Assembly (NCBI GenBank): GCA_029339195.1
Contig: JAPTJF010000023.1
Coordinates: 62,001 to 126,000, forward strand
DNA length: 64,000 bases
From: Micractinium sp. NFX-FRZ
Taxonomy: Eukaryota; Chlorophyta; Trebouxiophyceae; Chlorellales; Chlorellaceae
Direction of reading: 5' to 3'
Shown: positions 1 through 64,000 of the stretch, in pieces
Layout: each line of letters opens with the position of its first letter
How positions within the stretch are numbered: the stretch's first letter is position 1
Notes under the pieces: model-generated
Databases searched by the model: none
What the model was told of the DNA's origin: nothing
What the model saw: only the letters and a program-made list of their open reading frames with translations
Translations under genes and position numbers: made by a program

Positions 1-23
1 AAATGATGCATGCCATGTGACAT
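1..23 (-). CDS. Fourth LRR receptor-like kinase copy, first codons only
   Basis: Seven codons read leftwards off the window edge from an ATG at 21-23: MSHGMHH. The three complete kinase copies start MRHGAD, MGHGAL and MGAHHF. The bases just upstream (about 24-250) resemble the 5' flanks of those copies: a GGGCTGGGC block next to the ATG, a GCCCTGCTGTGCCC block, and a GAACTACGAGC-like block further out. The spacing to the next start (about 6.6 kb) also fits the array period. That a whole kinase gene lies to the left is inference from start-codon homology and array spacing. Confidence 0.5.
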
Positions 24-430
24 CGCTGGGCTGGGCAGATGAAGGTCTGCTTGGCGGGGTGCTCAGTGCTGTAGACGCCACCCCTGGTGGCAGCGGTGGC
101 GGCGGCGGCGGTGGGAGCCCTGCTGTGCCCGCCTGCAGGGTTGGTAGCAGTGGGGTGAAGGCGGGGCCTCCTCTGAAACGCGAAACTACGAGCAGCTCGT
201 ACTTCGGCCCCTGTGAGCGGCGCCGAGCGCAGGTGCCGTTTGCTGCCGGATGATCTAGCCACAGCAAATATTGGGGAGCTGTCTTCAGTGTGCTTGGCAC
301 ACTGATTGTGCCCTGGGGAGATGGTGCCACAGATTCCGTGTTCACAACCGGCACAACAGTGAACCCCTGTTGAACCTTTCGCTTCCGACTCGGTTCATAG
401 GCCACTGTTAGATGTTTGTGGGCATGCAGG
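24..430. other. Intergenic region between kinase copies
   Basis: About 400 bases between the stop of the first full kinase copy and the start codon of the truncated copy. The left part is homologous to the 5' flanks of the other copies, so it probably contains the truncated copy's promoter and 5' UTR. I see no convincing TATA box, RNA gene or further coding potential. Confidence 0.5.
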
Positions 431-3400
431 TCAAGTGAATAAGCGAACGAACGGCAGTGACGCCCACTTGCTGGGTGCGAGGTATGTTGAGTGTGTTGCC
501 GCCACCAGCGGTGCATTGCCGCCACCAGCACCGCTGCCGCCGCCGCCGCTGCCACCGCCGCTGTCCACCCTGACCTCCTCCCGCAGCCGCTGCAGCACCT
601 CTGCTGCGCTGGGACGCTGCCCCGGGTTGGGCTGTATGCAGCGCTCGATGAGGCACACCACCCCCTGCAGGTCGTGGTGGAGGGCGGGGCGAGTGGGCAG
701 ATGGAGAGGTTGCGTGCGGGTGAGACTACTTGGGTAGGGGGGTGGTGACAAAGTAAACTGTCCGAAGAAACCAGGGGCTCAGGAGTCAGACGAACAAACA
801 GCCCAAGCGCCACCGAGCCTTGGCATGCCCGCACCTGCGGGCAGTCCCCGGGCGCGCGCGGCAGCGTCCACTCCCCCCGCTTGTGCAGCAGCCGCTGCGT
901 GGTCAGCACCACGACCAGCAGCCCCAAAGCGTAGATGTCGGCGGCCAGGGTGCAGGGCGTGCCCAGCAGCTGCTCGGGGGCTGCAGGCGAGCGGGCGGGT
1001 AGAGGCCGGGGTGGCAGGCAGGGGACGGTTCAGGGTTCCAGTAGTAACCCAAGAGGGGGACAGCAGCAAGCGGGTGGGGTGGGTCGGGTGGGGGTGAAGT
1101 TAAAGGGCCTTCCCAAGTGATGCTCCATGCACAGCAGTGGCAACACGGCAGCAGTCGAAGCGGCAGCAACTCTTACCTGCAGCCGCGTGCATGTGCCCCA
1201 CCCACCTGCATATGCGCGGGTGAAGCCAGCCGCCGGGCCCCCGCCCCCCATGACCCGTGCCACGCCCAAATCTGCGATGTATGCCTCGTTCTCCCGGGAC
1301 AGCAGGACGTTGCCTGGCTTCAGGTCGCCGTGCATGACGTTGCGCCCGTGCAGGTACGCCAGCGCCTCCGCCACGTCCAGCGCCACCTGGCGCCCGCTGC
1401 AGGCGCGGCATCGCATGTAGGCAGCATAAGGAGCGGTCAGAAGTGTGCAGCCAGCTGGACAATCGGGCGGCAAGAGGGGCAACATCCGCACTTGGGCCCA
1501 TGCGCCCTGCTTTAGCGCCCCTGCCCCGCTCATCACCGCCTCTGCGCGTGCGCACAGCCCACCCCACCCACCAGGCCTCCCAGCGCAGCGCATTACGGCG
1601 GTCTTCAAGCGCCAGTGCCGAGGCCAGGCTGCCCCCTTGCATGAAGGGCATGGCAACCATGAGCAGGCTGGCCTGCAGCGACGGGGAGCAACAGCAGGCA
1701 GGCAGCAGTGCGGTCTGAGGGTGACCCTCCTGGTCAAACGCTGGGCAGGACAGCTGGAGGTTTTGGACAACGGGTGGCCGTGCAAGACTCGCTGAAAGGT
1801 GCTACACTTAACCTGCGTGAGTGGCACAGGTCACATGTGGGAGGCGGACCGACTGCTGCCACAGGCTGGTGCTCTGCCGCCGTTTCCCAGCACACCCGCC
1901 TTGCTGGCCTGCCTCATGCCCCGCTCCCACCCACCTTGAGCGCCACCCCCAGCAGCGGCACCACGCGGCGGTGCACGCATGCCTGCAGCAGCGCCACCTC
2001 CCTCCACGCGTTACGGGAGTCTACCCCGGGCTCTAACTCGCACACCTGCTCATACACACAGGCGGGGGTGTGGGCCACAGGGGGATTCAAGGAGAGGCTT
2101 GTGCGGACAGCCATATGCAGCACTTTGCACTGCTGTGTGAGGGCATGGTGATGAGAGGGCCACCCCTTGGCAGCCCAGCAGGAGGCAGCCAGGCAGCCCC
2201 TGTCTACGAAACCTTTTGCTCCAGCCGCCTCACCTTCACTGCAGCCAGCACTCCCTGCAGCCGAGCCAGGTAGCACACAGCGTGGCCGCCCACCCCCAGC
2301 ACTACAAGCCCGCCCTGCTCGTCCACAGCAAACTGCGGTAGGAGGGAGGGGGGGTCAGAGGGGGAGGGGGGAAGGGCGGGGGGGCCAGGGGTCACTAGGA
2401 GCAGCCAGGTTGCTGCCTTTGTATGCAAGTGAAGAGGTGGCAGGGAGCAGCGTCGGCACGCTGGCACGCTCACCAACAGTGGCACTGCACCGGAACGGGC
2501 GGAGGGCTATCCTGTCATCCATCTGGGCACAGGAATTAATACGGCGCTTTGACTGGCTGGACAGCAACCCCTCAATTCATCTGGGGACTGGAATCAATGC
2601 AGCGTTCGAGTGACTGGAAAGCAGTCGCTCAATTCCTCTGGGCACTCGGGAGACCCCAACGCATCCACGCCCCCCCATGCATACAGCCACTCTCACGCAC
2701 TGAGCGCATGCAGCCGCTCTGCCATGCCCCCCGGCCAACGCATCCTCTAGTGGCGCCCCATTAGCACGCACCCACCTCCAGCTCAGAGGCTGGCAGCCGC
2801 AGCGACTGCGTGGGCAAGCCCCACTGCCTGCTGCGGGGTGCTGCCGCCGCCGCTGCCGCCGTCTCGCAAGGTGCCGACACCAAGGCCGCACTGCCTGGTG
2901 TACCGCTGTTGTCTTGCAGCAGGCGCCTTCGAGAGTCGGCATCTTCGTCAGTCGAGCTGTCCCATTCCCAACCCGCCGGCTGCCCCCTGTGCCCAAGCTG
3001 GTGAGCAAGCGCTGCCTGCCGCTCAGCCATGGGTGTGATCTCAATGCCCCTCCGCTGGCCTTCCAAGTGTGCGCTCAGCAGGGCAGCCACCCGAGCAAGC
3101 CTGCCATGGCGCGCTGCCCCACCATCCTCGTCAGCATCGGCTGCTGCACTGGCGGGCCGCAGCCCTTGCAGCAGGCCCTGATCTGCCAGCGACATGGTTG
3201 ATCCCTGCTGCTGCTGCTGCCGCTGCTGCTGCTGCTGCTGGCGCTGCCTGCGCCGCCAAGCTGCCGATGCAGCCAGCAGCGCTGCTGATAGGCCCAGCCC
3301 TGCCGTTGAAGCCAGCGCCAGCGGCTGCAGCAAAGGCGGTGCCTGCTGTGCGGCGGGCTCCTGTGGGAGCGAGGCTTGCACCTCCACCGCTAGCGGAGGC

Positions 3401-6400
3401 GCCACTCGGCCCTTGCATTGCGGCAGCACTGGGTTGATATTTGTGTGCGCAATCCCTCTGCGCATGCAGCCAGAACAGAGGCGGCGTGAGGTGGGGAAGC
3501 ACTTGGAGAAGCAGGAGAGGTGGTGGTGGGCAGAACAAGCGGCACTTGGCCCACAAGAAAGAGCCTCCCCCGCAAGTGCCAGGGGTACCACCCCTGGCTC
3601 ACCCTGCTCACCCCCCCTGCTCCCGCGCAAAACCAGCCCATGCCGGCCTGTCTGACGCCTCCCTTTCCATGCTCCGCCTGCCTGCCGGTGTTACCAACTC
3701 AGATTGCCCGCCCGCCCCTCCCTCCTCACCGGCTCTTTAGAGAGTCAACCAAGGGAAGCTGGCACCAGCTGGCGGGGATGCTGCCGCTGATGGCGGTGTG
3801 CTCCAAGGATCTGCGGGGAGGTGTTGGGGCAGGGATTGCAAGGACAGGGGGGGCGGCTCAAAGGTAGGCAGGCCGGAGCGTTGTCCGAGAAGACTGGCGG
3901 AGGCGGGCTGTTGCATACTCGGGACTCACCGGGGAGTGGGGTCTCAGCCCTCAGATGCATCTGCACACCACATGCTCGTGGAACGCTGCTGCTCGCAGCT
4001 TCTGCTTCCCACGCCCGCAGCACGCGTCACTGTACGTGACATGCTCCTGAAACGCTGGCAACTGGCAGCAGGACGCTTCACTGAACAGAACTAAGGCCCA
4101 CCACTCACATGATTACGAGCGTGCCCCACAGCATGGGCGGCAGGGTGCCAGTCAGCCCAGCATTACCCTCCAGCAGCAGCACCTGCAGGCTTGGCAGCGC
4201 GCCAGGCCCCAGCCAGGCCGGCGGGAAGGCGGGGCCGGTGAGGGCGTTGCCCCGCAGGTCGAACTCCTCGGCTACCTGCAGCAGGGGGGAGGGATGCAGG
4301 ATGCGCAGGGGGCACCCTCACTGGAGTATCAACAGCGGGCACACCCTGGGCAGCAGGGGGCGGCAAGGGCGGTTGTCTGGGGTCTCAATTGGCCCAGATA
4401 CACTGCAGCAGGTGTTTGTGGGCTGCAAACAACATGTCAAAAAAAAGGTCAAGGTGCGCGGGATGAGCTGGCGGGCAGCCGGCAGGTCACACGTCGCACC
4501 AGCCGGCGCGGACGTTGTGGCAGGGCACCTGCACTCGGGCACTGCTCACTCACCGGGGAGCGCCCCCACTCGGCAGGCAGCCTCCCATGGAAGCCATTGC
4601 TGGCAAGCTGCACATGGGTGGAAGGGGAGGGGCGAGCGGGACGGGGGCGGGCTGCTCTTTTTGCCGCAGGAACTGCAGGCGAGAGTCACACCGCTGCAGG
4701 CAGCACAGCGGTAACTGCCATACGTGGGGCGGTGGGCGCTACGCAGCCGCATGGGTGCCAGCGCATGGAGTGAGGGCGTTGCGTGCGGTGGAGAGCAGGG
4801 GGCACGGCTCATCTGCACCGAAGCAGCGCAGCACAGCACAGCACGGCACGGCACAGCATGGCACAGCATGGCTCACGTCAAGCCGGGCCAGCCGTGGATG
4901 CAGCTGGAACAGGCGGGGCGGCAGGGTGCCCGTGAGGTTGTTGGACGACAGGTCCCTGCAGGCACAGTGGAGCAGGCAGGTGTGAACAGCGGGCGGGGGG
5001 CTGGGGTTGAGAAGGTGGGCAATCCCAAATGCATGGAGCTCGTGCAGGCAGGCCGGGAAGAGGCAGGCAGAGACGGAGCAGGTGTGCATTGCAGTGCCTA
5101 GTGCGGCTTGTGGCTGGCCGCCCCGCCCAGCCTGGAGCCCACACTCACAGGGTTTCCAGGGAGGGGAAACCGCCGGCTGTCCAGGTAGGTGGCAAGGGGC
5201 CCGAGGCCTCCAGGGCAGCCAGCTTCAGGTGGCGCAGCCTGAGGAAGCTGCCGGGGGCCCCCCATTCGGGCAACAGGCGCACGGGGGCTGACACGCCGGC
5301 TCCGGCTTGGGCCGAAGTGTGCAGATGGGACTGGCTGTCTGGCCAGCCGCTGATGCTCAGGTCTTCCAGCTGGCGGAACCCTGCTGCCCATGCCGCCGGC
5401 ACCTGCCCAGGGAAGCGGTACTGCACCGACAGCGTGCGCAACGCGGGCAGCACGCGGGGCGACGCTCCCCACGAGGCGGGCAGCGTCGCCTGCAAATGCA
5501 GCGTCTGGAGATACAGGTACTCCAGCTGCGGCAGCGCGCCGGGCTGGATGTCTGGCAGGCCGCCCTCCAGGGATGCGGCAATGATGGACAGGCTGTGGGG
5601 CAGAGGGGAGGGCAGGTGGGAGGCAGTGCCAGTGTAAGATTGGTGCTGTTAGTGGGGTTGGTGGGTGGGAACAGGAGCGGAGACGGCTGGCCGGGTGTCC
5701 TCTTGCTGGTTGCTCAGGGAGGGAGTGCAAAGCGGCGCTGAGGGCCGGTTGCAGCCAGAGAGGCAAAGGCCGGCGGTACAAGTGCAGGACGGGGCCCTCG
5801 GGTGCGCACAATTTGAGGCGGGGCCAGGCGGTGGGTGCGCCCCATTCGGGCGGGATGGAGCCGGGCAGAGGGCCTTTGAAGCACTCCCAGCTGAGCTCTT
5901 CCAACCACTGCAGCTGCGCCAGATCGGGCAGCAACGGTCCCAGCACAGCGCCAGCGGCAGCGCTGCCACTCCGGCTGCTGGGCCCCGCTTTGCCCGACAA
6001 CGAGGATTGGCCTGAGCATGCCAGGCGTCTGCATGAGGCGGGTGGGCAACGGCAAAATAATGAGCAGTGTGTCTGGCGACTGGGCCGCATCTCCTCGCTG
6101 GGGGAGGGCTGTTCTCATCAGCTGCCGATCACGCAAAGGTGGATGGCAGAAGCTTGGGGCTCACAATCCGGTCACGTGTTGCCCTTGCCCCGAAGCGGTA
6201 CGGTTGCATGCCACGCCGTCCCAGGTGCAGGGGTGGGAGGTGCTGCCCAGCTGCCAGCCCGGGCCGGCAGCCACGGCGGCAGCACCCGACTCGTTGAGTG
6301 CCTGGCGCAGGCGGCGCATGATGGCCACTGCAGTAAGGTAGGGTTTTGGGGGGGATGGAGGTGGGGAGGACATAAGAAAGGAGAGATTGGAGCAGCGGGG

Positions 6401-6619
6401 CAAAAGGACAAGTGTGAGGCGAATTTGCAGACATGGGCCCCCAGGCAAGGCGTGCCCCCAGCAGCTGTGCGTGCCGACAGCTCAACCCCCTCCATTACCT
6501 TCATCCACCGCCGCTGCTGATACAGTCGCCGCCAGCAGCACAGGTAGCAGCAGCGGCAACTGCAGCCACGTCCGCTGCCCTAGCGATGCCCTCGTAAATT
6601 GATCAGCGCCATGGCGCAT
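431..6619 (-). CDS. LRR receptor-like protein kinase, copy A (963 aa, 15 exons)
   Basis: A predicted single-pass membrane receptor kinase that would sense an external ligand and phosphorylate Ser/Thr in the cytoplasm. The 15 exons sum to 2892 bases in one open frame. Residues 1-36 are a signal peptide (6619-6499). Next is an LRRNT_2-like cap with HPCTWDGVAC (about 6280-6165). LRR segments follow, including LDLSSNNLTGTLPPRLF (4955-4877) and LASNGFHGRLP (4607-4554). The membrane helix lies near residues 485-510 and is followed by an Arg/Gln-rich stop-transfer stretch. The kinase covers about 671-920: glycine loop LGVGGHAVCYLARL, lysine in AAVKV (2332-2234), helix C glutamate in WREVALL, catalytic MHGDLKPGN (1396-1206), DLG in place of DFG, and APEQLLGTP (980-835). 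It ends in a Gly/Ser-rich tail. HGD instead of HRD makes it a non-RD kinase. The catalytic residues are present, so it is probably active. The ligand is unknown. Confidence 0.88.
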
Positions 6620-7102
6620 CCCGGGTCTGGGCTGAGGCAGCAGAGGGCAGGGGGATGCTTGGCGGGGCACAACGAGTGCCGCACCGAGGCAGCCTAGCGG
6701 CGGCGGGGCCGCGCCCTGACTGGCAAGCCCTGCTGTGTCCCGATCCCGCCCACCCACCAGGCCACGGCTAGCGGGTTTCCGGTTGGACGCCGCGGAACTA
6801 CGAGCTGAGCACTCCGCTCGGCCCGCCTTGAAAAAGGGCGGGGGGCCGAGCAGCGTGAAGCGCGCTGCCACCGCCTGTAGAGAGCTCTATGCGCCCAGGC
6901 TTAAGCCAGCTGTGAGAGATTACGTGCCTGGCCTACAATCATGTCATGTGAGGGCCAGCTGGCAGCCTGTACGGCTAGGACATTGGTTGGGAAATCTGCT
7001 TTGTGTTCACCCAAAACACGGGCAGCCTGGCCAGCTCCTTGTCCGAGAACACTACATAAAACGTGGTTCTAGTGAGTGGGACATTCGTTACTTGAAGCGG
7101 CA
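6620..7102. other. Intergenic region between kinase copies A and B
   Basis: About 480 bases with the 5' flank of copy A (6620 to about 6860, resembling the flanks of the other copies) and the 3' flank of copy B. No other gene, RNA or clear promoter motif is visible. Confidence 0.5.
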
Positions 7103-10100
7103 CTAGTGGGGTGCAATGCCAGCGCTGCCGCCGCCGCTGCCCACTCCGCCCTCCTTCCGCAGCTGCTGCAGCACCTCTGCTGCGCTGGGCCGCTGCTCCG
7201 GGTTGGGCTGTATGCAGCGCTCGATGAGGCTCACCACTCCCTGCAACAGAAGGGTGCAGGACGTTGTTAGGTGGGTGGACAGGTGGGTGCGTGGTGGCCA
7301 GCAACAGTGTCTCCGACCCTCCTTCACAACCACCATTGCAGAGGGCATGGCAGACAGCATGGCGGGGGTAGGGGGGGGAGGGAGTGTGAGCAGGTGCAGT
7401 TACGGGTTGTTGGGTGCAGGAGGTTAGTGTGGGCACGTGAGGGTTGTTGGGTGCAGAAGGGCAGAGGGCGGGGCGGGTGGGCGGATGGTGGGAGTGCATG
7501 GGGTGAGACTAGTTGGTTGAAACAATTTGGGTGTAGGGGCTGTAAATAGAAGAATGCTTTAAAAAGAGCACTTGCTATCGAGGACAATGAAAAAACAGCC
7601 CAAGTGCCACCGAGCCTTGGCATGCCCACACCTGCGGGCAGTCCCCCGGCGCGCGTGGCAGCGTCCATTCCCCCCGCTGATGCAGCCGCCGCTGTGTGGT
7701 CAGCACTATGAGCAGCAACCCCAGAGGAAAGATGTCGGCGGCCAGCGTGCAGGGTGTGCCCAGCAGCTGCTCGGGGGCTGCAGGCAAGCGGGCAGTGGGC
7801 TGCGATAGTGGGGGCAAAGCGACTGTTGTGGGGTGCAAGCGGGCAACGGCGGGACATGTAGATGGGGCGGCTGCACCCTGTGGGAACCTGCTTGAGCCAT
7901 GGCCAGCAGCAGTAGCAACACCAGCAGCAGTCGAAGTGCCAGCAACTCGAACCTACAACTGCCTGCTTGTGCCCCGCGCACCTGCATATGTGCGGGTGAA
8001 GCCGGGTGCGGGCCCGCAGCCCTCCATGACCCGTGCCATGCCCAGGTCTGCAATGTATGCCTCGTTCTGCCGGGACAGCAGGATGTTGCCTGGCTTCAGG
8101 TCGCCGTGCATCACATTGCGGCCGTGCAGGTACTTTAGAGCCTCTGCCACGTCCAGCGCCACCTGGCGCCCGCTGCAGGCACGGAAGCAGGCAGTCGAGA
8201 GGTGAGGGTGAAGGCGCCTGCAGTCGTTCAGACGACGGGGCATGGCGACCAGGCAGCATGCCTGGTCGCCATGCTGTGCTGCACCGTTGCAACTACGTAT
8301 GGCATCCGCAGCAGTGTTTGCTGGGTGCAACACTCCAGTGGCACACACTGGTGCTCCGCCGCAGGCCATCACCCGCAGCACGCCCCACTCGCCTGGCTTC
8401 CCAGCGCAGCGCACTGCGGCAGCGTTCGTCTGTCAATGCGAAGGCCAGGCTGCCCCCTTGCATGAAGGGCATGGCGACCATGAGTAGGCTGCCCTGCAGG
8501 GGAAAGGGTTCACAAGCAGGCAGCGGCCAGGGGGCAGCAGATTGAAGGATGTTGGCAGGTGGTTAAAATTCGAGGGGCATTGCATTGCAGTTGCTACAGT
8601 TTGCTTGCCTGGCAGGGGCACATGCCACCTGCGATGGGCAGGCTGGTGCTGCCGCAGGCTGGTTGGTGCCGCCATGTCCCAGCACACCTGCCCCCTGGCC
8701 TGCCTCGTGCCCCCCTCCCACCCACCCTCAGTGCCACGCCCAGCAGAGGTACGATTCGGCGGTGCACGCAAGCCTGCAGCAGCGCCACCTCCCTCCACGC
8801 ATCATGGGAGTCCACTCCGGGCTTCAACTCGCACACCTGCTCACACGCACACATACATACACAGGGATTTGGCCAAGAGGTGGACGAGAGGCGTATGCGG
8901 AGGGGTGCATGCAGCACTTCGCACCGCTTGTTGGGAACAGCACAACAAGGGGATGCACTGGGCAGCCCAGCAGAGGGATGCACTGGGCACACTAGGGCAG
9001 CGCAACAGAGGGATGCACTGGGCACACTGGGGACAGCACAGCAGAGGGATGCATTGAGGCAGCACAGCAGAAGGAGGCACTGCGGCACGCTGGGGCAGCA
9101 CAACACGAGGCACCCAGCCCTTCCCAGGGGAAGGGCTTGCTCCAGCCGCCCCACCTTGACCGCCGTCAGAACCCCCTGCAGCTTGGCCAGGTAGCACACA
9201 GCGTGGGCACCCACCCCCAGCTCCACAATCGCGCCCCGCCTGTCCACAATAAACTGAGGGACGGGGGGAGGGGGGCAAGGGGGGGAAGTGCAGTGGGCAC
9301 CGATCAGCAAAGGCTGGAGGGGGAGGGGGTGTAGGTCGGTGCGGGCGTGTGCAAGCGCAGAGGTGGCGTGGAGGAGCATGGGCTCAGTGCCCAGATTGCA
9401 GAAAGATGTTGTGCACTTCCATGGCTTAACGGGTACACCCTTCATTCACCTAGTGACTGCAATTGATGCAGCGTATCGAACTCACGCACGCATTAACCGC
9501 ACGCGCGCACGCATGCACGCATGCATTTTCACGCACTGAACGCATGCAGCCAATAACATGCACTATACCTACATATCCACCCACCCACCTCCAGCTCAGA
9601 GGCTGGCAGCCGCAGCGACTGCGTGGGCATGCCCCACTGCCGGCTGTGCGGCGCTGCCACCGCTGCCGCTGCCGCCTTTTGAGACCATAGCAGTGCCCCC
9701 TCAGTGCTCGACGACGTGTTGCTGTCGTTTTGCAGCAGGCGTGTGTGGCAATCCACACCCACATCTGTTGAGCTGCCTCTCTCCCGCCCCGCCGGTTGCG
9801 CCCTGTGCCCAAGCTGGTGCGCCAGCGCCAGTTGATGCTCCCCCAAGGGATACACCTCGATGCCCCTCCCCTGGCCGTCCAAAAGTGCGCTCAGCAGTGC
9901 ACCCACTTGAGCACGTCTCGCGTGGCGCGCTTCGCTGCCATCCTCGTCAGCACCGGCACGCTTGTGCAGCAGCATGCCCTGCCTTGCTAGTGAGGTATCC
10001 GAGCCCTCCTGCTTCCGCCGCCCCTGCTGCTGCTGCCGCGTGCGCCGCCAGGCCGCCGCCGCCGCCAGCAACCCCACTGTCAGCATAACCACTGCCGCCA

Positions 10101-13100
10101 GCCACAGCCCTACCGCCGGCCCCGGCGCAAGCTGCCGCAACAACGGGCCCTGTGCGGGGGTTCGCCGCTGCAGCTGGGACAGCAGCAGCATCGCTTGCCC
10201 TGTTAGGCACGGTGGCAGCGCTGGGTTGATACCTGTGTGGGCAATCCTCCTGCGCACATTCCCGGGTAGGGCAGGGCAGGGTAGGGCAGGGTGCAATCAG
10301 GCAGCAAACAGGGCAGCAGGCGAATCAGGCAGGGAGGGGGGCATCTGAGCAGCTGCAAAAAAAACAGCGGGAGGCGTGCGTGTGTTTGCGGGGAGAGGCA
10401 TCGTGTTCCCGCATGATGCGTCCCGGCACACCCCTGAGCCTCAAACCTCCCCGCCTCGCACACCTGCTGCTAATGCCTGCCTGCCCCGCCTCTTGCCCTG
10501 CTCCGCCTGCCAGGCCTGCCCAGTTGGACCTCGCAACACCCAACCTCCCGCCCGCCTCACAGAAACTGCAGCGTGGAAGCCAAGGGAAGCTTGCACCAGC
10601 TGGCGGGGATGCTGCCGCTGACAGCTGTGTGCTCCAAGGATCTGCGGGGTGATGGAATGGCGGGAGGCACGGAGGGGAGGCTGGGTCACCGGCAGGGCAG
10701 GGAGGTGCAACATGTGGCAAAATGCAGGCAAAGGATGGGGGGTGGCGGGGGGCAAACGAAGCACACGGGCTCAACGGCGGCCGTGTGCACAGCTCTCGTG
10801 CACGCAAGCTTGACCCTTCAAAGCACGAGGTGCAACAGCACAGCGCAGCACATGCACGCGCGACTCGAGTAGCTGATAGCCCCGTAGGATGCCTCTGTGC
10901 CGCTCCTCATCCCCCTCATTGTCGACTGTCTCATGACTCATGTATGTATGTATGTGCAACACAACCGATGCCACACCACTCACAGCTGCTGGAGCTTGCC
11001 CCAAAGCATGCTCGGCAAGGTGCCAGTCAGCCCAGCATTGCCCTCCAGATGCAGCACCGCCAAGCTTGGCAGCCTGCCAGGCCGCAGCCAGGCCGGCGGG
11101 AAGGCGGGGCCAGTGAGAGCATTGCCGTGCAGGTCAAGCTCCTCAGCTGCCTGCAGCAAGGATAAATGGTCCGGGAAGCACGCCTTGCCAGTCAGTGAAG
11201 AGAGTGTGGGCTGGCACTGGCAGGCAGCACACGGGGCGGGCAGGATGGGAAGAGGTGGTATTGCCTGGCCACCCGAGGGGGCGGCCATGCCCCATCAACC
11301 GGGGCAAGGCGGCAGGGCGGCAACACTCCGCTTGGGCTTAAAAACAGACCGCCTCTCGGAAACCTGTCGTCTACATCTGGTCCTTCTCATGTCCTTCTAG
11401 GCTCCATCTAGTTTCCCTACATCCACTCACCAGGGATTGGCCCCACTCATCAGGCAGCCTCCCATGGAAGCCATTGCTGGCAAGCTGCACGTTTGTAGTG
11501 TGGGAGTACGGCACAGGGTATGTTTCTGTTGATTGCAGAGACAAGCTGGTGAGGGCCAAACTTGCTGCTGTGCGGGAGCAGGGCATGAGGTGCAGGCAGG
11601 AGGGCAGGGACCAGTGCCGGGCATGCAAGCTACTGTATCTGCAAAGCCGGCGCCGAGAGGCGGACTTGACTGAAAACATCCCATATGTTTTAGCTACAAC
11701 TCTTCTGTGCCCACACCATTCCTAGGGTGAAGCAGCAGCAGATGACAGGTCACGCCTCACCTGCAGCTTCACAAGCCGTGGGTGTAGGCTGAACAGGTGG
11801 GCCGGGAGCGGGCCTGTGACACGGTTGGAGGACAGGTCTCTGCAGGCGGAAAGAGCGGGCATGGTGCCTGGGGGTGAGGCGTGCTCTGCCTGGCCGCTGT
11901 TGCAGGCACATGGGAAGGTTGCAACGGCAAGCAGATGTGCACAAGCATGCATGCTTGCAGAGCAACATTCTGTAGCCGACCAACCGCCTAGGCCTTGCAG
12001 CTCACCGCCTAGGCCTTGGAGCTCATCCACTCACAAGGTTTCGAGGGAGGGGAAGCCGCGAGCTTCCCAGGCAGGCGGCAAGGGGCCTGAGGCTTCCAAG
12101 TCCACCAACGCCAGGTGGCGCAGCTTGGGGAAGCTGCCGGGCAGTGACGCCCATTCTGGCGGCAGGCGCACGGAGGCGGGCGTGGCGGCAGCGGCTCGCA
12201 CGGGGTAGCGCAGCTGCAGGTAGCTGTCTGGCCAGCCGCTGATGGTCAGGTCTTGCAGCTGGCGGAACCCTGCTGCCCACTGTGCTGGGAGCTGGCCCGG
12301 TGCGCTGTACTGCAGCAACAGCGTGCGCAGCGCGGGCAGCACGCGGGGCGACGCTCCCCACGAGGCGGGCAGCGTCGCCTGCATCACCAGTGACTGAACG
12401 TGCAACTCCTCCAGCCGCGGCAGCGCCTCTGGCTGTATGTCTGGCAGGCTGCCCTCCAAGGAGGCAGCAAGGATGGACAGCCTGCGGACAGGTAGGCAAG
12501 GGGGCGGGGGGATGGGGAGGTGGAGGTCAAGGAGAGGGGCGGTTGCGGCAACAGGGGCAACATGGGCCGGGATTAGTGGGCAGGTACAGCCACACGGGCG
12601 GCTGGGCAGGGCTGCACACTGTAGAGGTCCTGATCAACCGGCAGAAGCCAAGGACTGCGCAGGTGTGGTGCAGGGCAGGTCCAGGGCCGGCGCACAGCCA
12701 GGAGTGCACAGGCAGGCAGCAGGCAGGGGGTTGGGGCTGGGGTGCTCACGTTTTGAGGCGGGGCCAGGCGTTGGGTGCGCCCCACTCAGGCGGGATGGAG
12801 CCGGGCAGCGGGCCTATAATGCAGTCCCAGCTAAACTCCTCCACCCACTGCAGCTGCGCCAGCTCGGGCAGCAGCGGGCCCAGCACAGCGCCAGCGGCAG
12901 CGCTGCCGCCGCTGCTGCTGCTGCTGGTCCCAATACTGTCAGGTGGAGGGTGCTGCCCTGGGCACACCAGGTTTCTGCATGAGCGGGCGCGAGCAACAGC
13001 GGCAAACCAAATGAGGCAGTGAGGTGGACGCATCTCCTCGCAGAGGGTGAGGGCTGCAAACAACACAAACTGTCAAGCTGAAAACCAGATGTAAAAAGCT

Positions 13101-13595
13101 TGGGGCTCACATTCCAGTTACGTGTTGCTCTTGCCCTGGGGAGGTGTGCTTGCACGCCACGCCATCCCACGTGCAGGGGTGGGAGGCGTTGCCCAGCTGC
13201 CAGCCCGCCCCGTCAGCCACGTTGGCAGCACCCGACTCGTGCAGTGCCTGGCGCAGGCGGCGCATGATGGCCACTGCGGTGGGCAGGGGGTGGGGCGTGG
13301 GGAGGCGGGGGGACACGGTTGCTGGCAGCGGGCGGGAATTGGAAATAGAGGGCGGGAGGACATGATGCCTTCGCGACTGCAGGGCAAGATGGGGGAAGGC
13401 AGACATGGGCCTCCATGCTAGGCATGACCCCCAGCAGCTGTGCTTGGTGACAGTGCGGCCCCTGGAATCCCTTGTACCTTCATCCACCGCCGCTGCCGAC
13501 CCAGTCGCCGTCAGCACCAATGGCAGGAGCAGCATGAACTGCAGCCACAGCTGTTGCCCCTGTAGATGTCGATACTGAAGTGCACCATGGCCCAT
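7103..13595 (-). CDS. LRR receptor-like protein kinase, copy B
   Basis: Second complete paralogue with the same exon order as copy A. The ATG at 13595 opens MGHGALQ and a hydrophobic signal peptide ending near AAAVDEG. The cap CTWDGVACKHT lies near 13160. LRR exons cover about 12960-10570. The membrane helix LWLAAVVMLTVGLLAAAAAW is followed by RRTRQQQQ (about 10120-10030). A juxtamembrane region shares GRGIEVYPLGEHQLALAHQL with the other copies. Kinase motifs are LGVGAHAVCYLAKL, TAVKV (about 9240-9155), MHGDLKPGN, ADLGMARV (8170-7990) and a C-lobe ending QRPSAAEVLQQL. The tail is shorter, ending SAGIAPH. The junctions I checked keep frame and I found no disabling change, so it looks intact. 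Exact length was not computed; about 950 residues is expected. One intron carries a minisatellite (8949-9105). Confidence 0.85.
8949..9105. repeat. Intronic minisatellite, about 27-36 base units
   Basis: About five degenerate direct repeats built on GGGATGCACTGGGCACACTG followed by GGGCAGCACAGCAGA, in the intron between the glycine-loop/lysine exon and the helix-C exon of kinase copy B. The corresponding introns of copies A and C lack it, so it arose after the gene duplications. Confidence 0.85.
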
Positions 13596-14401
13596 CCCGG
13601 GGCTGGGCTGAATGGGAGGGCGATGCTCTGCCGCACAGACAGCGGCGGCAGAGCGGCGGCGGCACCTGGTCAGGGCGCTGCTAGCAAGCCCCTGCTGTAC
13701 CCTGGCCACGGCGCCCGCCAGACCACGATCCCGGCTAGCAGGGCAGCAGGGAAGCAGGTTCCTGGCTGGCGCCGCGAGCTACGAACTGCACGCCTGGCCC
13801 CCCAGGGCGGCCGCCCTTCAGAGCGCAGCGCGACGCGCGCTGCCACCGCCTGTAAAGCTACGCGCTCAAGCGTCAAGCGTATGCATAAGCAAGCATAGCT
13901 TCAAAGAGCACGTGCCGGCCGGCAATGACGGGCAGTCGCACAGTTTCGCATCTTTAGAAGTGTCTTTCAGACGGCTAGTGTAATGGTGTTGATATGTTTG
14001 TGCTACTCCTAACGTGGGCAGTCTGCGCTGGTCAGCTTGTCGCTGCGAAAGGGGCCGTCCTTGAGCATAAGGTGCCGCCGCCGTCCCACTTCATATCAGT
14101 GATATTATCACGCCGCGGCGCGCCGTCCCGGAGTGATATGCCTCTTCTGCCTGCTGTCGTTCGCTGCTGTGATGTCTCGTCGAGGACATGTTCCTACCCA
14201 CGTGCTCGGCAAAACGTTGGGCATGCAGTAATACCAGGGGTGCGGCGGGGCTCGCTGCAGGCAGCCCGCACCCGGCTGAGCCCTCAAGCCGCTGGACGTG
14301 CACAGGCTTCACCCTCACGTTAGCAGTTTTGCGGCTGCACGAGGGTTTATTTCTTGCAAGGTCAATGTTTGAAAGATATACCTCAGTATTAGGAGTGTTC
14401 A
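13596..14401. other. Intergenic region between kinase copies B and C
   Basis: About 800 bases, the longest spacer in the array. The left part is the 5' flank of copy B, homologous to the other flanks. The right part is the 3' flank of copy C and is less GC-rich. It contains a short imperfect palindrome (CATATCAGTGATATTATCAC near 14092, with GTGATATG near 14133). I see no gene in it. Confidence 0.45.
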
Positions 14402-17400
14402 TTAGTTGATGCGGGAAAAGGTGGCGCACTGGCCAGCGCTGCCTCCGCCGCTGCCATTGCCGATGTCAAACCCACCCTCCTCCCGCAGCCGCTGCAGCAC
14501 CTCTGCTGCGCTGGGCCGCTGCTCTGGGTTGGGCTGGATGCAGCGCTCGATGAGGCACACCACCCCCTGCAACAGAGGGGTGCAGGGCGGGCATATGGGG
14601 TGCAAGCGGCAGTGCGCAGTGTGAGCAGGTGCAGTTGAGGGTTGTTGGGTGCAGGAGGGTAGTGCGGACACGTGAGGGTTGTTGGGTGCAGGAGGGTAGT
14701 GCGGACACGTGAGGGTTGTTGGGTGCAGGACGGAGCATGCGCAAGCGCAGGTGAGGGTCGATGGGTGCAGAGGGGAGGGTGGATCAATGCATGGCCGAAG
14801 GTAGGGCAGTGCCAGGGCCTGGGAGCACAGCCCCGCACACAGCATACCATCGTCCCCCACACCTGCGGGCAGTCCCCGGGCGCGCGCGGCAGCGTCCACT
14901 CCCCCCGCTGATGCAGCGGCTGCTGTGTGGTCAGCACCACGAGCAGCAACCCCAGAGCGTAGATGTCGGCTGCCAGGGTGCACGGCGTGCCCAGCAGCTG
15001 CTCGGGGGCTGCATTCCTCAAGGGGACCAACAGGACCCAAGGGTTGGGAGCAGAACGCCATCAAGCAGCAGCAGCAGAAGAACTGCATCAAGCAGCAGCA
15101 GCAGAGCAGAACAATCCCTGCGCCCACCACACTCCTTGCCCCCCCCACCCCACCCCACCCTCCCTCGGCACCACAGCGCGTGCCCCCACCCACCCACCCA
15201 CCTGCATATGTGCGGGTGAAGCCGGGTGCGGGGCCGCCACCGCCCATGACCCGTGCCATGCCCAGGTCTGCAATGCATGCCTCATTCTGCCGGGACAACA
15301 GGATGTTGCCTGGCTTCAGGTCGCCGTGCATGACGTCGCGCCCGTGCAGGAATGCCAGCGCCTCCGCCACGTCCAGCGCCACCTGGCGCCCGCTGCACAA
15401 GCAGGGAGCACAGCATGCACAGCAGGGCAGCTCAGCCCTTTGGCTCTTCTTTGTCGCATCCAGTGCACTGGCTTGGGAAGCAATGGAGGTGTATGACAGC
15501 GGAAGCAGTGGAAGAGGTGAAAGTCATTGATACACCAGCACCCTACAGCCCACCCCACCCACCAGGCCTCCCATCGCAGCGCACTGCGGCGGCGCTCGCG
15601 TGTTAGAGCCGAGGCCAGGCTGCCGCCTTGCATGAGGGGCATGGCAACCATGAGCAGGCTGCCCTGAAGGCAGGCAGGCAGGCGGGGGGATGCAGCACAG
15701 GTGGGGTGTGGGGTTGAGGGTTTAGACATTCACGGCCTAGGTGCGGCAAACGCCCGTCAAACTCGCATGTCCAGGTCACGCACACACTGCGACCCCAGAC
15801 ACGTTTCTTCCACTGCCCCCACCCACCTTGAGTGCCACCCCCAGCAGCGGCACGATGCGGCGGTGCACGCATGCCTGCAGCAGCGCCACCTCCCGCCACG
15901 CCCCGCCGGAGTCCACTCCTGGGTCCAACTCGAACACCTGCTCATGCAGGCATCGGCGACGTGAGAAACTCTGCAACTCCTGTCGCGCGGCATTGCAAGT
16001 CCTACGCGACAAGACCCTCGAACAGCTGCTTCGTGCCGGCAGGGTGGTGGCGCACTGGCCAGCCTGCCCAGCAAGCACTCAGCTGCAGTCCACAGAGGAA
16101 GGGCAGCGCAGCCGGCCTCTCATAAGACCGGCAGGATGCAGAGCGCAGGGGCCGGCTGGGCCCGAGCCTCCTCTGCACGGCACCCGTTGCAGCCTCGCCT
16201 CCCCTCCCCCCGTCCCCACCTTGACCGCCGCCAGCTCCCCCCGCAGCTTGGCCAGGTAGCACACAGCGTGTGCACCCACCCCCAGCTCCACAATTGCGCC
16301 CCGCCTGTCCACAACAAACTGAGGGAGGGGGGCAAGGGGGGCGGGCGCAGCAGGGGGGACAAGGAGGGGCACAGTTGGTGCAAGCGCCTGCACGTTGCAC
16401 CTGCAACACCTGCAACCACCGGGGGCATCCCAGCTTGCTTCTGTTGAAGAGCCCTCAGGCAGACGCTAGTGCTGCTGGGTCGGGAGAGACGGGCGTGGCG
16501 GGCAGCGCCCACCTGGGCACGCCGCAGTGACATCACGAGCGCATCCACTGAATGCATGCAACCATGCCCTCAGCAGGATCTCGTATCATCTTCAGCGCAC
16601 GCGAATGCATGCAGCCGCTGCGCAAGCACACCCCCCTGCAACCATGCCCGCAGCAGGAGCCGACCTCCAAGTTGTCAGCTGGAACCCTCAGCGATTGGGT
16701 GGGCAGGCGCCACTGCCTGCTACTCTGCGCTGACACAGCCGCCTGTTGGGGCCAGAGCGGCGCCCGCCATGTGGCCGAGGACGTGTTGCTGTCGTGCTGC
16801 AGGATGCTTGTTTGGGACTCCGCATCCCCCTCTGCCAAGCCGTCCCACTCCCACCCTGCCCCCAGCTGCCCCCTGCGCCCAAGGTTGTGGGCGAGCGCTG
16901 CCTGCCGCTCAGCCATGGGCGTGATCTCAATGCCCCTCCCCTGGCCATCCAAGTGTGCGCTCAGCAGGGCAGCCACGCGGGCACGCCTGCCGTGCCGCGC
17001 TGCGCTGCTGTCCTCGCCGGCAGTCACCGCATCCCCGGCGGGCGGCTGCCGCTGCTCATGCAGTAGGCCCTGCATCACCAGTGATATGGTTGATCCCTGC
17101 TGCTGCTGCAGCTGCTGCCGCTGCCGCTGCCTGCGTCGCCATGCTGCCGACGCGGCCAGCGCTGCCAGCAGCAGCGCAGCCACCGCGGCCAGCCCCGGCA
17201 CCACGGCCGGCGCCAGCGCTAGCAGCCACAGCCACAGGGGTGCCTGCTGTGCGGCGGGCTCCTGTGGGAGCGAGGATCGGAACTCCAAGGGTACCAGCAA
17301 TCGATCAAAGCATGGCGGCAGCACCGGGTCGATGTGTGTGTGCTCATAGTTGCTGCACAAGTGCCCAAGGAGGGCGGGGGCCAGGGGGGCGGGCAGGCAG

Positions 17401-20400
17401 AACATGGGGTGGCACTCGGTGGGAAGCACGCGCATGCAGCAGGGAGGCATGGGAGGCGCCACCCTGGCACAGGGGACGGGACATGGTGCAACCCCACTCT
17501 GGCAAACCTGCCTCCACTGCCCCAGCGCGCACCGCACCGCGCGCCTGCCGGCTGCCAGCCTGGATGCTGCCCTCCTCGTCCTCCCCAACGCCCCCACACG
17601 CAGCTGCCCGCCCGCCCCGCCGCCCTCCCTCACATGAACTGAATCGAGTCGGCCACCGGGAGCTTGCACCAGTTGGCCGGGACGCTGCCGGTAATGGCGG
17701 TGTGCTCAAACGTCCTGGGGGGCAGGCAGGGGTCGGGGGCATGCGGGAGCAGGGGGGGCGGTTCACACACAGGGGGGGTGCAGATGGGCAGACATGCGGA
17801 GGCGAGGGCAAGCAACCATGCCCATGGGTGCGAGACACATGGCACACCTCCCACGCACGCCGGCACACCTGAAGCACATACGGATGCACGGTGCAGCACA
17901 GCGCGGGGCCAGCGCATGCCACGGTGGCGGCGGCAGCAGCATGGCTGCCCCCGCAGATCATTGGCTGCCCCCACAAGTCATTGGCTGCCCCCACAAGTCA
18001 TTGGCTGCCCCCACAAATCATTGGCTGCCTCCACCCGACTCGAGCCGGCGCTCTGACTCACAACAGTGTCAGCGTGCCCCACAGCGTGATTGGCAGGGTG
18101 CCGGTCAGCCCTGGGTTGCCTGCAAGCTGCAGCACCTCCAAGCTTGGAAGCCTGCCGGGGCCCAGCCAGGCCGGCGGGAAGGCGGGGCCGGTGAGGGCGT
18201 TGCCGTCAACTGCAAACTCCCGAGCTTCCTGCAGCGCGGGTTTTGGGGGGATACGAACCCGAGGGCTTCAACACAGGGGCTCGGCAGGCAGGTGTGGCAC
18301 ACTGGTGGGCGGCCGCAGGGTGCCCATAGGATGAACGTTAAGGTTTTAGGGTTCAACCCTAATCCTATCGCCGCCAGGGCCCCCAGGGACAGGGCAAGTG
18401 AATGCAGGCCCACCCTGCCTCAGCTTACCAGAGATTCTCCCCACTGGTCGGGCAGGCTCCCAACAAACCGATTGTGTTCAAGCTGCACATGGGTGGGGTG
18501 GGGACAGCGGGGCACAGCATGGCACCTCCGCGCGTGCTTGCTTGGCAGTGGGATCAATGCAGGGCACAGTGACAGGCAGCTGCTGGCGTGAGGGCGGCAG
18601 ATTCGTGGCAAGAGAGTGGGTGGTCGGGATCCCTTGGCAGTGGGGTGGGAGCCTGCACACCCCAAAGGTCAGGCAGCACAGCACAGCACAGCACAGCACA
18701 GCGCGGCTTACCCGCAACCGTGCCAGCCGTGGGTGCGCCAGGAACAGGCGGGGCGGGAGGGTGCCCGTGATGTTGTTGGACGCTAGCTTGCTGCACGCAT
18801 TGTGGCATGTGGGTGGCAGCAACGGGCGGCGTGCCGGGGGTGGGGTGGGCAGTCCACATGCGCGGGCAAGCCGCACGCACACGGGCAGTTCATTTGCGTG
18901 GGCATTTCACGTGTTTTGAAGTTTGCGCGCACAGGCCAAGGAGCGACAAGCCAAGACAAAGCAGGTGTGCAGTACAGTGCACAATGCCTGTGGTGCAGCT
19001 TGGGGCCACCCCGCCTTACCCTCGGCCCCACTCACAGGGTTTCCAGGGAGGGGAAGCCGCCCGCTGCCCAGGCAGGCGGCAAGGGGCCTGAGACCTGCAT
19101 GTCTTCCAGCTCCAGGTGGCGCAGCCTGGGGAAGCTGCCAGGCACTGATGCCCATTCGGGCGGCAGGCGCACGGGAGCACGCGCGCCCGGACCGGTGGGC
19201 ATGTGGTACTGCAGGCGAAGGAAGCTCTCAGGCAAGCCGTTGATCGACAGCTCCTCCAGCTGGCGGAACCCTGCTGCCCACTGTGCAGGAAGCTGCCCTG
19301 GCGCCCTGCCCATCAACCACAGCGCGCGCAGCGCGGGCAGCACGCTGGGGGATGCTCCCCACGAGGCGGGCAGCGTCGAGTGCAGCATGACTGCCTGAAT
19401 GTTGAGGTCCTCCAGCTGCGGCAGCGCCCCTGGCTGCATGTCTGGCAGGCCGCCCTCCAGGGAGGTGGCAGTGATGGACAGCCTGGACGGAGGGTGAACA
19501 AGGAAGCCGCGGAGCTGGTTGGGCGGCATGTGGGGGAGGAGTGCTGGTTGGTCACAGGCGCGGACTGCGGGTGTGGTTGAAGGGGATGCAGAGGGCATCA
19601 AGGCGAATTGCCGCCCTGGGTGTGCGGCAGCTGGGCACGCGGTGGGCAGCATGTGGTCCCACTGGTGCGCTGGCTCGCGCGAGGGCTCACTTTCTGAGGC
19701 GGGGCCAGGCATTGGGTGCGCCCCACTCGGGCGGGATGGAACCGGGCAAGCCCCCTCTGGTGCAGTCCCAGCTGAATGTCTCCACCCACTGCAGCTGCGC
19801 CAGCTCGGGCAGCAGCGGCCCGCCCCCAAGGGCAGCGTCGGTTTCAATGAAAGGAGGCGGCTCGCCTGGGCACTTCAGGCGGCTGCATGGGGCAGGGGGG
19901 CGCGCACAGTTGGGCAGGAAGGTGAGCGAGGGGTGCGCACCCCGCGCCCGCCAAGGTTGGGTGCAGCTAGCCAAGGGCCGGTGCGAGGAGTTGGGGACTT
20001 ACATGCGGGTGATATGTTGCTCTTGCCCCGTGCCGGTGTGTTCGCACGCCACGCCGTCCCAGGTGCAGGGGTGGGAGGCGTTGCCCAGCTGCCAGCCCGG
20101 CCCGTCAGCCATGGCGGCAGCACCCGACTCGTGCAGTGCCTGGCGCAGGCCGCGCATGATGGCCACTGCAGCAAGGGTGTGGGAATGGAGGATGGGAGGA
20201 CACATGTTGGGGGCAACCATAGTGCAGGAAGGAGACAACATTGATCCATGGCGCTCCCTCAGCTGTGCAGTGCATGTCCACACAGTGCGGCTCCCTCTCG
20301 CCGCACCTACATTCATCCACAGCCGCCGCACCTTACCTTCATCCACAGCTGCCACGTCAGCTTCTGCCGCCGCCATCAGAAGCACCCGCAACAGCAGCAG

Positions 20401-20460
20401 CGTCCGCAGCACCCGCTGCTGCTGCTCTGGGTACATCTTAGTGAAGTGATGCGCTCCCAT
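14402..20460 (-). CDS. LRR receptor-like protein kinase, copy C
   Basis: Third complete paralogue. The ATG at 20460 opens MGAHHFTK and a hydrophobic leader ending AAVDEGK. The cap CTWDGVACEHTG lies near 20060. LRR exons cover about 19850-17640, including LASNNITGTLPPRLF near 18780 and a divergent LEHNRFVGSLPDQW near 18470. The membrane helix with GLAAVAALLLAALAASAAW precedes RRRQRQRQQ (about 17200-17110). Kinase motifs are LGVGAHAVCYLAKLRG, AAVKV (16315-16220), WREVALLQ, MHGDLKPGN, ADLGMARV (15390-15215), APEQLLGTP (15012-14860) and QRPSAAEVLQRL. It ends GQCATFSRIN. The LRR domain is the most diverged of the three while the kinase is conserved, which is compatible with the ectodomains changing ligand preference (inference). 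It is the outermost copy; the neighbouring gene runs divergently. Confidence 0.85.
14636..14730. repeat. Intronic 37-base tandem repeat, 2.6 copies
   Basis: Two exact 37-base units and a partial third, beginning TGAGGGTTGTTGGGTGCAGG, in the last intron of kinase copy C. A single diverged version sits in the matching intron of copy B near 7395-7455, so the sequence was present before duplication and expanded in copy C. Confidence 0.85.
17943..18034. repeat. Intronic 20-base tandem repeat, about 5 copies
   Basis: Contiguous near-perfect repeats of TTGGCTGCCCCCACAAGTCA in an LRR-region intron of kinase copy C. No spacers separate the units, so this is an ordinary minisatellite. Confidence 0.9.
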
Positions 20461-21678
20461 GGCCCATTCCTGGGCTGGGGCTGGCGAAGCGGAGGCGTGG
20501 CAGGGCACCGTGCTGCAGCAGCCAGCGCAGGTGGCGGCGGCGCCGGCGGTATGACGGGGACCCCTGCCGTATCCCGGGCCGGCAGCGACAGTCTACTTGC
20601 TGGCAGGCGCCGAACTACTTGAGCGGCGCAGAGTGCAGTTGCGGTGCGGTGCGCTGCGTGACAACTTCGCCACCCTCATGGAACGTGAGGCAGCTGGTAT
20701 GTGCGGCTTGGCTGGCGCTGATCGCGCTTCCATATTGGCGACACCTGGGCTACCTGAGGTAGTACCTCCACCTGTACCTCACCCCTGGCGCCCGGAGGGG
20801 TCGCAGCCGCCTTGCAAGGCAGACAGACAGAGCGGGTGGATACATCAGATCAAGCAGGGGCTTGCCGTGCACAATCACTTCCCATGAGTAGGGATATTTG
20901 TCTTGCAATAAAGTTGCAGGGGCCGCTCAGCTTGGAACCAGTGTTTGCCTGCCACTGCTGTTGCCTGCCACACGCGTACACACTCACATGGCGTGCAGCA
21001 GCGCCGCCGCAACCGGCTCTGGCTTCCATGCATGCGCTGTTGTGTTGTAACTCTTCACGTTGCAGTCTGGATGTCACTACATGGTTTGCCATGCAGGACA
21101 GCCTGCCAAGGCCCCCACACACCAGCTCTTGCCGCTGCCTGGGCAGCTGTTGATGCCCCTACATCAGACAGCTGGCCTCACCACAAACAGCAGCTGCTGC
21201 CTTCGAGTCTGGGCTGCAAACCTCCAAACGTCAGCTGCTCTTCACGTTCAAACATGTGCAGCATACATATGTATGTCAGCATGCATGTTGACATCAGCAG
21301 GGAGAGGTGGCAGCAGCCCTCCCCGCATGCGCCCCACCCGCCACGGCAGGCACAGCAGGCAGGGCCAAATCTATTCCTGCAAGGGCGGCGTTATGCGCGG
21401 ATGCTCTAGAGACTGGCAATGGTGAACTGAACTCTGGGAACGGAGGTAGCGCGTGGACGCCCCACCATCTCTACAGGTCGGTGGAACTTGCAGCCGCGGA
21501 GCAACTGGTCGGGACAGCAAGTTCAGTGACAAGTATCAAATGCGCTGGTCATCTATGGAGGGGACAGGGGCGACCGCTGGCCGTGAGCGCTTGATGATGC
21601 GTTTGGGCGAGGCTTTCTCCGGCTCTCTTCATCGTGATAACGTTTTGCACCGATTCGCACAGGTGCCGACCGTCGAAG
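20461..21678. other. Divergent intergenic region, kinase array / ankyrin-U-box gene
   Basis: 1.2 kb between two divergently transcribed genes, presumably holding both promoters. The left 200 bases match the 5' flanks of the other kinase copies. AATAAAG occurs near 20907. I see no convincing ORF, RNA gene or TATA box, and nothing I can name in the rest. Confidence 0.4.
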
Positions 21679-24600
21679 ATGGAGGCAACGGCGCCCCAGG
21701 ACGAGGCCGGGGTCGGCGGCGCGTCGGCAGGTGAGCCCGCCTGCGCCGCCAGCGCGGCTGCTGGGGCGCGCTGCTATATGGCTGGCCAGTTCAGCTGCTA
21801 CTTTCTGCTCTTTGAAGCTTTCAGGTTGCACACAGCAGGAGGGAAAGCTTTCGTGGCGTCTGCTTGTGCCGCACCCACCGTCCCGCCAGAGGCCCTGGGC
21901 TGCCAGCGGCACAAATGCAACATTCCTGCACTGCCCCAGCGTGCGCGCTGAGCGCCACGCTGCCTGCTCCACCCGCTTGACTTCACATGCACCAGCTTGC
22001 TCCTCTGGGCGCGCAGGAGGAGGAGACATTGATGGCGTACTGCATCGACTTGTATTGACAGGGAGGATTCAGAGGCTAGCAGCAGGCGGCGATGCGGAGC
22101 TACTGCAGCGTGTCCTGCAGGGCGAGCCAGACTCTGGCAGCCTGGCCAACATACTCAACCAGGAAGGCGAAACGCCTCTCATACGGGCAGTGTTTGCCGG
22201 CCACGCAGCGTGCACAGCGGCGTTGCTGGCAGCGGGCGCAGACGTGAGCGCCGTGGGGCCCGAAGGCGCGACAGCGCTGTTCATTGCGGCGGGGCGCGGG
22301 CACACGGCGTGCGTGGAAGCGCTGCTGGCGGCAGGTGCAGACTGCGAGCAGGCGGATGCAGACACTGGGGCCACGCCGCTCATCCAGGCAGCCATGCTTG
22401 GGCACCCCGCATGTGTGCGCGCCCTGCTTGCCGCCGGCGCGGACGCCGAGGCCACAGCCAGCGGTGGCGCGACGGCGCTCCTGCACGCGGCGTTCAATGA
22501 GCATGCCGCCTGTGTGCAAGCGCTGCTGGATGGCGCGGCCAACGTGCAGGCGGTGGATGAGGAGGGCAGCACTGCGCTTCACCAGGCAGCGCAGGCGGGC
22601 AGCGCAGCGTGCCTGCGCGTCCTGCTGACTGCGGGCGCTGAGGTGGATGCCACGGACGTCAACGGCGAGACTGCGCTGCACCTAGCCGCCGGGGCGGAGA
22701 CTGACGCCGCTCTCTGCGTGCAGCTGCTGCTGGACAGCGGTGCCAATGTTGCGGTGGCCAGCAGGGGCGACTTGCTCACGCCGCTGCACGCGGCGGCAAT
22801 GGCGGGCAGGGCAGACGCGCTGCGCGCGCTGCTGGCGGCGGGGGCGTCGGCCAGGGCAACCGACAGCGACGGGATGACGCCGCTGCACTGGGCAAAGCAC
22901 AAGGGCCACATGGATTGCATGCGTGTGATGGTTTTGATGTGCCCCGAGTTAGCAGAAGGAGGGGCAGGAGGGGCAGGCGGTTCCGACAAGGCAGCCCAGC
23001 TGCGACAAAAGCTGGAGCAAAAGAAGAAGAGGGAGGCAGAGCAAGGTACCTGCCGCCGCCTTCATTCCTCCTTGTCCACTTTCTGCCCGCCCGCTAGATG
23101 GAGGGCAGCTAAAGGGGAGGGGAGGTGCCGATGGACCGTTGTTTGACCACTACAAGTCGGCCGCCTGCATGCTGGTGTGTCGCCTGGCGCCGGCGCTCAT
23201 GCTTCAAGTGCCTCACAGAGCTTTGCATGTTCCCTGCTACCCGCCGCCACCCTCTCCGCCTGCAGCCGCTGCCAAGGGCAGCAAGCAGTCCGCCGAGCAG
23301 GAGACCGCAGCTGCGGCGGCCAGAGCTGCGGCAGCCGAGGCAGCCGCCGCTGAGCTGTTGGCGCAGGAAGAGCAGCGGGCAGCCAAGGCTGCCAAGAGGC
23401 AGCGGAAGAAGGAGCGCCAGCAGCAGTCGAAGGCGCAGGCGGCCGCTGCTCGCCCTGCTGGCGCTACCTCGGCACAGCAGGGCCAGCAGGCGGCAGGGGA
23501 GGAGCTGCAGCCGCCTCAAGGAGAGACCGAGGCAGGGCCCATTGCTGGCAGGTTTAGTGTGCTGGCAGGTGAGCGCTCAGCAAGACACCCGTGCCTGCAT
23601 GTCAGTGCAGCTGCTGGCAGGCAAAGCTTGGCGTGCAGGGGAGTCTGAGGTGTGCGCGCGCTGCAGTGCGCACACTGGTGCACCCCCCACGTGGGGTGCA
23701 TGTGTGTGCGGCACGGGGCTGTTGCTCCTCCCAGTGGGTGCCTGCCCAGCGGCAGCATGTCCTCTGCTTGAGCACACCACGCCCCTCCACCCGGACAGCT
23801 CAAACTGCGCCGCACCTTGCCGCCGACACTGCAGAAGAAGCAGGGGAGGACGATGCGGATGCTACACCCAGCGACAGCAAGCAGGAGGCTGATCCGGCGC
23901 AGCCAGGGCAGATGCATGGGCTGGACATGCTGTGGGCAGGGGTCCCAGGCCTCCAGCGGGCAGCAGAGGGGCAGCCGAGGGTGCCCCAAGACGAGGGTGG
24001 GGCCATCGTCGGCGAGGCCAGCATTACGACTGGTGAGCTTTGTGTGCCATGCGGGTGTGCCTGCTGTGCAGGCCAGCTGGCAGCGCTCAAACCGTGGGCG
24101 CGTTTGGATGCCTGAGGGGTGCTCACTGTGCAGTGCGGCGGCCTCTTGCCCGTTCACGCGTGATCACAGCGTGTCGCAGCGGGCGCAAGCGTCAGGTGCA
24201 CCTGTGCCGCAAGAGGGATGCCAAGCAGCCATAGCATGCGCTTTGGCTTTCCGCCCTGACTCTTTGCACCCCTTCCTCATTTCATGTGTGCAGGAAACGA
24301 GGGCAAGGGCAGCGCCAGCGCTGCCCCCGGCAGTGGAGAGCCCGGCGGGGCGAGTGGCGAGGAGGAGGCAGTGGCGGCGCTCCACCGGCTGGCTCGGGAG
24401 GGAGACCCGATCCAGCTGCAGAGCCTGCTTCAGCGGTACGCAGGCAGCCACGGCTTTGCCAACACTTCCGACTCTCACGGCCTCCTGCCGCTGCAGCGCA
24501 GCGCAGCAAACGGCCACGCAGGCTGTGTCACCGCGCTGCTGGTGGCGGGCGCGGATGCAAACGCGGCCGACAGCGTCGGAAAGACGCCCCTGGTGAGCGC

Positions 24601-27600
24601 AGCTCAGCACGGGCATACGGCGTGCGTGGCGGCGCTGCTGGCGGTGGGCGCAAATCCCAATGCAGCCAACCAGTTTGGAGATGCAGCCTTGCATGTGGCG
24701 GCGCTCGACGGCCATACGGCCTGCGTGGAAGCGCTGCTGGCGGGGGGTGCAGATGTGGAGGCAGCCAACGAGGTTGAAGACACGCCCCTCCTGCTGGCAG
24801 CGGTTTCTGGGCACGCCGAGTGTGTACACGCCCTGCTGGCAGCCGGCGCGCGCCCCGAGGCTGCCAACCGCTACCGCCGGACGGCGCTGCTGAATGCGGC
24901 CCTCGCCGGCAAGCCCGCCAGCCTGCGGGCCCTGCTGGATAGCGGGGCCAGCTTGCGCAGCGTGGATTCTGAAGGCTTGTCTGCGCTTCACGCTGCCTCA
25001 CAGGCAGGGCACGCTGAGTGTGTACAGACCCTGCTGTCTGCCGGCGCCAACCTGGGTGCGCTCGACAACAGCGGCAAAACGGCGCTGCAGCTGGCTGAGC
25101 TGGCGGGGCATGCCGGCTGTGTGCGCCTGCTCACAACGGCGGCGGCAGCGGCGGGCAGCGGCAGCACGGGCGAGGCTGATATCCCAGCAGAGCAGGGGCA
25201 ACGGGCAGAGCACAAGGCAGCAGAGGAGGAGCCTGTGCTGGCCCCGGGAACAGAGGCACCCAACAATGTCACTGCAGGTGGGCCCTGCTGGTGCTGCTGG
25301 CCCCACCGCGGGACTGCATAGTGTGGTGCAGCTCTCACCTGAGCCTTGTTGCATTTGTGCATGCCTGGTGTGTGTGCAAGCACTGCTGTGGTGGCGCTGC
25401 AGCTGGCGCGGGTGCCGCGTGAGGCTGACAGTCGAACACCTGTGCCATGCCGTGCCACGCTGTGCTGTGCTGTGCTGCCTTCAGGGCTGGACCTCCCTCT
25501 CTAAAACCCATGCCCCCGCTTTGCTGCCGTGCCCACCTGCAGAAGCAGAGTGCGAGGGCACCCATGCAGCCTGGGGCGATGAGCAGGATGCACAGGTGCA
25601 GTGGGCGGAGGCGGAGGCGGAGGTGGCAGATTTTCTGGAGCTTGCCGGCACTGGCGAGCTGGAGCAGCTGCAGAACGCTCTGTGGTGCACCGGTGACAGG
25701 CACAGCTGGCTGGCCACTGCGGCGAGCTCTCCACAGGGGCGCACAGCGTTGATGCACGGCGCGGCCAACGGGCACACCGACTGCGTCAAAGCGCTCCTTG
25801 CGTCGGGGGCGGAGGTGAATGCTGCCGACAGGCGCGGCGAGACGGCTCTGCACGGTGCAGCCCGGCAGGGCCACACGGCGTGCGTGGAAGCGCTGCTGGC
25901 GGCAGGCGCTGATGTGGAGCTGGGAGATGGAGAGGCAGGGACCACGGCGCTGATGGTGGCAGCGTTGAATGGGCATGTCGAGTGCGTGCGCGCCCTGCTG
26001 GCAGGTGGCGCGCGCACAGAGACCGCCAACAGAGCGGGCGAGATGGCGCTGCTGCGGGCGGCGCGTGGCGGGCAGCCTGCCTGCTTGCAGGCGCTGCTCG
26101 AAGGCGGGGCAGACGTGAACGCCGTCGACCACAGCGGCTGCTCAGCGCTCCACCACGCTGCGCAGGCCAGGCACTATGAATGCTTGCGGTTCCTGGTGTC
26201 GGCGGGCGCAGACACGTCCGCGGTCAATGTGGCGGGCTCTACAGCTCTGCACGACGCCACAACCATCGGCAGCCCCGCCTGCATTCAAGCCCTGCTGGAT
26301 GGCGGCGCAGACACCGAGGCCACCTGCGGCGATGGCAGGGGCACGGCGGCGCACATTGCGGTGTGCGCCGGCAGAGCAGATACCCTGCAGATCCTGCTTT
26401 CAGCGGGAGCATCCGTTACGGCCAAGGACGGCGGCGGACTCACAGTCAGGCAGCTGGCAGAGCAGCAGGGCCAGCAGGACTGCATCCGCACGCTGAGCTG
26501 GCACAGCAGCATGACCACAGCACCCGCAGGGGAGCCTGCTGTGCCCGCAATGGGACCTGTTGGCGGCCTGGGCAAGGCAGCCCAGCTGCGGCGCAAGCTT
26601 GAAGAGAAGAGGCAGAAGGAGGCAGAGCAAGGTGTGGGGTTTCCGAGTGTGCGTGAGCAGGAAGGGTGGATGGGCAGTGCTGACGGGGCATGTGTGTACC
26701 TGGGCTGGCGGGGCGGATTGCCTGCACGCGAGCCTCCGGCTGCTGGCGTGCCGCCTTGGCTTGGCTCATGCCCCATGGCAATTTCGATCCCTCACTTTAG
26801 CCTCTCCTATGTTCTCTCTCTCTGCTTGTAGCTGCTGCCAATGCTGGCAAACAGCCTGGTGAGCACGGGGCAGGAGCTGAAGCGGCCACAGCTGCTGCAG
26901 CAGAGGCGGCTGCCGCTGAGCTGCTGGCGCAGGAAGAGCAGCGGGCAGCCAACGCCGCCAAGAGGCAGCGCCAGAAGGAGCATCGCCAGCAGGCGCAAGC
27001 TGTCCCCGCCTCTGCCCCTGCATCAGAGGGGCCTGCCATCCCAACCACGGGCAGCAGCAGCGAGGCGGAGGCTGGCGCGGCGAGTGAGCTAGCACAGCAG
27101 GGCCAGCAGGCAGAGGAGCCGGCAGCAGAGGGGGAGATCAAATCAGAAACTGGCAGCACCCACGTCCCTCGGCTGCACGCTCCACAAGCAGACAGCACGG
27201 CAGCTTCACATGCTGACAGCACAGCCGCAAGCGCAGGCGGGGGTGCAGCTCCCCTTGCTGATCACACAGCAGCGGCGGCGGCAGCGGCGGCGGCATCAGC
27301 GCACGCTGACAGCGCCGATGGCTGGGCGCAGGTAGAGCGGCACCGCAGCAGTGTGCGTGATAAGAGGCAGGGAGAGCAGCGCTCGGCAGGCAATCAGCAG
27401 CCAGGTGCTGCCGCCATGAAGCTGGGAGAGCAGCGGGCAGCGGGCACCCTGCCGCCAGCCGCAGCAGCGAACAAGGGGGGAGGGCAGCGGGCAGCGGGCA
27501 TCCCGCCGCCAGTGGCAGCTAGGCATGAGGGCGAGCAGGGGGCAGCAGGGGCCCAGCAGCCAGTCCAGCCAGTTGCTGCCCGTCGAATCCTCATCGCCCC

Positions 27601-29310
27601 GCGCGGCAGCGTGGCTCTGCCGGCAAGCAGACCTGCGGGTGCAGCAGCAGCTCCAGCACCGCTGATTGCCCCACCTAAAGCCGCCTGGGCCAGCTCAGCA
27701 CCCGTGCCAGCCAGCGCCAGCTCAGCGACGGAGCTGCAGCAGCAAGTCGCTGCTCTCGAGGCCGCCGCCGCTGCGGCGGAGCGGGCGGGAGACGACGAGG
27801 CTGCTGCCCGGGCCATCACCTCCCTGCAGCTCTTGCAGATGCGCTGCGCTGAGCTGGAGCGCAGCGTGGGCGGTGCCAGCTCAGCAGGGGCGCCAGCTGG
27901 CGCCAAGAACGGTGCCAGCTCAGCAGGGGCGCCAGCTGGCACCGCCAGCAGCAGCCCGCTGCCTCCCCCGCTGCCCATCATCCCAGAACCAGCACCCGCA
28001 CCCCCACGCCCCTCCCCTCCTCCCCCGCCGCCAGCAGCGCCTCGGGCGCTGCAGCCACCCGCGCCTTTCCGCCCGCCGCAGGTTGCAACGCACCGCCCGC
28101 TGCCGCCTCCACCGCCGCCGCGCGTCCCTCCTCCGCGGAAGCCTGTTGGCACGGCACTGCGTGTGGCTGCCAAGCCGTTTGTGGCTCCACGGGCTGGCAG
28201 CGGCGGCACCAGCAGCGCCACCCCATCATACCCCGAAGCCAGCACTGGCAGCGCTGGCCACGCCAGCACCATCAGCACGAAGGCATCCAATGGTGGCAGC
28301 GGCGGTTCAGGCAGCGCAAAGAGCGGAATTGACCGTGTGGCCAGCTCGGGAAGCAGCAGCGACGGTACCGCCAACATAAACACCACCAGTGACGGTGTGG
28401 GCGCCGCCGAGGGCACCGCCAACGGCTCAGCGGTCAGCACCGCTGGCGCGAGCGCCGGCACCGGCACCCGCCCCGCTGCTGCCATACCCCAGCCTCCAGC
28501 CAGTGCGCCCCATGGTGCACTCAACTTTGCGCTGCTCACACCCATGGTGGCGATGAGCACGGGGTCTCTGGTGAAGGAGGTCATGTGCTCCATGACCTTC
28601 CAAATCATGCGGGACCCGGTGAGTGTGGCGCCAGCTGGCAGCCACATGGGAGAGCAACATGTGCCAGCTGGCACATCATGCGGCCTCTTCTGTGGGTCTG
28701 TTGCAATCCTTCGGCGGCCGCTGGGGGTGTGGGGATGGCTCCAGTGTCACTTGCATGAGCTCGGCACCTTCATCTGTTCCCCTGTGCCTCTTGGTCTCCC
28801 TCTGCCTGCGCTGCACACAGCCGGCTGGCTGGCTGGCCTGCTGGCTGGGGCTGCAGGACCGAATGCTTTTCGCGTGACTCACAAAGTGCGACTCACAACA
28901 TGCCGTGGCTGCAGGTGGTGGCCGCTGACGGCTGCAGCTACGAGCGGGCCAGCATCGAGGGTGCGTTGCGGGGTGCTGCCAGTGGTGCACGTCACGTGCA
29001 CGGTGCCTTGCCCTGTGCCCGCTGTCCCTGCTCTGCCCACCACCTGCACGCCGAGCTCTGCCATCACCAGACTGCACCTGCACCTGCGTCTACCACCCAC
29101 AACATTCCTCACACCCTGTTCCCGCCTCCCCTGCTGTGCCTGCTGTGCCTGCCCTGCCCTGCAGCCTGGCTGTCCCAGCAGATCATGTCCAAGCAGCGCC
29201 CGGTCTCCCCAGTCACGTCAGAGCCGCTGGAGCACCTGCTGCTGTGCCCCAACAGCACGGCGGTGCGGCTGGTAGCTGCCATGCGGGCGGCGGGGATCAT
29301 CGCGGGCTGA
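21679..29310 (+). CDS. Ankyrin-repeat / U-box protein, probable E3 ubiquitin ligase (1877 aa, 9 exons)
   Basis: Nine exons (21679-21730, 22017-23045, 23266-23568, 23835-24032, 24294-25277, 25543-26631, 26832-28618, 28915-28960, 29165-29310) give one 5634-base frame. The start MEATAPQDEAG is the first ATG that splices in frame to the ankyrin exon. Exons 2, 5 and 6 each encode a block of about 7-9 ankyrin repeats of the form GxTxLHxAAxxGHxxCVxALLxAGAD. Two basic coiled linkers, KAAQLRQKLEQKKKREAEQ and KAAQLRRKLEEKRQKEAEQ, end blocks 1 and 3, and each is followed by an Ala/Glu-rich AAELLAQEEQRAA helix. A long Pro/Ser/Gly-rich region then precedes a C-terminal U-box split over three exons: CSMTFQIMRDPVVAADGCSY, ERASIEAWLSQQ and SPVTSEPLEHLLLCPN. 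U-boxes bind E2 enzymes, and the ankyrin blocks would pick substrates. The substrate is unknown. Confidence 0.87.
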
Positions 29311-29615
29311 GTGCAGCACACGCCAAGGGCAGCGCCCCTGTGGGCGGCGCCCCCGCAGGCCGCTGCACCCAGTGTGCCCATCTGGCACGCCTAGGGTGAG
29401 CCCAAGCCTTGGCAGCAGCACCCAAAACTGCCAGTATGTTGTGGCTGCCCCTCCCGTGTTGTGAAGCCTGTGCATGCCTCTCTGTAAGCACGTAACTACA
29501 CTGCAGCCGAGGCGAGCACAGCAGTGCAGGCGGTGGGGCCCGGGCAGGAAGCAGCAGCGCTGGCCACATCGCATGCACACGACCAGCCAGCAGCAGCCCT
29601 TGCTCAGCTGCCCCT
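29311..29615. other. Convergent 3' intergenic region
   Basis: 305 bases between the stops of two convergent genes: 3' UTR of the ankyrin-U-box gene on the left and of the asparagine-synthetase-like gene on the right. Apart from the TGTAA signal nothing is recognised. Confidence 0.5.
29483..29487 (+). terminator. Candidate polyadenylation signal TGTAA
   Basis: TGTAA 173 bases after the stop of the ankyrin-U-box gene, in the usual position for the green-algal poly(A) signal. Confidence 0.5.
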
Positions 29616-32605
29616 TCATCCTTTGGCAGCCTCTTTCTTCAAGGCTGCCTCCTTGCTGCCGCCAGTGCGCAGCTGGGCATCGTAATGGCCGCAGGTGTGG
29701 CAAAAGGTTTGCTCGGGGTGGGCCAGCTGCCAGCCGCAGGCGGGGCAGGGGTCGCTGCCGTGCCGCGGCTTGCCAGGCACCTCTCCGTCAGGGAACTGGC
29801 GCCTGCGACGGCGGCGGGCCCAGGGGAAAACATTGAGCAATCGTGCAGGCACTCTGGCCGTGCCTCTAACCCACCCTCTGACCTAAGCACCACGCTTTGG
29901 CAGCAGCACATCATGTCATGCTTTGGCAGCACATCATGCCACGCTTTGGCAGCAGCACAGCATGATGCAACGAATGTCACGCAGCTTCCGCAAGGAGGGG
30001 CGGCCCGACCCACCGAAATTCCCAGTAGTAGGCCAGGTGCTCCTTATCGCGGATGACCACCCCCTCCTGCTGCGCCTGCTGCCGCCCCGCCTCAAACTCT
30101 ACATCGCTGCGTCGAGCAGGGGGCAGGCAGGGGGCGGGCAGGAATGCTGGCAGGTGGGCAATGCGTGGGGCAGGCAGGCGGGCAGGAGGATACAGGTGCA
30201 GGACAGCGGGCGGGCGGGCAGGCAGCAAGCAGCAGCCAGGCAGCAGGCAGGCAAGACAGGGCAGGCAAGACAGGGCAGGGAAGCAGGCAGGCAGGCAGGC
30301 AGGCGGACGAGGCGGGGCCGCTGCATGTATGTACGCTGGCCTGCAGCCCCGGACCGCTCCTGCACACGCCGACCTGCTCACCTCATGCGCCGGCTGAAGT
30401 AGCCCTCCACTGGTTGGGGCAGCCAGGGGCGATCGCCCAGCTCGGTGGTGCCGCACCCCACCTGCGGGGCACATGCGGGGGGGCGGGGTTTTAGGGTTTA
30501 GGGTAAGGGGTTGGGGGACGCCTGAGTTTGCTGACATCTGCCAGTGCGTGCTGCCGCTGACGAGCAGCGAGCGGCGGCGCCCACCTCCCCTTCTGTCCGT
30601 CTCCCCTTCCGTAGTCTTCCCTCTTCCTCTACGCTTGACCATCCCAGCCAGGCAGCAAGCCCACCTCGATTGGGTCCTTGCCCCGCCACTGAGTGGGCAC
30701 CTCTGGGAAGGCCAGCCGCAGAGGCATCTTGCCCAGCAGCTGCGGCTGTGCCTGCTGCTGCCCCTGCTGCCCCTGCTGCTGCTGCCCCTGCTGCCGGCCG
30801 TTCATGTTGGTACTACTGCTGCTGCTGCTGGTGTCTCCGTCCACAGGCCGCGCCTGCACGCAGTCTGCTTTGCTGAAGTGCATGGCCGCCTGGATGACGG
30901 CGGGCTGGTTGAATGGGGAGGCCACAAACACGCCAAAGGGGCGGCCTGCAGGCGATGGAGAGGAGGGTGTCAGAAGAGAAAGTTAGTCAGGCTTGCGCAC
31001 CCGTGAGGCAAGCACTGCTTGCCCATTGGCCGAGGCCACTGCCTGCTGCCAGGCCACGTGCCGATTCGGGATCCGCTCTAGAACTGTCTCACGCTCACAT
31101 ACCAGCTCGCTCGTGCCCAGCCACGCCCGCAACCACGCCTGCCATGGCCCACAATGACACGCCCAAAGGCCCGTGGGCATGCTCCTTTCCCACCCCACCC
31201 AGCGGCACGCTGCCGAACTGCATGAGGCGTGCCATGCGCCCCCGGTTGTCCTCCCAGGCGGCATCATCCAGCCTGCAGGAGCGGGGCCAGGCGTGAGCTG
31301 TGGGACCACCCACATGTGCGTGTACATGTAAACATGTGCTTGATGTGTCATGGTTCGTTCTGCCATGAGGTGAGCATGTGTCTCTCTGGGCCAGGGGGCA
31401 AAGGGTGCGTCGACGTGCCTGCCTCAAGGCACCCCTTTCAGCCACCTGCAGGGGCTTGTACCGCTGCCATGCCATCTTGGCCCCCCAGCTGCCCCCTGCT
31501 CCTCCCGCCTCCACCCCACGCTGCTTCTCAGTGCGCCGTTCGCCCAGGTCCCCGCCTCCTCTGCCCCACCTGCCTGTGTGTGAAGTTGTAGCCTCCAAAC
31601 AGCTCGTCCGCTGCATCCCCCGTCACGGCACAGGTGAACCCCTGGGCAGCTGCCTCCCGCAGCGCCCGGCACACTGTAGCAGGGCGGCCGCCAGCCGATG
31701 GGTGAGCAAGGGGCCAGTGAAAGGGGCCAGGGGGCAGCCCAGCAGGCACAGCATGCAAGCCGCAGCAGCAGTCACATGCAGGAAGGAATTGGCCTTGCCA
31801 ATGCCATACACTGCCAAGTAGCGCTAGGCATTCCAGACAGACGGCAGGCTTACCCCTCGCTGCTTCCCCTCCATCCCCTCCCCCGCACACCCGCAACAAG
31901 CGTCTCTGGCCTGCCCACCTGCCATTTCGTTCCGCAGCGACATGGGGTCGAAGCTCTGCAGCACCCGCACACAGGTGGGCAGCTCCCGCAGCACCTCTTC
32001 CAGGCTGGTCTCGATCATGTAGTGCTGCAGCCCAGCCGCTGCCGCAACCTGTGAAGGCAAACACATAAGCGGAGGACGGCAGAGTGAGAAAGCGTGTGCA
32101 TGTGTCAGCCGCAGCCACAACAGTAGCCTGTATAGCATAAGCGGAGGGCTGCATGTGATAGTTCATGCAGGCGCAATGTACCAGACTAACAAGGCGTTGG
32201 TGCATGCAAGGGCAGAGAACAAGAAAGGAGCGGGACGAGGGACAATGTGAGCTCACACCTGGGAGGCGTATGGACGGTCGGTGGCGTCGGCGCTTGCCAC
32301 CACGGTGAAAGCGGCCGCCAGCCCCAAGAACTCTCGCCCCAGGCAGGCCGCTATTGAGCTGTCCAGCCCGCCGCTGAGAATGACACAGGCACTGCATGAC
32401 GGAACGGGTGGCGAGGGGCGGCGGTGGCAGGGGCGGTGGCAGTCGTGGAGAGGCGGCAGGTGCTCCACACTTGCCAGGCAGCGGCGCACCTGCCCCTGTC
32501 CCAACTGTCGTGCTCCGATATATCAACGAGCGACTTTAGGATCGTTTGCCGCAGCGCCTGCATGCGGCCGCCATCACCACCCGCCATTTCGCTTCGCTTG
32601 TCCAC
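29616..32605 (-). CDS. Asparagine-synthetase-like protein without glutaminase domain (397 aa, 9 exons)
   Basis: Nine exons sum to 1194 bases in one frame from ATG 32605 (a second ATG at 32587 is possible). The PP-loop ATPase signature ILSGGLDSSIAACLG is in exon 2 (32391-32259). VTGDAADELFGGYNFTH, the second hallmark of the Asn_synthase domain (PF00733), is in exon 4. FGVFVASPFNQPAVIQAAM matches the family's C-terminal helices. Exon 6 carries a Gln-rich insert. The C-terminus has a CPACGW...CHTCG zinc ribbon (29802-29616). The N-terminal glutamine amidotransferase domain of true asparagine synthetase B is absent, so this protein would have to use ammonia or another nucleophile, or make a different amide. 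Intron 4 needs a GC donor (AG|GCAGGT) to keep frame. The enzyme class is clear; the substrate is not. Confidence 0.82.
29889..29965. repeat. Intronic tandem repeat, 3 units of about 25 bases
   Basis: Three imperfect copies of CACGCTTTGGCAGCAGCACA followed by TCATG in the last intron of the asparagine-synthetase-like gene. Another intron of the same gene (30120-30310) is a long run of degenerate GGCA/GCAG repeats. Confidence 0.8.
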
Positions 32606-32920
32606 CCAGGCCAGCTAGGACTGCTTTTCGGCTGAAATTGCCTGATCAGTGTGCACCACAAGGCGCCACACGCAGGTAGGGCGCAATGCGGCAGCTGTGT
32701 CACATCAAATGCGGCGGCCGCCAAGTCAGGCGCCAAGTCGCCAACTCCCCTGCCCTGCCTGCTGCCAAGGCGCCCATGTGGCATGCATCCTCAAAAGCTC
32801 CCATCACAAGCAAGTCCCACCCCAATATCAGCTTTCATGACGTCAGTTACACCCATACGTGATGTCCCAGTTATGCTTCCATCACAGGGAGCACGGCAGC
32901 GCTCTCCTGCAGCCCAACGC
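32606..32920. other. Intergenic region with candidate poly(A) signal of the MFS gene
   Basis: 315 bases between the MFS gene's stop and the start of the asparagine-synthetase-like gene, both on the minus strand. TTACA at 32847-32851 is TGTAA on the minus strand, 70 bases after the MFS stop. The promoter of the downstream gene must lie to its right, but no core element is obvious. Confidence 0.5.
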
Positions 32921-35900
32921 TCAAGAGGAGGCCCTGCCGCCCAGCAGCGGCCGCCGCAGGCTCTGCACGTCACCATCCCCGCTACCCCTGCCGCCACCGC
33001 CGCGACGTGCAGCCACTGCGGCCGGCGCTTCCAGCGGTGCTGGCTGCACCCGCTGCGCCCGCTGCGTCACCCACTGCTGCTGCCGCAGCAGCCGCTCGCC
33101 GCGTGCGCCGTCTGGCACGCAGATGCCCTCTGGCACGTAGGCCAGCAGCGGGAAGAGCGGGAGGAAAGCGACCAGCTTGACAGAGGCAGTTATGAGGAAG
33201 GTGGTCTGGAAGCCGTACTTTTCTATGAGCCAGCCGCCGGCGGCGGCGCTGCCGCTCCAGCTGAAGGTGCGGATGGAGTCGATGGCATTGACCTGTCGAG
33301 GGGGGTACGGGAGCGCAGGTTTGAAGTGGAGTTAAGCTTGGGGTGGAGTAGGTGAGGGCATGTGGGACGCAAGAAACCTGTGGGGAAATGAGTCAATTCC
33401 GTCGACTTGAAAAAGCAAGCAGCGTGGGCTCGAAAGAGCGGATATGAGTGCAGCGAGCGAGTGCAGCGGGCGCGGCAGTGGAATCAGGGGCCGGGGTCAG
33501 TGTGCCCGCATCACACAAGTGCAGACAGCGTGCCTGCCCGCTGCCAAGAGTTCCGCTGCCATTCTGCAGGAAAGCAGCGGTCAGAATGCAGCGCGTTGCC
33601 GCACTCTCCCTCTGTGCGCTCACCTTGCCACGGTGCTGACGGGGCACACAGTCCATGAGCACTGCACTCTCACATGAGGGGAGATTGACATGCAGCAGTT
33701 AGAGTCTGAGGACGAAGAGGACCACATGCATCCCCGCTGGCACCCTGTCTGCCAGCTCGTGCCCAGGCAGCTGGCTGGCTCTCCGTAGTAACCACCACCG
33801 AGCCAACCCTCAATTCAGGGCGCCCAGCCCAGCTTAGCCCATACTCCTGCCCACCGCCAGCAGCCAGCTAGCATGCCCAGGGTGCCCAGACAGCCAGCAT
33901 GCCCACGGTGCCCAGGGTGGGAGGAGCCATGTCGAATCACATGCTGGCAGAGCGTGCTGCCACCGCCGAGCCAAACCTTTCAGGGCGCCCAGCTCAGCCA
34001 GCCTGCACTCCTGCCCCACCGCCAGCCAAGCTGCCCCCGCACCGCCCCTCACCGGAGCGCACGAGCGGGCGCGTGGCGTTGGCCACCGCCATGCGCAGCA
34101 GGTGGACAGCCACCAGCAGGCCGTGGGCGGAGGCGGGCTGGGTGGGCAGGTAGGCAAGGCAGACCAGCAGCAGGATGTCCAGGCAGCGGGTGAAGAGGCT
34201 GCAGCAGAAAGGGGTGGGCAGTGGGGCAGTGGGGCAGCGGGGCGGGGCTGGATGGTCAGCGGGGGGAAGGGCAAGCTAGCCGTGCGGAAGGCTGCCAGGC
34301 TGAGGGCTTGCTTGGGTGCATCTCACAGTGCGCCCGCTGAACCAAGCACGAGGGACAACCCCACAACACAATCACTGGAGTCCAGCTGACAAGCTCGCGC
34401 CCACCCGCTTGCCTAGCCTGCCCGCCTCATCTGCACGTGCATATGGCTGACCGGCCGCCCATGAAACTGCTGCCATGCAGGTAAGGACGCACGAAGCGTG
34501 CCGCCACACAGCCCGCCCCGCCCACCTGATCTGCACGCGCCCCACCAGCTTGGACAGGGGCTGGCAGGCGAGGGAGGCGGCGGCGATGCCAAGCGGGGAC
34601 AGCGCGCCAATCAGGCTGACTGCCATGGGGCGGAAGCCCACGGCTTGCATGAAAAAGAGGGCAAAGAAGCGCAGGGTCATGCCTGCGGGTGGGGAGAGGG
34701 AGGGACATGGGGGCGGGGAGGGAGGAGGAGCCGCTTAGGGGGCGCCCCACTGAGACGAATTCAAAGCAACAAGAGAAGGAGCTCGCCTGGCTTGCAGGCA
34801 CTGCCCTCCTTCCCTGTGCCGGAAAGAAAGCAACAACTGCAAATGGTTTCAACCAAGCACAAACAGCGCTTTTGATGCGACCAGACCTGCACATCGCCCA
34901 TTTCCCCTCCCACCTGAGGCCAGTGCTCCAATAAAGTCTGAGAAGGAAATGAGCAGGGTGACCACCAACCCCACAGGCAGGCGGCCGCAGCACCCGGGTG
35001 CCTCTGTGGGCAGCGGCGAGCCCTCCAAGTCGGCCAGCCCCAGCACATCGGCAGCAGGCGGTGCCTCCGAAAGCCCTTGTGCCAGCGCCGCCGCTTCAGG
35101 GGTGCTGCCACTGCAGCTGTCACATGCTGCCGGCCCGTTGGCTGCCGCTGACGTCGCTGCGCCATCCGTGAGACAAGCAGCACTGCCATTCACCCCCGCC
35201 TCTGCAGCCGCTTGTGCTGCCGCTGCATGGCCGTCCATCCCGCCCTCCTCAGCGCCGCTGCCGTCCCTGGGTGCACTGCCACCAGGGCAGCTGGCATCAC
35301 TGGAGGGCAGCGCAGCGTAGTGCTCCCGCCCCTGCATTGTCTGCTGCACCTGCTGCTGCTCCTCCTGCTGCTGCTGCCCTCCTTCCTCCAGCGCTTTGTC
35401 GTCGTCAAAGCAGCACATGATGGCCAGCGGGAAGACCATCAGGGCAATGCCGCTGCCCAGCACCAGGCGGCAGTCGTGCGCGTGCCACTGGTTGCCTGCG
35501 GCACACAAGACGGGGCGCTACGGTGGGTCAGGGGGGCACGGCAGGTCCGGGGCGACAAAAAAAAGTACACGCAGACGGATGCACGAGTGCGCTTGCATGC
35601 AGCTTGTCCCCTCGTCAATGCCTCCCTGGGACCTCCCGCCAGTCAGCCCTCCCACGGGCCCCCACCCACTCATGTGCACCCCAAACCCCGTCCCACCCTA
35701 CCCAGGATGTGGAAGAGCGCCAGGGAGAGCCAGGGGCCGAAGCTGGAGGCAACTACGGTAAGGGAGTAGCGCTTGGTGTACAGAGAGCTGCAGCGCCAGC
35801 AGGGCGGCACAGGGGAGGGCGGCGGTCACACAGTGGCGGAAACAGGGCTTGAGCACCCAACTTTCTGGCCGGCTTCGCAAGCAACTTGGCTGCTGCCATG

Positions 35901-36707
35901 CCGCGCAGGCAGCCCCGCACCCGCCTCTGCCCCCACCTGTGTCCCGACTGGATGCTGTCCGCCCAGATGGCCTCCAGCGCAGCCGAGTAGATGCCCCGGT
36001 AGCAGCCCAGCAGCGCCATGGCAGCACCCAGCATCCACACAGTGGGGCGCAGGGCCAGGGCGTATGCCAGCACGCCGCCCGCCACAGCGCCCACAGCGGC
36101 GCCGCAGCGCAGCATGGTGTCTCGGCGATGCCGGTCGGCCATCCAGCCTGCGGGCAGCGCTGCCACCATCTGCACCACGCCGTTCACGCCCTGCGCAGGC
36201 GGGTGGGTGGGGCCGGTGATGCGCATGGGTCCGGAATCAGGCGAAGATACCTAGGCGCAGGTTGTGCCCACGTTCGCAACATGTGCACAGCACCCAAGCC
36301 ATGGGACTGTGTCAGGTGGTGCCCATGTCAGCAACACATGCACAGCTGTTGCTGCAGCAACCGAACCGTGGGAACGTGTCGCCCGCACGACTAGCCTCTC
36401 ACTTGAATGATCCCAACGGTTGTGTTGGACCCAGTCAGGAGGAACAGCAGCGCCGACATCACGTCGCCTGACCGCACAGAGGCGCTGCAGTTCTCCAGCA
36501 GGCTCCACCAGAGGGCCAGCTGTGTTGAGGAAGGACGGGGAACAAGTGAGCGGGGCAAGTGCATGTGGCGGCTGGCGGCAGAGGCGGAGGCAGCTGCACC
36601 AGTCAGCCGCGTCTCCCTGTGACGCCCTGCCCGTCAATCTGCATTGCTCCGCACACCTTGACATTGTGATTCAAGCCCGGGCCTTGCCGCTCGTGGCGCC
36701 GCGACAT
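32921..36707 (-). CDS. Major facilitator superfamily transporter (600 aa, 9 exons)
   Basis: Nine exons (36707-36657, 36519-36403, 36190-35937, 35787-35702, 35495-34914, 34682-34526, 34198-34053, 33661-33624, 33292-32921) total 1803 bases in frame. The start MSRRHERQGPG gives a short cytoplasmic N-terminus. MFS motif A is present as AGWMADRHRRDTMLR in exon 3. Exon 8 encodes VLMDCVPRQHRGK and exon 9 continues SGSAAAGGWLIEKYGF, the second-half equivalent with conserved glycines. About 12 hydrophobic segments are visible. The central cytoplasmic loop between the halves is unusually long: about 150 residues rich in Ala, Gly, Gln and acidic residues, starting FDDDKALEEGG. The tail is Arg/Gly-rich. 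Substrate cannot be told from sequence. Its start lies 222 bases from a divergent plastid rubredoxin gene. Confidence 0.85.
33791..34026. repeat. Direct repeat of about 70 bases within an MFS-gene intron
   Basis: 33791-33862 and 33960-34026 share a core TTCAGGGCGCCCAGC...CTCCTGCCC...CACCGCCAGC and flanking bases, offset by about 165 bases. It is a local intron duplication. Confidence 0.75.
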
Positions 36708-36929
36708 GTTGCCCGCTCAAAATGGCCTGACTCTGCTGCTGTGCAGCATCCGGATCTCCAAAGCTATACAATAGCACAATGTCCAATAGCCTCCCACTGC
36801 GCTCAGTTTCAGCCGAGCACAGCACAGCAGCACTGCACAGCACAGCACGCCATCTTTTTCCCTTGCAAGCACCGCGCGCATTTGCAACGCACATCTGCAC
36901 ATTTGTGGCCCAGCGGCATTCCATCCGAT
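36708..36929. promoter_or_regulatory. Divergent promoter region, MFS / rubredoxin genes
   Basis: 222 bases between two divergent start codons must contain both promoters and 5' UTRs. GCTATACAATAG near 36760 is AT-rich. A GCACA-type repeat lies at about 36821-36848. No classical TATA box is certain. Confidence 0.4.
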
Positions 36930-38122
36930 ATGGCGGCAGCCCTGTTGACGACCCCCAGCACCGCCTTTGCGGCGGGCAGCCGCGCTGCGTTCCGGTGCAC
37001 CAGCGTGCAGGTGCGCTGGCCTGACATGATGCGTAAGATGTCGAAAGGGCGGGGTGACCGGATGCCGCCGGGGCAGCCGCCAACACCAGTGGTGCCGCCG
37101 CTGCCGCACTCCGCTGCTCCGCCGCGGCGTAATGTGCCCTTTCCAGGGTAGCCCCTCGCCAGGCTTCGCACCTCCATCCTCACCTTACCCTCTTGCGCCA
37201 ATGATGTGCAGGCGCGCCCGGCAGTGCTGCCCCGCCGGCGTGCTGCCCGCGCTGTCTCCCAGGCTGTGTCCGCTCGCGCCGCCGCCAAGCAGGCCTACAT
37301 CTGCGTCGATTGCGGTGAGGCCTTGCTTTTTGTGCCATGGCTGTCACGGTACTGGCCCGTGGTTGAGGTGCTGACAAGCGTTGCAAGGGCTCCCAATTCA
37401 GGCACAGATCCCCTGTTGTAGCCGCCTCAAGCCACCGCCTAGCTGTGGGGATGCCCCTCTCTGCCGTGAGCTGCTTCAAGCGGAGTATAGATACCCGTCT
37501 GTGCAACTCTCCACCACCTTCCCTTTCGCCCCATGCAGGCTACATCTACGACGGCTCCGAGGGACCATACGAGAAACTTCCCAACTCGTACAAGTGAGCA
37601 CTGGCGCAGGGAGGAGGTCACACTGGGACACACATTGACACGGGAGGCTTGCTGAGGGCGTCCCTCACCCAGCAGCGGGAGATGAGGGTCGCGCTGGGAA
37701 CAATGCTGGCAGGCGGTGCCAGCTGCCTCACTGGCTGCACCAGCACAACACGGAATTTTGATTTGCTTGCTGGATGGCCTTCCTGACAGCCATGCCTGCC
37801 CGCCCTCGACCCGGCCTGTCAGCACCGCCCTCTGTTTGCCCACCACCACCACCAACTGCCCCGCCCTGCCCCTGCACCATCCCCCCGCAGGTGCCCCGTG
37901 TGCAACGCCCCCAAGCGCCGGTTCAAGGCCTACGCCGGCGGCAGCAGCAAGAACGACTCCAAGTCGATGAACGCGCGGTGGGAGGCGATGCAGAAGGGCG
38001 GCGGCGCCAGCGGCGGCGGCGAGGCCAAGGAGCAGAACAGCGTGGGGCTGCTGGCGGGCCTGGGCGTGGGCGTGGCCGGCCTGGCCGCCCTATATGCCTT
38101 CCTCTCTTCCCAGTACAACTAG
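36930..38122 (+). CDS. Plastid rubredoxin-like membrane protein (156 aa, 4 exons)
   Basis: Four exons (36930-37010, 37212-37314, 37539-37593, 37891-38122) give 471 bases in frame. MAAALLTTPSTAFAAGSRAA opens an Arg/Ala/Ser-rich chloroplast transit peptide of about 55 residues. The rubredoxin domain follows as YICVDCGYIYDG and EKLPNSYKCPVCNAPKRRF: two CxxC pairs that bind one iron. A Gly/Lys-rich hydrophilic linker leads to a C-terminal membrane helix, GLLAGLGVGVAGLAALYAFL. This layout matches thylakoid rubredoxins such as cyanobacterial RubA and plant RBD1/ENH1-type proteins linked to photosystem assembly and redox protection. The spacing resembles the ENH1-like group more than RBD1 (judged from memory of the families). 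The iron ligands are all present. Confidence 0.88.
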
Positions 38123-38676
38123 GGTATCGTACATTGGATAAAACCGAATCGACTGATTCAGGGCTTCATCACAACATGTTTCTGAGTGAGACGGGCGCTC
38201 CTGCTTGCGCCGGCATGCCCGGGCATGGGTCCCAGCAGTGGGCGTGAGGGTCTCTTTCGGCCATGCTCTTCTGCCATTTTTCTCTCTCCGCGCTGCCAGC
38301 ACTGCTTGACGTAGGTTTTCACGGGATTGTAATCTGATTGTCAGCGTGCAATGTCAGGCATGCCAGAGGCGCAGGCATCGGGGGGCTGAGTTTTTGAACC
38401 AGGCCACACCCTTTGTGTGGGCAGAAACCACCCGACTACATTTGTGCAACACCCTGCACTCCTTCGCTCTGCAGGCAGCAGCGGCAGGGGCAAGGCCGCT
38501 CCCTGCATCAGAGGGAAGCATCTGCTGTCATCGCACCCAGAGTCTTGCCACTCCCAGCACCGCTGGCATTGATGCAGATGTCTGTGTGCTAGCAGAAAAG
38601 CCGTTGTTACAATTTTCCACTCCACACAAGGGTTGCAGGCACGTAGAGCTGGCGAGTCGTGGCGGCCGCTGCTGCC
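38123..38676. other. Convergent 3' region with two candidate poly(A) signals
   Basis: 554 bases between convergent stops. TGTAA at 38328-38332 (+) lies 206 bases after the rubredoxin stop. TTACA at 38607-38611 is TGTAA on the minus strand, about 66 bases after the CobT stop. Nothing else is recognised. Confidence 0.6.
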
Positions 38677-40592
38677 TCATGCCCCGCTGCCATTGCATGC
38701 CGGCTCCATGCCGGCCCCGCTGCCCTGCTCCGCACCGTCTGCTGCCTCTGCTGCCTCTGCTGCCAGCACGTCTGCCAGGGAGGCCATGTCAGCCATGATG
38801 GCGGCAGCAGAGCGCAGCAGCGGCACCGCCAGCACGGCGCCCGTGCCCTCCCCCAGCCGCAAGCCCATGGCCAGCGCGGGGCGGGCGGCCCCGGCGGCAG
38901 CCGCCGCAGCCGCCGCGCCCGGCTCTGCGCTGGCGTGCGCCCAGAACTGCACGGCAGCTGCACGGGGGTCTGCGCGTGCCGCCGCTGCCGCCGCAACGCC
39001 AGAGATGAAGCCATCCACAAGGGCAGGCATGCCCAGCCGCCCCGCCTCGAGAAACGCCCCTGCCATGGCTGCCAGCTCCAGGCCGCCCACCGCCGCCAGC
39101 GCCGCCAGCGGGTCACGACCAGCCAGCGCGCCGGCGTTGGCTGCCAGAGCTGCCGTCACTGCGTCGCGCTTGCGCTGCAGGCCGGCGTCATCCAGGCCTG
39201 CGGTGGTCAAGGTGCAAGGTGGCCGAGGTTGGCGCATGGGTGCAAGTTGAAGGTGCATTTGCCGTGAGGCAATGAGGGCGACCTGGCTGACGCCTGGAGT
39301 GGCATAGCAAACCAAGGTTCATCATGGCTGCCCTGGCGGCAGGCAGGCAGGCGGGCCAGGCAGGTTTATGTTATCAGGATGGCAGCAGCAGCAGTGCTGG
39401 CGGTCATAGTGCGACCGTGAAACGCGCGGGCGGCACTCACCGGTGCCAGGTCCGCACACATCAGCTGGGGGCAGCCCCGTCATTGCCGCCAGCACCGCGG
39501 CTGCTGCCGTCGTGTTGCCAATGCCCAGCTCGCCCACGCACAGCACGCAGGCGGCGGGGCCGCCGTCGCCGGACGCCCCCGCGGCAGCAGCCGCGCGCTG
39601 CGCCGCGGCGGCGCCCGCCTGCAGCGCCGCCTCTAGCTCTGCTGGCGCCAGCGCTGGGCCGGCCAGCATGCTGTGCGATCCGCGCCGCACGCTGGCGTGC
39701 ACTAGCGCCACGCCGGGGGCGGCTTTGACTGCCGCCACGTCAGCGTCCACCCCCACGTCGACCAGCTCCAGTGCCACGTCATTGGCAGCGCACAGCGTGG
39801 CGCTGGCGGCGCACCCAGCGGCCACGGCGCGGAAGACCGAGGCCGTCAGGGCGCGGGGATAGGCTGACACCCAGGGTGCCTGCCCCTCTTCTGTGATGCC
39901 GTGGTCGGCTGCAAACACCACCAGGCGGGCAGCGGTTACACGAGGGCGCAGCGTGCGCTGCAGCGCACACAGCCGGACGGCCCACTCCTCCAGAAGGCCC
40001 AAGGAGCCTGCACCGGGGTGGCGGCCAGTAACATTGGAAGGTGTGGGTCTCAATGGGTAGGGGAAGTGGCGGCTTGGGGCGAGCGCGAGTGCATTGCGAG
40101 GCGTTGGGCAAGGCAGGCTAGCTGAGGGCTGATGCGCACACGCACGAATGCATTCAAATCTGTTGCCTGTAGTCAGCCACTGAACCGCCACAGATATGTG
40201 CATGATGGGCGGTGTTGACATGCGTGGACTATTGAGAAGGTCATGTGCTGCGGGCACACCTGGGGGTGCGATAGAGAGGCAGGCCGGCAACAAGCAGCTG
40301 GCGACAGGCTGGCTGCAGACAGCAGCAGCGCACCTGGCGGCTTGGCTTTGCCATCCATTGCGCTCTGCGCACGGGCGCGCCACTCGTTGAAGGCGGCATC
40401 CTCCAGTGGTGCTACCATGTTGGGTACAGCTGGAGCACAGCTGCGAGGCAAGCTTCCTGCTGGCTTTCGTAGCCTGGAGGCTGGTGCGGCAAGGCAAGCC
40501 GCTGGCAGCGCCGCCACTGCCGCTGCAATCAAAGCGCTTGGCTGTGGCCGGTGGCAGCTGGAGGGGCACTCCTGCGCTACAATTAAGTCCAA
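38677..40592 (-). CDS. COBT: Nicotinate-nucleotide:dimethylbenzimidazole phosphoribosyltransferase (448 aa, 3 exons)
   Basis: CobT moves the phosphoribosyl group of nicotinate mononucleotide to 5,6-dimethylbenzimidazole, giving alpha-ribazole phosphate, the activated lower ligand of vitamin B12. Exons 40592-40334, 40007-39441 and 39197-38677 total 1347 bases. Hallmarks are KPPGSLGLLEEWA, formed exactly across the first splice junction, then FAADHGITEEG, GELGIGNTTAAAA, CGPGTGLDD across the second junction, AAVGGLELAAMAGAF, LVDGFISGV and LRLGEGTGAVLAVPLLR. The last carries the family's catalytic glutamate region. The N-terminus before VAPLEDAAFNEW (about 58 residues) is Ala/Pro/Arg-rich and may be an organelle-targeting peptide. 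An internal ATG at 40418 would give 391 residues, nearer the bacterial length of about 350. It is head to head with CobS. Confidence 0.93.
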
Positions 40593-40869
40593 CTACGCTG
40601 GAGAAAGCGATGCTCACAGAGTGCAAGCGCGCTTTGGTGCAGGGGAGCGGCAAGGTGCTAAGGCCGTAGTTCTGGGTGGGTGCCGGCCTTGACCACAGCA
40701 AGCTTCAATCCAGGCAAGTAAATTGCAAGCAGCTAAACCGGCTAAACAGGCCAAAACATCACTCCTGGATTGACAAACCGCAGGTACAGGAGACGGAGAT
40801 GAGCAATGCTTGCAGGCAGCCGTCGATCGCCATTGATCGCAATTGTGGATCGGGGCATCGCTGTGAGCT
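40593..40869. promoter_or_regulatory. Shared bidirectional promoter region of CobT and CobS
   Basis: 277 bases separate the two divergent start codons. The region is less GC-rich than its surroundings. An in-frame TGA (40864-40866) just before the CobS ATG supports that start. I see no obvious cobalamin riboswitch fold or B12-box, nor a clear TATA. Co-regulation of the pair is inference from the arrangement. Confidence 0.55.
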
Positions 40870-43040
40870 ATGGCGCCAAACAAGCGGGGCGTCGTGAAGA
40901 ACGACACCGCCGAGCTCGCTGGTGGGCACTGGTGGGAGCAGCGTTGCAGGCTTGCAGCCTTATGGCGCCGCTTAAAAAACATCAGTCAGCGCATGCCAGG
41001 CATGCATGCACCTGCGCGCTCGCCATAGCACCCGCCGCCGCCCCGCCGCCGCCCACTGCCGCCTGCCGCTGCCCACCGCCACTTGTTGTGCTGCAGGCGC
41101 GCCACCCTACGACTATGCAAGCTCGGTGATTACCAAGGAGGAGGTGGAGGCTCGCGGCAGCGGCACCAAGGAGGCGGGGGACACGTATGACAGCAAGCGC
41201 TGGCTGTGGAGCGAGCGGCGCGTCTTTTTCACCGGTGCGCCTCCCAGGGAGTCTGCCTGCAGCAATGCGGTGTGCACGCCAGGTGTTTGCTTTGCTTCAA
41301 GGTTTGCTCTGCGTTGCACCAGCCGATGCAGCTCGAGGCAGTCAAGAGTGCCTTCGAAGTGCCAGCCGCTCCTGGTGGTTGGACCTCCCGTGTCCCCCCT
41401 GCTGTGCTCACATCTGCCCGTCACCCCCTGCCCGCCCCATGCAGGCGCCTCATGTTCCTCACACAACTCCTGCTGGCTCCGTGCACTCGAAATGTAACTG
41501 CTGTATTCGTTGATTTGCTTGAATGCAGGCCTCATGTTCCTCACCCGCCTCCCCGTGCCCGCCAGCATCGACCACCACCCCGCCTTCCTCATCCGATCCA
41601 CCATGTGGTTCCCGCTCATCGGGGCAGCCGTGGGCGCGTGGGGGGCGGCCTGGTACAACGCGGCGGCGCTGCTGTGGCCCGCGCCGCCCGTGCTGGCGGC
41701 TGCGCTCTCCACTCTGTCCACCGTGTGGGTAAGCAAAGTGGTGTAGGGGTGAGTACAACGTTGTTTGACCCTCGCCACAAGGGTGGATCACACTCACCGC
41801 CGTTGTGGCCCGCCCCGCCGCGCCTTTCACCCTGCCCACCCACGCAACGCAGCTCTTCTGCCCACCCTCACCACCCTCCCTTGCCCCTCAGGCCTTGCAC
41901 CTATTTCGTTTCCTCGTTGCATTTCACTTGCAAATCCTGATTATTGTAGCTTCCTATCTGATCCCTAATTGGCTTCCCTCTTTGCCTTCCCGGCCCGGCT
42001 GCCTCCAGCTGTGCGGCTGTTTCCACGAGGACGGGCTGGCCGACACGGTAGACGGCTTTGGCGGCGGGTGGGGCAAGGAGCAGATCCTGCGAATCATGAA
42101 GGACTCTCGAGTGGGCACGTATGCCCTGGTGGGCACCGCCCTGGCCCTGCAAGTCAAGCTGAGCGTGCTGGGCGCGCTGGGCCCCGCTCGCGGCTGCGCC
42201 GCGCTGGTGGCGGCGCACACGGCGGCCCGCTGGACCGCCCTGCCCCTCATCTACTGCTGCACCTACCTGCAAGACGCGGAGGACGCCAAGCGGGGGCTGT
42301 ACAACTGGTGGGCGGGCGGGCGGGGGGTGGAGGGGGGGGCTGGGACGTGGTTGTTGGTGTGTTGGGGTTGCTTGATTGTTGGTGTGTTGAGGTTGCTTGG
42401 CATAATTCGGGCGCCGCCAGCGCCATTTGCTGCCCCTTGTACACGGCAGGCTGCCTGGGATGGGAAGGACTCCGCCGAACGCCGCTGGTCTGTGCCCCTG
42501 GTGCACGCCACCTGCCTGTGTCCCTTGTATCAATCAAACACACTATCACCCCGACCTGATTGCCCTCATCGACTGCTTGCTGCCCCTTCATCACTCCCTA
42601 CCCATCCTTTCCTGCCACCTGCCTCCGCCCCTTCCCATTACACACCCCTCCCCCACAATCCCAATCAACCTCGCCGCAGGATGGCCGCCAGCAAGCGCCT
42701 GCTCACGCCCGCCCGCCTGGCATTCGGCACCGCCAGCACAGCGGCCGTGTTGCTGGCGCTGCTGCCGCTTGGCCAGGCCGCCGCCACCGCCGCAGTCGTG
42801 CTGCTCATCACCGTTGCTTCAGGCTATTACGGCAACCTGGTCATAGGCGGTGTTGTGGGAGATTACCTCGGCGCCACCATCTGTGTGGCAGAGATGGCCA
42901 TCTACTGTGTGCTGGCAGCGGACTGGGGCGCCGTGGCGCAGCGCTGGCAGCCGCTGGCGGTGCTTGCCGCCGTGGCCGCGCTGCCGGTGCTGTACACACG
43001 TCGCGTCATCGGCGGCGGCGGCTCCAGCCCAAAATGCTAG
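40870..43040 (+). CDS. COBS: Cobalamin (5'-phosphate) synthase (349 aa, 5 exons)
   Basis: CobS, an integral membrane enzyme, joins alpha-ribazole (phosphate) to adenosyl-GDP-cobinamide, completing the nucleotide loop of B12. Exons 40870-40921, 41097-41234, 41529-41728, 42009-42307 and 42680-43040 total 1050 bases in frame. Family motifs are GLMFLTRLPVP, WFPLIGAAVGA, CFHEDGLADTVDGFGGGW with the acidic metal-binding cluster, RIMKDSRVGTYA and VVGDYLGAT. Several membrane helices are evident (GTASTAAVLLALLPLG, AAVVLLITVASGYYG, PLAVLAAVAALPVLY). An N-terminal extension of about 80 residues (MAPNKRGVVKNDTAEL...) is absent from bacterial enzymes; it may aid targeting. Intron 2 contains a pseudo-copy of the exon 3 start at 41439-41466. 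Its divergent partner CobT makes this enzyme's substrate. Confidence 0.93.
41439..41550 (+). repeat. Duplicated acceptor plus exon start in the CobS intron
   Basis: ATGCAGGCGCCTCATGTTCC (41439 onward, then TCAC) echoes the true acceptor and exon 3 start, ATGCAGGCCTCATGTTCCTC (41523 onward), 84 bases downstream. The echo has two extra bases (GC), so splicing to it would shift the CobS frame. Confidence 0.85.
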
Positions 43041-43161
43041 CTGGCGCCGCTGCGTGCCAAACTGTGCCCTGCTCATCTCAGCACTCAACCTCTTCCAATC
43101 CTCTCCCTGCCGCTCTGCTCCTCCGATTTACTTTGTGATTGAGGCACACAGCTGGTTCCAA

Positions 43162-43166
43162 TTACA
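43162..43166 (-). terminator. Candidate polyadenylation signal of the WD40 gene
   Basis: TTACA on the plus strand reads TGTAA on the minus strand, about 119 bases after the WD40 gene's stop, in the 244-base convergent spacer with CobS. Confidence 0.5.
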
Positions 43167-43284
43167 GCAGCTGTCCTAGGCAGAAGTGGGGCACGGCTGA
43201 GAACATGGCTTGCGTGCAAGGGCACCGGATGTGTGGCTGAGAAGGTGCAAGCGTGGCATGCACGGCGGGCAGCCACAGCGTGCC

Positions 43285-46200
43285 TCATTGTGCCGCCGCT
43301 GCCGCTGCTGCTGCCCCAGCTGCTCCGCCTGCCGCCGCCGCCTGCTGCCCCATGTCCCTGTTCTCCTTCCCCTCCAGCTGCTCGCCGCTGCCGCCTGCCC
43401 CCGCGTCCTGCTGCTGCGATGCAAGCGGTCCGTGGTACTCAAACCTGCGGTGCAAGGGGCGGGAGCAGTAGAGAGTTGGTTGCTCTCAAGTATGGGAGCA
43501 CCCCATAGCCTGCTCCTCTGCCTCGCTGCCTGCCATGTGGCGGCCGCCCAACCCCAGAAAAACAGGTGCAGCATGCACTGACGGCATTGCACCCATCGCA
43601 CAGCTTCTGGGCAGCTTCCCTGCACCCAGCTGCAGGCCTCGCCAATGTGCACACATCTGCACCCGCTGTGATGCTGCCAGGTGCCCGACTGAAGCAGAGC
43701 CCCTCTGCCCAGCACCGCCAATTAGCTGCCTGCCCTGCCAGACCCCCTTTGACACAGACGACCGGCCACCCAGGCCCCAGTTAACGCATTGCCACACACA
43801 GCCAGCCCCGCCCTGCTCCTCCGCCCGCACCTGAATACGAACCCCTTGCCCAGCACCGCCATCAGGTGCCGGCAGTCCTCCGACAGCCCGCAGGCACGCA
43901 CCGGCGCTGCAGGCGGGCAGGCAGGCAGCGGAGACAGGGGAAACGGGCAGATTGGCACAAAGACAGAGGAGAATCAGCAGGGGGTGTGCCACGATGCAGA
44001 GACTGCCTTGGTGTACGCTACATGAGTTCTAAACGCTGAGTGACCCAACATGGCGCCCCTGCCTGCAGCAAAGGATACTCATTGGCTGGGCGCCACCAGC
44101 CGTGGTGGCAACCTGTGGCAGCATCACAGAGGCACTAGCTGTCCCAGTCAGCGCCAGCTCACCCGACACGCGGATGGCGCTGACGTGGCACACCCGCTCG
44201 CCGCTGTCGCAGTCGTACACATAGCAGTCGCCCTTGCTGTTGCCCTGCACGGAGGACAGGGGCGGGAGGAAAGGACAAGAGCAGCGCCGCTCAACTCTTG
44301 TGCTCACTCAAGGCCAACCACCCGCTGTGCCCAGTGGCCAACCACAGCCCCCTGCTTGGCGCCCTTTGTGAAACAGCAGCAAGAGGTGAGTGCCGTGCGG
44401 CCAGGCAGGCAGGAGACCCGACCCGGCTGATGGCCGACCAACATGAACAGAGCAGGCAGCGGCCGAAAGACAGCCCGGTGGCAAGCCACAGGCAGGCAGG
44501 CAAGCAGGCAGGCAGGCAGGCTTGGCCAGGCACGCACCACGGAGATATAGCGGCCATCGGCGGTGCTCCCAAACTGGCAGCGGTTGGCCCAGCTGCTGCC
44601 GCCGCTGCAGGCGGGCACCTTCCAGGTCGCTGCCACCTCCAGCTGCAGGCCGCTGCTGCTGCCGCCGCCGCAGCCGCTGCTAGGGTCTTCGCCGCCGCCG
44701 CCGCTGCTGCTGCTGCTGAGGCGCCACACAAACATGCGTCCGTCGCACGACTTGCTGGCTAGCCGGCCGCCTGGCAGGAAGCGCTGTGGGGTGCAGCACA
44801 TGTGGGAGGTATGTCAGCATGCTGGTCATGCCGGCAGGCATCAGAGGCAGGACAGGACCTCTCGGGCCGGCCGGCCGGCATGGTTAGGGCAGGCAGGCAC
44901 AGCCTTCTCACCGACACCCCACAGCCAACTCACTCCCCTTCTGCAAGCCTGTCTGGATACACCCTTTCCACCGGACACGCGCACTCCCTTCCTGCTTATA
45001 CCTGACACGCCAGCAGCCCACTGCTGCCCCCTCCTGTTGAAGCAAGCCCCCCTCACCAGGCAGTCTATCGTGTCGCTGTGGCAGCTGCCCTGGCACTTGA
45101 GCTCCCGCCTGCTCCCCTCATCTATGCACAGCTGCTGCTCGCCTGACAGGCCCGCCGCCGCCGCCGCTGCCGCCGCCGCCGCCACTGCTGCCGTGGCTGC
45201 TGCCGCTGCGGGCGAGATGTCGAAACGGAACATGCGCCCCCTGCTGTTACCCAACAGCAGGCTCTTGCCATCTGGCGCCATGGCCTGCAGCCCAGAGGCG
45301 GAGCAGGCAGGTTGGGCCCGGCGAGCAAACAGCAGCAGCACACGTGAGGAAGCAGATCTGAGCGAGCAGCCCCTGCATCCCACCTAGACTAGCAGCCATA
45401 CGCACACGACGCAGCCACACACCTCAGTCTGCATGCAGCCCCTGCACCCCAGCCCAGCACCTCTGGCAACTGCACTCATGGTCAGCTGGCACCAGGACGG
45501 ACTGCAGGCAGCCGTTGCAGCCCAGCTGGGCTCCTCACGCAGCCACACACACACACGTTCACGCTGCAGTTTGCGTCTGTCTGCAAGCAGCCCCTGCATC
45601 CCAGCTCCTCTGGCAACCCTTCACTCACGATGCAGCTGGCGTCTGTCTGCAGGCTGGCCAGGCATGTCTCTGAGGGCACATCCCAGAGCCGCAGGTTGCC
45701 GTCACGCGAGAGGGAGGCCAGGAGGCGGGGTGCCGCGGGCGCCGCCGCCAGCTCCACAACCTCGCGGGTGTGCCCCCTCAGCAGCTTGACCACGCGGGCC
45801 TCAACCACGCTGATCACTGCACAGCACAGCACGGCACAGCATGGCACGGTATGGCGTAGCAGGGATATCGAGGGTAGCGCGGCAGCGTGGGGTGGCGGAA
45901 GGCTGGCGTGGACAAAAGGCGGCAAGGTGCTGGGAGCCAGGTGTGGGGAGCAGTGACAGCGGCCAGTGGTGGTTTAACACACAACTCAACAGAACAACAA
46001 GAGCCCAGCAGATGTGCACACCTTGCCCTGCGCACCGCAAACACATGCCCCACCCCCGCCACACAGCCTCCCCCGCCTGCACCCACCCCCACCCCCCATC
46101 CCGCACCCACCCACCCACCCACCGGAGATGTTGACGTCTGCGCCCGCCACCGCCAGGCACGCATCCCCCGCTGGGTGCTCGCTCCAACCGGAGCAGCTCA

Positions 46201-46801
46201 GCCAGGCCGCCGCCTGCAGCTCGCCGCCGGGGGCATGCTCTGAGGGGGCATTGGTAAAGTGCACCACCACCGCCACATGGTCCCCCATGTGCTCGCCATC
46301 GTAGATGGTTGCCTGGTCTTTTCCAACAGTGGCAAACAGGTTGCCGAGCTCCGGGGATGTCTGGTTCACGGCCAGAGTGTGCACCGCCGTGGCATGGCTC
46401 TCCTGCAGCACGAAAGGGGCGCAGCGATTGAGGCGGCACGTGGACGAAGTGGGTTGGGAGTGCGGGGCTGGAAGCGAGCCGGGGGTGCATGCGCAGAGGA
46501 TTTAAGGGGGCTGACTGACCTACGGGCCGTGTGGAATGTGGGGCAGAAGGGCTCGGCAGCACCAGTCTGGCAGTGGCGGCGGCGCCGAGTGCTTGCCGCC
46601 TGCCGCCAGCTGCCGCTGGCTGCGCGACGCACCCCGTGAGAGTGCCGAAGCGCTGGTATAGCACGCAATGTCACGCCTCACCTTGACGACAGTCTTCAGC
46701 TTCAAGTTCTGCAGCGCCTGTAGGCGGTAGGCTGCCAGACCACCTAGGCGCTTCACGTCCTCCTGCCGCGCCTCCACAATCTTAGTGGCCTCCCAGTTCA
46801 T
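43285..46801 (-). CDS. WD40-repeat protein, EED/FIE-like (459 aa, 8 exons)
   Basis: Eight exons (46801-46682, 46402-46123, 45816-45629, 45284-45057, 44783-44538, 44244-44163, 43906-43831, 43444-43285) sum to 1380 bases in frame. Start MNWEATKIVEAR is preferred to an in-frame ATG at 46972 because it leaves room for a promoter. Blade motifs in order are LFATVGKDQATIYD, DACLAVAGADVNIS, KLLRGHTREVVELAAAP with SLSRDGNLRLWDV, GRLASKSCDGRMFVW, SKGDCYVYDCDSG and a final GLSEDCRHLMAVLGKGFVF. The order and length resemble EED/FIE/ESC, the WD40 subunit of Polycomb complex PRC2 (EED is about 440 residues). The WD40 part of LRWD1/ORCA is a second candidate. Gly/Ser and Ala inserts occupy loops, and the C-terminus is low complexity. 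The beta-propeller is certain; the EED identity is moderate. Confidence 0.78.
45367..45660. repeat. Tandem about-150-base repeats spanning an exon/donor junction
   Basis: In the WD40 gene the exon 3 end (CTGCAGACAGACGCCAGCTG...) plus its donor and about 70 bases of intron recur in the intron. Compare GCAGCCCCTGCATCCCAGCT (about 45588) with GCAGCCCCTGCACCCCAGCC (about 45435), and GCGTCTGTCTGCA at 45639 and 45574. About two units plus a remnant at 45367 make up much of the intron. Confidence 0.75.
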
Positions 46802-47053
46802 TGCGGGCAGCTGCGATGGAGCACTGAATTGCGATGGAGAACTGAATTGCCGAAACTCCTGATCAGCTTGATTTTGCAGCCGCTGCAGACACCCCCTGGT
46901 CACTATATAAACTCTAGGAGCTGTCCCGGGATAATTATCGGGCGCAGAAAGCTGATTGAGCATGTGTCCCACTCAAGCTCAAGCGCCGCCACCTCATCGC
47001 CGGCGGCGAGGACTCCAGGAGCCCTCCAGCGCCACTGCCGCTCCGCTTTCACG
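46802..47053. promoter_or_regulatory. Divergent promoter with TATA box, WD40 / amidohydrolase genes
   Basis: 252 bases between divergent starts. TATATAA at 46904-46910 (+) is the clearest TATA box in the window. It lies 144 bases before the amidohydrolase ATG and about 100 bases from the WD40 ATG on the other strand, and could serve either. Confidence 0.55.
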
Positions 47054-50000
47054 ATGGTGCTGCCACGAGCGCGCTCCCTGGCGCTCAGCGCCTTCTTCAC
47101 GGTGCTGGCAGCGGTGCTGCTTGCGCCCTGGCCGAGCCGGAAGCAGGGTGCCGTCGACACTGCCTGCCCCCTGGTGCGTGTTGAGGGCTTCATTGTGAGC
47201 AATGACATCAGTGAAGACTGTCGCCTGAGGCTTGCCGTCACCGCCACGCTGCTGCAGGGGTTCGGGAGCGCCGGCGGTGGCGGGGAGGACGCCGGGCTGC
47301 CGTCGTTTGCGCACCACTTCAGCGCCAGCAAGCCCGGCAGCAATGCTGGCGTACCCCTGCAGCAGCAGGTTTCGCAGCCACACAAGCTGCGCCTCTATTG
47401 GAACGCCACAGTTTGGACGGGCGAGGCAGGCAGCCAGGCGGCAGCTGCTGCCGATACCTCCAGCACTTCCGTGCCCGACCCACCTGTGCCCACCGCCGAG
47501 GCCTTCGTAGTTGAGCCCGCTTCTGGCCGATTTCTCTACGTGGGCAGCAAGCAGGGGGCCTGGGAGGCAGCAGCGGCAGCAGCGGCAGCAGCACCTGGAG
47601 GCAGAGCGGGAGCGGGTAGTGGCTCGCTTGGAGGCGGCGCGGCAGGGGCGGCGGCGGCGGCGGCGGTTCAGGCGGCGGTTGAGGCTGTAGACCTGCAGGG
47701 TGCACACGTCACTCCTGGTCTGGTCGATGCTCACCTGCACCTTATCCCCGGAGGGCTCAGCCTGGGCCGTCTAGACCTGTCGGCTGTGGCGCACAAGCAC
47801 CAGTTTGTTAGCGCAGTAGCGGCGGCCGCGGCGCAGCTGGGCGGCAGCGGCAGCGATGGTGAAGGTGCCGGAGGGCAGCGCTGGCTGCTGGGCGGCGGGT
47901 GGGACGAGAGCCATTGGGACGGCGAGTGGCCGAGTGCGGCGTGGATCGATGAAGGTGCGTGGGCGGCGGGATGCAGACTGATGTATGCAGCAGCAGTATT
48001 CGGGGGTGGCCCGCTAGCAACTTACGCCTGCCCGCCCTGCTGCGCACCCGCCCATCCGCCACAGCCTGCCGCCACCTTGTTCGCCGCCCCTCCCCCTTCT
48101 CCTCACTCACCTCTGCCCCACCCCCACCCCACCTCTCCCGCCCCGTCCAACCGCCTGGCCTGGCTGGTGCAGTGGTCCTCACACGCCTGTGCTGTGCCCC
48201 TCATGAGGCATGATGCCCACAAGGTGCTTGCCACACTCACCTGCTGTGCCGCTGCTCCTTCTGCTCCCGCACTGCTGCAGTCTCACCCAACACCCCCGTC
48301 CTCTTGATGCGGCATGATGCCCACATGGCGCTCGCCAACTCAGCAGCCCTACGCCTGGCGGGGGTTGGGCCAGACACTCCGGACCCTCCAGGTGGCAGCA
48401 TCCTCAGGGATGGAGCTGGCCAGCTCACGGGGCTGCTCACAGATAGCGCTATACACCGGGTGTCAGGTGCGGCGCTGGGCGGTGGTGGGTGCAGGGCGGC
48501 GGCGGTGGTGGTGGTGGTGGTGGGTTGGGTGGGTGGCGGAGAGGGGTTGATGGGCTGCAGGAGCAGGGTGCAGAAAATCACAGGGCTGGGCGCGGTGGGC
48601 GCGGTGGCGGGGCAGTGCACAGGAGCACGCAGCCCGTTCACTCCACGCAGCCCAGGCGGCGCCCTGCGGCTCCATGCCAGCTGCCCTGCATCTGTTCTGG
48701 GTCTCTGTGCAACCGGCATCCCGTCTGCAGGATGCTCCACCCCAGCCCGCCCCTGCCCAGCCACCCCTTATGCCCGGCTGCCTTCCGCCTGCAGCCCACA
48801 TGCCCCCGCTCTCTGTGCAAGACCGGCGGCGCGCGTTTGAGGCGGCTGTGCAGCACGCCCTGAGCCGCGGGGTGACCTTTGTTCACGACATGGGCAGGCA
48901 AGTAGATGAGGGGAGGGGTGTAGTCAGTGGGAGGGTGAATATGTGCGGAGGGAGACGGGCAGGCACGACGCTGACTAGGATGCAGATTCCAGCGGGGGGC
49001 GAGCCTTTGCCCGGATGTGGCGCTGGTTTGGGGCTCTTGCCCGGGGCACAGCCTGCATGCAACCTGATGCTCCACCGCCGCCTGCCTGCCTGCCTGCCTG
49101 CCTGCCAGGCTGCCCCAGCTGCCTGCCCCAGCTGCCTGCCTACCTTCCCTGCAGGCTGCCTGCTCGCCCACCCCTCCCGCCTGTCCTCGCCCTGCTTCCT
49201 TGCTCCCTCCCTGCCTCCCCGCCCGCAGGATTGCGTTCCTTGATGGCGAGGACGCTGCCTGGCAGGACCTGGAGGAGGTGTATGTGCCTGCCGCCAACGA
49301 GGGGCGCCTGCCCCTCCGTGTCTACTCGTTTGTCCCCCTCACCACATGGTGAGCAAGGGAGTGGGGCGGGTTGCAAGCGGTGGGTGGTGGTGCCCAACAG
49401 ACAAAGTGGCCAGCACATTGCCTCTTCTGTTCCCCCTGCTGCCTGATGTCTTCTCAGGTAACCGTGGTACAGCACAAATCTCACTGTATTAATTTGTTTT
49501 GTGTGTGGTCCCCTCCTGCCTGCCTGGCTGACCTGGCAGGCGGCGCATGGCTGAGCGCGTCAAGCACCTGGGCACCGCCCACCCCAGCGGCATGCTGCTG
49601 TGGGGCGGCGTGAAGGAGTTTGCAGGTGCGCTGTTAGGGGCATGGGGCCGTGATCTAGGGGCCGTGAGCTAGCCTGCGGGTAGTCCTGGCTGAGAGTGAC
49701 AGCAACACAGGGACGTTCTTGCTCTGCACGCCTCGACCCCTACTGCCTGCCGCCTGCCGCCCGATCACTGGCCCTTGCTGTCGCCGTCCCCCTGCCGCAG
49801 ACGGCAGCCTGGGCAGCCGCACCGCGCTCTTTCTTGAGCCGTATGCCGACGAGCCAGGCAGCAGCGGCACCCGCACTATAGAGCTAGACACCCTGCGCCA
49901 GCTGGCAGCAGCCTCCGATGCTGCTGGGCTGCAGGTGGCGGTGCATGCCATTGGGGACAGGGCGGTGGACGAGATGCTGCAGTTGTACGCTGAGCTGGCG

Positions 50001-50942
50001 GCCGGCAACAACCACAGCAGGCACACCAGTGGTGGCGACGGCGCCGGCAGCGGTGCTGGCGATCGTGCCAAGGCTGCGCAGCAGCAGCAGCAGCAGCAGC
50101 AGCAACGGCAGCGCGGGCGGCGCCACCGCATCGAGCATGTGCAGCACATGGCGGGGCCCGAGACAGCGCGCCGCATGGCAGCAGCAGGCGTCATCGCCAC
50201 CCCCAACCCTCAGCACCTGCTGGCAGACCGGGGAGTGCTGGAGGCTCGGCTGGGCGCCGAGCGGGCGGGTGCTGGGCGGACGTACGCGTTTCGCACGCTT
50301 CGTGAGGCGGGCGTGACGGCTGCCTTTGCCAGCGACTGGCCGGTGGTGCCGCTCGACCCGACAGGTGGGCTGGGCAGGGTAGGGGTCCTGCATGTAGGCT
50401 GGAATCGTGCTTCGGGAGGGGCTGCCTTGCAGGCAGGCAGGCAGGCAGGCTGGCAGGCTGGCGATGCTAAGCAGAGGAGGCAGGCTAGGCACCCTGGGAG
50501 GTGTGTGTGCAGATGGGACTTGGAGCCGGGTGGCCAAAGGCTGCGCCTGGGCGCATGCTAGCACACCCCAGAACTGCATGACCTGGCCGGCCTCATCCAC
50601 TTGAGCTTCATAGACGTGCGCCTGGCTCGCCCCTCGTGCCCCGCAGGCGCGCTGTTTGCAGCGGTGCACCGCCGCGCGCCGGGCAGCAGCGACGCGGCCT
50701 GGGCACCAGAGGAGCGTCTGAGCTGGGTGCAGGCGCTGGGATCGCACACACTTGCGGGGGCAGCTGCGGCTGGGGTGGAGAAGGATCTGGGCAGTATAGA
50801 GGCTGGAAAGCTGGCTGATTTTGTGGTCTTCTCGGCCCCGCCCGGGGCAACCGATGCCGAGGGAGCGGCGGCGGCGGTGTTGCACACGTTTGTCGGCGGG
50901 CGCTGCCGGTTCGGGTGTGCAGTAGCTTCTGCCACTGCTTGA
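47054..50942 (+). CDS. Amidohydrolase-3 family protein, LAF3/YtcJ-like (751 aa, 7 exons)
   Basis: Exons 47054-47954, 48281-48466, 48795-48897, 49229-49348, 49540-49625, 49801-50364 and 50647-50942 total 2256 bases in frame. MVLPRARSLALSAFFTVLAA begins a signal peptide or anchor. VTPGLVDAHLHLIPGG holds the DAHxH metal-binding pair. GGGWDESHWDGEWPS, VLLMRHDAHMALANSAAL, VKEFADGSLGSRTALF, VAVHAIGDRAVDEML, HRIEHVQHM and AFASDWPV follow in the family order (PF07969). GSIEAGKLADFVVFS is the usual C-terminal return strand. Closest recognised relatives are Arabidopsis LAF3 (far-red light signalling) and bacterial YtcJ. Substrate is unknown. Poly-Gln and Ala/Gly inserts interrupt loops. Intron 3 starts with GC (AG|GCAAGT). 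Confidence 0.87.
48165..48340 (+). repeat. Echo of amidohydrolase exon 2 in the preceding intron
   Basis: ATGAGGCATGATGCCCACAA (48203 onward) in intron 1 mirrors ATGCGGCATGATGCCCACAT (48307 onward) in exon 2. The echo is preceded by GTGCAG at a spacing like that of the true acceptor. It is out of frame: a TGA falls within it if it is spliced like exon 2. Confidence 0.8.
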
Positions 50943-51216
50943 CCTCCTGTGTTTGATTGAATGTTGTGCCCAATGTGCACAGGCTCGCATGTGTTGCTTC
51001 ACTGCCCTTGCTGTTGGTGAGGACGCGCGGTGATTGTTCAGAGGCAGGACCGCCTTGTTGGCGGCGGCAGCGGTGGCACTGAACAGTGGCCAGAGCAGCG
51101 GAGCGCTGGGTCTTTTTGTGTGCTCTATTCATCAAAGATTTGAACTTTGATGGGGTCTGCGCTGCTGCGGGCGCACACTTGCTAGGCTGCCGGGTGCTCG
51201 TCTCGGGCGGTTCAGG

Positions 51217-54200
51217 ATGCTTTCCCCAGCGGCGTTATCAGTTCTGCTTGTCGTTCTTGCAGCTCTTGGCAGTGACGCGTTGAAGACCAGCAGCCCGGCG
51301 TGTGGCGTGGCAGAGGCACCAAAGTTTCTGCCGCTGCCCACCTGCACGCCGTCAAATAAAACCCTCGAAGACGCAGCAGCAGGTTAGGTTCTGCGCGCGG
51401 TACGGCCCGCCCATGGGATGCGCCGCCCGCCGGCAGCGGCCACACCCTCCCCGCTGCCACACCCTCCCGTGGGCGCTCGACATCAGGAGCTGGCCGCTGC
51501 ACCTGCCCGTACATTCTGCCATGCTCTTTGCCATAAAGGCAATTTGCTCATCTCACATGCGCGTGTGGACTCTCCTTGGTGCCCTGCACATGCCATGTCG
51601 CACCTCCATTGTGTGCGTACCCGCGTAACGCCCCGCCCCGGTGCCGCTGCATTGTCAACTGCGATGCCTCTGACGTCCCGCATGCTGCAGTCGCCTGGAA
51701 GTTTGCCCCAGTGGTGTACCACCACCCGTTGGAGCGGTACCACCTGCAGACGCCCGAGGTGTGGTACAATGCGTCCACGCTCTACCAACAGGTGGGCACC
51801 GGGCGAGGTGGCTTGTGACGCAACGCGGGGTGCTCTGGTACGGAGCCATGTGTCATGCGGCACAGCCTCGGCTACGGGCTGCCTGGCCGAGGTGGCCTGG
51901 CCCGCTTGCGGAGCAGGGGAGGGAGGGGTCAAGGCGGGGTGGGAGGGAACAGTGAGGGGTGCCCCATGTGCCAACCGGTCTCTGGCAGCATGCACGTCGT
52001 CCGCTGCACCCCCGCATGTCCTGCATGCATGCCCCCCTGCCGAATGGTGGTGCACAGCTTCGGGGCGGGCCCCTTGACTCTCATTGCCTGATTTTCCTGC
52101 TTTTCCTGGGGCCCGCCCTTCCTGCCGGTGTCGTGTGCAGGACTTCCGGTCGCAGAATGAGTCCTTCTTTGCCTGGTTTGACAGCTCCCGCCTGAACGAG
52201 CTCATGTTCATGCCGAGGTGAGCTGGCAGGCGGACATTCTTCTGCGGCGCGCAGTGACACTGATACACTCGGAAGGAGGGTGGTTGGGACAACAGCGGGC
52301 TTGGGCTGGCAGGCGTATGTGCGTAGACTGCTGCAAGTCAACAATCAGCCCTGCAGACCTGCCGCCCGCCTCGCTGTTGTGGGCGGCTGACCCACCGCCG
52401 ACCCACCGCCGCCTGCAGGCGCTTCACCGAACTGCTGCACTCCACTGATTTCACGAAGCAGCTCCCCCGTATGCCCCTTAGTGCTGTTCACGTGCGCACA
52501 CCTCCCTCTGCCCGCCGCCCGCAGGAGCTTCCGCACTGTGCTGAATGCCACCGATGTGACGGAGGAGCAGCGGCAGGAGGTGATTGGCGGGGCACCCTTT
52601 GTGAACAACCGCTCCACAGCCAAGGTGCGAGCGTGCGGCGGTGTGTTTGTTTGTTGCGTGGGGTTGGGGGCAATGGAGTGGGGCTCTTGAGGAGGCAGTG
52701 GAGCAGAGCTTGCTGCAGCAGCCGGGGCACAGCGCGCCCGCTCGCCTCCCCACTTCCCGCACATCTTCCCCCCCGCCCCACGCTTGCCCTCCCCTGCACT
52801 GTCCTGCAAGTGTACTTCATGTGCGGTGGCACCTGCCCCCCCCCCCGTACCACGGTCGCACTTCACCTGCGAGCGATACACCATGGTCCACTTGTACTGC
52901 CGCCCCCGCTCCCCCGTGCTGCCTGCAGGTGCACTTTTCCGTGGAACAGATGTACACCGACGGGGAGCGGACGCAGGTGGCCCCCGGCCTCTGGCTGTTC
53001 ACCTACCACCTGTACTACTCCTGGAACGGCTGCTCCAACCAGGACCTGGCCATCTCGCTCAACGGCGGCCTGCAGACGCTGCAGTACCTCATGTGTGAGT
53101 GCAGTGCAACATGTGTCACTTGGCGGGCACTGCATTGCGGGCTGTGGCTGAAGCTGTGGCCGTGAGATCAAGGTCAAGGTGCCCATGTTGCATCTGCAAG
53201 GGCAGCACCGGGGGCGTGGCGCGTGCTCTCAAAGCGGCGCACTGGCAGCATGGCGCAGCGCTGCAAGCTCAAATGGTGCTGCGCATGCCGCCCTTTCCCA
53301 TTGGGCCGCCCTTCGCGGCCCCACCATTGACCTGAAGTCACCATTGGCTGCCCCCTCCTGCCTTCCTGTGTGCAGGCCCCATTGGGGTGCACGAAGGCGA
53401 CTGGGAGCGCGTGTCCATGCTGGTGTGTGCCGAGGACCTCACCCTTCAACAGGTGGGCACATGCAACTGAATGGGGCTCCTGAGGTGATGAGGGCAGGGC
53501 AATGTGGGTGCAAGTGTGGTATGTGTGTGTGCCCCAAGGTTCTGGCGATCCAGCAGTTGAGGCAGGGGTCCAAGGAGCATGTGTGCGGGCTGCTGACCTG
53601 GGCATAGCGCAGCTGACGGTGCCCTGCTGTCCCCCCACCTCACCACGCCCCAACCTGCCCCGCTGCCGCCCCGCCCCGCCCCCCTGCAGGCTTCGTACTC
53701 GCAGCACGGCTGGTGGGAGACCCGGGACTGCAAGGAGGAGGGGCAGTGCCCGCGGGAGCAGAACGAGAACGACCCAACCGTGTTCAACCCGGGTGGGCGG
53801 GCAGCGTGCGCAGCGGGGGCAGCTCCCGGCGCCTTCCACGCTTCCTTGCAGCGCATTCGGGTGCACCCGTGCCATGCCTCCACCCTCCTCCTGCCTGCAC
53901 ACTTCCGCCTCCCAGCGTCACCACACATCACCCCCACGTGCTGCTGCATCCTCCCCACCTGGCCTGCAGTCGCCTACAGCGCATTTGAGTCGCACGCCAA
54001 TTATTATGACCAGTCGCCCCTGATGGTGTACGCCTGGAAGAATGCCACCTTTGGGGACGGTGAGTCGGGCACGCCACGCCGTGCCGGTAAAACTATGTAG
54101 GGAGTGCGCCGCGTGCGCGCCTGCCCGCCTGGGCCCGCCCGCCTTATAATGAAGCGTTTCCCAGCAGCGTGCCTCCGCCTGCACCCCACCCCTGCACTAG

Positions 54201-57200
54201 CTAGCCCTGCAAAATCCGCATCCACAAACACACCCACACGCCCTCCATGCCCCCACCCCTGCGCCACCCCCTCCCACCCGCAGTTGCCCAGCTGGACAAC
54301 CTGGGGGGCGTGTGGGTGGGCGACCGCACCCTGGCCGACCCCTCCTCCAAGTTTGTGCCCACGCCCGACAACATCGTCTTCCTGCCAAACATGTCGCAAA
54401 TTGAGGTGGGTGCTTCCGGTTGTGGCTGCGCGCGCTGGCCTGGGTGCCCGGGCTGTCCCCTTTGTGTCCTTTGATTCGAGGCGATGCTTGGGGCTAGGGT
54501 CTCATAGATGCATTTGTCTGGGTTGTCTGGGTGCTCACCCCCGCCGCGTAACAACACATGTGAAGCCCTGCTTGGGCATGTCAGTGAACATGTCATGCCG
54601 CAAACGGCGCGTGCGCCGCCCCGGCCTTTTGCCGCCCCCAATGCGCCGGCTGCTGCCACTTGTATCCAGAGTGGACCACAGCTGACCCGCCGTCAGCTGT
54701 GGCAGTGCCGTCGCTTCCAGCTTGCTCTGCATGTAGGTGGCACAGCATAAAATGCAATGCTGTGCTACCGTGCTGTGCTGTGCCACCTACAAGCAGAGCA
54801 AGTTAGGTGTGATAGTACTGCCGCAGCTGACGGCGGGTCAGCTGGACCAACTCTGGGACAAAAAAATGCCCATTCCGCTGGATCACACAGCAGGGGCGGC
54901 AGCAGCAGCAGCACAGGGGCGCCTCGGCGGCACACGCCGCCGCCCAGGCGCCCCAGCCGGCAGCGCCAGCAGCCGCACAAGTGGTTCCAGCGCCAGTCGT
55001 GCCGCAGGGAACGGCTGCAGGGGGGTGCTCCGGGTCGTTTCGGTTCCACTGCTGCACCGCATGGACTCTTAAAGGGCTGCAGTGGTGCTGGCGCCTCGAC
55101 CGTCCCGCCCCGATCACTCGCCCCTGCCCTCCCCACCCATATCTGCAGAACAAGACAGGCTGGGAGTGGGCTGTGTACCCAGGTGAGGGGCGCTGGTTGT
55201 TACAGACGCTACAGCCTCTAAATACGAGCACCGCCAGGGTCTTGAGTGTGCAGATGGCGCCAGCATTGGGTGGGGCCTTGTTTGGCAGCTGGACACTGAT
55301 GCCTGAAACATAAATGCAACGGGGCAGCTGGGGACTGATGCCTGAACACTGACCGAACGCATGGCTTCGTGCCCTGCTGCTTCGCCCGCCTGCAGGCAAC
55401 TGGGGTGCGCCTCTTCAAGGGGGCAAGAGTAGCTACCTGTGCCTCTCCGACAACCGTGAGCCAACCGCTGCCGCCGCATGCGCCTCATCATCTCCTTGCT
55501 GCTGCGGCTTGTCTGCCAGCCAGCGCATGCACTTTCCGTTCTTGCTGCCGCGCCTTGTGTGCTTGCCACTGCAAGCCAGTGCATGTTCCCAGCAGCTCTG
55601 GTTCAGCAGCCCTTGCCTATTGAAAGACCTGCAGTACCGCCTGAGCAGCCTCCGGCTTGGCCCTTGGCCTTGCTGCTAGGCACATGGCCACCTGGCAGGA
55701 GGGCGCGGGCTGCTCACACATCGCTGCTGCTCTGGTGGGACTAACGGGCCTGACAACACCGCCCCGCCTGCCCGCCCGCTTCATGCTGTGCTGTGCTGTG
55801 CTGTGCTGTGCAGACACGACTCTGGGTGAGTGCCCCGACAACGTGGCCACCCGCACGCTGCGCACGGCATTTAAGGTCCTGGATGTCGCCAACGTGGCAA
55901 CCGGCGGCGTCAGCTCCGACGCCGGCAGGCCCGGGTGGGTGGGCGCCGGGGTGGCTCGCCTTGGCGGGCCGGCCGAGGCGGAGGGCCGGGTTTGCGCCTG
56001 TGCTGTGCTGTGCTGTGCTGTGCTGTGCAGTGCAGGCGAAGGGAATGTGGAGGGAGGTCGGCGGGGCGCACGCACACTCGCCCCAGAGCAGCAACTCCGC
56101 CCCGGCACTGCGCCCCACCCCGGGGGGTGTGACCGCGTCTCCTCCCTCCCCACCCTGCGCTCGCCCTGCCCCCGCCTGCCGGCTCGCTTGTCTGGCCATG
56201 CCATGCCATGCCTCACATGCTCCTCCAACACATGCCTGCCTTATGCATCCAATGCCCTCCCCTGCCCCTGCCCTCCTGCTGCTGTGCCGTGCAGGTTTGA
56301 GCAGCAGCCCTTCCTGGCGCGGGAGGCAACCAACAACAGCTTTGTGGCCGCAGGCACAATCACTGGTGCGGGATTGTGGGGGCAGTCACGCCGCCTTTTC
56401 TGCCACTTTTTGTCGGGGGGGGCGGGTAGGCGACAAGCCCAGCGCCGAGCGGGGTGAAGGCGAACGGTGGAACGGGTCTTAAGGCGGGGTTCAGGTGGGG
56501 CCAATGATGCGTCTCAAGACGGTATGCCCTGCAGCACCCTTCTGCCCTACCCGCACCTCCCGTTCTCTCCCCCGCCCCGCTGCCTCCCGGCTGCGCCCTC
56601 ACCCTCACCCTCCCGCTTCCCTGCCTCTCCAGGCCCGCTGTTCCGCACGTACTCATACCAATGGCTTCCGGAAGTAAGAGCAGGCGCATGCCATGAGGCA
56701 CTTGGCAGCGTCACCATGCAAACAGTCTCAGCGCGGCTGCATGCCTGCCGCCAAGCTGCCCGGCAATGGCGGCCAGCTGGCCAGCCATCCAGCCTGCTGG
56801 CCTGTCCGTGTGTCAAGCCCTCTGGATGTCGGCACCTGCCCCTGCCTCTCCGCATCCCCGCTGCCTAGGCCCAAATGCCGCCCGCCTGCCCGCCTGCCTG
56901 CCCGCCTCCCTCCCTCCCTGCCCCCTGGCATGCAGCGTGCCGCCCCCATCTTCTCCGACTTCAAGGACCCTAATGCCGTCATCATCTGCTCCAACGACTC
57001 CACAGTCACCCTGCCCTACCCAGAGTGCGTGAGCATCGTTTATCCCTGGGCCTGCCTTGACTGCCTGGCGTAGAAAGGCAGGGCGGGAGGCCTGCTGTGA
57101 GGGGGCTGCAGTGCGGATGAATCGGTTCAAAACGAAAGTCAATATGAGGGACGCATTGATAATGCTGAAAGTGAAGCGTGGGGCTGCTGCCGCTGCCGCC

Positions 57201-60200
57201 CGCTTGCCTGCCTGGCCCAGCCGCCCTTCACGCCTTCTTGCAGGTCAGCACTGGCCCCAGCAACTCGCCCGCCTTTTGTTCCCCTGCCCCTCCGCTCACC
57301 CCCTTCCACGCGCTTGCCGCTGCTGTGCAGCTACGCTGGCGCCCTGTCGCCCAGCACAAGCATCAACACGATCGTCAAGTACCTGGCCGGCATGTGTGTC
57401 GGCTCCGTCATCGTCAGGTGGGCGGGTGGAGCGTGTGGGCCAGGGGGTGGGGGGAGTTCGTGGGGTTTTTGTATGTGGGCATGTATGGGGTACAATTAAC
57501 CCGGTCTACTGTATGTGGGGCTGTGGGGTATGTGGGGCTGGTGTGGCAGGGGCACAGGCTGTCTGCCCCAAGTCCTGCCCGGGCCGGTGAGAGGGGAGGG
57601 GCAGGGGAGGCTCGGTAGCAGCCCCCCACTGCACCGCAGGTGTGGTGTCGGCAGTGTGGCGGCCCACCCAGCTGCTCGCGCCTGCACAGGCCCTGCGCCT
57701 TGCTCAAGGTGCCTGCATGCACGCTGCTAGACTAAGTGCATCGCCCCGGTGGGCACACATGCGCATGCCCTGGGCCCAGCCACCGCCACCCTGCTTCCCA
57801 ACCCCGCCCCGCTCGCCCATCCGCCCGCCCCCGCCCCCCTCCCCACTTCGTGATGGCCCCCTCCTCTCCCCCCCGTAGCGCCCTGTTCATCCTCCTCATG
57901 ATGGTGCCAACCCTGCTAAGCCACGCTGCCAACGCCCCTGCCAAGCTGCTGGCCGCGGGCAGCGCCGCCGTGACCTCCGGGCGCAAGGCGGTGCGCAAGG
58001 GCGGGGACGCCGTCAAGGACGGAATCGCCACGGCCGGCGACGCCCTGCGCGTGCGCAGCGCCACGGCGCAGCAGGCGCCCCTGGCGGCTGCGCCTGCGGG
58101 GCCCCATGGCGTGCGGGCAGGCGCAGACGCCGGCGACACGCCCGCGCCGGCGGCAGCAGCACCTGAGGCTGCGGCCAATGCCGGTGCAGCGGCCGCTCCT
58201 GCTCTTCCGCCTGCACTGGGCACCATGCCCTCTGCCACGTCCTCCAAGGCTGAGCTGGACGTGGTACTGCCCGACGAGGAGAGGCAGTACCCCGGGTTTG
58301 CGCTGTGGACCGTGTGCGCCGTACTGCTGTACATCGCCGCTGTGGTCACGCTTGCGCTGGGGACCGACCAGGTGCGTGCGGGCGGTACATGCTGGCAGTA
58401 CACGCGTGGGCGGCACCGCTGTACATCGCCGCTGTGGTCACGCTGTGGCTGGGCACGGCCAGGGCCGGCTTTAACAGCAGCAATGCTACAGCTCAGCCTG
58501 GTGCTGCTGCATTCAAGATACAACGGAAGGCGCACTGCACAACAGCATTGCACGGCTGCTCCGCTGCACCGCAATGCTACACAGCCGTTACTGCAATGCT
58601 GCACGCCTGCGCCCTGGCCCCCTCCCCCCCTGCAGTTTGTGAGCAACTCTGTGGCGGCGTACGCCACAGTGAGAGGGGGGCAAGGGGGAGGGCAGGGCAG
58701 GAGAGGTGGCCAAGGGGTGCACTGGCAGGGTGACCCCAGGTGGTGGGGCTGGAATCTGCGTGGAGGGGCGCTTGTGGCGGCCACCCTTGGCCACGTCTCA
58801 ATCCTGCCCCTCGGCTGGCCTGCGTCTCACCCCAGCGTCGCCCTGCCCGTACAGTGTTTCCGTCATTACATGACGTGATTATTGGCGCCGCCAATTTGCT
58901 TGTGCTAGGCAGCTTGCCGCTGACAGCCCCCTTTCACGCAACCATCCTTTCCCTGTGCAGAACGTGCTTGGGCAGAACGTGGCCATCGATGCCGTCAAGT
59001 GGCTCATCATCGGCAGCCTCCTGCTCACAGCCCTCTGCGACCTCTTCATCCTCTTCATCGTCCTGCTGGCCGGCAAGAAACACTTCCTGCTCTGGAAGTG
59101 GAGGTGCGTGCTTGCGGCGTGTGCGTGTGTATGTGTGTGCTTAGACGGGGCTGCTGGCAGCCAACGCTGGCTGGCACGCACGGGGGCTGCCAGTTGGACG
59201 CCATTGCCACTGGCTGGGCGCGCCCGCACCCCCTGTGGCCACTGCTTCCCTTACCCAACCCTCCCCCTCTGTCCCTCTCCCTCAACCCGGGCGCCGCCTC
59301 TACCTCTGCCCCCGCCCTCCCCTGCTGTCATGTCCTCTCCTGCTTCCTTGTACGCCTGCCGGGTGCCTAGCTCCCTTTCTCTTGTTTCCTTTCCACTGCC
59401 TGCAGGGTGCCCAACTTCCTGCACATCCCATGGGTGCACAAGCACATCTACAAGATCCACATCGTCACCGCCGGCCTCGTCATCCTCGTCATCTCCCTCG
59501 TGAGCCGCCAGCCTGGCTGCCAGCTGGCACCCTCTGCACCCAGCGCTGCTGTGCATGGCAGCGTGGACTTCGGCCCCGTGATGGCCCATCCCCCTCCACA
59601 GTGTGGGCACTTGCTTTAGATTTGGGTCCCTTCTCCCTGCGTCCTCCGTGGTCTGGGCCTGCCTGCCTTCTTTTCACCGCAACGTGTCATGCACGTTGAC
59701 ACTGCATCATGGACTACCAACAACGTTTCTTTCCCCACCTGCCTCCCGCAGGCCACCATCCTGTTTGGGCTGGGCCTGGTGGTGATGACTGTCCAGCTGG
59801 CGGCGCGCCTGGCGTGCTCCACCATCGCCAACGTCAGCGTGGAGAGCATCACGCTGTCAGACGTCTGCGTCACCGTCAACAGCCTGTCGGGTGGGTGGGT
59901 GGTGGGTCAACAGCCTGTGCTTGCTCAAGAAAACAGCGGGAAGCGTCACGCTGTCGGGCACCTGCCACAGTGGGTGCCCATCAGCACACACCTTTTGGGT
60001 GGGTAGCTTGGTGCCCAGCCTAGGTGATGAGCGGACGGGTGAGCGGTTGGGCAGTACAGAGGTGACGTGCTGGGAGGTAAGGTGGAGCCATGCAGGTGGG
60101 CAGCAGCGCAGGCTGGGGGGTGCACCCTCCCCAGCTGCGCAGCTGCCCACTGCGCATCTTCACCAGGCCTCCAAGCATCCCACCTGCACCACCCAAACGC

Positions 60201-60815
60201 TGCCCCGAGTGCACCCCACCCAGCACACGTGTGCTTCGCGGCACTGGCGCAAGCAGAACAGCGTGGAAGCTGGCAGGGAGCAGAGGGAAGCTTGCGGCAG
60301 CCTGTGTTTTTTCATGCAGCGTTTTGTGTGGGTACTGTGTCCCAGGCAGCCACCTGGCAAGCTTAAGCCTGCCTGCCACCTCCTCTCACAGAACCCTCAC
60401 ACACAGCCCGCTGCCCCCGCCTCGCACGTTCCTTTGCGCGCTGCAGAGGACCCAATCTGCGGCTGGCAGGCGCTGCAAGTCTGCTATGACGTGAGCCGGG
60501 GCTGCACCGTGCTGTGGCCTGAGCTCGCGTTGACCTGCCCCGCTCCCAACCCCGTGTCACGCCACCCCACCTCCGCCGCGCGCCCCCGCTGCCGCCACCA
60601 CCGCCTGCCCAGCGCACTCCCCAGCCTTAAAAGCACCCGCCTCCCTCCCTCCCTCCCTCGCTCACATCCTGCCCCGCTGCAGGTCACCAACATGAGCGTC
60701 CTCATGATATCACTGGGGGCCATCCTGCTGCTGTGGGCACACATCATCTTCCTGGTGGTGAGCCCCCTGCTTTGATTGATGGCAACATGGTTCTTATGAC
60801 CCCAAGTACTGCCTT

Positions 60816-60846
<31 letters not shown>

Positions 60847-61352
60847 TGCCGTGGGCCCACCTGATTTCTCCTGGGGCTACTCTCCAGCGTAGCAAGATGT
60901 TGGGCCAGGCGACCGGCAGTGTGGCACGGCCAGCGTCCTGCCATGGTACCGGAAGCCAAAGGTGGCTCTGCCCACCCGCTCAGCCCACCCACCCTCTGCC
61001 TGCCTGCCAGCCCCCTGCCGCGGTACCGGCATTGGGAAGTGGCTGCATCCGCCAGCTCAGCCCACCCTGGCCACCCTGTCATTCTGCCCCCACCCGTCTC
61101 TCTCCCTTCCTGCAGATCCTGCTTATGAGCATGTGGCGGTACCGGCAGTGGAAGGTGGTAGTGCCGCGCATGAAGCAGAGCGTGAGCGCGGGCAGCCTGG
61201 ACGGCGGCAGCCAGTCCGACCTGGCTTTGCAGATGGGGGGAGAGGAGGCGGTGGGCTGCGCAGAGAAGAGCGGCAGCGGCGGCTGCAGCGTGGAGAGGGA
61301 GGAGGGAGGGGTGCACCACGGAAATGGCAGGATGGGGGGCGAGCATGTGTAA
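51217..61352 (+). CDS. Vps62/DUF946-like multipass membrane protein (920 aa, 24 exons)
   Basis: Twenty-four exons add to 2763 bases with every junction in frame. MLSPAALSVLLVVLAALGSD (51217) is a signal peptide. The luminal or extracellular part (about residues 55-480) begins FAPVVYHHPLERYHL and includes IGVHEGDWERVSMLV (53376-53452), ASYSQHGWWETRDC and SAFESHANYYDQ. These resemble the hallmark elements of the Vps62/DUF946 family (HPxExY, HxGDWE, a GHA-type segment). About five membrane helices follow: GSVIVSALFILLMMVPTLL, LWTVCAVLLYIAAVVTLAL, WLIIGSLLLTALCDLFILF, ILVISLATILFGLGLVVMTV and MISLGAILLLWAHIIFLVIL. A long Ala/Pro cytoplasmic loop lies between helices 1 and 2. The tail is Gly/Ser/Glu-rich and ends GEHV. 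Function unknown. Several Asn-x-Ser/Thr sites fit a secretory protein. Confidence 0.83.
54661..54860. repeat. Foldback (MITE-like) inverted repeat in an intron
   Basis: Arms 54661-54747 and about 54771-54860 are imperfect reverse complements. CAGCTGACCCGCCGTCAGCT on the left pairs with AGCTGACGGCGGGTCAGCTG on the right, and CTTGCTCTGC(A)TGTAGGTGG pairs with CCACCTACAAGCAGAGCAAG. About 23 bases form the loop. Weaker pairing may extend outward to about 54605 and 54935. It sits in the Vps62-like gene's intron 9 (54406-55148, about 740 bases, the second longest in that gene). A miniature inverted-repeat element or a hairpin RNA precursor are both possible. Confidence 0.8.
55786..55813 (+). repeat. 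CTGTG pentamer array forming a 3' splice acceptor
   Basis: Five perfect CTGTG units run directly into CAG, the acceptor of exon 12 of the Vps62-like gene. A six-unit array (55998-56027) ending in CAG lies in the next intron but is not the acceptor used in my model. Confidence 0.9.
58326..58444 (+). repeat. 27-base exact exon-intron duplication
   Basis: GCTGTACATCGCCGCTGTGG plus TCACGCT occurs at 58326-58352 in the exon coding for the second membrane helix, and again at 58418-58444 in the following intron, offset by 92 bases. Confidence 0.95.
60944..61170 (+). repeat. Degenerate copies of exon 24 sequence in the last intron
   Basis: The exon segment CGGTACCGGCAGTGGAAGGT (61138 onward) has relatives in the preceding intron: CGGTACCGGCATTGGGAAGT (61021 onward) and TGGTACCGGAAGCCAAAGGT (60944 onward). 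Both intron copies are followed by GCTCAGCCCACC. Confidence 0.75.
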
Positions 61353-62282
61353 GGCACAAGCGGAAACAAGCGCTGGCGTGCCCCGTGCCAGGCCCATTTG
61401 GTAGCTGGCGAGCTGCCACCTGCCAGTGTTGACGGGCACAATCAAACTCAACTTGTGTGTGTGGCTCCCGCACATCAGTCTACCTAGTGGCGCACTATAT
61501 GATTCTTTACCGAGACTCCATGTCCCACCCCGTTCAGCCACCTTTTTTTCTGAGCGTGCCTGCACAACTTCCCCTCTTACAGCCCAGGACAGGCACCCAC
61601 CTCTTTCTGCTGACTCAGCATTGCACAGCATCACTCCTGCCCTGCACGTCGACTCCTCCCTTGTTGGGTGCTCACACATGACCTGGCGCTCACCACACGA
61701 GGCATTTGATAGATCCACCAGCTTAAAACGCTATCTCAATAGGTCTGCCTTATGGTAACACTAACTGCCCCTTGACAAGCGCCCCTGGTCCGCACGTCGT
61801 GCCAGCGCACGCTCACGTCAAGAGCGCCGCTGCTCTTATGCGGAGGGAGGTGGAGTTTAGGCGTCTTGCTGCGGCTCCATGCAAGCTTATGTGCGGCCAT
61901 CCGCACCCTTTGTGGGCATGGGCTGGTGGCGCCCTGAGTGGGCAAGCAGTACCCTTGGCAACGTTAACGGTGTACCGCCGCCGGGCAGGGACCGCCGCGG
62001 CTGAGCGCGGTGCCCGCCACCGCCGTGCCAGGCCCCCGTCTGCCCCCCTTGCTCGGTGACGCGTTGTTCGCATTTTGCTGTGTAGAAGCATCCTTGCAAG
62101 GGATCCCCCCTGCTTACCCCCAGCCTGGCAGTCCAACGTCAGCGAATCCACTGGCGTATCAGGCTGTCGGGTGGGACGACGAGGTGTCGGTCCGGGCCCA
62201 GCCCCCGATTGATCGCGACTTCAGGTCTTCCAGAGCCCAGGAAGAGAGCCCAGCCCCAGCTCCCTCGGCAAGCAAACTCACC
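61353..62282. other. Intergenic region before the small plastid protein gene
   Basis: 930 bases containing the 3' end of the Vps62-like gene and the promoter of the next gene. The stretch 61440-61760 is less GC-rich. I see no ORF with family features, no clear TATA box and no RNA gene. Confidence 0.4.
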
Positions 62283-62927
62283 ATGCAGGCTCTCTCCTCC
62301 ACCAAGGCTCTGTTTGCGGCTCGCCCCACGCCCACGCGCCCCCCAAGGTGCAGCAATGCGATACAGAGCAGCGGTGGGTATACCCACGTAGATGGGTCCG
62401 GTTTGGTGCGCATCTCAGTCCCGGCATGCACTGGCGGTGCCACCACCCCGCTGCAGGCGCTCTGGACCTGTCAAGCCCCGCGCCATCGCCGCCCGTGACG
62501 AGGGCCGCGATGATATCGATGCCTCTGGGGTGCTGAGTGGAGAGTGGAGCGCGACCTGGTGGGTGGCACGGGGTGCCGACCTGGTGGGCGCACGGGCGGG
62601 CGGCGCAGGCAGGCGCAAGGCCGTCCTGCTGGTGCACACTATTCTTCTCTGCTCACTGGAAATTTTCTCACGAAACGTTTCCACTGTCTGCCCCACTATT
62701 CTCCCACCCCTCGCTGCCTCCGCAGGTCCCTGGGCCTCTCGCCCTCCCGCCCCGCCAACAAGCAGCGCAACACGGTGACGCGCGGCACCGCCAGCGAAGA
62801 GGGTGCCGCCGACCCCACCACCATCCTGTCTGGCGAGTGGCCCGCCAACTGGATCCTGGAGACGTACGAGGCCGTCCGCCACCACTACAGCGTGTGGCGC
62901 GCCAAGCGCCAGAACTGGCGCAACTGA
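62283..62927 (+). CDS. Small plastid-targeted protein of unknown function (122 aa, 3 exons)
   Basis: Exons 62283-62347, 62457-62558 and 62726-62927 give 369 bases in frame. MQALSSTKALFAARPTPTRP looks like a chloroplast transit peptide, with maturation probably near PRAIAARDEG. The mature part contains two related motifs, GVLSGEWSATWSL and TILSGEWPANWILETYEAV, the second with an aromatic/basic C-terminus (VWRAKRQNWRN). No known domain is recognised. Plant and algal plastid proteins with (P/S)xNWSLxSYEDL-type segments come to mind, but I cannot name one with certainty. No membrane helix is visible. Confidence 0.7.
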
Positions 62928-63974
62928 GTGAAGAGGCGCCGGGGCGTGGCGGCTGCTGGCCCCCCTGGGCCTGCTTCACTGCAAATACACCCTCCCCCGT
63001 TGCGCCCATCCATGAGGGGCCTCCTCTCAGTGCCGCTACCCCACTTAAATCCCAGTTGTGCCCTCCCTCCGACTGATGCCGATCTGACCCCCCCCAGCAC
63101 TCTTGCTGTGCTCCAGCACCAATTTTGACCGACTTGTGCCCCGCAGGCGAAGAACCTCCCAGATGATGCAGCAGCCACGCAACGCAGTTGCCCAGTTTTG
63201 GCTGAATTTCCGACGATTCCGCCTCCTCTTAACCCCCTCCGAAAGCATGTCCCTCTGCGCATTCCGCAATTTTCTGATGTGGCCCCTCTCCGCCCAAGGC
63301 CCCGGGTTCTGTGCCCCTATCCATTCATTCATCCCCCATGCGTGCTGCGCGTCCCATGCCTACAGAAACACACACCTCTCTGACTGCCAGCCCCATTCAT
63401 CCCGAGCCATACCTCAGGTCACAAACTCAAGATGAGCCCTAGCGCCTTCGCCTCATATGTATTCCCACTCATTGTGCCATGTTGTTGCATGATTGTTGCC
63501 TTGATCTGCTGTGAAGATAAATGGACGGGCACACACAAATGAGCAGTGCAATTCGGAGGAGGGGGCAGCAGGAGGGTGCTTGCTTCACTGCTATCTCAGC
63601 ACAATGACAGGGGGCACAGAGGGCAACTTGCACGCTCATAAGCACGAACAGGAAACACACATGCAAACAAGCAAGCAAGAGTGGGGTGCTTTGACAAGGG
63701 GGCAGGCAAACAGGGATAGCAGGCAGCAGGGGTGATGCAGGGCACTGCGCTCATTGGTTTCTGGCAGCTGCAAAGCTGCTGCGTGGTTGGGTTTTGGAGG
63801 GAAGGAAGGGGCACAACCAAGTGGTGCCCCATTGTGTCTGGAAGCAGCAGGCAGGCGGGGGGGCCAATCCAGCACCCATCAGCATTTTGCTTCCGTGTGC
63901 CGCCCGGCGCTGCAACTGCACACGACAGCGCCGGGCCACCACTGATGATGGGGATGGGCCAGGACTTGATCACG
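62928..63974. other. 3' intergenic region at the right edge
   Basis: About 1 kb between the small plastid protein's stop and the presumed stop of a minus-strand gene. It probably holds both 3' UTRs. The stretch 63130-63700 is less GC-rich. No TGTAA signal, RNA gene or coding exon is convincing here. Confidence 0.4.
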
Positions 63975-64000
63975 TCACTTGCGGCCCTTGCCCTTCTTCT
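63975..64000 (-). CDS. C-terminal codons of a gene running in from the right
   Basis: On the minus strand the last bases read KKGKGRK followed by TGA (63975-63977). Lys/Gly/Arg-rich ends of this kind are common in nucleolar, ribosomal and RNA-binding proteins. Only seven codons are visible, so this is a guess. Confidence 0.35.

Follow-up and report, generated by a model that had tools for sequence, protein, structure and literature searches.

The closest described systems are the algal COBT, COBS and COBC genes, which Helliwell et al. (2016, PMC4850488) reported from C. reinhardtii and P. lutheri, with another 46 strains as candidates. According to the available text of that study, the presence of these genes correlates with pseudocobalamin remodelling in algae, cbiZ and cbiB were not found in the algal genomes considered, and the bacterial origin of the algal genes is left open. 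In bacteria, remodelling is carried out by CbiZ and CbiR, neither of which, according to the accessible part of PMC7733943, is present in the genome of C. reinhardtii or in a transcriptome of P. lutheri; the outcome, replacement of the lower ligand, is the same as that of the proposed algal route. Remodelling has also been proposed for CobS of Vibrio cholerae (Ma et al. 2020, as cited in the available parts of PMC7733943 and PMC8092220), with in vitro proof stated there as lacking in 2021. The standard role of CobS is described as well established in the accessible text of PMC8092220, which also gives its loop motifs HxDxxxDxxD and GxxGDxxG together with their role, and presents the idea of a membrane complex made up of the late B12 enzymes.

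The window, i.e. the whole stretch of 64,000 nucleotides analysed here, carries a CobT and a CobS gene of the same families and with the same proposed function as those of Helliwell et al. The genes as such are therefore not new; relative to the available text of the 2016 study, what is added is their linkage, their divergent order, a fusion protein and family trees. The subunits of aerobic cobaltochelatase, likewise called CobS and CobT, are alike in name alone as far as the descriptions at hand go; unlike them, the proteins of the window match PF02654 and PF02277.

A divergent, intron-bearing gene pair

CobT is encoded on the minus strand (40418–38677) by three exons (390 aa). Exon 1 (40334..40418) begins with the ATG at 40418, supported by an N-terminal length like that of Micractinium CobT; exons 2 (39441..40007) and 3 (38677..39197) are supported by family matches and the exon model, and the latter also by the LGEGTG motif, with the stop codon ending at position 38677. 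The protein matches PF02277 with 152.7 and 137.1 bits (curated Pfam cut-off 22.6). It narrowly misses the NCBIfam equivalog cut-off of TIGR03160 (311 of 319.3 bits, E 1e-92) and that of NF000996 (305.4 of 306 bits), which lowers the assignment just slightly, as these models were made for prokaryotes. L332, G333 and E334 of the LGEG motif do not vary in an alignment of 16 rows, nor in one of 25 eukaryotic rows, and we take the glutamate to be catalytic.

CobS is encoded on the plus strand (40870–43040) by five exons (349 aa). Exon 1 (40870..40921) opens with MAPNKRG, a start that recurs among homologues: of the best 120, 22 likewise begin with MAPN[KR]RG, which backs the ATG at 40870. Exon 2 (41097..41234) follows from the exon model and exon 3 (41529..41728) also from a family match; exon 4 (42009..42307, family match and exon model) holds the HxDxxxDxxD motif (HEDGLADTVD at residue 136), and exon 5 (42680..43040, exon model) the GxxGDxxG motif (GVVGDYLG at 287) and the stop codon, whose final base is position 43040. 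PF02654 is matched with 85.5 and 26.9 bits (curated Pfam cut-off 23.2), while the NCBIfam equivalog cut-offs are missed (best NF001277, 187.5 of 273; TIGR00317, 83 of 110 bits). The hydrophobic stretches of the protein and the all-helical predicted model of its homolog P0001 (91% identical, pLDDT 88.0) suggest a polytopic helical protein, probably located in a membrane.

The two genes lie head to head in a green-algal genome of 66 Mb, at the sole place where the exon-by-exon search found CobT or CobS family matches. Assuming 9,000–12,000 genes, the chance that two given genes adjoin is ~2e-4, and that they do so as divergent neighbours ~5e-5. Their start codons are separated by 451 bp (40419..40869), not by the 277 bases given in the preliminary description; this stretch presumably contains a shared divergent promoter region, and CobT and CobS may be co-regulated. 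Other parts of that description hold: family matches, exon models and opposite strands bear out the presence and divergence of both genes, and splicing is in frame across the family motifs KPPG/SLG and CGPGTG/L in CobT and FFTG/LMFLTRLPVP in CobS. The six introns of the two models, all GT-AG, together with the eukaryotic clades described below, likewise uphold its view of the genes as nuclear and eukaryotic.

Probable bacterial ancestry, apparent linkage and fusion

In the trees, eukaryotic CobS forms one clade (support 100/100), as does eukaryotic CobT (99/96); the careful trees comprise 49 and 52 hand-picked rows, and from the first trees 1 of 80 bacterial CobS rows and 3 of 70 CobT rows, below the length limits, had been dropped. 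In 70 of 80 bacterial cobS loci (the best 80 of at least 522) cobT adjoins cobS on the same strand, which makes an operon origin plausible. The genes may have entered eukaryotes together as one operon, although the two trees did not establish one shared nearest bacterial group for CobT and CobS. The window pair resembles the bacterial cobT-cobS(-cobC, cobU) operons in that the two genes adjoin, whereas the operon genes lie on one strand, with frames overlapping or close, and those of the window diverge across the 451 bp and contain introns.

CobT and CobS occur on equally long contigs in the brown alga Discosporangium, in Raphidocelis, in Astrephomene and in two further records; linkage is in all of these read indirectly from the equality of contig size, and orientation is known in the window alone. 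Among 78 CobS and 61 CobT records there are six equal-sized contig pairs, against a mean of 0.52 and a maximum of 3 over 400 shifted offsets, and four pairs exceed 10 kb, against 0.005 expected at shifted offsets. The contig table behind these counts was typed by hand from homologue lists holding the best 120 of 2116, of 6274 and of 6022 matches, and 28 of its 61 CobT records, each of them new in the last of these lists, were called eukaryotic by rank or name, outside the trees. The contigs of the two further records are a biased kind of evidence, as short contigs count only when the genes are linked. A Tetraselmis record gives the two genes consecutive identifiers (TSEL_015782 and TSEL_015783). 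The Astrephomene genes bear the numbers 77 and 26, which gives no hint that they adjoin, and in Gonium the genes are on separate scaffolds.

The protein P0277, one record on one contig, is a CobT-CobS fusion with full-length matches to PF02277 and PF02654. Both halves fall within the eukaryotic clades, and the bacterial operon order, CobT before CobS, is kept. The preliminary description had proposed that scattered positions in relatives would mark the pairing as accidental. Scattering was found in Gonium but in no other alga amenable to this check; given the linkage, the consecutive identifiers and the fusion, the pairing is genuine, and some of the eukaryotes have probably conserved it. Unlike the genes themselves, the linkage appears to be new, and its apparent recurrence in several algae that are only remotely related points to a partnership of long standing.

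Possible function and competing explanations

We consider it reasonably probable (about 0.65) that the locus is a functional nuclear CobT-CobS pair with which the alga may change the lower ligand of B12, and that the genes entered from bacteria and stayed linked in several lineages. CobT would convert dimethylbenzimidazole (DMB) and nicotinate mononucleotide to alpha-ribazole phosphate, which CobS, as a putative membrane protein, would join to the corrinoid; a histidine phosphatase would then take off the 5' phosphate, and the finished cofactor would go to METH and MCM. Bacteria, in which the two adjoin within operons, are the probable source of both genes, which may have remained linked in several algal lineages because their enzymes work together; in one record the two would even act as a single fusion protein.

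The same exon-by-exon search, which may miss a strongly split gene, found METH, METE, MCM and an adenosyltransferase in the genome (five Pfam families for these four B12-related enzymes), and as METE is present, B12 is probably not essential to the alga. It yielded no CobU candidate; family searches of the genome gave no match to CbiZ or CbiB, and no gene could be identified specifically as CobC. The gene set of the bacterial CbiZ/CbiB/CobU route (cbiZ, cbiB and cobU) was not found in this genome, so that the known remodelling routes are incomplete and the supply of GDP-cobinamide is left without explanation, which counts against the functional-pair reading. The earlier label "remodelling cluster" is accordingly right in that both genes belong by family to nucleotide-loop assembly, but the pair alone makes up no complete known route, and pseudocobalamin remodelling in this species is a deduction from its genes.

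What would fit best is that CobS itself exchanges the lower ligand, a role proposed for the Vibrio cholerae enzyme in the available literature: remodelling without CbiZ would account for the gene set of this genome. More tentatively, CobT and CobS of algae might form a physically coupled machine of two enzymes that swaps the lower ligand directly. In it CobS would first run in reverse, using GMP to turn pseudocobalamin into GDP-cobinamide, and then forward with alpha-ribazole phosphate supplied by CobT, with no need of CobU, CbiB, CbiZ or CbiR, the bacterial operon being kept as linked genes or as a fusion.

Or perhaps the pathway is one of ordinary salvage, with GDP-cobinamide made by an unrecognised guanylyltransferase or a missed CobU, and CobS catalysing its standard reaction without any exchange, so that the pair would serve lower-ligand attachment all the same? 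This is quite possible, considering how well established the standard role is (available text of PMC8092220) and that a strongly split gene can escape our search; however, that search found four other B12-related enzymes and no CobU, and cbiZ and cbiB were likewise not found in the algal genomes covered by the accessible text of PMC4850488. That two functional genes are neighbours in the window by mere accident, as the arrangement in Gonium, the probable non-adjacency in Astrephomene and the single known orientation might imply, is improbable in view of the excess of equal-sized contig pairs, the Tetraselmis identifiers and the P0277 fusion.

ArsA and ArsB are relatives of CobT that act on other substrates. 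Their chains are among the matches of the window protein, which also falls just short of the NCBIfam CobT cut-off, and it might analogously activate another base or serve another reaction, in which case the link to DMB would be wrong; we find this very unlikely, as CobT chains match far better (E 2.6e-57 versus 5.3e-36 for ArsA) and the neighbouring gene is CobS. That the genes are bacterial contaminants, or were inserted from bacteria very recently, is conceivable for families that are both bacterial at root, but can practically be dismissed in the face of six GT-AG introns, well-supported eukaryotic clades and a head-to-head order seen in none of the 70 bacterial loci that have both genes.

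An apparently linked pair in green and brown algae and a natural fusion name two likely core parts of algal B12 remodelling, a partnership now open to direct testing. The pair bears on the membrane complex of late B12 enzymes proposed in the available text of PMC8092220, and on the question of which algae are able to subsist on pseudocobalamin from cyanobacteria. The coupled exchange machine, if true, would supply the explanation still wanting for B12 remodelling in algae.

Identity and gene models of the CobT-CobS pair

The two divergent genes at 38677-43040 were rebuilt through splicing in the 66,065,352 bp assembly (838 contigs; the window lies on contig C23). CobT, on the minus strand, comprises three exons (40418-40334, 40007-39441 and 39197-38677) encoding 390 aa with the motifs KPPGSLG, GELGIGNTT and LGEGTG, while CobS, on the plus strand, comprises five (40870-40921, 41097-41234, 41529-41728, 42009-42307 and 42680-43040) encoding 349 aa. 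CobT matches PF02277 and solved CobT enzymes (best E 2.6e-57), its nearest named counterpart among the matches listed being from Micractinium conductrix (77% identity), which suggests a Chlorella-like green alga as host. CobS matches PF02654 and retains the loop motifs HxDxxxDxxD and GxxGDxxG, reported as important from mutants of the Salmonella enzyme (PMC8092220). Neither protein reaches its NCBI equivalog cut-off, CobT falling just under and CobS clearly under. The AlphaFold2 model of P0001, a CobS relative 91% identical to the window protein, is helical and confident (pLDDT 88.0, pTM 0.87, 44 sequences); none of the solved folds compared with it is a clear relative.

Family matches, motifs and spliced models thus confirm that the preliminary description identified a real CobT-CobS pair, and also that both genes carry introns: all six are GT-AG, of 175-372 bp. 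The distance of 277 bases proposed between the two starts has to be revised to 451 bp from ATG to ATG, because CobS begins MAPNKRG, and 22 of the 120 homologues listed likewise have MAPN[KR]RG from residue 1 onward. This strikingly conserved start belongs to an N-terminal extension absent from the bacterial rows; in the eukaryotic rows shown it is followed by SVITKEEVEARGxGT-like residues. The related CobT record P0123 contains an insert exactly where the second CobT intron sits, as from intron read-through, and its unusual N-terminus would likewise fit read-through at the first intron site; we read the CobT intron positions as probably conserved. At 37787-38122 (plus strand), the end of the gene left of CobT has a hydrophobic C-terminal segment and scores as rubredoxin-like below the threshold (17.9 of 26.5 bits).

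Apparent linkage and a candidate fusion in other eukaryotes

Linkage was assessed from the longest contig behind each protein record, by comparing 78 CobS with 61 CobT records, those among the matches listed that were treated as eukaryotic, for exact contig size. Six agreements were found, whereas 400 shifted offsets gave 0.52 on average and 3 at most; four involve contigs >10 kb, where the shifted offsets averaged 0.005. They include Discosporangium mesarthrocarpum, a brown alga (P0044 and P0273, 15,828 bp), Raphidocelis subcapitata (P0016 and P0132, 796,354 bp) and Astrephomene gubernaculifera (P0003 and P0141, 11,134,900 bp). The pairs P0018/P0124 (24,818 bp) and P0111/P0255 (3,654 bp) are biased evidence, since short contigs count only if the genes are linked, and the sixth pair (2,715 bp) was left out of the argument. 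In the record Tetstr1, which we read as Tetraselmis striata, CobS and CobT bear the consecutive identifiers TSEL_015782 and TSEL_015783.

In the comparison with relatives that the preliminary description had proposed, both genes have a common contig or consecutive numbers in five of six cases (the window and five named or labelled organisms); in Gonium they occupy separate scaffolds, two in all. Three of the six cases, namely the window, Tetraselmis and Discosporangium, point to close linkage. Raphidocelis agrees at the level of the contig, and the numbers 77 and 26 of the Astrephomene genes give no hint that they are neighbours. Orientation was read in the window alone, the relatives informing on linkage only.

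The candidate fusion P0277, a single record of 714 aa with one member and one contig (36,684 bp; source label jgi), joins a full CobT (PF02277 at 21-384) to a full CobS (PF02654 at 432-672). Its CobS half opens with KKDEIDARGSGT, a variant of KEEVEARGSGT as seen in eukaryotes, and in the trees each half lies inside the eukaryotic clade of its family, the CobT half being long-branched. Two further CobT records have unusual architectures. P0260, a CobT of eukaryotic type with 701 aa (longest contig 3202 bp), has ~300 additional N-terminal residues starting MGAGAS, a hydrophobic C-terminal tail and PF02277 as its only Pfam match; the protein may be tethered to a membrane. P0230, of 565 aa (longest contig 75738 bp), carries a histidine phosphatase domain (PF00300) ahead of CobT and is possibly a CobC-CobT fusion.

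Origin and bacterial gene order

In careful trees of hand-picked rows, the eukaryotic sequences form one clade each for CobS (20 of 49 rows, support 100/100) and CobT (22 of 52 rows, support 99/96). Wider quick trees concur: no bacterial locus falls among the 86 CobS and 31 CobT rows spanning the named eukaryotes. In the best 80 of at least 522 confirmed bacterial CobS loci, CobT is present at 70, in every case on the CobS strand, with a frame that ends ahead of the end of the CobS frame and either overlaps CobS or lies <=230 bases away; at the other 10 it was not found within the stretch examined. This CobT-then-CobS order is kept by the P0277 fusion but not by the window pair, and the arrangement would fit a bacterial operon origin followed by inversion. 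The trees do not point to one donor for both genes: the nearest bacterial group of CobT includes two Bacteroidota records (97/97), while CobS falls, with weak support, in a group containing a Gemmatimonadota record (54/25). CobS and CobT distances correlate over ten paired records (r 0.84; 5 of 5000 permutations as high) and also without the fusion (r 0.81; 1 of 5000), a correlation that shared species history alone would suffice to produce. The small trees contain only one starred branch each.

B12-related genes and a proposed remodelling mechanism

In exon-by-exon profile searches of the genome, the window locus was the sole match found for the CobT and CobS families. Among the other genes named in the preliminary description, B12-dependent METH was found, and B12-independent METE is a putative gene present as matched pieces: positions 8-126 of 313 in PF08267 and pieces spanning 1 to 289 of 324 in PF01717, one with an internal TAG, further METE-like pieces being visible by eye in the reading frames. 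CobU gave zero matches, as did CbiZ and CbiB, and the CobC and BluB models only matches far under the cut-offs. The weak CobC-model matches lie at C121:24459-24584, C6:302653-302841 and C652:22096-22350; the ORFs at C6 and C652 exceed the PF00300 cut-off, and any of the three candidates could be the missing phosphatase, with none standing out. Methylmalonyl-CoA mutase, reported from Chlorella and Tetraselmis (PMC11439496), and cobalamin adenosyltransferase were also matched. Since the searches read exon by exon, a strongly split gene may escape them; five Pfam families from four other B12-related enzymes were detected in the same way.

CobT makes alpha-ribazole phosphate, which CobS couples to GDP-cobinamide (PMC8092220). 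In searches that covered CobU, CbiZ and CbiB, no GDP-cobinamide maker was recognised in the genome, and neither of the latter two enzymes, which are known openers, was found. Algal remodelling genes have been stated to be not identified, CbiR and CbiZ being reported as missing from the C. reinhardtii genome and a P. lutheri transcriptome, and V. cholerae CobS is reported to take part in remodelling (PMC7733943). The Vibrio proposal was described as lacking in vitro data at the time, and a membrane complex of late B12 enzymes, CobT and CobS among them, has been proposed (PMC8092220). Because no GDP-cobinamide maker, CbiZ or CbiB was found, and in view of the Vibrio CobS and membrane-complex proposals, we favour a model in which CobS itself would exchange the lower ligand, with CobT as its coupled partner; we infer that CobS could run backwards with GMP.

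COBT, COBS and COBC were described in 2016 for C. reinhardtii and P. lutheri, with 46 more strains as candidates (PMC4850488), and cobS has been recorded in Chrysochromulina tobin and E. huxleyi (PMC4580454), so the gene families of the pair are already known from algae. We found no mention of eukaryotic CobT-CobS linkage or fusion in the text available from the open-licence PubMed Central literature, and what looks new is that the two genes are linked or fused, together with what this means for the unsolved mechanism of remodelling. Perhaps, with a probability of roughly one in three, CobT and CobS would constitute a coupled two-enzyme lower-ligand swapper, with CobS reversed by GMP, derived from an operon and kept together since.
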